DNA from: Stomoxys calcitrans
Lineage: Eukaryota > Arthropoda > Insecta > Diptera > Muscidae
Direction: 5' to 3'
Assembly (NCBI RefSeq): GCF_963082655.1
Contig: NC_081552.1
Span: 58,136,561 to 58,200,560 of the forward strand
Length of the DNA: 64,000 bases
Within the stretch, counting starts at the first letter, position 1. Every line of letters begins with the position of its first letter. A program made the position numbers and the translations under genes. The notes under the pieces are model-generated. The model was not told the origin of the DNA, ran no database searches, and saw nothing but the letters and a program-made list of their open reading frames with translations. This document shows, in pieces, positions 1-64,000 of this stretch.

Positions 1-256
1 ATTTCAAGCGGCTAGCTTTACTCCTTCGGAAGTTAGCGTGCTTTCGACAGACAGACGGACGGACGGACGGACGGACGGACGGACGGACGGACGGACGGAC
101 AGACGGACAGACGGACGGACATGGCTAGATCGACATAAAATGTCACGACGATCAAGAATATATATACTTTATGGGGTCTCAGACGAATATTTCGAGTAGT
201 TACAAACAGAATGACGAAATTAGTATACCCCCCATCTTATGGTGGAGGGTATAAAA
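1..256 (+). mobile_element. HINE-A element, right terminus only (cut by window edge)
   Basis: This is the microsatellite-bearing end of an INE-1/mini-me-like element. A long GACG/GACA ((GTCY)n complement) run occupies about 43-121. It is followed by the conserved core with GGCTAGATCGACATAAAATG, then ATATATATACTTTATGGGGTC, and the subterminal repeat ending TATGGTGGAGGGTATAAAAA. The same terminus recurs at 13460, 39599, 42286 and 54715. Known for the family: mini-me/INE-1 elements of Diptera carry (TA)n and (GTCY)n around a short core and behave as non-autonomous Helentrons. The class assignment rests on structure only. Confidence 0.75.
43..121 (+). repeat. (GACG/GACA)n tetranucleotide microsatellite
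   Basis: This is the longest GTCY-type run in the window, about 79 bp of GACG with a few GACA units. It lies at the usual internal position of a HINE-A terminus. Most other copies here carry only 20-55 bp. Confidence 0.85.
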
Positions 257-1614
<1,358 letters not shown>

Positions 1615-1814
1615 GTTGCGGATGTTTGTTGTGTTATTTTTTAAATTTCTCTCCCTAAGACGGGCCTTGACAATAAGTGTTTCAGGTTGTTTAAGTGGCT
1701 ATCTTTGAAAGCGAAAGCTCAGTGGAGCGGGTTTGATTGAAAATTTAGCTCAAAGATAAGAAGCCTCCTTTTGATAGTCGAGCCCAAGTCGCGTGCCAAT
1801 AAGCATACATTTTT
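1615..1814. other. Unassigned single-copy-looking DNA
   Basis: No ORF, repeat unit or terminus was recognised between the truncated HINE-B and the next HINE-B. Confidence 0.4.
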
Positions 1815-4258
1815 ATACCCACCACCGAAGGATGGGGGTATATTCATTTTGTCATTCCGTTTGCAAGACATCGAAATATCCATTTCCGACCCTATAAAGT
1901 ATATATATTCTTGATCAGCGTAAAAATCTAAGACGATATAGACATGTCCGTCCGTCTGTCCGTCTGTCTGTTTAAATCACGCTATAGTCTTTAAAAATAG
2001 AGATATTGAGCTGAAATTTTGCACAGATTCTTTTTTATACCCTCCACCATAAGATGGGGGGTATACTAATTTCGTCATTCTGATTGTAACTACTCAAAAT
2101 ATTCGTCTGAGACCCCATACAGTACATATATTCTTGATCGTCGTGAAATTTTATGTCGATCTAGCCATGTCCGTCCGTCTGTCCGTCCGTCCGTCCGTCT
2201 GTCTGTCGAAAGCACGCTAACTTCCGAAGGGATAAAGCTAGCCGCTTGAAATTTTGCACAAATACTTTTTATTAGTGTAGGTCGGTTGGTATTGTAAATG
2301 GGCCACATCGGTCCATGTTTTGATATAGCTGCCATATAAACCGATCTTGGGTCTTGACTTCTTGAGCCTCTAGGGTACGCAATTCTTATCCGATTGGGAT
2401 GAAATTTTGCACGACGTGTTTTGTTATGATATCCAACAACTGTGCCAAGTATGGTTCAAATCGGTCCATAACCTTATATAGCTGTCATATAAACAGATCT
2501 GGGGACTTGACTTCTTGAGCTTCTAGAGGGCTCAATTTCTATCCGATTTGGCTGAAATATCGCAAGACGTTTTTTATTGTTACTTTCAACAACTATGTCA
2601 AATAAAGTACAAGTCGGTTCATAACCTGATATAGCTGCCATATAAACCGATCTGGGATCTTGACTTCTTGAGCCTCTAGAGGTCGCAATTATTATCCGAC
2701 TTGCCTGAAATTTTGTACTACGGATTCTCTCATGACCATTAACATACGTGTTTATTATGGTCTGAAACAAATGCGATCCATGGTGGAGGGTATATAAGAT
2801 TCGGCCCGGCCGAACTTAGCACGCTTTTATTTGTTTGTTCATAAGCAGGTTAAGTTCGAAGATGGGCTATATCGGACTATATCTTGATATAGACCGATCC
2901 GCCGATTTAGGGTCTTAGGCCCATAAAAGCCACATTTATTATCCGATTTTGTTGAAATTTAAGATAGTGAGTTGTGTTAGGGCCTTCGACATCCTTCGTC
3001 AATTTGGCTCAGATCGGTCCAGATTTGGATATAGCTGCCATATAGACCGATCCTCCGATTTAGGGTCTAAGGCCCATAAAAGCCACATTTATTATCCGCT
3101 TTCGCTGAAATTCGGGACAGTTAATTGTGTAAGGCCTATCGACATCCTTCATTTAATTGGCCTAGATCGGTTCAGATTTGGATATAGCTGCCATATAGAC
3201 CGATCCTCCGGTTTAGGGTCTTAGGCCCACAAAAGCCACATTTATTATCCGATTTTGATGAAATTCGGGACAGTGAATTTTGTAAAGCCCATCGACATCT
3301 TTCGTTAATCGGTCCAGATTTGGATATAACTGCCGTAAAGATCGATCCTCCGATTTATGGTGTAAGGCCCATAAAAGCCACATTCATTATCCGATTTTGC
3401 TGAAATTCGGGACAGTGAGTTGTTTTAGGCCCTTTGACATATTTCTTCAATTTGGTCCAGATCGGTTCAGATTTGAATATAGCTGCCATATAGACCGATT
3501 GCTTGATTTATGGTTTTGGGCCCATAAAATGCTCATTTATTGTCCGATGTGGCCGAAATTTGGAACAGTGAGTTAAGTTAAGCCCCTTGACATACTTCTG
3601 CAATATCGCACAGATCGGTCCAGAGCTGCCATATAGAACAATATCTAGGTTTTAGGTTTTGGGGCCATAAAAGACGCATTTATTGTCCGATGTCGCTGAA
3701 ATTTGAGACCGTGAGTTTGGTTATGCTCTTCGACGTCCTTCTTCAATTTTGCCCAGATCGGTCCAGATTTTAATATAGCTGCCATATAGACCGATCTCAC
3801 GATTTAAGGTTTAGGGCCCATAAAAGAGGCATTTATTGTCCGATTTCGCCGAAATTTGGGACATTGCTTTGTGATAGGCTCTTCGACATGTTTATGCAAC
3901 TTGGCCCAAATCGGTCTAGATTTGGATATAGCTGCCATGTAGACCGATATCTCGATTTAAAGTCTTGGCCCCATAAAAGGCGCATTTATAGTCCGATTTC
4001 ATTGAAATTTAGGACAGTGAGTTAAGTTAACCCCCTTGACATACTTCTGTATTATCGCACAGATCGGTCCAGAATTGGATATAGCTGCCATATAGACCGA
4101 TCTCTCGGTTTTAGGTTTTGGGGCTATAAAAGGCGCATTTATTGTCCGATTTTGCTGAAATTTGGAACAGTGCGTTGTGTAAGAATCTTCGACATTTTCC
4201 TGCAACTTAGCCCAAATCGGTGCAGATTTGGATATAGCTTCCATGTATAAATGATATG
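1815..4258 (-). mobile_element. HINE-B element, reversed, interrupted by a HINE-A
   Basis: It begins with TATACCCACCACCGAAGG and the GTCCGTCCGTCTGTC run (about 1946-1971), then is broken at a T-run near 2034. It resumes at about 2836 with CATAAGCAGGTTAAGTTCG, exactly as in uninterrupted copies. Nine or so tandem units follow to about 4250 (motif ATAGCTGCCATATAGACCGA). The hairpin end is missing because family D sequence starts near 4259. Confidence 0.7.
2034..2835 (-). mobile_element. HINE-A element, complete, nested in HINE-B
   Basis: Left end is TTTTTATACCCTCCACCATA and right end is ATGGTGGAGGGTATATAAG, then the hairpin TTCGGCCCGGCCGAA and CTTTTATTTGTT. A GTCCGTCC run (about 2168-2208), the core and about three tandem units lie between. 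Flanking HINE-B sequence is continuous across it with no target duplication beyond the shared Ts, as expected for Helentron-type insertion between T residues. Confidence 0.8.
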
Positions 4259-4999
4259 TAGATATATGAGAATAGAGCACGTTGCTGATATATTATCCGG
4301 GCTTGGGGATTTTCCAATCCCTAAAACACCCCAAAATCGGGCATATGTGCCGACCATGTCAATGTGGAGCTTAAAAAAAAGGTATTGGGAGGTAGAGCAA
4401 AAATATTGTAGATACCCACTTTCGGAACCAATTTTCTGGGGGTTTACCCCTTTCCCAAAATACCCCACAAGCAGCAATTTTTTACTGACCATCGCAATAT
4501 GGGGCTCAAAGAAAGGTACAATATTTGGAAGTAGAATACGAATTTGATATCCAAATGAAGGACCATGTATTTAGGGTATCACCCCTTTCCCAACACACCC
4601 TCCAAAGGATAAACATTTTTTTTTAACTTCCCTAAACCGATGGCAATATGGGGTTTAAATAAATGGTGTTTGAAAGAAGGGCACGATGCTGATATTTTTT
4701 AGGGCCAAGTGTTTGGGGGACCACCTCACCCCGAAAACACCCCTAAATCAGATATCATGAGATTATCGGGCTGAAGTAAAGTATTTTAAGAATGGAGTAC
4801 AGCTTATATCCAAACTTAAATTCGTAGACCAATAAAGATCACATGGGATTCAGATAAAGGCACTTATATTGTTAAACTGTTTGTCAAGCGATATACTAGT
4901 TTCGTAGCATGATATTTCACTGAAAGCTCTTTAATTGTCGAAAATAAATATTCCAAAGAAACTTTTGTTCCATATAAAATAAAAGAAGGCGCAGCTAGT
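4259..4999 (+). repeat. Family D tandem-repeat element (truncated)
   Basis: Degenerate units with CAATATGGGGCTCAAAG, GAATACGAATTTGATATCC and runs of CCCCAAAACACCCC. The same series, in the same order, occurs at 59090-59932, starting from ATATGAGAATAGAGCACGTTG and ending in AAACTTTTGTTCCATATAAA. The terminal GC-rich hairpin of the family (GCGGAGCGGGCCCG) is reduced to GCGCAGC here, and the full-length LINE follows at once. Family identity beyond this window is unknown. Confidence 0.55.
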
Positions 5000-5012
5000 A
5001 TGTTATAAAAGG
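5000..5012. repeat. Target-site duplication, left copy (13 bp)
   Basis: ATGTTATAAAAGG, an exact match to 9832-9844 on the far side of the LINE. Confidence 0.85.
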
Positions 5013-5467
5013 CTTTGAGTTGAGTTTCTTACCGAGAGTAGTCATTTCTGTGCGCGGCTCCAGAGTTTTTGGCCCCAGCTGCTATATCTGGCCCTGTAAC
5101 ACCGTGAATTATACTCGAAATACTGCACAGCGTGGACGCTCAACTGGCCATATTGAGTATCGGAAGTTTTGGCGTTCGGCATCACTAGTGGAACCAAATT
5201 AAAAAATCAAAACTCCCAAATTTTGGACTGGAAAGTGAATAATTTTGGTTTTTACTCAAAAGTTAAAAGAGTTGTGTTGATCACTGATAAAACAGCTGTG
5301 TTTACTCTTTCTGGCAAATATTGGTTTTGGTACGAGGTTGCCACCTTTTCAAATTTGGAACGCTATCACTTATCGCCTAAGAGAAGAAGAAGAAGAATTA
5401 CACCTGACCGTTACAACTTTTTTAAATTAAATAATCAACTGCAACAATACTGATTGCGCCTAAAAAT

Positions 5468-6337
5468 ATGTCAACTCCTCCAGTCAATTCGCCATTCAGT
5501 ACAGCCAACACAGTGGGACGAGTAGAACAAAATGTGAAACGGAGATTAATGGAAACATCTCCAGATAATTCGGCCTTGGTAGGAAGCATGTCCACATTGG
5601 AACTTATGAAGGTGATGCAAGAGGCCATGTCAAAACTTTTGGACGATAAATTAGAAAATTTACCAACAAAATCTGACATATTGGATATCAAAACCCACAT
5701 GGAAGGGGTTAAGAGCGATGTTAATCGGCTTACAAACGAAAATGAAGAACTCAAAAGAGAGATTAAAGCACTGCGAGAAGAGAAGGAAGAGGACCGTAAA
5801 AGACTGCAAAGACTGGAAGATCAATTAGGAAGAAGTAAACTAATAATTCGAGGGTTGCCAAACCAAAAATCTTTGTATGGGGCTGTCAACAAAATTTTCC
5901 AACACAATCTAAAGATGAATACTGAGCTGGACATAGAAAACGTTAAAAAAATTCAAGAAACAGGAGACAAAATGACGGTTATAGTTGAATTTCAATCGTC
6001 GAGAACTGTGAGAGAAGTACTAAAATCAACAAAGATGCTGGCTGGTTCATCCGTTTTTATAGAAAGAGACCTCAGTGGGATGCGTTTGCAGAAAAAGAAA
6101 GTAATGCTGCTATTGAAAAAAGAACTGCAGAAAATTAATAAAGATAAAAAGATCGGGGTGAGAGGTGAACAACTTGTGACGGAGGGAAAAACTTTCTATT
6201 GGAATCTTAAAAATAAGCTAATGTGTGGCCAAAGTTGCGGTGCCGAAATTTTACAAAATATTTTTGGTAAGGATATACAAACAATTAATTTAAGTTATGA
6301 TCAATTAGTAGCTAACTTAATTGCAAAAAACTACTAA
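5468..6337 (+). CDS. LINE ORF1: coiled-coil RNA-binding protein (L1-ORF1p-like)
   Basis: 289 residues. Seen: a polar N-terminus, then a charged heptad-rich coiled coil at about 70-120 (NENEELKREIKALREEKEED). Next comes a block starting KLIIRGLP and continuing through VIVEFQSSRTVREVLKS and SVFIERDLSGMR, followed by a lysine-rich helix. The order matches LINE ORF1 proteins of the coiled coil/RRM/C-terminal type, which coat the element's RNA and act as nucleic-acid chaperones. No CCHC knuckles are present, unlike the I-clade ORF1 at 44101. The ATG at 5468 has A at -3 and is the first Met of the frame. The last codons GCA AAA AAC TAC TAA contain a slippery heptamer leading into ORF2. Family-level function is likely; clade is uncertain. 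Confidence 0.8.
   Translation: MSTPPVNSPFSTANTVGRVEQNVKRRLMETSPDNSALVGSMSTLELMKVMQEAMSKLLDDKLENLPTKSDILDIKTHMEGVKSDVNRLTNENEELKREIKALREEKEEDRKRLQRLEDQLGRSKLIIRGLPNQKSLYGAVNKIFQHNLKMNTELDIENVKKIQETGDKMTVIVEFQSSRTVREVLKSTKMLAGSSVFIERDLSGMRLQKKKVMLLLKKELQKINKDKKIGVRGEQLVTEGKTFYWNLKNKLMCGQSCGAEILQNIFGKDIQTINLSYDQLVANLIAKNY
6325..6331 (+). promoter_or_regulatory. Putative -1 ribosomal frameshift site A AAA AAC
   Basis: In the ORF1 frame the codons read GCA AAA AAC TAC TAA, giving the canonical X XXY YYZ heptamer in exact register, two codons before the stop. A -1 slip continues as CTA CTA AAG in the frame of ORF2, which is open from 6316 (after TAA at 6313). No in-frame ATG exists near the ORF2 start, so some recoding or reinitiation is required. 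I saw no strong downstream hairpin by eye. Confidence 0.6.
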
Positions 6338-9300
6338 AGGCAAATAGATTGCTGAATGAAAATAGGAATCTAAATTCTCATGAAGAAAAACTTAATATAG
6401 AAATTATTGAAAAACCAAAAGATTATACAGTAAATATTATAGCATACAATATTCATGGTTTGGCCGGTAAAAATCTTCACCACAGGTTTTTTGAATACTT
6501 AGAGCAGTTCGACATTTTTATTCTTTCGGAGACGCATGTTGAGAAGAAAAATCAAGAAAATTATACAAAAAAATTTAAAAATTTTAAAATTTACTGGAAC
6601 TTTGCTACCAGAAATAGCAATAGAGGGAGAGGTATTGGTGGTCAACTGTATGGAATACGAAATGATTTGGAGGAAAATGGTTTCAAGCATGTATTTTCAA
6701 ATCGAGGAAATCAAGATGTGCTGCAATGCGAATTTAATTCGATCCGTTTTGAAATTTTACCGGTTTATCTTAGAGGAGCGAATTGGAATCAAGATTTCGA
6801 AAATTTAAAGGCGGCTGTGGATAGTTCTGAAGGCACTGGAATTGTAGTTGGGGATCATAATATTCGGATCGGAGAAGAACAAGAACTGCCTTTAGAACTA
6901 CTGGAAGATCGTAGTATGAGTAACATCAGGCGCTCGAAAGATAAAACAATTACTCCAAATGGAAAAAAATACGTTGAGTTTTGTAATAATAATGGTCTAG
7001 TGATTTTAAATGGGAGGATGCCAGGAGATGAAGAAGGTAAATTTACTTTTCTAAATAGAAATGGTAGTTCTGTAATTGATGTGTGTGCCGTATCTCTGAA
7101 TATGTTGACTTATGTTAAGACTTTTCGAGTAGATGAGCAAATCTGGTCTGACCACCTGCCTGTAATTCTGGAACTAGCTATGCCGTACACAAGTCAGAGA
7201 ATGCCACAAAAAGGTAATCTCCTGCCAAAATTAACTTGGAAAGAAGCAAAGAAAGAAACATTTCATAACAATTTAAACCAACAACTGTGCACTCTGCCAT
7301 TGAATCCCAGGTTGGAAGATTTTATAAAAACGATCTATGAGTCATATCCTAGCTGTTTAAATAACAAGAAATATCTTTTCAAAAACAAATGGTTTGACAA
7401 GGATTGCTCAAAAAGTAGAAAGAAGGCAATGAGTACGCTCAATAAATTTAGGAAGTCTGATAAAATATGCGACAAGAATGCCTACGTCGAACAGAAGAAA
7501 GAATACGAGAAGCTATGTAAAGTCAAAAAAATTGATTATTATAAAAGTATTGCGGAAAAGATGGACACGGTATCTGATAGTAAAACCTGGTGGAAAATTG
7601 CAAAGGAAATTAGACAAATCGACAGAGATACAAGCTGTTGCATCTCTGCGAACATATTAAAAAGCTATTTTGAACGCCTTTTGAATCCGTTATGCAATAC
7701 CGAACCAATGTATTATGCTCCCAATAACTTAACCGATCTACTGCTTGATAGAGAGTTCTCCGTTGGCGAGATTAAGGAACAGCTTAGAAATGTCGGGACA
7801 AACAAAGCACCAGGAGAAGATCGCGTCCCATACGAGTTTTTTATGCACGCGACAGACGAATTCTTAGGAAAATTATGCAATGCCTTCACTAATATTTTGA
7901 ACGGTTTTGACGACTTCGAAATATTCCGCACAGGTATCATATTCCCAATTCATAAAAAAGGAAACCTAGACGAAGTGAGTAACTATCGAGGTATCACTTT
8001 CATGAACTGCATAGGGAAACTTATGATAGGAATGATCAACTGTAGGATAGTGGACTGGCTAAACCGATATCAAATATTGAACGAATATCAGGCGGGATTT
8101 AGAAAAGGATACTCTACAGTGGACAATATCTTTAATCTCTCAGCTATAATTAATATTAAATTACACGACAATAAAAAGGTTTATGCTTTTTTCGTCGATT
8201 TTAAGGCCGCATTTGATAGAGTGCCAAGAGGACTGTTAATATATAAACTGCACGAAATCGGTCTGTCATCTAAAATTACCCGCTTTGTAGAAAAAATCTA
8301 TGAGAACACAAGGTCTGCAGTTTGGTCAGGCTCCCAAATGTCGGAATATTTTGACACATGTACTGGAGTTAAACAAGGCTGTTTATTGTCGCCAACCCTC
8401 TTTGCCATTTACCTTAATGATTTACATGAACACTTGGAGGGAGGACTTCAAGTGGATCAAACTAACATTCGTCTATTAATGTACGCGGATGATATAATAA
8501 TAATGTCGGATAATCCGAGAACTTTACAACAAATGATCTACAACTTGGAATCTTACTGTGATAAATGGGGAATGGAAGTTAACCAGATAAAATCTGAGAT
8601 AATGGTATTTAGGAAAGGCGGAAAACTTTCCACAAACGAAAAATGGGCATACAAAGGCGAACTGATCAGAATAGTAAATGAATACAAGTACCTGGGACTG
8701 ATACTAACTCCGAAATTATCATTTACTAAACACCTGTCAAAGAAAGAAGAAGCTGCAAAAATTGCTCTTAATTCCACATGGAAACATTTTATTGCTAAAC
8801 CATCCGTTAACCTAACCTCGAAGTGGAAAATGTTTTTAGCCGTTTGTCGCTCTATACATAGCTACGGTGCGCAGATATGGGGAAATTCCTACTTTAATGA
8901 GGTGGAAAAACTCTACCGATACTTTATTAAAAAAATATTGAAACTTCCAGAGGCCACTCCAAACTACGTAATCGCTCTTGAGACAGGATACGAACCTGGT
9001 TACATATATACTTATTCTTTGCACTTACAATACTTGTCGAAAGTGTTATTCGATCTCGAGAGCCACAGACTGCCACATATACTAGCCGAAAAACTTGCAA
9101 ACAAAAATCTAGCCTGGTTTAACGATTATAGTACCCAACTCTCGTTGCATAACATAAATAGTAATAATGTTAAAATAAATAAAAAATCTTGGATGAGTGC
9201 AGCACAGCAACTTTTAATGGACATGAAAGCCAATAAGTTTAATGATCACTTACAAAAAGCGCAGCAAAGTGAAAACAGAATATATAAATACCTCGATTAC

Positions 9301-9651
9301 AATGTTGGCCCCATGTATTGCACAGAAAAATTCAGCCAAGAACAAATAACTTTGATTCTGAAAGCTAGAGGTGATCTAATGTGGTTGAACTTTAATAAAT
9401 ATAGGACCTCGAATGAACAAAGATGTTCATTGTGTAATTTGGGAGAAGCAGAAAATTTAGTCCATTTCATTGGCCGCTGTCCAGTATTAGCAAATATGAG
9501 AGTTAGACATTTTAATAGAACTCTATTGGATCAAACCGAAATTATTAGCATACTAAATGGTGGTGAAGGTTTTTGCTGGGTGAATTTACTAAACTTCTTA
9601 AAGGAAGCAAGAAAATATAGAAATATGTTAATAGAAGAGTTTAATTACTAA
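6331..9651 (+). CDS. LINE ORF2: endonuclease/reverse transcriptase polyprotein
   Basis: About 1,100 residues, uninterrupted. Numbering below counts from the TTG at 6349. N-terminal endonuclease/exonuclease/phosphatase domain: YNIHGL (Asn 34), SETHVE (Glu 61), GDHN and SDH (267-269). Reverse transcriptase: NYRGITFMN, QAGFRKGYST, FVDFKAAFDRV, GVKQGCLLSP and YADD (712-715). Near the C-terminus a CxxC...HxxxxC motif (RCSLCNLGEAENLVHFIGRC) common to many LINEs. No RNase H was seen. The protein would nick target DNA and prime reverse transcription there. There is no ATG before the catalytic residues; the start given is where a -1 slip on the ORF1 message enters the frame. A non-AUG start (TTG 6349) is the alternative. 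Confidence 0.85.
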   Translation, partial: LLKANRLLNENRNLNSHEEKLNIEIIEKPKDYTVNIIAYNIHGLAGKNLHHRFFEYLEQFDIFILSETHVEKKNQENYTKKFKNFKIYWNFATRNSNRGRGIGGQLYGIRNDLEENGFKHVFSNRGNQDVLQCEFNSIRFEILPVYLRGANWNQDFENLKAAVDSSEGTGIVVGDHNIRIGEEQELPLELLEDRSMSNIRRSKDKTITPNGKKYVEFCNNNGLVILNGRMPGDEEGKFTFLNRNGSSVIDVCAVSLNMLTYVKTFRVDEQIWSDHLPVILELAMPYTSQRMPQKGNLLPKLTWKEAKKETFHNNLNQQLCTLPLNPRLEDFIKTIYESYPSCLNNKKYLFKNKWFDKDCSKSRKKAMSTLNKFRKSDKICDKNAYVEQKKEYEKLCKVKKIDYYKSIAEKMDTVSDSKTWWKIAKEIRQIDRDTSCCISANILKSYFERLLNPLCNTEPMYYAPNNLTDLLLDREFSVGEIKEQLRNVGTNKAPGEDRVPYEFFMHATDEFLGKLCNAFTNILNGFDDFEIFRTGIIFPIHKKGNLDEVSNYRGITFMNCIGKLMIGMINCRIVDWLNRYQILNEYQAGFRKGYSTVDNIFNLSAIINIKLHDNKKVYAFFVDFKAAFDRVPRGLLIYKLHEIGLSSKITRFVEKIYENTRSAVWSGSQMSEYFDTCTGVKQGCLLSPTLFAIYLNDLHEHLEGGLQVDQTNIRLLMYADDIIIMSDNPRTLQQMIYNLESYCDKWGMEVNQIKSEIMVFRKGGKLSTNEKWAYKGELIRIVNEYKYLGLILTPKLSFTKHLSKKEEAAKIALNSTWKHFIAKPSVNLTSKWKMFLAVCRSIHSYGAQIWGNSYFNEVEKLYRYFIKKILKLPEATPNYVIALETGYEPGYIYTYSLHLQYLSKVLFDLESHRLPHILAEKLANKNLAWFNDYSTQLSLHNINSNNVKINKKSWMSAAQQLLMDMKANKFNDHLQKAQQSENRIYKYLDYNVGPMYCTEKFSQEQITLILKARGDLMWLNFNKYRTSNEQRCSLCNLGEAENLVHFIGRCPVLANMRVRHFNRTLLDQTEIISILNGGEGFCWVNLLNFLKEARKYRNMLIEEFNY

Positions 9652-9831
9652 TTAAGAATAAAATTAAACAGAAAAATATAATAACTCAATACTCCGGCAG
9701 ACGGTTTAATTATAAACCATGCTGTAAAATTCTTTATTATCAATAAGATATTTTTTGTAAAATTGTTTTATACATATTATAACGTTATATGAAATAAAGA
9801 ACCATTGAATTGAAAAAAAATTGAATTGAAA

Positions 9832-9844
9832 ATGTTATAAAAGG
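9832..9844. repeat. Target-site duplication, right copy (13 bp)
   Basis: Exact match to 5000-5012, directly after the TTGAATTGAAA tail. Confidence 0.85.
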
Positions 9845-11006
9845 AAGCGCAGCGAAGCGGGCCGGCTTCAGCTTGTATCAAAAATAAATAAACAGAGCGC
9901 GCACAATTAGTTACTTTGACTCATTTTAATAATTACTTCATTGTTTAAATAAGTGCGTTGCCAAAATTGTATTTTAGCTTATGCCACTGACTGACCTTTA
10001 AGCCAAAGAACTCCATGTAGGGTCACACGCACCACACCAACAACCAACTCTCTCAGTCACCAAAAAATCATTTTTTGTCTCAGATTTGTTCGTACTCTAC
10101 TCTTAAATACCTTTTATTTGATACCCATATTGTTCCAATCAGTGCTCATGTCCGTTTGGATGGGTTTTGGGATGGGTTGATCCCCTAAATTTTTTACCAA
10201 TTTCGTGTTTTCGGGGTACCATAAGGTGGCTTAGGTCGTTTAAATCGATGCACGTAATTTGGGTAAATTTTTTGGAAATTTGGGTAAATTTTTTCTTTAC
10301 TAAAAAAATATTTTAAACAAATGAATATAAGTTTAAACTAATTTTAATGCCTTATTCATTAAGTTTTGAACATAAGTCAAAAAAGTTAGAAAATTACGGA
10401 CGAAATTATTAAATATATCTATATAATGCCCCTACTGACATGACTATTGACAAGGGCCCATATGCCCCGCAATGTCTATATATGTTCCCTAATGACCTAA
10501 TATTGACAATGTCACTATTGACTTCTGATTGACAAGCTAATATAAAATCTCCATAGCAAAAAGTATGGGCTTGGGTACAATTTGTCAGTAGTACTGGTGA
10601 CAAAGTCAATAGTAAGTCAATATAGAATTACTATTGATATTTCCTACAGGGCTCTTTTAGCATACTCTTTCTCTAGCACACACCGATGGCTTTACATTTA
10701 CATAAATAACGGATACTTAAGTAAAAAGCAACAACAATTTGCAGTGTTTCTGCTTCTTGTCCATTTATTGTAGGTTAATTCCTCATTTTCATGGATTTTC
10801 TTTTCGCAAAACTAACTTTCATATATATTCTGAGTATCTCTGTAAAAATATCTTTCGATTGATGCCAATTTCATTAAAATCCATTCAGTCGCTTGACCGT
10901 AATATGTGCCACAAAATCGCCTTTATAAAACCCACCTATGCATATGACTTGTAGTTATAAAATTGTTCGCTTTGTTGGGCAGCCTCGCAAAACATATACA
11001 AACAAC
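9845..11006. other. Non-coding DNA with a family D fragment
   Basis: It starts with a family D-type GC-rich end (GCGCAGCGAAGCGGGCC). Family D unit words (ACTCTTAAATACCTTTTATTTG, CCCATATTG) appear at about 10085-10260. From 10400 to 10640 there are many TATTGAC/GTCAATA words in both orientations, possibly an unrecognised palindromic element. No credible ORF; the rest is A+T-rich and unassigned. Confidence 0.4.
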
Positions 11007-13460
11007 AACAAGTAAAAGCGTGCTAAGTTCGGCTGGGCCGAATCTTATATACCCTCCACCATGGATCGCATTTGTCGAGTTCTTTTCCCGGCATCTCTTC
11101 TTAGGCATAAAAAAGGATATAAGAAAAGATTTGCTCTGCTATTAGAGCGATATCAACATATGGTCCGGTTTGGACCACAATTAAATTATATGTTGGAGAC
11201 CTGTGTAAAATGTCAGCCAATTCGAATAAGAATTGCGCCCTTTGTGGGCTCAAGAAGTAAAATAGAGAGATCGATTTATATGGGAGCTGTATCGGCCTAT
11301 AGATCAATTCAGACCATAATAAACACGTATGTTAATGGTCATGAGAGAATCCGTAGTACAAAATTTCAGGCAAATCGGAAAATATTTGCGACCCCTAGAG
11401 GCTCAAGAAGTCAAGATCCCAGATCGGTTTATATGACAGCTATATCAAGTTATGAACCGACTTGTACCTTATTTGACATAGTTGTTGAAAGTAACAATAA
11501 CAAGTAAAAAGGTGTTAAGTTCGGCCGGGCCGAACTTTGGATACCCACCACCTCGGCTATATATGTAAACCACCTTTCGTAAAAATCCGGTGCAAAACTC
11601 ATAACTTATGTCCCATAGCAGTAATATGTGGAGGGGCTTAACTTAACTCTTTGTCCCAAATTTCGGCAACATCGGACAATAAATGCGCTTTTTATGGCCC
11701 CAAAACCTAAAACCGAGAGATCGGTCTATATGCCAGCTATATCCAAATCTGGATCGATCAGTGCGATAATGCAGAAGTATGTCAAGGTGTTTAACTTAAC
11801 TCACTGTCCCAAATTTTGGCGACATCGGACAATAAATGAGCGTTTTATGGGCCTAAGATCCCAAATCGGAGGATCGGTCTATATGACAGCTATATCCAAA
11901 TCTGGGCCGATCTGAGCCAAATTCACAGAGGACGTCGGAGGGCCTAAGACAACGCACTGTCCGAAATTTCAGAAAATCGGATAATAAATGTAGCTTTTAT
12001 GAGCATATAACCCTAAATCGGAGGATCGGTCTATATGGCAGCTATATCCAAATTTGGACCGATCTGAGCCAAATCGACGAAGGACGTTGTAGGGTCTAAC
12101 ACAACTCACTGTCTCAAATCATAACAAAATCGGCTAATAAATGTGGCTTTTATGGGCTTAAGACCCTAAATTTGAGGATCGGTCTATATGGCAGCTATAT
12201 CCAAGTCTGAACCGATCTGAGCCATATTGACGGAGGATGTCGAATGGCATAACACAACTCACTGTCCCAAATTTCAGCAAAATCGGATAATAAATGTGGC
12301 TTTTATGGGCCTAAGACCCTAAATCGGAGGATCGGTCTATATGGCAGCTATATCAAAATCTAGACCGATCTGAGCCAAATTGACGAAGGATATCGAAGGG
12401 CCTAACACAACTCACTGTCCCAAATTTCAGCAAAATCGGATAATAAATGTGGCTTTTATGGGCCTAAGACCCTAAATCGGCCGATCGGTCTATATGGAAG
12501 CTATATCCAAATCTAGACCGATCTGCGCCAAATTGACGGAGGATGTCGAAGGGCCTAACACAACTCACTGTCCCAAATTTCAGCAAAATCGGATAGTAAA
12601 TATGGCTTTTATGGGCCTAAGACCCTAAATCGGCCGATCGGTCAATATGGGGGCTATATAAAGATATAGACCGATATAGCCCATCTTCGAACCTAACCTG
12701 CTTATGGACAAAAAAAGAATCTGTGCAAAGTTTCAGCTCAATATCTCAATTTTTAAAGGCTGTAGCGTGATTTCAACAGACAGACGGACAGACGGACGGA
12801 CATGTCTAGATCGTCTTAGATTTTTACGCTGATCAAGAATATATATACTTTATAGGGTCAGAAATGGATATTTCGATGTGTTGCAAACGGAATGACAAAA
12901 TGAATATACCCCCATCCTTCGGTGGTGGGTATAAAAAACGTCTTGCGAAATTTCAGCCAAATCGGATAGAAATTGAGTCTTCTAGAAGCTCAAGAAGTCA
13001 AGTCCCCAGATCTGTTTATATGACAGCTATATCAGGTTATGGACCGATTTGAACCATACTTGGCACAGTTGTTGGATATCGTAACAAAACACGTCGTGCA
13101 AAATTTCATTCCAATCGGATAGGAATTGCGCACTCTAGAGGCTCAAGAAGTCAAGACCCAAGATCGGATTATATGGCAGCTATATCAAAACATGGACCGA
13201 TATGGCCCATTTACAATACCAACCGACCTACACTAATAAGAAGTATTTGTGCAAAATTTCAAGCGGCTAGCTTTACTCCTTCGGAAGTTATCGTGCTTTC
13301 GACAGACAGGCGGACGGACGGACATGGCTAGATCGACATAAAATTTCACGACGATCAAGAATATATATACTTTATGGGGTCTCAGACGAATATTTCGAGT
13401 AGTTACAAACAGAATGACGAAATTAGTATACCCCCCATCTTATGGTGGAGGGTATAAAAA
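11007..13460 (+). mobile_element. HINE-A element, complete but split by HINE-B
   Basis: It begins ACAAGTAAAAGCGTGCTAAG with the hairpin TTCGGCTGGGCCGAA (one mismatch) and CCCTCCACCATGGATCGC. It breaks at about 11499 after GTTGAAAGTAACAATAA, resumes at about 12938 with ACGTCTTGCGAAATTTCAGC, and ends at TATGGTGGAGGGTATAAAAA (13460). The element proper is about 1.0 kb without the insert. Confidence 0.8.
11500..12937 (+). mobile_element. HINE-B element, complete, nested in HINE-A
   Basis: Both ends are present: ACAAGTAAAAAGGTGTTAAG, the palindrome GTTCGGCCGGGCCGAAC and TACCCACCACC on the left, and CCTTCGGTGGTGGGTATAAAA on the right. About seven units of about 153 bp lie between, then a short GACA/GACG run (about 12778-12802) and the core. 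It is the clearest full-length HINE-B here (about 1.44 kb). Confidence 0.8.
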
Positions 13461-13542
13461 TGCAAATGCATTCAGTATTTGTCTCTCACAAAGAACGGTT
13501 GAGTTGAAGCAAACGGAAGTTCTTCAAATAGCGCAACAAAAC

Positions 13543-15053
13543 TTTTTATACCCTCCAACATAAGATGGGGGGTATACTAATTTCGTCATTCTGTTTGTAA
13601 CTACTCGAAATATTCGTCTGCCACCCCATAAAGTATATATATTCTTGATCGTCGTGACATTTTATGTCGATCTAGCCATGTCCGTCCGTCTGTCCGTCCG
13701 TGCGTCCGTCCGTCCGTCTGTCTGTCGAAAGCACGCGAACTTCCGAAGGAGTAAAGCTAGCTGCTTGAAATTTTGCACAAATACTTCTTATTAGTGTAGG
13801 TCGGTTGGTATTGTAAATGGGCCATATCGGTCCATGTTTTGATATAGCTGTCATATAAACCGATCTTGGGTCTTGACTTCTTGAGCCTCTAGAGGGCGCA
13901 ATTCTTATACGATTTGAATGAATTTTGGCACTACGTGTTTTGTTATGATATCCAACAACTGTGCCAAGTATGGTTTAAATCGGTCTATAACCTGATATAG
14001 CTGCCATATAAACCGATCTTGGGTCTTGAATTCTTGAGCCTCAAGAAGGCGCAATTCTTATCCGATTTGAATGAATTTTGGCACTACGTGCTTTGTTATG
14101 ATATCCAACAACTGTGCCAAGTATGGTTCAAATCGGTCCATGTTTTGATATAGCTGTCATATAAACCGATCTTGGGTCTTGACTTCTTGAGCCTCTAGAG
14201 GGCGCAATTCTTATACGATTTGAATGAATTTTGGCACTACGTGTTTTGTTATGATATCCAACAACTGTGCCAAGTATGGTTTAAATCGGTCTATAACCTG
14301 ATATAGCTGCCATATAAACCGATCTTGGGTCTTGAATTCTTGAGCCTCTAGAAGGCGCAATTCTTATCCGATTTGAATGAATTTTGGCACTACGTGCTTT
14401 GTTATGATATCCAACAACTGTGCCAAGTATGGTTCAAATCGGTCTATAACCTGATATAGCTGCCATATAAACCGATCTTGGGTCTTGACTTCTTGAGCCT
14501 CTAGAGTGAGCAATTCTTATCCGATTTGAATGAATTTTGGCACTACGTGTTTTGTCATGATATCCAACAACTGTACCAAGAATGATTCAAATCGGTCTGT
14601 TACCTGATATAGCTGTCATATAAACCGGTCTTGGGTCTTGACTTCTTGAGCCTCTAGAGGGCGCAATTCTTATCCGATTTGAATGAATTTTGGCACGACG
14701 TGTTTTGTTATGATATCCAACAACTGTGCCAAGTATGGTTCAAATCGGTTCATAACATGATATAACTGTCTTATAAACCTATCTGGGATTTTGACCTCTT
14801 GAGCCTCTAGAGGTCGCAATTATTATCCTATTTGCCTGAAATTTTGTACGACGGATTCTCTCATGACCATCAACATATGTGTTTATTATGGTCCGAATCG
14901 GTCTATAGCCCGATACAGCTCCCATATAAATCGATCTCTCTATTTTACTTCTTAAGCCCCCAAAGGGCGCAATTCTTATTCGAATTGGCTGACATTTTAC
15001 ACAGGCCTCCAACATATAATTTAATTGTGGTCCAAACCGGACCATGTCTTGTT
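13543..15053 (-). mobile_element. HINE-A element, reversed, hairpin end missing
   Basis: It starts TTTTTATACCCTCCAACATA. The GTCC run is at about 13681-13729, and about eight tandem units follow (ATCCAACAACTGTGCCAAG in each). Homology ends at about 15053 after CCAAACCGGACCATGTC, so the hairpin end is absent. Its start lies only 82 bp from the end of the preceding HINE-A, in convergent orientation. Confidence 0.7.
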
Positions 15054-15184
15054 TGTGATCAAATTGACAGAAAGGAAAACAAATAGTTACAAAACAACAA
15101 TAAGGTGCCAAACAATGAGTGATGTACGAAGTATTGTCTGCCCATAAACTGAAGGTGAAAACATGTGTGAACATGTTAAAACTG

Positions 15185-15274
15185 ATGGACCTAAATATTT
15201 AATCGCCCAAAGGAAAAAAAAACACAGAAACTCTATCTAATGTGTCTCCCTTCTTAATTAAAACAAAACAAGCT
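15185..15274 (+). pseudogene. Fragment of I-clade LINE ORF1
   Basis: About 90 bp translating to GPKYLIAQ...ETLSNVSPFLIK. It corresponds to the N-terminal part of the intact I-clade ORF1 at 44101 (GPKYLMMS...EETLINVSPFLIK). The nucleotide words AATGTGTCTCC and TTCTTAATTAAAA are also shared. Both edges are HINE-type or unassigned sequence, so this is a small captured or left-over LINE piece. The preceding 130 bp (15054-15184) were not recognised. Confidence 0.65.
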
Positions 15275-15584
15275 ATATCATGTTATGGTCCGATTCGGAC
15301 CATAATCTAATTGAATGCTGGAGACCATAGAAGAAGTTATTTTGTAAAATTTCAGGCAATTCGAGCAAGAATTGCGCCCTTTAGAGGCTCAAGAAATAAA
15401 ATAGGGAGATGGGTCTATATAAGGGCTATATCAAGATATAGTCCGATATAGCCCATTTTCGAACTTAACCTGCTTATGGACAAAAAAAGAACCTGTGCAA
15501 AATTTCAGCTCAATATCTCTATTTTTAAAGACTGTAGCGTGATTTCAACAGACAGACGGACAGACGAACGGACACGTCTATATT
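15275..15584 (+). mobile_element. Chimeric HINE fragment (A-type units joined to B-type core)
   Basis: It opens with HINE-A words (AGAATTGCGCCCTTTAGAGG, CTCAAGAA). After GGGCTATATCAAGATATAGT it continues with HINE-B words (TGCTTATGGACAAAAAAAG, CTGTAGCGTGATTTCAACAG) and a GACA/GACG run. It stops inside the core; no terminus remains. Confidence 0.55.
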
Positions 15585-15745
15585 AGGCCCTTCTCCTTTT
15601 GTTTGATTTTGCAAAAAAACGACTTTTCCGATAGTATCCATCGGAAAAATATCAATCGATATTCAGTCAAAAAATTAAATATCGCACTATCGATCGATAT
15701 TTTGCCAGCCTTATCGTAAATGTCGCTGGAATTTTTTCGAGCATA
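15585..15745. other. Cluster of inverted repeats with ATCGAT words
   Basis: TTTTCCGAT...ATCGGAAAA forms a 9-bp stem with a 7-bp loop (about 15634-15658). It is followed by AATCGATATT and ACTATCGATCGATATTTT. No ORF. ATCGATA words resemble the Drosophila DREF/BEAF site (TATCGATA), but function is not shown. Confidence 0.45.
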
Positions 15746-17105
15746 ATGATATGGGGTGAGTACTCAGGACCGGTTCTTTCCCGAAATAAATGCAAATGCA
15801 TTCACTTCTGTTGCAAGCGGAACTGCTTTTCCCGAATAGTGACAAGTGGCTTCCTTTCGGAGGAGGTTAATAGGCTTAGAATTTTGGGTCTCTTTTTTAA
15901 TACGAAATACAACTGGAACTCACATGTAGGTTACCTCAAGGATACGTTAACTAGAAGCCTAAATATAATAAAATGCCTGAGTAGCTTTAAGTTCAATTTT
16001 AATCCAGGTACGTTAGTGTCTATTACTAGGTTTGCTTTCTGACGACAGCCCATCCTTAGGCAATTTAACAAAGACTTTTTTTAGAGAACAGTACCCAACC
16101 AAGGATTCCTTCGGCAATTCAAAAGGTGATACATATATGTAGGTATTTAGGACTTCCCATAAATTTGCCTGCACTTGGCAACGACGATCATACTTCATGG
16201 GAGTATGCCAGAAGTAGTATCATCTTTGACTTGGCTGATTTCCAAAAACTGATTCCAAATGCTGAATCAGTATTTAGGACACTGTTTCAGAAGCTAACAG
16301 AGGACTACAAGTATCATACTTTTATCTTTACCGATGGTTCGAAGTCAGATCACAATGTGGGATATACCATAGCGGATGACACTAGGGAACTCAAATCATC
16401 TATTCTACCAGAATTTTTATCAATTTTTACAGCCGAATTGATTGTTATTTACGAGGCCCTCATTTTAGTGAGGGACATTTCAGGTAAATTTGTAATATGC
16501 AGTGATTCCCTATCTGCTTTGAAGCCAATTGATGATATAAACAACGAACTGTCCTACGCTTTTAGAATTAGACTATATTTGTCATGAATACTGGTTCACT
16601 AGACTATTTGGCGGCAATATTTTTGAGGACAAAAGCGCTAAGGAGTCTTTAAATATGCCCTTAATAGGAACTCCAAACAATATTTTTTGGTTTATAACCA
16701 AAACAGTTAACGACAAATCTCAATGAGTGGAAACCACATCCACGTGGTACCAGCACTAGCGACGACTTTCCAATTTTGAGCCGGTTAAGTAGACTAGGTT
16801 ATTAGATTGCGAATACACGTCTGACACATGGACACATTCTTCGTCTGCATGTGTATCATGTTTGCAACTGTTTATACAATCGTTGAAAGGTTCTTAATCA
16901 TTGCATCAATAAATGTCCGCTTTTTGCTAGCATCAGATCGAAATTATTCACTAACTCCATCCCATTAAGTAGTCTATTTGTTCCAACCACAGAAAATTTT
17001 AAATGCATCATTAAATTCCTGAAAGAAACAAACCTTTATAGAAATATTTAATATCACTATTTAAAAATTTGTATAAATAGTATTCATACTGCAATAATTA
17101 TCCTA
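15746..17105 (+). pseudogene. I-clade LINE ORF2 relic (thumb, RNase H and C-terminus)
   Basis: A frameshifted and internally deleted remnant. 15746-16042 encodes KCKCIHFCCKRNC...LRILGLFFNTKYNWNSH...LNIIKCLS, paralogous to the post-RT region of the intact I-clade ORF2. 16126-16587 encodes an RNase H segment (FIFTDGSKSDHN, AELIVIYEALI, VICSDSLSAL). From 16588 to about 17050 only scattered C-terminal pieces in several frames remain (for example RLTHGH, the counterpart of RLTHDQ). Endonuclease and catalytic RT are absent, and the left edge is abrupt at unrelated palindromic DNA. Non-functional. Confidence 0.8.
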
Positions 17106-17109
17106 GCAT

Positions 17110-19950
17110 AGGGCCTTAGTTACTTTAATTTAATTCGCTATGACAGAACATTTATTCCACAAGCCGAACGAAGAATAGCGTTCCAAGCCCCTCGATCTTC
17201 GGCGCTCATTATAAAATCTCTGACACCAGGCTTCGGGGTGTATCTCACCAATTGATCATTCCATCGAGCTTTTGGTCTTCCCGGTTTGCGTGTACCACCG
17301 TATTTGCCTTCAAAAGACTTCCTTGCTGCAGTTTCTTCATCCATTCTGATAACATGACCTTGCCAACGCAGCCGTTGTATTGTATGCATGTAACTATGCT
17401 ATCGTCGTCATACAGCTTGTGGTTCATACGTCGCCTAAATTCTCCATTAACACAAACTGGTCCGTTTTTTACGAAGAATCTTTTTCTCAAATACTCCAAG
17501 CACTGCCTCATCTGCTTTCACAAGTACCCATGCCTCAGAACCATATAACAACACGGGTAGTATCAGTGTCTTGTATAGTGTAATCTTCGTCTGTCGAGAG
17601 GTGGCCTTGTTTATAAACTGCTTACTTAAACCAAAGTAGCATCTGTTTGCCAGTATTATTCTTCGCTTTATCTCAAAACTGGTGTCATTTGTTTCGGTTA
17701 CGGCGGTGCCGAGGTAGATAAAGTTAGTGACTATCTCAAAGTTGTGGTTCCCAAATTTCTCCATTCTCTTTATCTGCTCGGTTTTACAAGGCGTTTTGGG
17801 TGTTGAAACCATACATTTCGTCTTATCTCCATTTACTGCCAGACCCATTTTCATCGACTCTCTTTCGATTCTTACAAAGGCAGCAGTTACTACTTCCGTT
17901 GACCGACCTGTGATGTCGATGTCGGCGGCATCGGCGAACACATGCTGTGTTCTCTTGTGATTAGTGTGCCATATCTATTCACATCTGCATTTCATCACCG
18001 CATCGCAGAGGTTAGCATGTCCGCCTATGACGCTGAACGCCTTGGTTCGAATTCTGGCGAGACCATCACAATAAATTTTCAGCGGTGGTTTTCCCCTCCA
18101 AATGCTGGCAACATTTGTGTGGTACTATGCCATATAAAATTTTACTCCAAAGAGGTGTCGCATTGTGGTACGCCGTTCGGACTTGACTATAAAAAGAAGG
18201 CCCTTTGCCATTGAGCTTAAACTTGAATCGGACTGCACTCATTGATTTGTGAAAAGTTTGCAACTGTTCCTTAGTGGAATGTTCATGGGCAAAATTTGCA
18301 GCTCGTATAATCTTTTCCAACAGGATATTAAAGAGCTCACACGATACGCTGTCTCTTTTTCTGAAACCTCGTTTGGATACCAATCTCAGACATGACTTGA
18401 AATACTTTTGAACGTAGAAGACTATCGAAAGCGGCTTTGTAGTCAACAAAGCGATGGTAGGTTTTGATTTGTCCTTCTCGAGCCTTTTTCAGGATATGGT
18501 GCAGTGTTAATATCTGGTCCAGGGTGGATTCATCAGGTCTAAAGCCGCATTGATAGGACCCAATTATTTCATTGACTTTATTTTTTAATCTTTCACACAG
18601 TGCGCTGGAGAGTATCTTGTATGCTATGGGGAGGAGACTTATTCATTTGTAGTTTGCACATTCCCTCTTGTTTGTGTACGGGACATAGTATGCTGAGGTT
18701 CCAATAATCGGGCTTAAGCATACGCCTTATCAGCGTGTCGCTTCCGGTCTTAAATAGTTCAGCGGGTAACCCGTCGGCTCCTGGTGCCTTGTTGTTCTTT
18801 AGTCCGATCACTGCTACTTGGACCTCATTCTGACTAGGAGGTAAACATTCTATTCCATCATCATTCATTGGTTCTGTAGTATCCTCTTCGCCGCAAACGT
18901 CGGGCAGTAGCAGTTGGTTGAAATGTTGTTTCCATATCCTCAGAATGCTATCTGTGTCAGTTACCAGAGTTCCTTCTTTGTCTCTGCAGGAGGATGTGCC
19001 TGCACCAAAGTCATCGGTTTGATGTTAAATTCATTGGTAGATTTTCCGCACTTCATTCTGACTCCTGTACATCTCAATTCGCTCGAACTCAAGCCTTTCC
19101 ATTTCCTTTTTCTTTCTGTGGAATAGACTTTTCTGCTCTCTCCTTTTCTCCCGATATCTCTACTTCATCTGGCGCGTTGCTACTGATAGCAAGCTATATA
19201 TGCCGCATTCTTGGCTTCAGTAGCATCTCGACACTCATGGTCGTACCATGGGTTTCTTGGAGGAGGCTTCCGGTACCCAAGTATGGATTTCGAGGCATTT
19301 TCCTTGGAGTTAGTTTTCCACTGCGTCATTTTATCATCGAAACAAGGAGTGCTCTCTTCAAGCAGTTGGGTTAGTCGAGTGGAGTATGCCGGTGCTATCT
19401 GTTGTGTTTGCAGCTTTTCAATGTCCAGCTTCCGTGCAGTGTCAGATCGTTCCTCCCTCGCCATGTTCAAACCGATGCGAACCTTTGCTGCGACAAGGTA
19501 ATGATCCGAATCTAAATATATTCGCTTCACGGATCGATCGTACATCTGAAACGCTGGATGAAAGCCTTCCATCTATCACAACTTGATCAATTTGGTTCCT
19601 CGTGTTTGGATCGGGTGACAGCCATGTGGCTTTGTGAATATTTTTATGTTGGAATCTGGTGCTACTAACTGCCATGTTTTTTGCCGCAGCGAAATCTATC
19701 AGCCTTAACACATTACTGGATGTTATCTCTCTTTCGTTTGCGTGGGTCGTCAACGTTGGGGGGGGAGGTCCGTTTTTACTATTCCTTTGCTTCTCATAGA
19801 AGTTCTCATAGTTTTTCGGGGACGGTTTACTGGCCCAGCGCCTCAACCGCATGGGTTTTGTGGAATCGCAAATGTATGCCTCGTTGTGCCGAGCCGATGA
19901 TCCGACGCTCGGCCTTAGCCAAATGCTTCGCACGACAAAGCCGGGCCAGG
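17110..19950 (-). pseudogene. RTE-type LINE relic (endonuclease + RT), multiply frameshifted
   Basis: On the minus strand, from right to left: endonuclease pieces (19442-19933 and 19180-19572, containing DQVVIDGR and SDHYLV), linker and fingers (18593-18868, NNKAPGADGLPAELFK), a palm segment at about 18440-18600 reading SYQCGFRP...STLDQI and FVDYKAAFDS, then 17447-17941 with FADAADIDITGRS and YLGTAVTETND, and the C-terminal piece 17138-17389 (RWQGHVIRMDEE, GRPKARW). These words are typical of RTE-clade elements of insects. The catalytic YADD box reads FADAAD, so the active site is damaged as well as the frame. A SINE splits it between IIRA and DVNRYG (17990-18297). Confidence 0.8.
17990..18297 (+). 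mobile_element. tRNA-derived SINE, copy 1 (nested in the RTE relic)
   Basis: The head has pol III-type boxes: A box-like TCGCAGAGGTTAGCATG and B box-like GGTTCGAATTC. It is followed by a body (TTTCAGCGGTGGTTTTCCCC, ATTGAGCTTAAACTTGAATC) and the end GTTCCTTAGTGGAATGTT. The same sequence recurs at 26173-26431. The RTE reading is continuous across it, which fixes the limits to within a few bases. No clear long target duplication could be made out (TGCA at most). Confidence 0.8.
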
Positions 19951-20769
19951 AATTGGCTGTACTACATGCCTAGAGATGGGTTTCTACCGGGTAAATACCC
20001 AATGCTTGGGTATTTATTGGGTAAATACCTTCTTTGGGTACTAAAAATTTTCAGATATTTTGGTAATGAAATGCTTTTCCAAAAATTTTGTGATGGTTTC
20101 GTATTCTCTGTATATAAACCTGATCTTCTGATCTCATAAAGTCGGAACTTAGTCATATATAGCCTATATATAGACCGATTTCCAGACTTAAAGTCTTGAG
20201 ACAAAATAAAAATGGTAATTTTCCATTCGATTTCGATGAAATTTGGCTCAGCGAGTTTCGGTAGACCCATATACCTATTTGTTGGTCCAGATCAGACCAT
20301 ATTTGAATACAGCTGTCATATAGACCGATCTCCCGATATGGTTTATTGGCCTTGTAAAATGGGCAATTCTCATCCTATTTCGATGAAATTTGAAATAATG
20401 AGTTTTGATAGACCTCTACACTTTTTTAAAATCGTCTTTATCCAAATATGGTCCGATCTGGACGATATTCAACAAAAATGTGTAGAGGTCCATCAAAACT
20501 CACTGCTTCAAATTTTATTGAAAACGGATGAAAAATGTTCCTTTTATTAGCTCAATATCCTATATAGGCAGATCAATCTGTACGGCAGCTATATTCAAAT
20601 ATGATCCGAACTAGACCATATTCAATGGGCAGGGATCTAGCAAAACTTACTATGCTAAATTTCATCGAATTCGGATGGAAAATGCTCCACCGGAAGATCG
20701 GTCCATATGGCAGCTATATCGAAATATGAGAGCTATATCAGACTATGCACCGATTTAGACCATATTTGT
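19951..20769 (+). repeat. Family F degenerate tandem array
   Basis: After a short GGGTAAATACC-rich stretch (19980-20040), units of about 150 bp appear from about 20130. They contain TTTCGATGAAATTTGG/GAAAT (about 20237 and 20379), CATATAGACCGATCTCCCG and GGCAGCTATAT. They share the TATAGCTGCCATATA core with the HINE units but differ elsewhere. No termini were found. Confidence 0.5.
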
Positions 20770-21170
20770 CACGAATATTGGAAGTCACAACGGAAAATTG
20801 GCCGATTGACCTCTCGGTCATGCGATTTGACGCCTTTAGACTATTTCCTTTGGGGCTACGTCAAGTCTATGGTTTAAGCCAACAAGCCAACGATTGATGA
20901 ACTTCGTACGATCATCGAACGTCAAATTGCAGCAGTATCGGCCGATTTATGCCTGAAAACCGTCGAAAATCAGGTTCAGTGTCTGGACTTCTGCAAGCGA
21001 GCCCGTGGTGGCCATGCAAAAGGAATCAAGTTCCATACATAAAGGCACCGAACGTACTTTCACAGAAATAAAGAATTTCATTGATATCCACTGCCGTTTT
21101 TATTTTATTTCAAAAGACTTTTGTAGGGCTCTTATTGGAAAACACGATTTATTGAATAAAACCTTATAAA
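20770..21170 (+). pseudogene. Tc1/mariner transposase C-terminal relic (DD41D/rosa-like)
   Basis: A reading frame with one stop gives SRSCDLTPLDYFLWGYVKSMV, a stop, then ANKPTIDELRTIIERQ and FCKRARGGHAKGIKFHT before the natural stop near 21041. SCDLTPLDYFLWG is the third catalytic aspartate region of mariner-superfamily transposases of the DD41D type. The rest of the transposase is absent. 21042-21170 would be the 3' UTR and end, but the opposite inverted repeat is not present. Confidence 0.7.
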
Positions 21171-22375
21171 TTGCTGCCGCTGGTCATGCATGCACCATTT
21201 AATGTCAACCTAAATCTTTGCTGTTACAGATTTTTTAATGACTTTGTCTATTGAAAAGAACATTTCACCGCAAAATTATAAACATCAGAAACACTTAACA
21301 TGGTAATTTAATTAGGAATATTTCATAAACAGACTAATTGCAATGATTCCCTATAATTTCCTTATTCCTGTCTTTACTTCGGCTTAAACACACACATACA
21401 CGCACAAAATGTTTTGGCGCTCCATATCCTCCCGCAATGTTACCACCCAAAGTTAAGTTAAAAACCGAAATGAAAAGGGAAAACGACTCCGACCGTAGCC
21501 GATACACAGCAACAACTACAGCAGCAAAATATTTTTTTTTTTTTGATAATAATTTTCTTACGCTTAAAAATTTAAATTAAATTCCTATTTCAGCAGCAGA
21601 GAGAGAAAGGAAGGGAGAAAAGAGCCATGCTTTTGCCATGTTTGTGTCATCACATTCGAGTTGAAATGTTGTTTACCAGTGGAAATTTCTACAGTCATTA
21701 ACATTAATTAGTTTGGCTTTTCGGCAAGAGTATGTGCTTCTGACGATGTAGACAGCGAAGAACAGTGTTAAGAAATAAAGAATTGCTGTTAATAAGCTAG
21801 CCAGCCTTCGCACGTGCGATGCATGTGACAGGAAACTTCTGTAGTCTAGTCCATTTGGATTGACATAAAATAAAAGGCGAGTTCGAATATAAGTCTATAC
21901 TAAGATTAAAGGTTATAATCCTCTAAAATCCCATATGAATATTAATGCCTACCAAATACTCGTACTATAAATTTAAGCAAATTTCTTACTCTCGCAGCAA
22001 GCGTTTTTCACATCAGAATGTCTTATTATTCAACTTACATTTACGATGACGACCACTGTGCGATATCAACAAAGAGCTTGTGCTAAAAGCAAAATATGCA
22101 GGATATGATGTCAAACAGACAACAAGCAGCAAACAGGCAACACAACAACAGTCAGAACATCAAGAAATTGCCTGTTAATTAACCCGACTCTTTTTGGCAA
22201 TGCTCGGGTAGAATTGGCGATTTTTCCTCCCTGAGTATTGACACACTTTCTCACACACACACACACATGCTAGCATAACACATTACGCATTAATAAAGCC
22301 AGCAAGCACCATTCATTCATTTATTCCATCGCACACTAGCCTTGCCTCGGTTGACAGCAGGAGTAAATAATGGAG
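21171..22375. other. Single-copy-looking A+T-rich non-coding DNA
   Basis: No recognisable ORF or repeat family. It holds a T-rich tract (about 21528-21544) and a short (CA)n run (22251-22267). Together with 60-61.5 kb it is the best candidate for host intergenic or intronic DNA. Confidence 0.4.
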
Positions 22376-22908
22376 ATATATATTTTTATATCCCCACCAT
22401 AGGATGGGGGTATACTAATCTAGTCATTCCGTTTGTAACACCTCGAAATATTAATCTAGGACCCCTAAAGAATATATATATTGTTGATCGTCTCGAAATT
22501 CTGGTTCGAACTAGCAATATCCATCCGTCCGTCCGAGCCCATAAGAAGCCATAACTTTTGTCCTACTTGGCTGAAATTTTGAACATAGTGTTTTGTTATG
22601 ACTTCCATCAACTGTGTCACGTACGGTCCAAATCGGTCAAGAACCTGATGTAGCTCTTTTATAAACCGACCACCCGAGTTGACTTTTTGAGCCCCTGGAA
22701 GTCTCAATTTGTGTCCGCTGAAATTTTGCACATAGTATTCTGTTATGACTCCCAACAACTGTGCCAAGTACGGTTCAAATCGGTCTTTAATCTAATATAG
22801 CTCCCATATAACCGATCGCCCGATTTGACTTCTCGAGCCCGTGGAAGCCACAATTTTCATCCGATTTGGCTGAAATTTAGCATGCAGTGTTCTGTTATGA
22901 CTTTCAAC

Positions 22909-24496
22909 AAGTATAAAGGCGTTAAGTTCGGCCTGGCCAAACTTTGAATACCCATCACCTCGCGTTACATATATAACCACCTTTTGTCATAATCCGGTGA
23001 AAATTCATAATTTATGCCTCCATAGCAGCTTTATCAAAATATGGTCCGATTTTGACCAAATTCGACGCGGATATTGAGAGGTCTAATATGTACAAGTCAT
23101 TGTTCAATTTTGTAGAACAAAATATTGGTCTTTATGGTAGCCATATCCATATATAGACCGATGTGAACCATAAACGACTCGGATGCCGAAAAGACTAACA
23201 TAAGTCACTGTATCAAATTTCAGTGAAATCGGACAATAAATGCGCCTTTAAGGGGCTCAAGACTTTAAATACAGAGATCGGTCTATATGGCAGCTATATC
23301 CAAATCTGCCAAATCTGGGCCAAATTGAAGAGGGATGCCGAAGGGCCTAACACAACTCACTGTCCCAAATTTCGGCGAAATCGAACCAAAAAAGTGTATT
23401 TTATGGAGTCAAGACTTTAAATCGAGTGGTCGGTCTATATGACAGCTATATCCAAATCTGAACCGATCTGGGCCGAATTCAAGAAGGATTTTAAAGAGCC
23501 TAACGCAACTTACTGTCCCAAATTTCGACGAAAGCGGACAATAAATACGCCTTTTATGGGCCCAAAACCTTAACTCGAGATATCGGTCAATATAGCAGCT
23601 ATATTCCAATCGACCGATCTGAGCGAAATTGTAGAAGGATATCGAAGAGCCTTACATTACTCACTGTCCCAAATTTCGGCGTCATCGGACAATAAATGCG
23701 CCTTTTATGGGCCTAAGACCTTAAATCGAGAAATCGGTCTATATGGCAGCTATATCCAAATCTGAACCGATCTGGGCCAAACTGTAGAAGGGTGTCGAAG
23801 GGCCTAACATAACTCACGGTCTCAAATTTCGGCGAAATCGGATAATAAATGCGCCTTTTATGGGCTGTCATATGGACCGAGAGATCGGTCTATATGGCAG
23901 CTATATGCAAATCTGTACTGATTTGGGCCAAATTAAAAAGGGATATTGACTGGCCTAATGCAACTCACTGTCCCAAATACTGGAAAAATCTGATAATAAA
24001 TGCGCATTTTATGAGCCCAAGACCTTAAATTGAGAGATCGGTCTATACTGCAGTTATATCCAAATCTGGACCGATCAAATTAAAGAAGCATGTCGATTGG
24101 CCTAACGTAACTCACTGTGACAAATTTAAGAACAATCGGACAATAAATGTGGATTTTATGGGTCTAAGACCCTAAATCGTCGGATCGGTCTATATGGGGG
24201 GTATATCAAGATATAGTCCGATATAGCCCATCTTCGAACTTAACCTGCTTATGGATAGAAGAAGAATCTGTGCAAAGTTTCAGCTCAATATCTCTATTTC
24301 TAAAGACTGTAGCGTGATTTTAATACACAAACGGACAGACGGACGGACATGGCTAGACCTTCTTAGATTTTTACGCTGATCAAGAATATGTATACTTTAT
24401 ACGGTCGGAAATGGATATTTCAATGTGTTGCAAAAGTAATGACAAAATGCATATATCCCCATCCCCCAAAGATGTGCTGTGTGTGGGCATAAAAAT
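22909..24496 (+). mobile_element. HINE-B element nested in HINE-A2
   Basis: It begins ACAAGTATAAAGGCGTTAAG, then a hairpin with mismatches (GTTCGGCCTGGCCAAAC) and TACCCATCACC. About eight units with CGGTCTATATGGCAGCTATA follow. It then has the core with a GACA/GACG run (24331-24350) and a decayed end (GTGTGTGGGCATAAAAA). Point changes at both termini indicate an older copy than 11500-12937. Confidence 0.75.
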
Positions 24497-24632
24497 TTAG
24501 GTCTTACAAGCCGCAATATTTGTCCGATTTGGCTAAAATTTTGCATGTAGTTTCTCCTATGACTCATACAAGCGTTCCAAGTTGAGCCCTTATAAGTCGC
24601 AATTTTTGTTCAATTTGGCTGAAATTGTAGTA

Positions 24633-24864
24633 CAGGGTGGCTGATGAAAGCCGCTACCAAAAAAAAATGTAATAACTTTTTTTCTATTTAATAATAATAA
24701 TTTAATAATTAATTTAATTAATTAATTAATTAATTTAATTAATAATAATTTAATAATTAATTTAATAATTTAATTTAACATGAATAAAAGAAAAATGTAT
24801 TCCATACACCGAAAAAAAAATGTAGCAATATTCATCATTGTAGCAATATTCATCAGCCACCCTG
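24633..24864. mobile_element. 232-bp MITE with 16-bp perfect TIRs and TA duplication
   Basis: CAGGGTGGCTGATGAA at the left is exactly inverted as TTCATCAGCCACCCTG at the right. TA flanks both ends (24631-24632 and 24865-24866). The interior is A/T-rich with repeated TTAATTAATTAAT and no coding capacity. TIR plus TA target indicates a Tc1/mariner-superfamily MITE. HINE-A2 sequence is continuous across it. Confidence 0.85.
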
Positions 24865-25127
24865 TACATGTAGTGTTCTGTTATGACTTCGAACAACTGT
24901 GCAAAGTACGATCCAAATCAGTATATAACCTGATATAGCTCCCATATAAACCGATCTCTCGATCATCCTTGTTTCCTAAAAATTAAAATTTTTGCTGATT
25001 TGACAGAAGTTTGGTATGTAGAATAAAATTATGCCCTTCAACTTAATTTATTTTTTATAATTTTTTTGCAGAATCCATGGGTTCCCAAGATTCGGCCCGG
25101 ACGAACTTAGCACGATTTTACTTGTTA

Positions 25128-25414
25128 AACTTTAAATGTTAAATAATTTCTGTGCTAGGCTATGCGTAATTAATACATTTTCGGTTGAAACAAGCGAAAA
25201 CAACCAACATATGCTGAAAAATTACCTTCAACATGGACAAAGGAGTAAATACATGCTTCTATCAAATAAATGATGTTTTTTTTGCAATGGACGCTATTAT
25301 TGCACTGGAAACATATGCAGTTGAAACGAAACTGGATTTAAGGAAGAGACACTTTCATTGGTAAAAGTGATGTATGTTGGCGATGGGGATATAGTACTTG
25401 TTAGATGCAATATA
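25128..25414. other. Unassigned non-coding DNA
   Basis: No ORF, terminus or repeat unit recognised between the HINE-A2 end and the mariner derivative. Confidence 0.35.
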
Positions 25415-25649
25415 TGGGGTTGCCCAAAAAGTAATTGCGGATTTTTTTAAAGAAAGTAAATGCATTTTTAATAAAACTTAGAATGAACTTTAATCAAATA
25501 TACTTTTTTACACTTTTTTTTAAAGCAAGCTAAAAGTAACAGCTGATAACTGACAGAAGAAAGAATGCAATTACAGAGTCACAAGCTGTGAAAAAATTTG
25601 TCAACGCCGACTATATGAAAAATCCGCAATTACTTTTTGGGCAACCCAA
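25415..25649 (-). mobile_element. 235-bp mariner deletion derivative (MITE)
   Basis: Terminal repeats TGGGGTTGCCCAAAAAGTAA and (inverted) TTACTTTTTGGGCAACCCAA are flanked by TA (25413-25414 and 25650-25651). The interior matches the 3' UTR (AAAACTTAGAATGAACTTTA) and the 5' UTR (GTCAACGCCGACTATATG, AGCTGATAACTGACAG) of the mariner at 30447. All of the transposase is deleted. Reverse orientation relative to that element. Confidence 0.85.
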
Positions 25650-27180
25650 TATAAATATGTTTTAAAAACAGGATAAACTAAAATTATGAAAATGTTTGGG
25701 CATACATAATCTCATAGTGGCATCAAAATTGAAGCAATGGTTAGGTAAATTTCCAATAAACCAAACGTTCAGAAGTCTACAAAAATTCGGCAAAATCGTC
25801 CAAAGTCGGATCTGAAGTCTGTTCGGATTCTTAACGAAAAATATACGAAGTGCTTGGCTTCGGAATGAAATGTCGGAGGGAAATCTGATTTTCGCACCGA
25901 ATTCTACAAATTTCGATCAAATATGTTCAAACTATACAAACTACGGTTGAAAAATGACAACATTACTGCAAATTACCCAAAATCTGACCAACATATATGT
26001 GGGAGTTAAATAAATCTGAACCGATTTTGACCAAACTTCTTAGATTTTCTGGTAGGCACCGAGGAAAACGTTGTGCAAAATTTTGGCAAGATTGACCAAT
26101 AAATACGTTTGCAGTTGCTCTATAAGTGAAATTTGGGCGGTATACATATATGGCAGCTATATCAAATTCTGAGGCCACTGTAGCGCAGAGGTTAGCATGT
26201 CCGCATGTGACGCTGAACGCCTGGGTTCGAATCCTGGCGAGACCATCACAAAAAGTTTTCAGCGGGGGTTTTTCCCCTCCTATGCTGGCAACATTTGTTA
26301 GGTACTATGCCATGTAAAACTTCTCTCTAAAGAGATGTCGCAAAGGAGGTCCTTATCATTGAGCTTAAATTTGAATCGGACTGCACTCATTGGTATGTGA
26401 GAAGTTTGCCCCTGTTCCTTAGTGGAATGTTACATTAAGAGTCATAAAAAACCTTCCTGCCAAATCTCTTGAGAATCGGTTAACAAATGAGTACTTTATT
26501 GCAACATTTCTGAAAATCGGACGAACATATATATGGGAGCTTTATCGAAATATGAACTTATTTTGACCAAACTACTTAGATATTGTGGTAGTCGTCCAGG
26601 AAAGCATTGTACAACATTTTTGGCAAGATTGGTCAATAAATGCAAGTGTATTGGCCATAGATTTGAAAATCGGGTAATATACATATATGGCATCTATATC
26701 TAAATCTTAACCGATTTCTATGAAATTTACCAGTAAAGTCAAGAGTCACAAAAAATTATTGCTGCTTAATTTCGAGAGAATATGTTAACAAATGTCCATG
26801 TTAATGCATTATTACTACAAATCGGACGAACATATATATGGGAGCTATATCCAAATCTGAACCGATTTTTGTCCAATTTCAATAGTTTCAATTTCCAATT
26901 GAAGATGATTGGATAAAAACTACGACCTGTAGTTTGTACACAAGTAGCATGGACAGACGGAAATACAGTCAGACAGACGTACAGACAGACAGATAGACAG
27001 TCAGACAGACAGGTAGACAGACAGATAGAGGAACATAGCTAAATCGAATCAAGGAGTGATTCTGGGTCGATCGGTATACTTATCAATGGGTATATATCTC
27101 TTCCTTCTGGGTATTACAAACAAATGCACTTAGTTATTATACTCTATACTGTATTACAGGGTATGTAGGGTATGGAAATC
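25650..27180 (+). mobile_element. Family C tandem element, interrupted by a SINE
   Basis: 25650-25950 is not assigned with confidence. From about 25950, units with ATATATGGGAGCTATATC and TTCTCGAGAATCGG-like words recur. A GACA-rich run lies at about 26942-27020 and the end is TATTACAGGGTATGTAGGGT near 27175. The layout (units, GTCY-type run, TAATAC...GGGTA end) parallels the HINEs. The hairpin end is not present on the left. Confidence 0.5.
26173..26431 (+). mobile_element. tRNA-derived SINE, copy 2
   Basis: A better preserved head than copy 1: GTAGCGCAGAGGTTAGCATG (A-box region) and GGGTTCGAATCCTGG (B box). Body and the GTTCCTTAGTGGAATGTT end match 17990-18297, apart from a deletion of about 35 bp after GATGTCGCA. 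It is flanked on both sides by family C units. Confidence 0.8.
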
Positions 27181-27560
27181 AGAAGGAACATTTAGAGTTG
27201 TCTTTAAGACTTCTGATCAAATTGTGATGTTGAGTTTTAAAGAATGCGGATGTGTTTTCCGACTTGTCTTATCAATTTCTGACCGAAAGTATATTAGAAT
27301 TCCTAAAGTATCAGAGAGTTTTTTTCCGACTCGTCGTATCGACTTCTCATTCAAATATTAGTAGAATTTGGATATACTTTCCGGCTTGTCTTATCGAATT
27401 TTAACCGAATTCTGAAGAAATTCTAACAGTATTCGAATGTGTTTTCCGACAGTTTGTATGTTCCGCATAGACTCAAAAACAGCCGAACCGATTACCTTGA
27501 ACTTTTCACAGAGTGTGTAGGTTGGGCTAGAAGGAAACATAGGCAATATAATTTGTATCC
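27181..27560 (+). repeat. Short tandem array (about 65 bp) and a family D start
   Basis: TTCCGACTTGTCTTATCAATT-type words restart near 27257, 27326 and 27381, each followed by CCGAA and AGAATT. From about 27455 the sequence reads GACTCAAAAACAGCCGAACC and TTTTCACAGAGTGTG, the start seen in family D at 28890 and 56930. Confidence 0.45.
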
Positions 27561-27589
27561 TCTACACCACAACTTTGGTACAGGTTATT

Positions 27590-28548
27590 ATGACTTAGTG
27601 AATTTATTGTAATACCCAGAAGGAAGAGAGATAGACCCATTGATAAGTATGCCGATCGTCTCACAATCACTTTCTGATTCGATTTAGCTATGCCCGTCTG
27701 TCTGTCCGTCTGTCCATGTTCATTTGTGTACAAAGTATAGGTCGCAATTTTCACCAGATCTTCAAATTTAGCCAAGCATTTTCTTAGACCGATTGAAATT
27801 GGAAAAAATCGGTTTAGGCTTAGATATAGCTCCCATATATGTGTTTTTCCGATTTGGACTTAAATTGCATTTATATCGTTATTTGTAAACCAATTCTCAC
27901 GAAATTTTGCAGGAAAGATTGTCTTATAAATATTGATATTATTAGTGAGTTTCATAGAAATCGGTTTTTATTTAGATATAGCTCCCATATATATGTTCGT
28001 CAGTTTTGAATAAAATTGCAATTATATCGTTATTTGTAAACCGATTCTCACGAAACCGAACCGAAACCAAACCGATTTTCACGTGGGATTCTCTTATAAG
28101 TCTCGACATTATTGGTGAATTTCATAGTAATCGGTTCAGATTTAGATACAAATTCCATATATATATTCGACCGATTTGGACTAGCATCGCAATAATTTGG
28201 TCATTTGTAAACCGATTCACACGAAATATGGCACAACGGATGACTCCCGATATTGCTTCTAAATTTAATAGAAATCGGTTCAGATTTAGATATAGCTCTC
28301 ATATATATTTTCGTCCGATTTTGAGTAATACTCAATAATTTAGTAATGTATTAACAGATTTGTTTGTTAACAAAATTTGGGACGAAGGTTCTTTTATAAC
28401 TCTTCTGATGACTGATGAATTTCATAGAAATTTGTTCAGTTTTAGATATAGGTCCCATATACGATTTAAATTTTTAAGGCCTTTGCTAACCCATTTATCA
28501 ATGGATCTTGTGTAGGTGTAGGGTATCAGGCCGTCCTTACTTATTTGA
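27590..28548 (-). mobile_element. Family C tandem element, reversed
   Basis: It starts GTAATACCCAGAAGGAAGAG, then GTCTGTCTGTCCGTCTGTCC (about 27697-27716). Four to five units follow with TTTAGATATAGCTCCCATAT and ATCGGTTCAGATTTAGATA. The end GTGTAGGGTATCAGGCCGTC and CTTACTTATTTGATA is a decayed hairpin terminus. Convergent with the family C element ending near 27175. Confidence 0.55.
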
Positions 28549-29200
28549 TATCGGAAAGGTGGTTATGCCACAAACACCATCCATATTCAGAAGTGGGCCG
28601 ATTGGGGTAAAATGGGTATCAAATTAAAGGTATTGGGGAGAAGAATACGAATATGGTATTAAAATTTGAATCTACGTACCCATCATGCCGCCCCAATCCC
28701 AAAAGTCCACCAAACAGACATATTGCACCTTCGTGTCAATATGGGGCTCGAATGAAAGGTTTTCAGGAGTAGATTACGAGTCTGGAATACAAAATCAGAT
28801 CGAAGTATAAGGGGTCACCCCAACCCCAAAAACTCTCCAAATGGGCATAAGACGTATCATGACTATATGGGACTCAGTTTGTTTGTTCGTTCCGTAGAAT
28901 CAAAAACAGGTGAACCGTTTTTCTTAACATTTTCACAGAATGTGCAGGTTTGTCTGGAAGGAAACCTAGGCTATATAATTTTTAGATATTGGATGGAAGC
29001 AGACCCTCCTCCTCACCCCAAAAACGTTGCACAAAACTAAAAGTCGACCGATAGGCACAATATGGGTATCAAATGACAGCTATTGGAGACCAGAAAACGA
29101 ATATCATATTAAAATTTGGGTCCAACTATACTATATATAGAACTATAGGAACGTTAAAAAAACACATAAAATTCAGAAAATTGTTTGAATCGATGATACG
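28549..29200 (+). repeat. Family D tandem array
   Basis: Units with CAATATGGGGCTCGAATGAA, AATACGAATATGGTATTAAA and CCCCAAAAAC. A second family start (TAGAATCAAAAACAGGTGAA) lies at about 28897. There is no GC-rich terminus. Confidence 0.5.
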
Positions 29201-29209
29201 GTTCATTCA

Positions 29210-29655
29210 ATTTAATATTTGCAGACTATTTCTTACAAATGTTGACTGCTCCTCAAATGGTCCACCCGCTAAGTCTAATTTTGGCATACTATTTCCGACA
29301 TCTCGGCCGGTATCTCACGAATTAATGCTTCAATGTTGTCTTCCAATAAGTCAATTGAATCGGGCTATTCTGTATAGAAATGAGTTTGCCATCTTGTAGA
29401 AACCACATGTTATGCAAGTCAAGCTCTTGCATTTTGGCCAAAAAAGTTGGATATCATCTCACGATAGCGCTCACCATTCACAGTTACGTTTCGATTTGCA
29501 TCATCTTTGAAGATGTACGGTCCAATTATGCAACCACCCATAAACCGCACCAAACTGTGACTTTTCCGGATGCATTAGTAGCTCTTCCAATGTTTCTGGC
29601 TGATATTCACTCCAAAATCGACAATTCTGCTTATAACATTGAGCCAAAATAGCTT
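29210..29655 (-). pseudogene. Tc1/mariner-superfamily transposase relic (DD41D-like, middle part)
   Basis: Minus-strand reading with several stops and frameshifts gives, in order, FWSEYQPETLEE, HPEKSQFGAVYGWLH, VNGERYRE (degenerate), PKMQELDLH-like and TCGF. These are the segments between the first and second catalytic aspartates in the DD41D-type family represented C-terminally at 20770. No terminal repeats recognised. Confidence 0.55.
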
Positions 29656-29682
29656 CGCCCATAAAATGGAAGAAGAACGCGA

Positions 29683-30006
29683 TGATACAGCTTCCTTATA
29701 AACCGATCTCGCTATTTTATTTCTTGAGCCCCTAAAGTGCGCAATTCTTATTCGAATTGGCTGAAATTGTACACAATAACTTCTTCTATAGACACCCACA
29801 TTCAATTTAATTATGGTTCATAACTTGATATAGCTTGATGTATTATGGACCATAACTTGATATAGTTCCAATAGCATAGCAATTCTTTTCTGTTATTCTT
29901 GGTTTGTCTAAAAAGAGATACCGGGAAAAGAACTCGACAAAGGCGATCCATGATGGAGGGTATATAAGATTCGGCCCGGCCGAACTTAGCACGCTTTTGC
30001 TTGTTG
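29683..30006 (-). mobile_element. HINE-A hairpin-end fragment
   Basis: It contains the last unit (TTCTTGAGCCCCTAAAG, GCAATTCTTATTCGAATTGG), GATACCGGGAAAAGAACTCG, ATGATGGAGGGTATATAAG, the hairpin TTCGGCCCGGCCGAA and CTTTTGCTTGTT. The microsatellite end is missing. Confidence 0.75.
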
Positions 30007-30446
30007 ACATTGTGAACGTTTCGGGCTTCACCAAGGACTCCATTTTGTACTATAATTTAACCCCTGTAAAAGCTTATATCTTTCAGTTATCTTACGCTAA
30101 TAAAGGGTTTTCCTGGAATTCGGGTATTTCTAAGAAAACAATTAGGTAAAAGTCCAAATTTTCCAATTGTCACATCTCTTGATCGTCAACAAATCAAAAA
30201 TAATGTGTTTCTTTTTGTCAATGTTCATAAAGTAAAAGCAAAAAGTCAGTGCGTAATCCGAATCAAGATCCTGTAACCACTTACTAATAGATATATCAGC
30301 AATAATACTTTTACATGGGCATGACCTTCAAGTAAAGTGCTTCAGAGTAAACATACCACCAGATGACAAATAATTAATTCTTCGTACAAATATTTAAGTG
30401 GTAAAAATAATGTCATGCCTCTAAACATACCGAAGTATGGAAAATA
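30007..30446. other. Unassigned non-coding DNA
   Basis: A+T-rich with no supported ORF or repeat. It ends at the TA target of the mariner. Confidence 0.35.
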
Positions 30447-31397
30447 TTGGGTTGCCCAAAAAGTATTTGTTGGTAATATTGTAGTAATATAGTCGGCGTT
30501 GACAATTTTTTTCAACGGCTTGTGACTCTGTAATTGCATTCTTTCTTCTGTCAGTTATCAGCTGTTACTTTTAGCTTGCTTTAGAAAAAAGTGCGCGAAA
30601 TTTTGTTTACATTTGTTTGTTTGGCGTCAATTTTAATATGGGTACCACATGTATTGAAAGAAATTCATTTAACAAACCGAATCAACGCTTGTGATATGCA
30701 CCTTAAATGCAATGAATTCGATCCGTTTTTAAAACGAATCATAACTGGAGATGAAATATGGATTGTTTACAACAACGTTAGTCGAAAACGATCATGGTCC
30801 AAGCATGGTGAACCAGCTCAAACCACTTCAAAGGCCGATATCCACCAAAAGAAGGTTATGCTGTCTGTTTGGTGGGATTGGAAGGGTGTGGTATATTTTG
30901 AGCTGCTTCCAAGGAACCAAACGATTAATTCGGATGTTTACTGTCAACAATTGGACAAATTGAATACAGCCATCAAGGAGAAGGGACCAGAATTGGTCAA
31001 TCGTAAAGGTGTCATATTCCACCAGGACAACGCTAGTACGCACACATCTTTGGTCACTCGCCAAAAACTGAGTGAGCTTAGCTGGGAACTTTTGATGCAT
31101 CCACCATATAGCCCTGACCTTGCACCATCAGACCACCATTTATTTCGATCTTTGCAAAACTCCTTAAATGGTAAAACTTTCGGCAATGATGAGGATATAA
31201 AATCGCACTTGGTTCAGTTTTTTGCAGATAAAGGCCAGAAGTTCTATGAGCGTGGAATATTAAATTTGCCAGGAAGATGGCAAAAGGTTATCGAACAAAA
31301 TGGAAATTATATATTTGATTAAAGTTCATTCTAAGTTTTATTAAAAATGCATTTACTTTCTTTTAAAAAATCCGCAATTACTTTTTAGGCAACCCAA
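30447..31397 (+). mobile_element. mariner element 1 (951 bp, internally deleted)
   Basis: Inverted termini TTGGGTTGCCCAAAAAGTA and (inverted) TTACTTTTTAGGCAACCCAA lie in a TA duplication (30445-30446 and 31398-31399). Full-length mariners are about 1.3 kb; here the 5' third of the transposase is deleted. The 5' leader (GTCGGCGTTGACAATTTTTT onward) is also found, inverted, in the derivative at 25415. Confidence 0.9.
30636..31322 (+). pseudogene. mariner transposase, N-terminally deleted
   Basis: The open frame runs from WVPHVLKEI to the stop after EQNGNYIFD. The catalytic triad of a D,D34D mariner is intact: TGDEIW, FHQDNAS and PYSPDLAPSD, with 34 residues between the second and third Asp. 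The DNA-binding N-terminal half (about 115 residues) is missing; upstream codons (LFTFVCLASIL) come from translated leader, not transposase. No ATG precedes WVPH in frame. The protein could not bind its ends. It resembles the cecropia-type branch, tentatively. Confidence 0.85.
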
Positions 31398-31399
31398 TA

Positions 31400-31622
31400 T
31401 TAATTTGGCCCTTCGTCATCTTTCTGCAAATTTGGCGAGTCGGTCTACATTTGGATTCAGCTGCCGTAGAGACAGTTCTCTCAACTTAAAATCTTCTGCC
31501 CATAAATAACGGATTTATTGTCCGATTTCGCCGAAATTTGGGACAGTGAGTTGTGTTAGGCCCTTCGACATCCCTCTTCCATTTGATCGGTTCAGATATG
31601 TATATCGCTACCATATAGACCA
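31400..31622 (-). repeat. HINE-B unit fragment
   Basis: About one and a half B-type units (TTTATTGTCCGATTTCGCCG, GACAGTGAGTTGTGTTAGGC). Truncated by the mariner on the left and HINE-A2 on the right. Confidence 0.55.
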
Positions 31623-32713
31623 TGAAGCTAGCCGCTTGCAATTTTTTACATACACTTTATATTGATGTAGGTCATTGAGGAATGTAAATGCAACATTAGA
31701 TTTGGATGTAGCTTCCATATAAACCAATATCGCGATTTGATTTCTTGCGCCCATGGAAGCCACAATTTGTGTCCGATTTGGCTTAAGTTTTGCTCATAGT
31801 GTTATGTTATGACTTCCAGAAACCGTGTCAAATACGGGTCAAATCGGTCAAGAACCTGATATTGGATTTGACTTCTTGAGCCCATTGAAGACACATCTTT
31901 TGTCCGATTTGGCTGAAACATGGTGTTCCGTTATGAATTCTATCGACTGTATTAAGTACAGTCTAAATCGGTCAAGAACCTGGTTATAGCTCCCATATAA
32001 ACCGATCTCCCGATTTGACTTCTTGAGCCCCTGGAAGTCTCAATTTTGTCCGATTTGACTGAAATTTCGCACATGGTGTTCTGAACGACTCCCAACAACT
32101 GTGCCAAGTATGGTTCAAATCGGTCTTTAACCTGATATAGCTCCAACATAAACCGATCTCCCGATTTGATTTCTTGAGCCCTTACAAGCCTCATTTTCAA
32201 GTTAGCATGAAGTGTTCTATTATGACTTTCAAAACTGTGACAGGTACGGTCCGAATCGGTCTATAACCTGACATAGCTCCCATATAAACCGAGTTCCCGA
32301 TTTGACTTCTTAAGATCTAACAAGCCTCAATTTTTGTCCGATTCGTCTGAAATTTGCATGTAGTTTTCTTCTATGACTTCCAACAAATGTTCCAAGTATG
32401 CTCCAAATAGGTCTATATTCTGATATAGCTCCCTATTTGCCTTCTTGAGCCCTTAAAAGCCGCAATTTTCGTTCGATTTGGCTAAAATTGTAATGCATGT
32501 AGCATTCTATTATGACTCCAACAACTGTGCCAAGTACGTTTCAAATCGGTATATAACCTGATATGGCTCCCATTTAAACCGATCTCTCGATCATCCTTGT
32601 TTGGTTTGTAGAAGTTTGGTATGTAGAATTTTTTTTATAATTTTTTTCCACCTCCATTCTGGTGGATTTTCAAGATTCGGCTGGGCCGAATTAGCATGCT
32701 TTCACTTATTCTT
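31623..32713 (-). mobile_element. HINE-A2 element, left end missing
   Basis: It enters at GAAGCTAGCCGCTTGC, just inside the GTCY block. About six units with GATTTGACTTCTTGAGCCC follow, and it finishes with a decayed hairpin (GATTCGGCTGGGCCGAATT) and TTTCACTTATT. Confidence 0.65.
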
Positions 32714-32768
32714 TAAACTACTTTTAGAAAATTAAGCGAAGATTTTTAGGTAATTCTCATTAAACATT

Positions 32769-33240
32769 TTATACACACCGCTATAGGATGGGGGTATAGT
32801 CGTCATTCCGTTTGTAGCACCTCGAAATATTCGTCTAGGACCCCATAAAGTATATATATTCTTGATCGTCTTGACGTTCTGAGCCGACCTAGCCTTGTCC
32901 ATCCGTCTGTCGAAATCACGATAGCGATTGAACTCGTAAATCTAGCCGCTTGAAATTTTGCACGGATACTAAATATTGATGTAGGTCGTTGCAATGGGGC
33001 CATATCGGTTCAGATTAAGATGTAGCTCCCATTTAAACCGATCTTCCGATTTGACTTCTTGAGGCGTTAGAAGTCGCAATTTTTATGGATGAAAATTTGC
33101 ATTTAGTGTTCTGTTATGACTTCTACCAAATATGCCAAGTACGATTCAAATCAGTCCATAACCTGATATAGCTCCCATATAAACCGATCTCCCGATTCGA
33201 TTTTTTGAGCTCATCAAAATCGGTTCGTAGTAGCTACAAT
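32769..33240 (-). mobile_element. HINE-A2 left-end fragment
   Basis: It starts TATACACACCGCTATAGGAT, with the core TTCTTGATCGTCTTGACG, a very short GTCC remnant and about one and a half units. It passes without a gap into family C units at about 33240. Confidence 0.6.
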
Positions 33241-33690
33241 TTTCAACCGATCTGCACAAAATTTACAACGGACAGTTTTGCTACTGATACTAACATATCT
33301 GCGAGATTTACTCAAAATCGGTTCAGACTGGAAATATATATGTATCGCCTGATACGCACTTATATGGCCGCATTAACAACAAATTTCAATCGATCTGCAC
33401 AAAATTTGGGACGGATTGTTTTGTTACTGATTCTAACATATCTGCGAGATTTCATCAAAATCGGTTCAAATTTGGAAGTAGCACCCATACATATTTATTG
33501 CCGGATTTGCACTTATATGGCGGTTGTAACAACAATTTTCGAACGATCTGTTTGAAAGTCGGTTCAGATTTAGATAAAGCTCTCATATACATATATATTT
33601 ATATATTGCCTGAATTTATAAGTGTAGGGTAGGTGTAGGGTAGTATATAGTCGGCTTCGCCCGACTTTTGCCTTTCCTTACTGGTTTTTA
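33241..33690 (-). mobile_element. Family C hairpin-end fragment
   Basis: About two units with CGATCTGCACAAAATTTGGG and ACATATCTGCGAGATTT, then GGGTAGTATATAGTCGGCTT, the hairpin AGTCGGCTTCGCCCGACT and TTGCCTTTCCTTACTGGTTT. This defines the family C terminus; the inverted version is at about 50803. Confidence 0.65.
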
Positions 33691-33702
33691 TTTGATGCTA
33701 GC

Positions 33703-35032
33703 CAAACCGGGCCCGCTCCGCTGAGTCTTCTTTTACTTTATATGGAGGAGGGTTTAATGTTATTTAGGTTTGGAAGTTAGATATACTCCATTCTTAAAAG
33801 AATTTATTGCAGCCCGATATTCACATGTTGTCCGATTAAGGGTGAGGTGGTCCCCTAGACATTTGGCCCTAAACAAATTTTACCATCGTGTTCTTCTCTC
33901 AAATAACATTGGTTAAAGAATATTTTAAAGGATAATGCCACGAACACTTGGCCCCAAAATTGGTTATTAAATTCGTTTTCGAATCTTAAATACCTTTAAT
34001 TAGTGCCACATATTGACTTGACTTTGTGCCACATATTGGCGGTGCCCCAAATACATGGCTCCACATTAGAATATTAGATTCGAGTTCTACTCACAAATAC
34101 CTTTATTTGAGCCCCATATTGCGATTGTCAGTAAATAATTGCTGTTTGTGGGGTATTTTGGGAAGGGGTAGACCCCCGAAAAATTGGTCTTGAAAGTGGG
34201 TATCAATTTCGTTCTCTACTCCCCAATACCTTTCATTTGTGCCCCACATTGCCATTGGCTTTTTGCATATCAAATTTGTTTTCTAATCTCAAATACCTTG
34301 GGGTATGGGTCCTAAAAACTATCAGTCTTGAAGACCCAAATTATCTTGAAGTCAAATAGGTCCTATTTGGGGGTTGATATGGTGGTGGGACGTCCCCTAG
34401 AGAGTTGGTACGGAATGTTGATATCAGATTCGTGGTATACTCCCAAACACCTTTCATTTGAGCTCCATATTTCCATAGACCGTTTTTGAGTCTGAGCCCG
34501 GCCCTCTCTGCTGCGCCCGATAATTGTATGTTGGAGGAAAGTACTCTACATTTATTTAGAAATGTCTGCCTAATTTCAGTTGGAAATGCATTCCAATTTT
34601 CTTGTGGATTTTTCTGCTCTCAAATACCTCTTACCTCAATAAGTAGAAGTGCTTTTAAAGGGTGTGGTGGATTTCGTGCTCCACTCCCAAAGACCTTTCA
34701 TTTAAGATCCATATTGCCATGGTCGGTAAATATGTCCTATTTGAGGGGTTTTTTGGGAGTGGCGTAACCCACGAAACACTTAGTCCCACTTTTGGATATC
34801 AAATTCGATTTTTACTCTGAAATATCTTGAATTTGATACCCATGTTGCAGTGATTGGTCTAAAAATTCGTTTGGCGGGGTTTGGGGTGGGCGGTGGGCGG
34901 GCCCCAAATGAAATTCTTTTACAAAATTTTAGATTTTCGGTTTAGGTGTGCCAACAAAATTTCGCTTAAATCACCATACCCATCTCCAAGATCTGGTGTT
35001 TTTGAAAATTATTATTAAGGCCCGTCTAGAGT
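33703..35032 (-). repeat. Family D element, reversed
   Basis: It begins AAACCGGGCCCGCTCCGC, the inverse of the GC-rich end at about 59900. About ten degenerate units run with AATACCTTTCATTTGAGCCC and CATATTGCCATGG. It closes with ACCATACCCATCTCCAAGAT, the inverse of the start region at about 57065. This shows both ends of family D in one copy. Confidence 0.6.
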
Positions 35033-35042
35033 GCGATATTAA

Positions 35043-36130
35043 ACAAGTAAAAAGGCGTTAAGATCGGCCGGGCCGAATTTGGATACCCACTACCTCGGGT
35101 ATATATGTAAAGCACTTTTCATAAAAAGCCATTGAAATTTGCATACCTTTTGTCCCATAGCAGTTATATCGAAATATGGTCCGATTTGGACCAAATACTA
35201 ATAAGTACAAGTCAATGTTCATTTATATATAACAAAATATTGGTCTTTTTAGTAGCTATATCTAAAAATAAACCGATCTGAACCATATACAACATGGATG
35301 TCGAAAAGCTTAACATAAGTCAATGTGTCAAATTTCAGTTAAATCGGATTATAAATGCGTCTTTTTTGGGAACATGGCAGCTATATCCAAATCTTGATCG
35401 ATCTAAGTGAAATTCACTGTCCCAAATAGCGGCGACATCGGACAATAAATCCGCTTTTTCTGGTCCCAAAACCGAGAGATCGGTCTATATGGCAGCTATA
35501 TCCAAATCTTGACCGATCTGTGCCATAATGTAGAACTATGTCAAGGGATTTAACCTAACTCAATGTTTCAAATTTCGGCGACATCGGACAATAAATGCGC
35601 CTTGTATGTGCCTAAGACCCTCAATCGGATGATCGGTCTATATGACAGCTATATCAAAATCTGGACCGATCTGAGCCAAATTGACGAAGGATGTCGAGGG
35701 GCCTAATACAATTCCCTGTCTTAAATTTCAGTAAAATCGGAGGATATCGAAGGGCCTAACACTGTCCCAAATTTCAGCAAAATCGGATAATAAATGTGAC
35801 TTTTATGGGCCAAAGACCCAAAATCGGCTGATCGGTCAATATGGGGGCTATATCAGGATATAGTCCGATATAGCTCATCTTCGAACTTAACCTGCTTATG
35901 GACAAAAAAATACTCTGTGCAAAATTTCAGCTCAATATCTCAATTTTTGAAGACTGTAGCGTGATTTCAACAGACAGACGGACAGACGGACGGACATGTC
36001 TAGATGGTCTTAGATTTTTACGCTGATCAAGAATATATATACTTTATAGGGTCGGAAATGGATATTTCGATGTGTTGCAAACGGAATGACAAAATGAATA
36101 TACCCCCATCCTTCGGTGGTGGGTATAAAA
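35043..36130 (+). mobile_element. HINE-B element, complete (about 1.09 kb)
   Basis: Left end is ACAAGTAAAAAGGCGTTAAG, hairpin TCGGCCGGGCCGA and TACCCACTACC. Right end is CCTTCGGTGGTGGGTATAAAA. Five units lie between, then a GACA/GACG run (about 35970-35996). One unit has an internal deletion around 35740. Confidence 0.8.
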
Positions 36131-36780
36131 ATAATACCGCAAACAACCGAAACGAAGTCATAACAAAGATAAATACTATATAATCAATTTTGACCACTCT
36201 GCCCTCTTTCTGTTCATGTTGGCTTCTCCATATTAGCTCCATTTACTGGCTGATTTCAATTGGATCAACTAAATCCATTGAAAACTTAAATGTTATTGCT
36301 ACTACGCGCTTGAAGTGGCTTAACGTCTATAACATTGATCATCATGTGGTAGTTGTCTATAAATGACTATATGACTACCTATCAAATAGTCATCATTTAG
36401 TCTTTTCTCATATCAATTCAAATTGCCATATTAAACGATTTTCTGTGGTAAAGAACTAATTTTCCAGTCTATATATTTGGGGCGGTGGCGATAGTTCTTG
36501 CTATTAAAACCGTGTAAAACGTTTGAACAAAAAAGTGTTGCCCAGCAGCACATCGTTTGGGTTTGTCTATCGATGAGCTAAAATTGGTTAAAGTTTGCAA
36601 CTCCTCCTTTCACGCTGAACGTCACAATTTTTGGTATATGGCGGCCTACTTTTATTTGTGTCCCCACACAGTATCCTATTAGGTCGTTATGATTGATCGA
36701 CTGTTTTTCGGGTGAGGTGCTCCGTTGAGCAGAATGAAGTATACAGCCGTTTGGTGAGAGCGTCTAAATGAAGGTTTTGC
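36131..36780. other. Unassigned non-coding DNA
   Basis: No supported ORF. Contains a local cluster of TGACTA/TAGTCA words (about 36355-36405). Not matched to any repeat in this window. Confidence 0.35.
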
Positions 36781-37194
36781 GCCACACACCATCTGCCACT
36801 TGAGCACATATTTCAATGACGCACTCTACTCAAAAATATCTATCATTTGATCCCCCATTGTTTTAATTAGTAAAAAATCTATTGGAGGTAAGGTGCCACC
36901 TAAATTCTTTTACACAAAGTTTTTGGTCATATTCGTAATCAACTCCCAAACACCATTCATTTGATCTTATATAGCTTTGATCGAACAAAACTCCGATTTT
37001 GGGGCCTTTTGGGATTGGGGCGTCTCGCAAATACTTAGACATTACTTTTTATGTCATATTCGTAGCCCCCTCCCTAATACCTTTCATTTGAGTCCCATAT
37101 TGATGTATACGTACAATATCTTTGTTTGGGGAACTTTTGGGGTTGGAGTGGGTTCTTGGGTTCATTGGACCCAACTTTTAATACCATATTCGTA
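36781..37194 (-). repeat. Family D fragment
   Basis: Units with CTAATACCTTTCATTTGAG and CCCATATTG. Cut on the right by the HINE-A at 37195. Confidence 0.5.
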
Positions 37195-38386
37195 TTTTTA
37201 TACCCTCCACCATAAGATGGGGGGTATACTAATTTCGTCATTCTGATTGTAACTACTCGAAATATTCGTCTGAGACCCCATAAACTATATATACTCTTGA
37301 TCGTCGTGAAATTTTATGTCGATCTAGCCATGTCCGTCCGTCTGTCCGTCCGTCCGTCCGTCCGTCTGTCTGTCGAAAGCACGCTAACTTCCGAAGGAGT
37401 AAAGCTAGCCTCTTGAAATTTTGCACAAATAATTCTTATTAGTGTAGGTCGGTTGGTATTGTAAATGGGCCATATCGGTCCATGTTTTGATATAGCTGCC
37501 ATATAAACCGATCTTGGGTCTTGACTTCTTGAGCCTCTAGAGTGCGCAATTCTTATCCGATTGGGATGAAATTTTGCACGACGTGTTTTGTTATTATATC
37601 CAACAACTGTGCCAAGTATTGTTTAAATCGGTTTATAACCTGATATAGCTGCCATATAAACCGATCATGGGTCTTGACTTCTTGAGCCTCTAGAGTGCGC
37701 AATTCTTATCCGATTGGAATGAAATTTTGCACGACGTGTTTTGTTATGATATTCAACAACTGTGCCAAGTACGGTTCAAATCGGTTCATAACCTGATATA
37801 GCTGCCATATAAACCGATCTTGGGTCTTGACTTCTTGAGCCTCTAGAGTGCGCAATTCTTATCCGATTGGGATGAAATTTTGCACGACGTGTTTGGTTAT
37901 GATATCCAACAACTGTGCCAAGTATGCTTCAAATCGGTCCATAACCTGATATAGCTGTCATATAAACCAATCTTGGGTCTTGACTTCTTGAGGCTCTAGA
38001 GTGCGCAATTCTTATCCGATTTGCCTGAAATTTTGTACGACGGATTCTCTCATGACCATTAACATACGTGTTTATTATGGTCTGAATCGGTATATAGCCC
38101 GATACAGCTCCCATATAAATCGATCTTTCTATTTTACTTCTTGAGCCCACAAAGGGCGCAATTCTTATTCGAATTGGCTGACATTTTACACAGGTCTCCA
38201 ACATATAATTTAATTCTGGTCCAAACCGAACCATATCTTGATATCGCTCTAATAGCAGAGCAAATCTTTTCTTATATCCTTTTTTTGCCTAAGAAGAAAT
38301 GCCGGGGAAAGAACTCGACAAATGCGATCCATGGTGGAGGGTATATAAGATTCGGCCCGGCCGAACTTAGCACGCTTTTACTTGTT
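37195..38386 (-). mobile_element. HINE-A element, complete
   Basis: It starts TTTTTATACCCTCCACCATA. The GTCC run is at about 37330-37372 and about five units of 153 bp follow. The hairpin TTCGGCCCGGCCGAA is at about 38350 and the end is CTTTTACTTGTT (38386). Head-to-head with the next copy. Confidence 0.85.
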
Positions 38387-39599
38387 ACTCTCTAGAGAGA
38401 TCGATTTAAATGGGAGCTGTATCGGGCTATTGACCGATTCAGACCATAATAAACACGTATGTTAATGGTCATGAGAGAATCCCTCGTACAAAATTTCAGG
38501 CAAATCGGATAATTATAGCGACCTCCAGAGGCTCAAGAAGTCAAGATACAGATCGGTTTATATGGCAGCTATATCAGGTTATGAACCGACTTGTAACTTA
38601 TTTGACATAGTTGTTGAAAGTAACAGTAAAAAACGTCTTGCAAAATTTAAGCCAAATCGGACAGAAATTGCGCCCTCTAGAAGTCAAGTCCCCAGATCTA
38701 TTTATATGACAGCTATATCAGGTTATAAACCGATTTGAACCATACTTGGCACAGTTGTTAGATATCATATCAAAATACTAAGTGCCAAAATTCATTAAAA
38801 TTGGATAAGAAATGCTCCCTCTAGAGGCTCAAGAAGTCAAGACCCAACATCGGTTTATATGACAGCTATATCAGGTTATGAAACGATTTGACCCATACTT
38901 GGCACAGTTGTTGGATATAATAACAAAACACGTCGAGCAAAATTTCATTCCAATCGGATAAGAATTGCGCACTCTAGAGGCTCAAGAAGTCAAGACCCAA
39001 GATCGGTTTATATGGCAGCTATATCAGGTTTTAAGCCGATTCCAACCATACTTGGCACAGTTTTTAGACATCATAGCAAAACACGTCGTGCAAAATTTCA
39101 TGCAAATCGGATAAGAATTGCGCGCTCTAGAGGCTCAAGAAGTCAAGACCCAAGATCGATTATATGGCAGCTATATCAGGTTATTGACCGATTTGAACCA
39201 TAATTGGCACAGTTGTTGGATATCATAACACAACATGTCGTGCAAAATTTCATTACAATCGGAGAAGAATTGCGCACTCTAGAGCCTCAAGAAGTCAAGA
39301 CCCAAGATCGGTTTATATGGCAGCTATATCAAAACATGGACCGATATGGCCCATTTACAATACCAACCGACCTACGCTAATAAGAAGTATTTGTGCAAAT
39401 TTTCAAGCGGCTAGCTTTACTCCTTCGGAAGTTAGCGTGCTTTCGACAGACAGACGGACGGACATGGCTAGATCGACATAAAATTTCACGACGATCAAGA
39501 ATATATATACTTTATGGGGTCTCAGACGAATATTTCGAGTAGTTACAATCAGAATGACGAAATTAGTATGCCCCCATCCTATGGTGGAGGGTATAAAAA
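38387..39599 (+). mobile_element. HINE-A element, hairpin end missing
   Basis: It enters within the first unit (AGAGAGATCGATTTAAATGG). Seven units follow, then a short GACA/GACG run (39445-39463), the core and TATGGTGGAGGGTATAAAAA. It directly abuts the hairpin end of the inverted copy at 37195, giving a palindromic pair of about 2.4 kb. Confidence 0.75.
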
Positions 39600-39603
39600 C
39601 AAA

Positions 39604-39659
39604 CAAACAACTAAAGAACCAAAGAACGAAACAAACAACTAAAGAACCAAAGAACGAAA
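39604..39659 (+). repeat. 28-bp direct repeat, two copies
   Basis: Two perfect copies of a unit starting CAAACAACTAAAGAACC and ending AAAGAACGAAA (39604-39631 and 39632-39659), followed by CAAACAAA-type sequence to about 39680. Confidence 0.85.
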
Positions 39660-40947
39660 CAAACAAACAACAAACAAAGACACAAATTAATTTTTATATA
39701 CACAGATAGATTTAATTGTCTTAATATATGAAGGATAGCGTAGCTGACTAATTGTCGCACAGTCCAAACGGCTAAAGGTAAAATCATGGATTTTTGCACC
39801 AATTTTGGTTTTCGGTCATAGGCACGGGATAAGTCGGGATTTGGTGATATTCATACGTTTATGTACTAAAACATAAGGAAATTGTGACTTTTTACCCAGC
39901 GCAAACGGATAAATCTAGGACAATGATTTTGGGCTCAAATTAAAGAGCGTCTTGAAAAAATAAGATTTGGTGACAACAATTTTCCAAAATTGTATCCGCA
40001 GTGAGGGAAATAGTACGTTTAGTGCCGCACTGTTTACTATTTGGTACTCTCCTTGTAAATTGAGCTAGAGCTCTTAATTTTGAAACTTAGCCATGTCAAC
40101 CTTAATTCGATGACTAGACGAAGTTTTGGAAATTTGCACATTTAGGTACATAAAAAGTACCAAAAATTTACGAAATGGGCGATTTTTTACAGGGCCGATG
40201 GATAGAGCTAGATTTTAGAAATTTGTCTTAAAAGACAGCTGCTAAAAAGGAAAAATTGGAACATAGTACTTGTAAGGACATTTTGTACAGCAATTGGTAC
40301 TTTCTTTACAGATGGATATAGAAGTGTGAAATTTGGCATGTTGGTATAAGTAGGAAATAAATGATGGTTGACTAAATGATATATTCCAAATTCATACATT
40401 TTGGTACCAAAATTAGTATCGTTTGGTACTTTCTTTTTAGATGTAGCTGCAGGTATGAAATTTGGCATGTAGATACAGCAAGGAAAATATGATTGGTGAC
40501 TAATTGATCTATATTAAAATCGAACATTTTGGTACCATTTGGTATTTTCTTTACAGAGGGTTCAATAGGTCAGAAATTTGGCATGTACAACTAGGAAAAA
40601 TATGATGGGTGACTAAATGATATATTCACAATTCGTACAAATTGGTACCATTTAGTTATTTCTATATAGATGGAGCTATACTGATAGAAAACTTACAGTA
40701 CCTTGTCAATACCGCCTGATATTATTTTGTTCGCGTCATTGTCAAAGATTTTTAATACCATCTGGTATCAATTCAATACCAGACATAGGAGGCTATTAAT
40801 AATTGACGGTGTCACATTTGTATTCTTGTCATCGCGCCAGAAGTGTTGTAGAGCTTTGTATTTAAAATTTTGTCGCCATTATAAAATATTTGTTAAACAA
40901 ATAAATAAAATGGAAATAGTACAATTTTTAAGGACATTCTACATCAA

Positions 40948-42286
40948 AACAAGTAAAAGCGTGCTAAGTTCGGCCGGGCCGAATCTTATATACCTTCCAC
41001 CATGGATCGCATTTGTCGAGTTCTTTTCCCGGCATCTCATCTAAGGCAAAAAAAGATATCAGAAAAGAGTTGCTCTGCTATTAAAACGATATCAAGATAT
41101 GGTCCGGTTCGGACCACAATTAAATTATATTTTGGAGACCTGTGTAAAATTTCAGCCTATTCGTATAAGAATTGCGCCCATTGGGGCTTACGAAGTAAAA
41201 TAGAGAGAACGATTTATATGGGATCTGTATCGGGCTATAGACCGATTCAGACCATAATAAACACGTTTGTTGATGGTCATGAGAGGATCCGTCGTACAAA
41301 ATTTCAGGCATATCGGATAATAATTGCGACCTCTAGGGGTCAAGAAGTCAAGATCCCAGATCGGTTTATATGGCAGCTATATCAGGTTATGAACCGATTT
41401 GAACCTTATTTGACACAGTTGTTGAAAGTAAAAATAAAATACGTCATGCGAAATTTCAGCCAAATCAGATAGGAATTGCGCCCTCTAGAAGCTCAAGAAG
41501 TCAAATCCCCAGATCTGTTTATATGAAAGCTATATCAGGTTATGGACCGATTTCAACCATACCTGGCACAGTTGTTGGATATCATAACGAAATACTTCGT
41601 GCGAAGTTCCTTTCCATTCCATTCGGATAAGAATTGCGCCCTCTAGAGGCTCAAGAAGTCAAGACCCAAGATCGGTTTATATGGCAGCTATATCAGGTTA
41701 TGGACCGATTTGAACCATACTTGGCACAATTGTTGGATATTATAACAAAACACGTCGTGCAAAATTTCATTTCAATCGGAAAAGAATTGCGCACGCTAGA
41801 GGCTCAAGAAGTCAAGACCCAAGATCGGTTTATATGGCAGCTATATCAGGTTATTGACCGATTTGAACCATACTTGGCACAATTGTTGGATATCATAACG
41901 AAACACGTCGTGCAAAATTTCATTCCAATCGGATAAGAATTGCGCCCTCTAGAGGCTCAAGAAGTCAAGACCCAAGATCGGTTTATATGGCAGCTATATC
42001 AAAACATGGACCGATATGGCCCATTTACAACACCAACCGACCTACACCAATAAGATGTATTTGTGCAAAATTTCAAGCGGCTAGCTTTACTCCTTCGGAA
42101 GTTAGCGTGCTTTCGACAGACAGACGGACGGACGGACAGACGGACGGACATGGCTAGATCGACATAAAATGTCACGACGATCAAGAATATATATACTTTA
42201 TGGGGTCTCAGACGAATATTTCGAGTACTTACAAACAGAATGACGAAATTAGTATACCCCCCATCTTATGGTGGAGGGTATAAAAA
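40948..42286 (+). mobile_element. HINE-A element, complete, nested in family E
   Basis: It starts ACAAGTAAAAGCGTGCTAAG with the hairpin TTCGGCCGGGCCGAA. Six units restart at exact 153-bp steps at 41671, 41824 and 41977. The GACG/GACA run is at about 42115-42151 and the end is TATGGTGGAGGGTATAAAAA. Confidence 0.85.
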
Positions 42287-43860
42287 TGATAGTCCCTTGT
42301 GAGAAAAACGATGCTGTGTTGGTGTATTCATATGAAAATCACTTCTGGGAATCAATGGATATGAAATTATTGGCTGAATACAAAGAATTGAGGTTGGTCG
42401 CGGTGTAACATTACTTTTCGTAATAATTATTAACATAAATAATTGAAATATAATTAGATAAATTAATGTTTTTTTTTGCGCGGTGGAATAATCAATAACG
42501 GTTTGGTACTGAAACTAATAACGGTCTGGTGCTAAAACCAATAACAGTTAAGTATTAAAACCAATACCAGTTCGGTAATAAGGCTAGTACCAAACGGTAC
42601 TAATCATTTTATGTTTCATCCATACCATCCGGTATTGTTTTTGTACCATACGTTATTGCTTTATTATCAATGCCGTATGGTTCTGAAATGAGCACGTTTG
42701 GTATCAACTTTTCTCTTTACAGGTCTGAAATAATGCATGTCGGTAGAACTAGAAATATATAATGAGTGACTAAATGATTTATTCAAAATTCGTACATTTT
42801 GGTACCATTTGCTACTTTTTATATAGAAGCATAGGTCTTAAAATTTGCATGTAGATATAACGAGGAAAAATATGGGTGACTAAACGAAATTTTTGAATTC
42901 GATCATTTTGGGACCGAAATTCGTACCATTTGGTATTGTCTTTACAGATGGAGCTAGACGTTTGGCATGTATGTACAACTAGGAAAAAGATGATAGGTGA
43001 CTATTTAGAAATCGTACATTGTTGTAGCAGAAAGTGCAAAATAATACGAAATATTTCATCTTTGCATGCAGCTAACAGGAACAGTTAGAATTAAGCAATT
43101 TGACAAACACTGTCGCAGTTTTGACCAAAATACGACATGTGAAAGAAAACATACTTATTGTGGTGCAATTTGTACCTTTAAAATACATTTTGGGTGACCA
43201 TAAGATTTTTTTCAAAATCGTTTATTTAGGTACCAAAACATTCAAAATGTTAATGTCTTTAGGAATTGGGCTAAAGCGCTCAAAATTGGGATTGATTTAT
43301 ACCTTGACAATATATATTGGGTGACTTAATGATTTTTCCGATATATTGTTATTCTTGGTACTATGTGGTATTTTCTTTACGGAAGAGGTCAGATTTCTGA
43401 AATTTTTTATGAAATTAATACAAAATTTATAAACTAAATGACTACTTTGTTTTTGGAAGTCCTACGCTAAAAAGGGGGTTCCAAAAACGGGGATAGCGGA
43501 GTGGACGGCCGGGATGTTAGTTATTAATAAATACTTTCAGTAAAATAAAAATAATAATGTTTGTTTCTTCGTCTACGTCTACAAGTTTCAAAACCCATGC
43601 TTTCAAAACTAAATAGTGTATCTGCAGAGTCTAGCTCCATAAAAATTCAATTTTGTTTACTTTAGTGCATAGATATACGAATTTCAGAAATATATTCTAG
43701 TCAATCAATTTATACTGACAAGGTTTTACTGTATCCCGAATTTTAGATCTTAAACTCAATACACAAGGAAAGTGAAATTTTGTACATTTTAGTACCTAAA
43801 CCTAAAACTTAAAAAAACATTTTTGAACTTTTTGATAGCAATATGTACAAATAGATAATT

Positions 43861-43873
43861 TAGTCACCCATCA
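43861..43873. repeat. Target-site duplication of the LINE relic, left copy
   Basis: TAGTCACCCATCA, exact match to 49857-49869. It belongs to the family E unit that was the insertion target. Confidence 0.85.
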
Positions 43874-44012
43874 CGATCCGCATCGTTCGGTTGCCAAAAA
43901 AGCAGACGATTTGGCAGTGAAGGCCAGAGGACTGCCGTCAACAAACTAGGTTAACCCGAAGACCTTCGGGTCGACGCAGTCCGAGAAGAGCGTGGGCTTC
44001 TAACGCGTATGT
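43874..44012 (+). pseudogene. 5'-truncated LINE relic, upstream half (end of RNase H)
   Basis: It translates as KADDLAVKARGLPS then NPKTFGSTQSEKSVGF with a stop. This is the end of an RNase H domain and the linker found in insect I/LOA/jockey-type LINEs. The 5' truncation directly after the target duplication is typical of incomplete reverse transcription. It continues at 49370 beyond the inserted I-clade element. Confidence 0.7.
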
Positions 44013-44022
44013 AACACCGTGG
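44013..44022. repeat. Target-site duplication of the I-clade element, left copy
   Basis: AACACCGTGG, matching 49360-49369. The base added on either side is ambiguous because of the A-rich tail. Confidence 0.8.
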
Positions 44023-44057
44023 TCAGTCGTATTCTGACTGTGAAAACGAACGAACGT
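44023..44057 (+). promoter_or_regulatory. Putative internal LINE promoter (Inr + DPE-like)
   Basis: TCAGTC at the first base of the element matches the arthropod initiator (TCAGT). GAACGT at +28 to +33 from its A differs by one base from the DPE consensus RGWYVT. TATA-less promoters of this layout drive jockey- and I-type LINEs of insects. Activity is inferred. Confidence 0.5.
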
Positions 44058-44100
44058 CTGTAAAACCGCAGAGCCAAAACTCTCTACTTACAACAAAAAA

Positions 44101-45231
44101 ATGAGTGTTAATACCAAACAACCCAATTTTGAAATTGACAATAAGAAATTGTTTAAAAATTACACTATTGGTCCCAAATACCTCATGATGTCAAGAACAG
44201 ATAGTGAAGAAACTCTCATTAATGTGTCTCCTTTCTTAATTAAAAAAGTCATTGATAGTGTATGTGGAGAAATTGAAATGTGCAAAAAACTCAGAAGTGG
44301 CGATATTCTAATTAAAACAAAAACTGCAACTCAAGCCACAAAATTGTTCCAACTCATTTCTCTCACAAATGAAATAAAAGTCGAAGTGAAAGAACATAAC
44401 TCTCTCAACTATTCCAAGGGAGTTATCTACTGTAATGATCTACGTGGAATCCCTGAGAATGAAATTCTAAATGAACTAAAAAAACAAAACGTAACCGAAG
44501 TTCAAAAAATTTTAAAAAAAAATGAAGACTCTCTCATCGAAACTGGTCTCATTATAATTACTTTTTCTCTACCCAATTTACCTGATGAAATTAATATTGG
44601 ATATGAGAAAACGTGCGTGCGGCCTTATATTCCCTTGCCCATGAGGTGTCGTCAGTGTTTCCACTATGGACACCCAACAAAACGGTGTAAAAATAATAAA
44701 ATTTGCATTAACTGTGGTGACATAGCTCACACACAAGAAAATGAACTCTGCCAAAACAACACTAAATGTATAAACTGCGATGAGAACAAATTAGATGATA
44801 AGTCCCACTCTGTGCTCAGTAAAAAATGCCCCGTTTTTCTAAAATTCAAAGAGATACAGGCCATTAAAACACTCGACAAAGTAGATCACAAAACTGCTCT
44901 CGCAACATACAAACAACGTCATCCAAATGACACTGTCTATTCCAAGGTTACAAGAAGCACTGTAAGCTATCACGATCTCCCAACTACTTCCAACAACAAC
45001 ACAAACTACGCAATGTGTGAAAATAAGAAGCAACAGCAGGCAAAACCATCAGACCCCGCACCACCGCAGCCTTTAGTGAATGCTCGCGACAAACCAACAA
45101 CTGTCAACATACTGCCGAAGAACATATCGAAACGAACAAGAAATGAGCTCAAGAGCAAAAGTGCGGCTATCAACAATCCAAAAAAATTGTGCAAAAATTC
45201 AACGGAGAGTGACAACTTATCCGACGAGTAA
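44101..45231 (+). CDS. I-clade LINE ORF1: CCHC zinc-knuckle nucleic-acid-binding protein
   Basis: 376 residues. The middle contains a series of knuckles from Cys 183: CRQCFHYGHPTKRC fits CX2CX4HX4C, CINCGDIAHTQENELC is a variant with a longer last spacing, and a third, degenerate one begins CINCDENK. The N-terminal half (GPKYLMMSR, SGDILIKTKTATQATKL, EIKVEVKEHNSLN) resembles the region before the knuckles in I/jockey ORF1 proteins. The basic tail has KRTRNELKSKS. Such proteins bind the element's RNA and form the RNP. ATG 44101 follows ACAACAAAAAA, a good insect start context. A relic of the same ORF1 is at 15185. Confidence 0.88.
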   Translation: MSVNTKQPNFEIDNKKLFKNYTIGPKYLMMSRTDSEETLINVSPFLIKKVIDSVCGEIEMCKKLRSGDILIKTKTATQATKLFQLISLTNEIKVEVKEHNSLNYSKGVIYCNDLRGIPENEILNELKKQNVTEVQKILKKNEDSLIETGLIIITFSLPNLPDEINIGYEKTCVRPYIPLPMRCRQCFHYGHPTKRCKNNKICINCGDIAHTQENELCQNNTKCINCDENKLDDKSHSVLSKKCPVFLKFKEIQAIKTLDKVDHKTALATYKQRHPNDTVYSKVTRSTVSYHDLPTTSNNNTNYAMCENKKQQQAKPSDPAPPQPLVNARDKPTTVNILPKNISKRTRNELKSKSAAINNPKKLCKNSTESDNLSDE

Positions 45232-45453
45232 AAGAACAACACTACAGTCAGTTGAGTCGATTGACGTCACTCGGGAGAGTCTGACTTGTTTTGCTTCCAC
45301 TCAAGTCATCGGTGACTTGTTTTGGTCTCATCTCGAGTCATCGCTACCGTTTTGATTTCTCTCGACTCAACGTGGATACCAATTAGAAAAAACTCTTATA
45401 CGTTGCTTCTATCTAACAGCTGCACTTTATTTTTTTTTCTCTTATTTAATATC

Positions 45454-48400
45454 ATGGTACTTAAGTTACTCCAATGGAATATTAAAGGTTATTGCAACAA
45501 CTATAATGAATTATTAACTTTAATAAAGAAGCACACACCCAATATTATTTCTCTTCAAGAAACTCACTTCAAAACTAAAAATAGCATACCAATACCAATA
45601 AATTTTTGTATCTATACATCAAATAATTCTGCAATACTAATCCATAAATCTATACAACATGAGTACATCGGAAGTTATGACCATTTGGACACAGTATGTG
45701 TTAAAATTGTCGCTAAATCAAATATCTACTTATACTCGACATATCTTAACCCGTCAAAAACCTTTACGATCAAGGACCTGGAACATCTATTCTCTTTCTC
45801 TTCTCATGACATGCTCATATCAGGAGATATGAATAGTTGGCATCCCCAGTGGGGATCTGCTAAGACCAATAAAAGAGGCAAAATTCTTTCAAAGTTTATT
45901 ACCCAATCAAATCTAGCTATATTAAATGACGGTTCGCCGACTCATTTTTCTACTCACAAGACTTTCACCCATATAGATCTCACTTTAATTTCAGCATCAC
46001 TATTAGTTCATGCTAACTGGCATATAGAGACTGATCTCTATGGTAGCGATCACTTCCCTATAGTGACGACGCTGTTTCAGGAAAAGTTTTCAGATAATGG
46101 GTTTCGACTTAAACCTTTATTTAATACAAGCAAGGCCAACTGGCCCCTTTTTCAGAGTCTTTCTGAGAAATTTTGCTTGGAAAGACAACGTAGTGAGAAT
46201 ATTAATAAAGAAGCTGCTAATATTCAAAAAATAATTTTGATGGCTTCTAACGAAGCAATTCCGCAATATCAAACCCCTAAGTATAGACCCTTTGTTCCAT
46301 GGTGGAACAAGAAATTAGATAAATTGAAGCGAGAGAGAAATCATTTTTTAAATTTATTCAGAAGAAATATTACTGACGAGAACCTTGTCTCACATCGTAG
46401 GGCTAATGCAGTATACAAGAGGGAACTTAAACTTTCCAAGCAGAAATCAATAGATAAATTTACATCTGTGATTAACAATTCATATCCTACGGGCCAGATT
46501 TGGTCCAATATTAGACGTTTCTGCGGCGTTAAGCCGAAAACACCTATTGCATACATATCCGGCGATGACGGGATGATCTCAAATCCTACGGGAATTGCAA
46601 ATAGATTTTGTTCATACTGGTCCCAGCTTTCAGAAGATTCTAATTTTCCGACGTTATTCCAATCGTTAAAGAGCCAATTTTTAGAGAACCCGAAACACTT
46701 AGTTCCTAGTAAAAATGCTAGTCTTATAGAGACTAACATAGATTTTTTAGAATTCACAATATCTCTTAACAAGCTTAAGGGCAAGACACCTGGAATCGAT
46801 AGAATCAATTACAAAATGCTAAAACATCTTGATTTAAATACCAAGAAACGTATTGTGAGATTATACAACGACATCTTGAACACACAAATCCCACAGTTCT
46901 ATAAAAACAGTCTTATAATCCCAGTACTAAAACCTAAAGGCGACAAAACTTCTGTTTCTTCTTATCGGCCTATATCTCTAAACATATGCTGCTCCAAAGT
47001 ACTGGACAAAATTGTAGCCAATAGACTATGGTGGTTTATCTCTTCTAATAAGCTACTTAACAATAACCAATTTGGTTTTAAAAAAGGTAAAAGTATAGCA
47101 GATCCACTTTTACTTCTAGATTATATAATAAATAACTCCCTAAGAACAAGAAAACACATTTCTATAATATCACTTGACTTTTCAAAAGCTTTTGATAAGA
47201 TTGGCTTACACACTATTCTCAATCAATTGGAGGAATGGGGTATCGGACCCAAAATTTTTAAATACATTAAGAACTACTTAACTAATAGGAAGATTAAAGT
47301 AAAAGTTGGAGCATACAGCTCCGAACTCAATAACCTTCACAATGGTATACCCCAGGGTTCACCCCTTTCTGTAGTTTTATTTCTAATCGCTTATAATAAG
47401 CTTTCAGAATTACTCGAATCAGACAAATCTCTGAAATTCTTATCCTACGCCGATGATTTTGTAATAATAAAGGAACTTAGCAGGCTGAACCAACCGATCA
47501 TCGACCTTAACAATACGATATGCGCTATAGAAGACTGGTGTAACTATTCCGGAGCGGAACTGTCAATAGACAAATGTAAGCATCTCCACATTTGCAGAAA
47601 ACGAAACTGCAGTCCAGTTCTAAACTGCAACAACTACTCTATATGTCCAGTGAACAAATTAAAAATACTAGGCATAACCTTCAACAGCAAGTACAAATGG
47701 GATTCCCACATAGAGGAATTAAGCACATCGCTCTCAAAAAGGCTTAACATTATTAAATGTTTGTCAAACAAAAACTATTCTTGCGATACCTCTACACTTA
47801 TCACTATAACACGTTCTGTCATTGTTTCGAAAATCTCATATGGTATATATCTTTACGGATACACCTCCAAAGCCCTTCTCAATAAAATCAAAACTACATA
47901 TAATTCTGCCGTGCGTTTATCGCTAGGTGCACACCGCACTACAAAAATTTTTAATTTACTATTCGAAGCTAACCTGAAGACTATTGAAGACTATAGAGAT
48001 ATTGCTACAGCCCAGCTGATTAAAACAATTTTATTTAATGATAAAACCCCCCTCATGCAAATGCTTAATAAAGCTTTGAAAACTAAGAAATTTTATAAAA
48101 CAGACTCCGCTATTGGGCGTATTGTTTCCGCCTGTAAATCCTACAACCTACCTTTCAACTACCCCGCTCCCAAGACGAATAACCCTTATTGGAGGTTCAA
48201 TCCAGCAACATTAGATACATCCCTACGAAAGTATTCAAAGGAGCATACAATCCCACATCTTTATGTAGCTGAATTTCAGAATATTTGCACCAAACTGCAG
48301 AACTATAGTTTCATTTTCACAGATGGTTCTAAAATTAACAATGTTACAAGTTATAGTCTAGTTACCGACAAGAGAATTATCAAGACATCTCTTCTTCCAG

Positions 48401-49125
48401 AATATAGCTCAGTTTTCTCGGCTGAAATAATCGCAATTCTTGAAGCTATCAAGTTCGCAAAGAGATCTAAAGGCAATTTTGCTATCGTCTCTGATTCATT
48501 ATCTGCCTTGGACTCTATAGCGAACCACAACAGTACTGAGGTTTATTCCTCCATAATAAGAGATCTGCTGATCCAAGAAAATAGAAAAATCAAATTAATT
48601 TGGGTTCCAGGTCACTCTAATATTTTAGGAAACGAATTTGCTGATGCAGTAGCTAAACAAGCCAATAAAATGCCTCTTATATCCACCGCAAATACATCCC
48701 CAAATGATATAAAGAAACATATACAAAAAGATTTTTCATTAAAACAAATTGAGATATGGAACAGCTCCTCGCTTTGGTATAAGAATCTGAATAGAAATAA
48801 ATTAAATCTGCATGACTATCTACACAAAGACCAATTACTGTCCAGGAGTGATCAAGTCAAAATTATAAGGCTAAGATTAGGTTACTGTCGTTTGACACAT
48901 GACCAGGTCATTGACCGAACTTTAGATAAACACTGTCCGTTCTGTAGATCCAGTACTTCCGATACGACTCATATATTTTTATTCTGCCCACATATTAAAT
49001 TGCTTATATCAAACTATTTTCCAAACAAAAGTTTATTGGAGATTCTTAGCAATATCAATGCCCCTTCAAACAAATTAGACTTAATTAATTTTCTTAAATC
49101 ATGTAACCTATATAACCTTATTTAA
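45454..49125 (+). CDS. I-clade LINE ORF2: endonuclease, reverse transcriptase, RNase H
   Basis: 1,223 residues from ATG 45454. The frame is open further upstream, but the leading codons (to TTG 45322) are spacer-like, and endonuclease homology begins at residue 3. Endonuclease: LQWNIKG (Asn 9), QETH (Glu 36), SGDMNSWH, GSDHFP. RT: SYRPISLN, FGFKKGKSIAD, LDFSKAFDKI, GIPQGSPLS and YADD (665-668). RNase H: FTDGSK (Asp 957), SAEIIAILEA, VSDSLSALDS and GHSNILGNEFAD. C-terminal CPFCRSSTSDTTHIFLFC is the Cys/His motif. All catalytic residues looked for are present, so it appears competent for target-primed reverse transcription. The 3' tail is an AATA repeat as in I elements. The relic at 15746 is a related element. 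Confidence 0.92.
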   Translation: MVLKLLQWNIKGYCNNYNELLTLIKKHTPNIISLQETHFKTKNSIPIPINFCIYTSNNSAILIHKSIQHEYIGSYDHLDTVCVKIVAKSNIYLYSTYLNPSKTFTIKDLEHLFSFSSHDMLISGDMNSWHPQWGSAKTNKRGKILSKFITQSNLAILNDGSPTHFSTHKTFTHIDLTLISASLLVHANWHIETDLYGSDHFPIVTTLFQEKFSDNGFRLKPLFNTSKANWPLFQSLSEKFCLERQRSENINKEAANIQKIILMASNEAIPQYQTPKYRPFVPWWNKKLDKLKRERNHFLNLFRRNITDENLVSHRRANAVYKRELKLSKQKSIDKFTSVINNSYPTGQIWSNIRRFCGVKPKTPIAYISGDDGMISNPTGIANRFCSYWSQLSEDSNFPTLFQSLKSQFLENPKHLVPSKNASLIETNIDFLEFTISLNKLKGKTPGIDRINYKMLKHLDLNTKKRIVRLYNDILNTQIPQFYKNSLIIPVLKPKGDKTSVSSYRPISLNICCSKVLDKIVANRLWWFISSNKLLNNNQFGFKKGKSIADPLLLLDYIINNSLRTRKHISIISLDFSKAFDKIGLHTILNQLEEWGIGPKIFKYIKNYLTNRKIKVKVGAYSSELNNLHNGIPQGSPLSVVLFLIAYNKLSELLESDKSLKFLSYADDFVIIKELSRLNQPIIDLNNTICAIEDWCNYSGAELSIDKCKHLHICRKRNCSPVLNCNNYSICPVNKLKILGITFNSKYKWDSHIEELSTSLSKRLNIIKCLSNKNYSCDTSTLITITRSVIVSKISYGIYLYGYTSKALLNKIKTTYNSAVRLSLGAHRTTKIFNLLFEANLKTIEDYRDIATAQLIKTILFNDKTPLMQMLNKALKTKKFYKTDSAIGRIVSACKSYNLPFNYPAPKTNNPYWRFNPATLDTSLRKYSKEHTIPHLYVAEFQNICTKLQNYSFIFTDGSKINNVTSYSLVTDKRIIKTSLLPEYSSVFSAEIIAILEAIKFAKRSKGNFAIVSDSLSALDSIANHNSTEVYSSIIRDLLIQENRKIKLIWVPGHSNILGNEFADAVAKQANKMPLISTANTSPNDIKKHIQKDFSLKQIEIWNSSSLWYKNLNRNKLNLHDYLHKDQLLSRSDQVKIIRLRLGYCRLTHDQVIDRTLDKHCPFCRSSTSDTTHIFLFCPHIKLLISNYFPNKSLLEILSNINAPSNKLDLINFLKSCNLYNLI

Positions 49126-49359
49126 ATTCTCCCCTTTGTAAATACTCACATAATTCTCTTGAATTACGCAAAATTTGTAATATAACTTAATTTTTTTTTT
49201 TTTCTCTTTAAATATTTATATAAATGTTCCGTTTAAATTTCCTATTATATAATGCTAATAAACTCTTACTTTTCTCAAGCTTAGGACCTATGTAGTCAGA
49301 GCTTGCATTATATTTGTAATTTAGTTATAAGTATAATTGTCAATAAATAAATAAATAAA

Positions 49360-49369
49360 AACACCGTGG
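49360..49369. repeat. Target-site duplication of the I-clade element, right copy
   Basis: AACACCGTGG, following the AATAAATAAAA tail; matches 44013-44022. Confidence 0.8.
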
Positions 49370-49856
49370 AACAGCGTTTCGTTCGGTCGGCAGGAAGACG
49401 AAAATTCTATGGAGAGATCCGGATTGTGAGAAGATGAGGCTATAACTGAAAGTAAGTGAAAAGGTAATCAGTAAAGCCTTCGGTATCATAACAGAACACA
49501 TAGGACTACGAGCTCACTTATGCAAAATTGGTGCGGCAAGTAAAACCATGGCATGGTAGGGCATGCGAGGAAGATGGTGAGACGTTGGACCATTACCTAT
49601 GTCATTGCCCGGCTTTCCCAGCTTACAGACACAGGCACTTAAGTGAGGACACAATACTAGACATAAACCAACTAATGGGCGTGGTATGGAAAACAATTAG
49701 GGATTTTGTGAGCAGCACGGAATTTCTGACTTAAATTTTCTTTTTTGAGGTTACTTTTTAGTATTTAGAACACATAACAAGCCAATTGCTGACTTAGGTG
49801 TATGTCCGTAATGGCATGGGGCGGATTAATATCCGCACCCTCTTTTCAACCTAACC
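49370..49856 (+). pseudogene. 5'-truncated LINE relic, downstream half (ORF2 C-terminus and 3' UTR)
   Basis: Continuation of 43874-44012. Broken frames give TKILWRDPDCEKMRL, then VISKAFGIITEHIGLRAHLC and, after a frameshift, CEEDGETLDHYLCHCPAF, the LINE C-terminal Cys/His motif, then GVVWKTIRDFVSSTEFL and a stop at 49734. The 3' UTR ends in CCCTCTTTTCAACCTAACC before the target duplication at 49857. At least two in-frame stops and one frameshift are present. Confidence 0.75.
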
Positions 49857-49869
49857 TAGTCACCCATCA
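49857..49869. repeat. Target-site duplication of the LINE relic, right copy
   Basis: TAGTCACCCATCA, identical to 43861-43873 although the LINE between them is badly decayed. Confidence 0.85.
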
Positions 49870-50802
49870 TATTTTTCAAAGTTGTACATACATCCCGAAT
49901 TTTAGACTTACAGATCCATCTATAAATAAAATACCAAATTGCACCCATTTGGTACCCAAACGTACGAATTTAAAAGAGATTATTTAGACACGTCACATAT
50001 TTCGACAACTTGTACTTCCATGCTAAATTTCAAACCCCTAGCTTCATCTGTAAAGAAAGTACTAAATGGTACCAATTTTGGTACCAAAATGTTCGAATTG
50101 TTAATAGATCATTTAGTCACTCATCAAATTTTTCCTAGTTGTACCAACATGCCAAATTTTAGACCCCTAGCTCCATCTGTAAAGAAAGTACAAAATAGTA
50201 CCGACTGCGGTACTAAACGTATGTTTTTTCCCATTGCCGGTACTAGTTTTCCATTTTCTTCCATCCTCAGAATTTTATAGCAGATGTCTTTTAAAACAAT
50301 TTTCTAAATTCGTTCGTTTTTGGAACTGTTTTTAGTTTCTAAATGTACAAATTTCCAAAAACTCTTTTAGTCATCCAATTAAGGTTGCCATGGTGTAAAT
50401 TCCAAAATTCAGAGCTCTAGTTCAATTTACAATGTAAGTACCAAATAGTATCAATTGCGGCACTAATCGTTCTATTACTCCCAATTTCGGCATTATTTTG
50501 GATTTTTTTACCAAATCTTATTTTTTCAAGGCACTCTTTAATTTGAGTCCAAAAACATTCTCCGTTCACCTTGCAAAAAACATGCTCCCTTTCATACTAT
50601 ATTGGTACTATTTAGTACCATTACGCATAACACATATTTAGTACCATAGCGAATATCGCCAAACCCAGTCTTATTCCGCGTCTACGTCCTAAGACCAACA
50701 TTCGTGCAAATTTCATAACTTTAGCTTTAGCCGTTTGGGCTGGGCAGTGGTCAGTCAGTCAGTAAATCACGCGTGGCTTTTATATATAGAGAATATTAAA
50801 AT

Positions 50803-51366
50803 CGGTAAGGAAAGGTAAAAGCCGGGCGGAGCCGACAATATAATACCCCACATGACAGAGTCTGCGTACTACTTTTAATGCATGGAACCTATGATGAAAT
50901 ATAGTCAGATTTTAATTGTGCATACGTATTCATATATTGAATAGAACCTAAACGAACTAAAACGTCAATTATAACACCTCACACATAATATATATAATGA
51001 TCAAACCAAACTTGTTGCTTCTATAACCTTCAAAGGCCATATCGGAAGAAAGACATATATGGGAACTACAATAAAATTTATGAAATTCTGCACACGTATT
51101 GGGACGTCAAAAAGAAACATATCATGTAAAATTTTGTAAAGATCGGAACAAAATTGTGGCTTCTACAGTTCTTATAGTCGGAAAACAAATGCGACCTGTA
51201 CCTTGATTACAAAAATACACGGAGAGACAGACAGACGGACATAGCAAAATCGAATCAGGAAGTTGTTTTAAGCCGATCGGTATGCTAGCTCTTCTCCTCC
51301 TTAGCGTTGCAAACAAATGCACAAAGTTGTAATACCCTGTACTACAGTGGTGGTGTAGGGTATAGT
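50803..51366 (+). mobile_element. Family C element, short
   Basis: It starts GGTAAGGAAAGGTAAAAGCC with the hairpin GCCGGGCGGAGCCGAC (imperfect). It contains a GACAGACAGACGGAC run (about 51225-51241) and TAGCAAAATCGAATCAGGAA, and ends GTGGTGGTGTAGGGTATAGT. It has the same order as the reversed copy ending at 33690. Confidence 0.6.
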
Positions 51367-52099
51367 AATGTGCATTGGATCATTTTGAGCTCAAATTGAG
51401 GCACGTTTACTGCCCTATTTTGAGAAATGGAGGATTAGTGAGTATCGCATCTTTTGGATCCAATAAGCAGGCATATTAAAACAACAATTTTGAGATATTG
51501 AGTGGGAAAAAAGTCGAAAATATGTGTTATAGCATGCATATTTTGAGAAGTTGTAACTGATGGTGCATTGACTGCTAAAAGAGGTATATTTATATGCCTG
51601 CATGCTGGGAGCGGTATGTGATTCCGCCACTGCGCTCCTAATGCTGGTGTAATTTGTAAAGAATTTTCAGAGTTTTTGGAATTTTTGTGGGATAATTTGC
51701 AATATTAACAATCCAATCTACACTCACGCGAGAAATGATGTCAGCTGTCATTGTGATATTTTATCTTAGCTACTTTGTCGTCTATTTAACTTCAGTGATT
51801 TTTACTCTAACACTGATAGGAAAATCTTACTGAGGACCATCCGTACATAAATCCTTCAACTATCAAGGATATTGTAGCTCTAAATGGGGCTTTCTGGTAC
51901 TATGGTATAAAAATTTTATTAAATTACAGTTTTCGTTGTCAAAACATAGACAATTTCCTCCCATATTAATCTTGTTACTAAGAGCACGTGACTTTAATCG
52001 CCCTTTTTGTATCCTTAGGCAAAGTAGACAAAATAAGTAAGATTATGGTAAGTTAGGCATTGCCGAGCTTATGATACCTACCACGATGGATATATTTAT
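51367..52099. other. Unassigned non-coding DNA
   Basis: No ORF longer than about 70 codons with any recognisable motif and no repeat family of this window. Confidence 0.35.
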
Positions 52100-53399
52100 C
52101 ATTATACCCTCCACCATAAGATGGGGGTAAACTAATTTCGTCATTCTGATTGTAACTATTCGAAATATTAGTCTGAGACCCCATAAAGTATATATATTCT
52201 TGATCGTCGTGAAATTTTATGTCGATCTAGCCATGTCCGTCCGTCTGTCCGTCCGTCCGTCCGTCTGTCTGTCGAAAGCACGCTAACTTCCGAAGGAGTA
52301 AAGCTAGCCGCTTGAAATTTTGCACAAATACTTCTTATTAGTGTAGGTCGGTTGGTATTGTAAATGGGCCATATCGGTCCATGTTTTGATATAGCTGCCA
52401 TATAAACCGATCTTGGGTCTTGACTTCTTGAGCCTCTAGAGTGCGCAATTCTTATCCGATTGGAATGAAATTTTGCACGACGTGTTTTGTTATGATATCC
52501 AACAACTGTGCCAAGTATGGTTCAAATCGGTCCATAACCTGATATAGCTGACATATAAACCGATCTTGGGTCTTGACTTCTTGAGCCTCTAGAGAGCGCA
52601 ATTCTTATCCGATTGGAATGAAATTTTGCACGACGTGTTTCGTTATTATATCCAACAACTGTGCCAAGTATGGTTGAAATCGGTCCATAACCTGATATAG
52701 CTGCCATATAAACCGATCTGGGGTCTTGACTTCTTGATCCTCTAGAGTGCGCAATTCTTATCCAATTTGAATGAATTTTGGCACGTAGTATTTTGTTATG
52801 ATATCCAACAACTGTGCCAAATATGGTTCAAATCGGTTCATAACCTGATATAGCTGTCATATAAACAGATCTGGGGACTTGACTTCTTGAGCTTCTAGAG
52901 GGCGCAATTCCTATCCGATTTGGCTGAAATTTCGCAAGACGTTTTTTATTGTTACTTTCAACAACTGCGTCAAATAAAGTACAAGTCGGCTCATAACCTG
53001 ATATAGCTGCCATATAAACCGATCTGGAATCTTGACTTCTTGAGCCTCTAGAGGTCGCAATTATTATCCGATTTGCCTGAAATTTTGTACGACGGATTCT
53101 TTAATGACCATCAACATACGTGTTTATTATGGTCTGAATCGGTCCATAGCCCGATACAGCTCCCATATAAATCGATCTCTCTATTTTACTTTTTGAGCTC
53201 ACAAAGAGCGCAATTCTTATTCGAATTGGCTAACATTTTACACAGCTCTCCAGGTCCCGCTGTAATAGCAGAGCAAATCTTTTCTTACATCCTTTTTTTG
53301 CCTGAGAAGAGATGCCGGGAAAAGAACTCGACAAATGCGATCCATGGTGGAGGGTATATAAGATTCGGCCCGGCCGAACTTAGCACGCTTTTACTTGTT
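52100..53399 (-). mobile_element. HINE-A element, complete
   Basis: It starts TATACCCTCCACCATAAG. The GTCC run is at about 52234-52274, with six units. It ends ATGGTGGAGGGTATATAAG, hairpin TTCGGCCCGGCCGAA and CTTTTACTTGTT. It contains the uninterrupted A-unit site TTTTTTATTGTTACTTTCAA that is occupied by insertions at 11500 and 53550. Confidence 0.85.
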
Positions 53400-53549
53400 T
53401 ATATATAAGATAGTCATACTGATTGAAGCATTCATGGGCATGGGTAGATCGCCTCTGAATGTCGAAACGATTAAGAATATATTTACTTTATGGGGTCACA
53501 GATGAATTTTAAGAGATGTTGCAACAACACAGTTGTTGAAAGTAACAAT
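53400..53549 (+). repeat. HINE core fragment and outer HINE-A unit
   Basis: A decayed core (GATTAAGAATATATTTACTT, TATGGGGTCACAGATGAA) runs to about 53525. It is followed by CAGTTGTTGAAAGTAACAATA, the left flank of the outer HINE-A into which the next element inserted. Confidence 0.5.
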
Positions 53550-54715
53550 AACAAGTAAAAGCGTGCTAAGTTCGGCCGGGCCGAATCTTATATACCCTCC
53601 ACCATGGATCGCATTTGTCGACTTCTTTTCCCGGCATCTCTTCTTAGGCAAAAAAGGATATAAGAAAAGAGTTGCTCTGCTATTAAAACGATATCAAGAT
53701 ATGGTCCGGTTCGGACCACAATTAAATTATATGTTGGAGACCTGTGTAAAATTTCCGCCAACTCGTATAAGAATTGCGCCCATTGGGGCTCACGAAGTAA
53801 AATAGAGAGAACGATTTATATGGAATCTGTATCGGGCTATAGACAGTTGCTGGATATCATAACGAAATACTTCGTGCAAAAATTCATTCAAATCGGATAA
53901 GAATTGTGCCTTTTAGAGGCTCAAGAAGTCAAGACCCAAGATCGGGTTATATGGCAGCTATATCAGGCTATGGACCGATTTGAACCATACTTAGTAAAGT
54001 TGTTGGGTATCATAACAAAACACGTCGTGCGAAATTCCATTCCAATCGGATAAAAATTGCGCTCTCTAGAGGCTCAAGAAGTCAAGACCCAAGATCGGTT
54101 TATATGGCAGCTATATAAGGTTATGAACAGATTTGAACCATACTTGGCACAGTTGTTGGATATAATAACAAATCACGTCGTGCAAAATTTCATTTCAATC
54201 GGTTACAAATTGCGCACTCTAGAGGCTCAAGAAGTCAAGACCCAAGATCGGTTTATATGGCAGCTATATCAGGTTATGGACCGATTTGAACCATACTTAG
54301 CACAGTTGTTGGATATCATAACAAAACACGTCTTGCTAAATTTCATTCTGACCGGATAAGAATTGCGCACTCTACAGGCTCAAGAAGTCAAGACCCAAGA
54401 TCGGTTTATATGGCAGCTATATCAAAACATGGACCGATATGGCCCATTTACAATACCAACCGACCTACACTAATAAGAAGTATTTGTGCAAAATTTCAAG
54501 CGGCTAGCTTTACTCCTTCGGAAGTTAGCGTGCTTTCGACAGACAGACGGACGGACGGACGGACAGACTGACGGACATGGCTAGATCGACATAAAATGTC
54601 ACGACGATCAAGAATATATATACTATATGGGGTCTCAGACGAATATTTCGAGTAGTTACAAACAGAATGACGTAATTAGTATACCCCCCATCTTATGGTG
54701 GAGGGTATAAAAAAA
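53550..54715 (+). mobile_element. HINE-A element, complete, nested in another HINE-A
   Basis: It starts ACAAGTAAAAGCGTGCTAAG with the hairpin TTCGGCCGGGCCGAA. Units restart at 153-bp steps. The GACG/GACA run is at about 54537-54577 and the end is TATGGTGGAGGGTATAAAAA. The right flank CGTCTTGCGAAATTTCAGCC resumes the outer HINE-A unit. Confidence 0.85.
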
Positions 54716-55256
54716 CGTCTTGCGAAATTTCAGCCAAATCGGATAGGAATTGCGCCCTCTAGAAGCTCAAGAAGTCAAGTCCCCAGATCTGTTTATATGA
54801 CAGCTATATCAGGTTATGAACCGATTTAAACCATATTTGGCACAGTTGTTGGATATCATAACAAAATACTACGTGCCAAAATTCATTCAAATTGGATAAG
54901 AATTGCGCCCTCTAGAGGCTCAAGAAGTCAAGACCCAAGATCGGTTTATAGGACAGCTATATAAGGTTATGGGCCGATTTGAACCATACTTTGCACAGTT
55001 GTTATATTACATAACAAAAAACGTCGTGAAAAATTTCATTCCAATCGGATAAGAATTGCGCCCTCTACTAGCTCAAGAAGTCAAGACCCAAGATCGGTTT
55101 ATATGGCAGCTATATCAGGTTATCGACCGATTGAAACCATACTTGGCACAGTTGTTGGATATCATAACAAAACACGTCTTGCAAAATTTCAGCCAAATCG
55201 GATAGGAATGACGAAATTAGTATACCCCCCATCTTATGGTGGAGGGTATAAAAATT
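54716..55256 (+). mobile_element. Outer HINE-A remainder, lacking the microsatellite core
   Basis: Three to four units, then a direct join at AATCGGATAGGAATGACGAA to the extreme terminus TATGGTGGAGGGTATAAAAA. The GTCY run, the core and the (TA)n block are all deleted; GGA/AAT microhomology lies at the join. Confidence 0.7.
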
Positions 55257-55260
55257 TATG

Positions 55261-56898
55261 TTTTTATACCCTCCACCATAGGAAGGGGGGTATACTAATT
55301 TCGTCATTCTGTTTGTAACTACTCGAAATATTCATCTGAGACCCCATAAAGTATATATATTCTTGATCGTCATGAAATTGTATGTCGATCTAGCCATGTC
55401 CGTCCGTCTGTCCGTCCGTCAGTCCGTCCGTCCGTCCGTCCGTCTGTCTGTCGAAAGCACGCTAACTTCCGAAGGAGTGGAGCTAGCCGCTTGAAATTTT
55501 GCACAAACACTTCTTATTAGTGTAGGTCGGTTGGTATTGTAAATGGGCCATATCGGTCCATGTTTTGATATAGCTGCCATATAAACCGATCTTGGGTCTT
55601 GAATTCTTGAACCTCTAGAAGGCGCAAATCTTATCCGAATGGAATGAAATTTTGCACGACGTATTTTGTTATGATATCCAACAATTGTGCCAAGTATGGT
55701 TCAAATCGGTCTATAACTTGATATAGCTGCCATATAAACCGATCTTGGGTCTTGACTTCTTGAGCCTCTAGAGTACGCAATTCTTATCTGATTTGAATGA
55801 AATTTTGCACTACGTGTTTTGTTACGATATCCAACAACTGTGCCAAGTATGGTTCAAATCGGTTCATAACCTGATATAGCTGCCATATAAACCGATCTTG
55901 GGTCTTGACTTCTTGAGCCTCTAGAGTGCGCAATTCGTATCCGATTTGAATGAAATTTTGCACGACGTGTTTTGGTATGATATCCAACAATTGTGCCAAG
56001 TATGGTTTTAATCGGTCCATAACCTGATATAGCTGCCATATAAACCGATCTTGGGTCTTGACTTCTTGAACCTCTAGAAGGGGAAAATCTTATCCGATTG
56101 GAATGGAATTTTGCACTACCTATTTTGTTATGATATTCAACAATTGTGCCAAGTATGGCTCAAATCGGTTCATTATCTGATATAGCTGCTATATAAACCG
56201 ATCTGGTGTCTTGACTTCTTGAGCCTCTAGAGGGCGCAATTATCGTCCGATTTAACTAAAATTTTGCACATAGTGTTTTGGTATTACTTTCAACAACTGT
56301 GCTAAGTATGATTCAAATCGCTTCATAACCTGGTATAGCTGTCATATAAACCGCGCAATTCTCATCCGATTTGGCTGAAATTTTGCATGAGATGTTTTGT
56401 TATGACTTCCAATAACTGTGCTAAGTATGGCGTAAATCGATATGGAACCTGATATAGCTGCCATATAAACCGGTCAGGGATCTTGACTTCTTGAACCTCT
56501 AGAGGGCCCAATTCTCATCCGATTTGGCTGAAATTTTGTACAATGGCTTCTATCATGACCTTCAACATACGTGTCGAGTATGATTTGAATCGATCAATAG
56601 CTTGATACAGCTCCCATATAAACCTATCTCCCGATTTTGCTTCTTGAGCCCCTAAAAGGCGCAATTGTTATCCGAATGAACTGAAATATTACACAATGAT
56701 TTCTACAATGTCAATCAGCATTCATTTATGGTCCGAATCGGACTATAACTTGATATAGCTCCAATAGGATAACAGTTCTTATTCAATATTCTATGTTTGT
56801 CTAAAAAGAGATACCGCGCATAGAACTCGACAAATGCGATCAATGGTGGAGGGTATATAAGATTCGGCCCGGCCGAACTTAGCACTCTCTTACTTGTT
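55261..56898 (-). mobile_element. HINE-A element, complete, about 1.64 kb
   Basis: It starts TTTTTATACCCTCCACCATA. A longer GTCC run lies at about 55400-55452. About nine units follow, and it ends with ATGGTGGAGGGTATATAAG, the hairpin and TCTTACTTGTT. Its start lies only about 5 bp from the end of the preceding, oppositely oriented copy. Confidence 0.85.
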
Positions 56899-58150
56899 TG
56901 TTTGTATATTTGTGTGTTCTTTGTAGACTCAGAAACGGCTGAACCGATTTTCTTGAAATTTTCACAGATGGTGCACAATGACCCAGTGGTGAAAATAGGG
57001 TACTACATTTTTGATATCTGAAGGGGGTCGGACCCTCCCCCTTACCCTAAATTTCAGAAACGCCAGATCTCGGAGATGGGTGGTGCGATTTAAACGAAAT
57101 TTTGTGTGCTCTCATATAGTACCCTAAAAATAAAAAATTGGTATCAAAATTTCGGATGGGGTACCTAGGGGGGCCGCCCACCCTAAAACCTACCAAACAT
57201 ATATTTAGACCAATCAAGACAATATGGGACTCCAATGAAAGGTATTTGCGAGTAGAAAACGAATCCGATATCCAAATGTGGGACCACGTTTCTGGGGGTC
57301 CACCCCAAGCCCCAAAACACCCCCAAATCAGGGATATTTACCGACCATGGCAATATGGGACTCAAATGAAGGGTATTTGCGAGTAGAACACGAATCTGAT
57401 ATCCAAATACCACGTTTCTGCGGTCCACCCTTTTCCCAAAACACCCCAAAACAGGACTTATTTACTGACCATGGGAATATGGGGCTTAAGTAAAAGGCAT
57501 TTGAATGTATAATACGAATCTAATATTCAAATATGCGATCAAATGTTTGGGGGACCGCCTCTCACCAAAAACTTCCCCCAAAGGGTACAAATTTACGACC
57601 ATTGCAATATGGGGCTCAAATGAAAGGTCTTTGGAAGTAAAGAACGAATTTGATATCAATATTCGGGAAATGTGTCTATGGGGCCACCCCACCCCCACAA
57701 CACAAACCATTGAAGTATTTTCTGTCTATTGCAATATGAGGCTCAAATAAGAGGGCTTTTAAAGTGGAACACGAATCCGATATATATTTTCAAGGCCAAC
57801 TCACTGAGTGGCCGCCCATCCCCCAAAAAACCCCCAAGCCGGTCATGTTTGCCGACTATGGAAATATGGGGCTCAAATTAAAGTTATGTGGGAGTAGACC
57901 ACGTATTTGATATCAACATTAGGAGCCAACTGTCTAGCGGACGTCCCACCACCGTAACAACCCCCAAATAGGACGTATTTGCTCACCAAAATATTTTGGG
58001 TCTTAAAGAGAGTGGAACCATATATTTATAGTTTTTAGGGCCAATACACCGAACCGGACATATTTGCTGGCTTTCGCAATAAGGTGTTTAAATGAGATTA
58101 CGAATTTGATATCCAATGGCAATGGCAATATGGAGTTCAAATAAATTATA

Positions 58151-59086
58151 TTGGGTTGCCTAAAAAGTAATTGCTGATTTTCATATAGTCGGCGTTGACA
58201 AATTTTAAGCATTAATCGAATTGGATCGTCATGTTACTGAGCGTGAGATAGGAGAGAAGTTAAATATACCAAAATCAACCGTTCATTATCACATAAAAAG
58301 TCTTCGACTGGTGAAAAAGCTTGATATTTGGGTACCACACGTATTGAAAGAAATTCATTTAACAAACCGAATCAACGTTTGTGATATGCACCTTAAACGC
58401 AATGAATTCAATCCGTTTTTAAAACGAATCATAACTGGAGATGAAAAATGGATTGTTTACAACAACGTTAGTCGAAAACGATCATGGTCCAAGCATGGTG
58501 AACCAGCTCAAACCACTTCAAAGGCCGATATCCACCAAAAGAAGGTTATGCTGTCTGTTTGGTGGGATTGGAAGGGTGTGGTATATTTTGAGCTGCTTCC
58601 AAGGAACCAAACGATTAATTCGGATGTTTACTGTCAACAATTGGACAAATTGAATACAGCCATCAAGGAGAAGAGACCAGAATTGGTCAATCGTAAAGGT
58701 GTCATATTCCACCAGGACAACGCTAGACCGCACACATCTTTGGTCACTCGCCAAAAACTGAGTGAGCTTGGCTGGGAACTTTTGATGCATCCACCATATA
58801 GCCCTGACCTTGCACCATCAGACCACCATTTATTTCGATCTTTGCAAAACTCCTTAAATGGTAAAACTTTCGGCAATGATGAGGCTATAAAATCGCACTT
58901 GGTTCAGTTTTTTGCAGATAAAGGCCAGAAGTTCTATGAGCGTGGAATACTAAATATGCCAGGAAGATGGCATAAGGTTATCGAACAAAATGGCAATTAA
59001 ATATTTGATTAAAGTTCATTCTCAGTTTTATTAAAAATGCATTTACTTTCTTTTAAAAAATCCGCAATTACTTTCTTGGCAACCAT
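58151..59086 (+). mobile_element. mariner element 2 (about 936 bp, internally deleted)
   Basis: TTGGGTTGCCTAAAAAGTAA at the left, in a TA target (58149-58150). At the right GCAATTACTTTCTTGGCAACCA is a decayed inverse copy followed by TA. The transposase remnant keeps more of the N-terminus than element 1, so the two derive from different deletions of the same parent. Confidence 0.85.
58209..59000 (+). pseudogene. mariner transposase, missing N-terminal helix-turn-helix and last residues
   Basis: The frame is open from ALIELDRHVTEREIGE (second helix-turn-helix, IPKSTVHYHIKSL) through WVPHVLKEI to a stop after EQNGN. The triad is TGDEKW, FHQDNAR and PYSPDLAPSD with D34D spacing, and DNARPH matches the mariner norm better than DNASTH in element 1. 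About 70-80 N-terminal residues are deleted, so no start codon remains. A TAT-to-TAA change removes the last four residues (YIFD) found in element 1. Confidence 0.85.
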
Positions 59087-59932
59087 ATATAGTTATATGA
59101 GAATAGAGCACGTTGCTGATATATTTTCCGGGCTTAGTGTTTGGGACCACCCCAATCTCCAAAACAACCCTCAATCGGGCATATTTAACGACCATATCAA
59201 TGTGGAGCTTAAGTGAAAGGTATTGGGGGGTAGAGCAAGAATTGATACTCATTTTCGGGACCAATTTTCTGGGGGTCTACCTCTTTCCCACAAACAGCAA
59301 TTTTTTAGTGACCATCACAATATGGGGCTCAAATAAAGGTTTTTGGGAGTAGAATACGAGTTTGATATCCAAATGTAGGACCATTGTATTTAGGGCATCA
59401 CCCCTTTCCCAAAACACCCCTAAAGGAAACAATGTTTCGACCATGCCAATATGTGGCTCAAATGAAAGGTACTTGAGATAAGAAAACGAATTTGAAAACA
59501 TATTTTGGGGCCATGTGTTTGGGGGACGCTTCATCCTGTAAACTCCTCTTAAGCCAATGGCAATATGGGGTTTAAATAAATGGTATTTGAGAGAAGAGCA
59601 CGATGCTGATATTTTTCCGGGCCAAGTATCTGGGGGTACTACCTCTCCCCCGAAAACACCACTAAATCAGACATCATGAGAATACCGGGCTGAAAGTATG
59701 AAGTATTTTAAGAATGGAGTACATCGTACATCCAAACTTAAATTCGTAGACCAATAAAGTTCATGTGGGATTCAGATAAAGGCACTTATATTGTTAAACT
59801 GTTAGTCAAGTTAGCATGGTATTTCACTGAAAGATCTTTAATTGTCCAAAATAAATATTCCAAAGAAACTTTTGTTCCATATAAAGTAAAAGAATGCGCA
59901 GCGGAGCGGGCCCGGGTCAGCTAGTTTAGTTT

Positions 59933-61567
59933 AAAGTTAGCTCTTACGATACGTTCTATTTAATTTCTTCATACGTCGTACCTCTGCTACAAAAGCGATG
60001 AAAATTTGTTCGCATTCTATTTTTGGCAGCAAGTCATATATGTTGATGTTGCTTAAATGTTGGCCCAGCTGTAGCCCAAATGATTGATGGCCATGAATGG
60101 GTGGATAAATGTTTGCTAAAGGTTTTGTCAAAACAAAGAAATGATAAAAAAATAAATATTTGCCAAAAGAACATCATGTCTAAAAAGCGACCTTAAAAAT
60201 CATGGCATTTCAACTACAAAAGCCATTAATAACTTTTTTTGCTTTGCTGCTCTGAGAGCCCACAAAGTTTTCAAGAGCCCGACAACTAAATTCATTTATA
60301 AGAGTTCTTTAACAAAAAGCAAAAAAGAATAGTTAAAGATGACTTTAAATTTTTAAAATATTTTTACAAATTAAATTTTCACTGTGGCTATGGATGAGTA
60401 GACAGGGGGGATATGTTACTAACTCTTCTCTCCTCTTGTAGCCTTTTTTTATATATCACCATTGCCGTTGTTAACCCATATTTAAACCTCGAATTGAGAC
60501 CCACATAGGCCGCACAACAAACATTGTAGCATTTCCTGCGAAAAAGAATACATCCCCTTCCCACACATATGTACCCTTAACCAAAGTGAGGGCCCTTTGT
60601 TTGGCTTAATGTGATTGGCGTAGTAGGTGGTGTCTAAACTTTCAACTTAACTTATTCCCTGGCCTTTGGCGCTTCATAGTGTAAAGAAGGAAGACCAAAA
60701 GGATGACTTTTGCGCAAATATGGTAACCGTTATAAAAACGTGAATCCCTTTTGGTATGAAACACAGACATCTACGTATAATCCTCAACGCACTCCAAAAC
60801 GGTTCATATTCCGTAAGGATGTGTGTGTTCGTCCGTTGCGTTTAAGCATGTGTGCAAGTTTTTCTAAGTGTGTAGTTCTTGTGTTGTTGTGGGGCTACTG
60901 TTAATGTACCCATAAGGATACGCTTGTTACTAAAAACTGTCGAACGCAAAGGCACATAGAGCTGCATGTTTTAGTGTTGGTAAATTACTACTATTACTGC
61001 CTCGAAACATACTCGTACACAGTGAATGCTTCTCTGAATACTTTGCAAGATTTTTTGTTGTCACTTTATTGTTTATTATGTATGAATACTGAGAATATTT
61101 TCGTATTCTCTTCACAGCTTTGTGGTGCACAGTGGGAGAAAGGATTTTATGAATAGAATTGACTTAAACCTATTTAAGGAAAGAACGTTTTGAACGGGAA
61201 GAAGGACCAAATAAAGTTTTAGCTCAATAATTAACAGTTTTCTTCTCAAAGGCGCATCTTTCAAGGCGTGAAGATCTCTGGTTCAAATGGAGATGAATTA
61301 TTCCTAACTTCAAACATTTAATGTCTTGCTTTTCAAAGGCCGTGATTACAATTGACGAAGGCTCGGACAAAATAGGGATGCTCAAGTTACAAAAACATAT
61401 TTTGTAGGGTCACAAATGAATATTTCGATGTATTGTATTGCGTACGATGTATCTCTTCGTACGATGCAAATGCAATTTTGTCCACGAACATTCCATTAAG
61501 GGAATGAACTTCCCACATTTCTATAAGTGCTGTACGATAAACATTAAGCTCTATGATAAGCGACTTC
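59933..61567. other. Mostly single-copy-looking DNA, no gene supported
   Basis: Contains TCTTCTCTCCTCTTGTAGCC (about 60423), which resembles a polypyrimidine tract with AG but has no coding sequence after it. Around 61380-61440 there is a decayed HINE core (TTTTGTAGGGTCACAAATGA, ATATTTCGATGTATTG). I saw no RNA gene. It could be host intergenic or intronic sequence. Confidence 0.4.
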
Positions 61568-62399
61568 ATTTTTATACACTCCACCATAGGATGGGGGTAT
61601 ACTAATTCCGTCATTCTGTTCGTAACACCTCGAAATGTGCGTCTGAGACCCCATAAAGTATATATATCCTTGATCGTCATGTCATTTTAAGTCGATCTAG
61701 CCATGTCCGTCCGCCCGTCCGTCTGTCGAAGGCACACTAACTTTCGAATGAGTAAACCTAGCCGCTTGGTTGGGATTATAAATGGGCCAAATCTGTCCAT
61801 GTTTTGATATAGCTGTCATATTAACCGATCTTGGGTCTTGACTTCTTGAGTCTCTAGAGGGTGCAATTCTCGATTTGACTGAAATTTTGCATGAGGTGCT
61901 TTGTTATTACTTTCAACAACTGTGCTAAGTATGGCGCAAATCGGTACATAACCTGATATAGCTGCCATATAAACCTATCTGGGATTTAGACTTCTTGACC
62001 CTCTAGAGGGCGCAATTATCATCCGATTTGTCAGAAATTTTGTACAACGACTTCTCTCATGACCTTCAACGTACGCGTCTAATAGGGCCTGAATCGATCT
62101 ATAGCTTGATTCAGCTCCCATATATACCTATCTCCCGATTTTGCTTCTAGAGCCCCTACAAGGCGCAATTTATATCCGAATGAACTGAAATATTACACAA
62201 TGACTTCTAGAATGTTTAGAATTTATTTATAGTCCGAATCGGACTATACCTTGATATAGCTCCAATAGGACAACAGTTCTTATTCAATATTCTTTGTTTG
62301 CCTAAAAAGAGATACTGTGCATAGAACTCGACAAATGCGATCCATGATGGAGGGTATATAAGATTCGGCCCGGCCGAACTTATCACGCTCTTACTTGTT
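61568..62399 (-). mobile_element. HINE-A element, complete, short
   Basis: It starts TTTTTATACACTCCACCATA, has a short GTCC run (61707-61728), about four units, ATGATGGAGGGTATATAAG, the hairpin TTCGGCCCGGCCGAA and CTCTTACTTGTT. Point changes in the core and a deletion near 61770 suggest an older copy. Confidence 0.8.
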
Positions 62400-63329
62400 A
62401 TAGTTGTGTTCGGACGTTTTGTAGCAGAACGACACTTCTGTGAGCCGAAGTTTTAATGGTTATGGGTATAAGACACCCAGTTCGGTCGGCAAGCACTGTC
62501 CGATACAACCATGTCTCATCTACTAAAATATAATTTCAACCATGACCACATTACTGTTCAATATGCTAATTTGGTATTAAATACGCTTTCAAGTTGATAT
62601 ATGTGGTCGTACTCAATTTTCTGTTTCTGTGGCAGATATAAATAGTAAGAAGAGGCTAAGAAAAAATTCAAAACACCCAACAGATAAGTTCGTGTTATAG
62701 TCCAGTAGCACATTGTCTTCTACTGAAACCTCGACTGTTGAGTCGAATTTTCATAAGGCTCCATTAGCCGACGGACGACTGCTTATCAGAGGTTTCTGGC
62801 GAAAACACCAGACTGGCGTTTTGAGATAAAGACTGGTCAAAACAAGGGCCCCTCGATGTGGTAGAATATTAAAAGCCGCCTTGTTCTTAAATTTATTGAG
62901 AGGATTGGTGGGATTGATCCCAAGACTCTCGCCAATTAGAAGAGAGACTCCTCCCTCCCGGGGAATATTAGCTGACCATGCTACGCTAGACGCCCACGGT
63001 ACAGCTGTCATCCAAAAGACTGAGATCATTTAGCGATCCCATCCCAAACAGAACTAAGGCAAACAACAATCATATAAAACCCAGACCCTTTGCCGCTAAA
63101 GGCATCAGTCATGGCTGTTGTCTTCAAATGAAAAGAAGAAGCCTACATACCTAGGAATACAGGGTAGATTACGCGAAGTGCTACCAAGTTCCCACTATAT
63201 CTGTCAAACTAGAAATAACAGAAATAACTAGAAATACATGATGTTTGTTTTACTGACATCTCATTACATTGTTTACAAGCCACCAAAAGCTTTTGTTACT
63301 GAGTTTATTTAAAAAGATAGCTCTTCATG
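62400..63329. other. Unassigned DNA without a supported gene
   Basis: A 92-codon open frame exists on the minus strand (62751-63029, with IPREGGVSLLIGESLGINPT), but no domain, signal or partner frame was recognised. No repeat termini found. Whether this is host or an old element is open. Confidence 0.35.
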
Positions 63330-63359
63330 ATAAAGTTCAAGAGTAATATTGTGATTGGT

Positions 63360-64000
63360 TTATAGTTGCCTTTTGTTGACGAACTCAAACAACTCAAAAT
63401 GAACAAAATGTTTGTGTATCGCACCATCAATTGTTCAAATGATACTGATAGCGTTGCCAAACGCCATGACGGCGGTCCAAAAGAATCTGCAACAAAATCT
63501 GAAATGGCTTGGAGAGCGAAGGTTGTAATTAAACGAAATCCACGACGTAGAGGCAATCAAATTGCTAAAGATCTGAAATATTCCGCCAAAGGATGCAACA
63601 TATAATGAAAAACTAGCTCAAAGTAAAGCTTTTTAAGTGCCGAAATGCACATGACCTTACTACAAAGTAAAAACAAAAAATAGAATCGAAAAGGCGAAGG
63701 TGTAGCTGTCCATATACGAACGTGGTGAATTTTCAAGCATCTTCTTCTCTGACGAGAAAAACTTTCCAATCGATCAGTTCTCAAATGAATAAATCATAAA
63801 TCATGTTTACTTAACTTAATGCGCATAGAAGTATTTAAGACTACGAACGGGCACCCGAAGCAATTTTTGATATGGGCAGCTGTGACGGCCAATGGCTGCT
63901 ATCCATTAGTTATTACTAGGCAGACATTTTGCGAGATGCTTTGCAGAAGTGGACACGCAAACATTTCGGAAGTACTCGCAAGCCTCGGGTAAACAAAGAA
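63360..64000 (+). pseudogene. Tc1/mariner-superfamily transposase relic (maT-like), runs off window
   Basis: It opens with a helix-turn-helix-like segment (63366-63605: WRAKVVIKRNPRRRGNQIAK, DLKYS). A frame change is followed by KCRNAHDLT, then IFFSDEKNFPIDQ, the first catalytic Asp region, then a stop and GHPKQFLIWAAVTANGCYPL. The order RNPRR...FSDEK...VTANG is that of IS630-Tc1-mariner transposases of the maT-like kind. At least two stops and two frameshifts make it inactive. The third catalytic region and 3' end lie outside the window. Confidence 0.65.

Follow-up and report, generated by a model that had tools for sequence, protein, structure and literature searches.

How does a ribosome reach the second open reading frame of a LINE when that frame lies at −1 relative to the first and has no start codon of its own? 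The question is raised by an element in the window, the whole stretch of 64,000 nucleotides of Stomoxys calcitrans DNA analysed here, for which a preliminary description had proposed −1 ribosomal frameshifting at an A AAA AAC heptamer at the end of ORF1.

The element and its ORF1–ORF2 junction

The window holds a complete element with the following features, all on the forward (+) strand:

5000–5012, +, target-site duplication, 5' copy, ATGTTATAAAAGG, 13 bp, matching 9832–9844 exactly
5013–9831, +, complete LINE (non-LTR retrotransposon), 4,819 bp, its limits set by the target-site duplication and the ORF list
5013–5467, +, 5' leader of the LINE
5468–6337, +, ORF1, 289 aa, L1 ORF1p-like, ATG at 5468 and stop TAA at 6335–6337
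6316–9651, +, ORF2, −1 frame, 1,111 codons stop to stop (ORF list); post-shift translation would run from 6331
6325–6331, +, A AAA AAC slippery heptamer, in exact X XXY YYZ register, retained by 19 of 20 families
6332–6337, +, TAC TAA, zero-frame stop one codon past the heptamer, read from the sequence
6331–6441, +, linker from heptamer to endonuclease, open in the −1 frame and free of ATG, 39 codons long when counted from the heptamer's first codon up to the endonuclease motif
6430–7170, +, probable APE-type endonuclease domain, limits approximate, edges set by inspection from conserved alignment columns
7948–8703, +, reverse transcriptase domain, Pfam PF00078 (RVT_1), E 3.1e-36
9424–9480, +, C-terminal Cys-Cys-His-Cys motif, C1037, C1040, H1050 and C1055 invariant
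9832–9844, +, target-site duplication, 3' copy, 13 bp, same as 5000–5012

The ORF1 reading frame is open from 5435 to 6337, and its protein has the long coiled coil, RRM and C-terminal domain of an L1-like ORF1p. Within ORF2, residues 150–284 match PF14529 (Pfam) at 24.8 bits, below the cut-off of 27.4, and the same family is carried by relatives such as P0003 (58% identical); the PDB matches of the reverse transcriptase are L1 ORF2p and R2, and invariance of the Cys-Cys-His-Cys motif was judged on 19 aligned ORF2 sequences. RNase H gave no Pfam match in ORF2 at E 0.01, and the Pfam search matched no protease or integrase family in the element. Seven copies of the window family keep the 1,111-codon frame open, with the matched stretch free of stops, and four copies, that of the window included, are identical over 341 nt, from which it follows that this ORF1–ORF2 arrangement multiplies. 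A search of viral contigs and of contigs of prokaryote genomes for relatives of the element returned no confirmed one.

Read codon by codon, ORF1 ends ATT GCA AAA AAC TAC TAA, which places the heptamer in exact register ahead of the stop, as the preliminary description had it. The −1 frame opens at 6316, 9 nt upstream of the heptamer, and the description's figure of about 1,100 residues for ORF2 agrees with the ORF list. Its two statements on start codons hold as well: the first in-frame ORF2 ATG lies 591 nt past the first A of the heptamer, beyond the start of the endonuclease domain, and the ATG at 6356 belongs to the ORF1 frame, meeting a stop after five codons. The window element thus has the arrangement of a programmed −1 site, with a heptamer in zero-frame register and the second ORF at −1, and does not have the ATG after a spacer with which ORF2 of an L1-like LINE begins. 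The element is A-rich and in-frame slippery-type heptamers are not rare in it. Under a loose definition the two ORFs contain 13 of them, the junction site included, so that the junction alone proves little and, taken by itself, could be due to chance, a possibility that its conservation rules out; it is the only A AAA AAC among the 13. The preliminary description had called this heptamer highly shift-prone, in agreement with the passages of PMC5009743 on mammalian ribosomes, where A_AAA_AAC is among the most shift-prone heptamers.

The heptamer is conserved as nucleotides

A nucleotide search of the Stomoxys calcitrans genome with a 341-bp query gave 38 matches, 35 of them aligning across the junction (L022, L042 and L046 are unaligned there and were left out of the count). 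These comprise 13 copies of family A, to which the window copy belongs, 10 of family B (~70% identical) and 12 of family C (~67% identical), and in the alignment 34 of the 35 keep the heptamer, the sole exception, L019, carrying a single substitution there besides a TGA within ORF2. Further families were retrieved by protein searches with six ORF2 queries, a seventh query adding none that was followed up; as these searches score the best candidates only (for instance the best 42 of 29,503), they yield a sample of the families and no exhaustive list. With D–L and M–T read besides A–C, junctions of 20 related families were compared. The conservation in related genomic copies proposed as a check by the preliminary description is borne out: 19 of the 20 (A–L and N–T) close ORF1 with an in-register A AAA AAC and have ORF2 at −1, a count to be read with the relatedness of the families in mind, which makes counts per family not independent. 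The zero-frame stop follows the heptamer directly (+0) in 12 families (F, G, H, I, J, K, O, P, Q, R, S and T) and at +3 nt, one codon on, in seven (A, B, C, D, E, L and N). In families O and P a second in-register A AAA AAC occurs six codons upstream.

Counted by copy, the junction is intact in 66 of 68 copies of the 19 heptamer families: 34/35 in A–C, 24/25 in D–L and 8/8 in N–T, where one copy each was read for N–S and two for T (L120 and L121; L119 stops short of the junction). The D–L figure derives from 30 loci, 24 of which show the heptamer; L104, in which a deletion spanning the junction has removed it, is scored as a failed junction, and the other five (L077, L081, L091, L096 and L103), having no ORF1 end joined to ORF2, are omitted. 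Among ORF1 homologues from the protein database, 32–100% identical and read as protein, all 13 end in KN or in KN plus one residue, although six of these look like families A–F again.

Whether amino-acid conservation could account for the heptamer was assessed on the last 165 ORF1 codons of 12 families (A–L), aligned and scored for changes by parsimony on a FastTree tree. Pairwise identity in this C-terminal part of ORF1 is 28–72% (median 38%). Nineteen two-fold-degenerate columns, each with a residue common to at least 9 of the 12 families, were compared: the heptamer's Lys (AAA, 12/12) and Asn (AAC, 12/12) show 0 synonymous changes, whereas the other 17 show 1–4 each. The base preceding AAA is A in 12/12 families, across Ser, Ala, Thr and Pro codons, while 20 columns with at least nine four-fold codons show 4–7 changes each. 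Across the pooled ORF1s, Lys is encoded by AAA in 71% of cases and Asn by AAC in 35%; the product of the codon frequencies comes to ~10^-12 on the assumption of independent families and, since the families are not independent, serves as a rough guide only. The heptamer is therefore conserved beyond amino-acid need in these 12 families, as nucleotides and not merely as amino acids, and amino-acid conservation is rejected as its cause because synonymous positions are fixed too. Synonymous disruption, which the preliminary description had named as evidence against frameshifting, occurs in none of the 12.

Frame layout, rival routes and exceptional families

In the window copy the linker between heptamer and endonuclease holds five zero-frame stops, that of ORF1 counted, and six in the third frame. 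Across the heptamer families no stop breaks the −1 frame on its way from heptamer to endonuclease in 19/19, over 18–41 codons where the motif falls inside the sequence piece (the pieces of O, P, S and T end at the motif, and family R was read over 17 codons); the third frame is interrupted in the linker in 19/19, and the zero frame has stops besides ORF1's own in 16/19, H, J and L being the exceptions. On the upstream side the −1 frame extends 3–24 nt ahead of the heptamer in 18/19 families, as would be expected if the ORF2 frame were entered at or near the heptamer; in family T it is open for 90 nt, and that frame points to the heptamer less sharply.

The most serious rival is termination–reinitiation, in which ribosomes stop at the end of ORF1 and restart nearby in the ORF2 frame at an ATG or near-cognate codon, as in silkworm SART1 (UAAUG) and human L1, and which the portions of the reviews PMC5902531 and PMC2881922 dealing with LINEs give as the LINE mechanism. 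An in-frame ATG between heptamer and endonuclease motif is absent in 14 of 19 families, the window copy included, so that the lack of an ORF2 ATG noted in the preliminary description extends to most relatives and fails in H, O, P, Q and R. In H, O, P and Q the ATG sits 12–32 codons downstream; in R the heptamer is kept and the bases after it form UAAUG in the ORF2 frame, an overlap like that of SART1 which makes reinitiation possible in this family and which is absent from the window element and from 17 of the 18 other heptamer families. Reinitiation has no need of a heptamer, however, and it is the sequence past the ORF1 stop that varies between families while the codons before the stop are fixed at synonymous positions. 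We thus regard reinitiation as an unlikely general route to ORF2.

Slippage along the A run during transcription or reverse transcription, by which a base would be gained or lost and some mRNA would carry a fused frame, is less probable still. It could draw on the length of that run, six A in 17 families and seven A in families S and T, but it needs neither AAC nor a particular phase, and both the final C and the codon phase are unchanged in 19/19 families; the run is altered in 1 of 68 junction copies (the substitution in L019), L104 having lost the site by deletion, and six A is short for slippage by eukaryotic polymerases. That ORF2 is not expressed from these copies at all, its protein being supplied by another element and the junction inherited passively, fits broken copies such as L019 and L044, yet is scarcely credible: the two ORFs remain long and open between families with as little as 28% ORF1 identity, families contain multiple copies whose ORF2 frame is long and open, and the synonymous positions of the heptamer are under constraint.

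P0049, whose identity to the window ORF2 is 37%, brought in family M, the one family in which the shared register fails: its ORF1 and ORF2 occupy the same frame with a lone UAG between them (CAA UAG CAA UUU), and all five copies read have neither the heptamer nor an ATG in the short interval from the stop to the endonuclease motif. Its ORF1 matches the profile of the window ORF1 family over the upstream 199 residues (E 1.6e-18) but not over the last 63 taken alone. UAG CAA UUA is a classical readthrough context; the resemblance to it, together with the shared frame and the single UAG, suggests readthrough, and family M looks like a case of changed recoding mode in which a fusion would still be made.

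Classical −1 frameshift sites have a downstream stem or pseudoknot. The pseudoknot suggested for 6332–6420 by the preliminary description did not materialise: folding this segment of the window copy for a stem or pseudoknot gave z −1.14, the 80 nt past the site in 12 families (A–L) gave z-scores from −1.4 to +2.1 with no conserved stem, and in these families a crude search for pseudoknots returned a single candidate, that of F, which 5 of 60 shuffles equalled. We reject a conserved downstream pseudoknot or stem as stimulator in families A–L. A bare A AAA AAC would give a low shift rate, one that would suit the far smaller need of a LINE for ORF2. An NCBI fused gene model from S. calcitrans (P0032, 1,306 aa) was also considered as a natural fusion and rejected: it joins a family-H ORF1 (...REEGES) to EFEIIILIETH and, as both the junction and the endonuclease start are missing, is likely an artefact of the gene model.

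Predicted mechanism and related systems

Taken together, the data point to ORF2 being produced as an ORF1–ORF2 fusion by programmed −1 frameshifting at A AAA AAC, a reading to which we assign a probability of roughly 0.88 on comparative sequence grounds. Ribosomes near the end of ORF1 would hold Lys-tRNA and Asn-tRNA on AAA AAC; a small fraction would slip back by one base, continue ...A K N L L K... and thereby pass over the ORF1 stop 0 or 1 codon ahead, while unslipped ribosomes would terminate and release free ORF1 protein, which would be in large excess because most ribosomes end there. We infer a ribosomal shift of low frequency that needs no structured stimulator, with the fusion as the protein that functions. 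Against the frameshift reading stand the lack of a conserved downstream structure, the linker ATG in five families, the heptamer-free family M and the long −1 opening ahead of the heptamer in family T. The preliminary description identified the site correctly and very probably the mechanism, −1 frameshifting, as well; the retention in 19 of 20 families and the lack of synonymous change both favour it. What appears to be new is the heptamer's presence across a diverse LINE lineage, the failure to find a structured stimulator and one branch that seems to have switched to readthrough. It is rather likely that we are dealing with a LINE lineage that has no independent ORF2 initiation and uses a bare heptamer at the ORF1 stop, with branches that have moved to UAG readthrough (M) or towards UAAUG (R).

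Retroviruses use A AAA AAC for gag–pol −1 frameshifting. Retroviral and LTR-element gag–pol and the present junction have in common the heptamer class (as covered in the relevant part of PMC5009743), its register, and an abundant upstream protein with a rare fusion bearing the reverse transcriptase; they differ in that here the element is a LINE with an L1-like ORF1p and an EN–RT ORF2, no protease or integrase match and no conserved structure. SART1 and human L1 are likewise two-ORF LINEs on one RNA, with ORF2 output presumably far below that of ORF1. Theirs, however, is described as reinitiating at a UAAUG overlap or past a spacer in the pertinent passages of PMC5902531, PMC2881922 and PMC5972666, the last two describing SART1 and L1 in line with the first, whereas in the present families an ATG is mostly missing and the predicted shift would give entry to the frame. 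Recoding between ORF1 and ORF2 has been proposed for Paramecium LINEs too, where the passages concerned in PMC5405496 suggest +1 frameshifting, reinitiation or readthrough; the proposed shift is +1 and not −1, and those passages contain neither a slippery heptamer nor a synonymous-site test. Section 13 of PMC5009743, which calls ORF2 initiation in mammalian LINEs unknown, mentions a gag frameshift in HeT-A of Drosophila, a frameshift in a fly non-LTR element as is predicted here, but in one that has no reverse transcriptase of its own and shifts within gag expression, not between gag and pol.

In the open-licence literature, covered mostly at the level of titles and abstracts, we found no conserved −1 heptamer between ORF1 and ORF2 of a LINE. 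Older papers propose frameshifting for single elements, and for this reason, and given the partial coverage, priority is not claimed.

If this lineage does frameshift, it breaks the contrast drawn in the 2018 review PMC5902531, in its treatment of second-ORF expression, between retroviruses and LTR elements, which frameshift, and non-LTR elements, which terminate and reinitiate. The site, apparently conserved without a pseudoknot, would be a minimal system for −1 slippage beside a stop codon. The 20 families offer as many natural junction variants, readthrough-like and stop–start forms included, and, if the frameshift reading is true, they are a natural series for the control of the ORF1:ORF2 ratio by LINEs.

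Junctions of families R, O, P and M

Family R, one of the LINE families related to the window element, carries at the end of ORF1 both the A AAA AAC slippery heptamer and, in the ORF2 frame, a UAAUG stop-start overlap; judged from its sequence, this junction may be an intermediate between frameshifting and reinitiation. Families O and P each have two A AAA AAC heptamers, in register and spaced by six codons, and in both families the −1 open frame contains the two.

Locus L112, bases 161-172: heptamer and UAAUG overlap, family R
Locus L109, bases 94-118: paired heptamers, family O
Locus L110, bases 100-124: paired heptamers, family P
Loci L107 and L113-L117 (G000 C1:108971500-108972460 and four further copies): family M

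In the related family M, ORF1 and ORF2 lie in one frame and are separated by a single UAG, the context of which is CAA UAG CAA UUU in all five copies read. This arrangement points to probable readthrough in place of frameshifting.

Fused frames and gene models in the host genome

A deletion spanning the junction in a family K copy (L104, G000 C2:134117564-134118314) has left ORF1 and ORF2 as one frame of 1,377 codons, and five rows of this single-frame type, L104 included, are found among the matches listed in the ORF2 protein search. The annotated 1,306-residue host protein P0032 (S. calcitrans LOC131997617) fuses a family H ORF1 to ORF2, with the junction and the endonuclease start missing, and is probably a gene-model artefact. 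An ORF2-like fragment at L070 (G000 C4:172541182-172542207), 67% identical to the window ORF2, lies in a stop-free frame with a reported length of 2,636 codons, possibly a chimeric gene or a stop-free repeat.

Other frames in the window and ORF2 relatives

Window 44044-49125: second LINE, with endonuclease, RT and RNase H domains
Window 30585-31322 and 58209-59000: a pair of open frames that resemble each other

Unlike the LINE at 5013-9831, the second LINE has its own ATG for ORF2, at 45454, 222 nt downstream of the ORF1 stop. The paired open frames may represent mariner-type transposases, to judge from an apparent resemblance.

The named ORF2 relatives, from Haematobia irritans, Nilaparvata lugens and Rhodnius prolixus (P0041, P0046, P0047, P0057 and P0059), have gene models that begin within or past the endonuclease start, as would be expected if an upstream ATG were absent.
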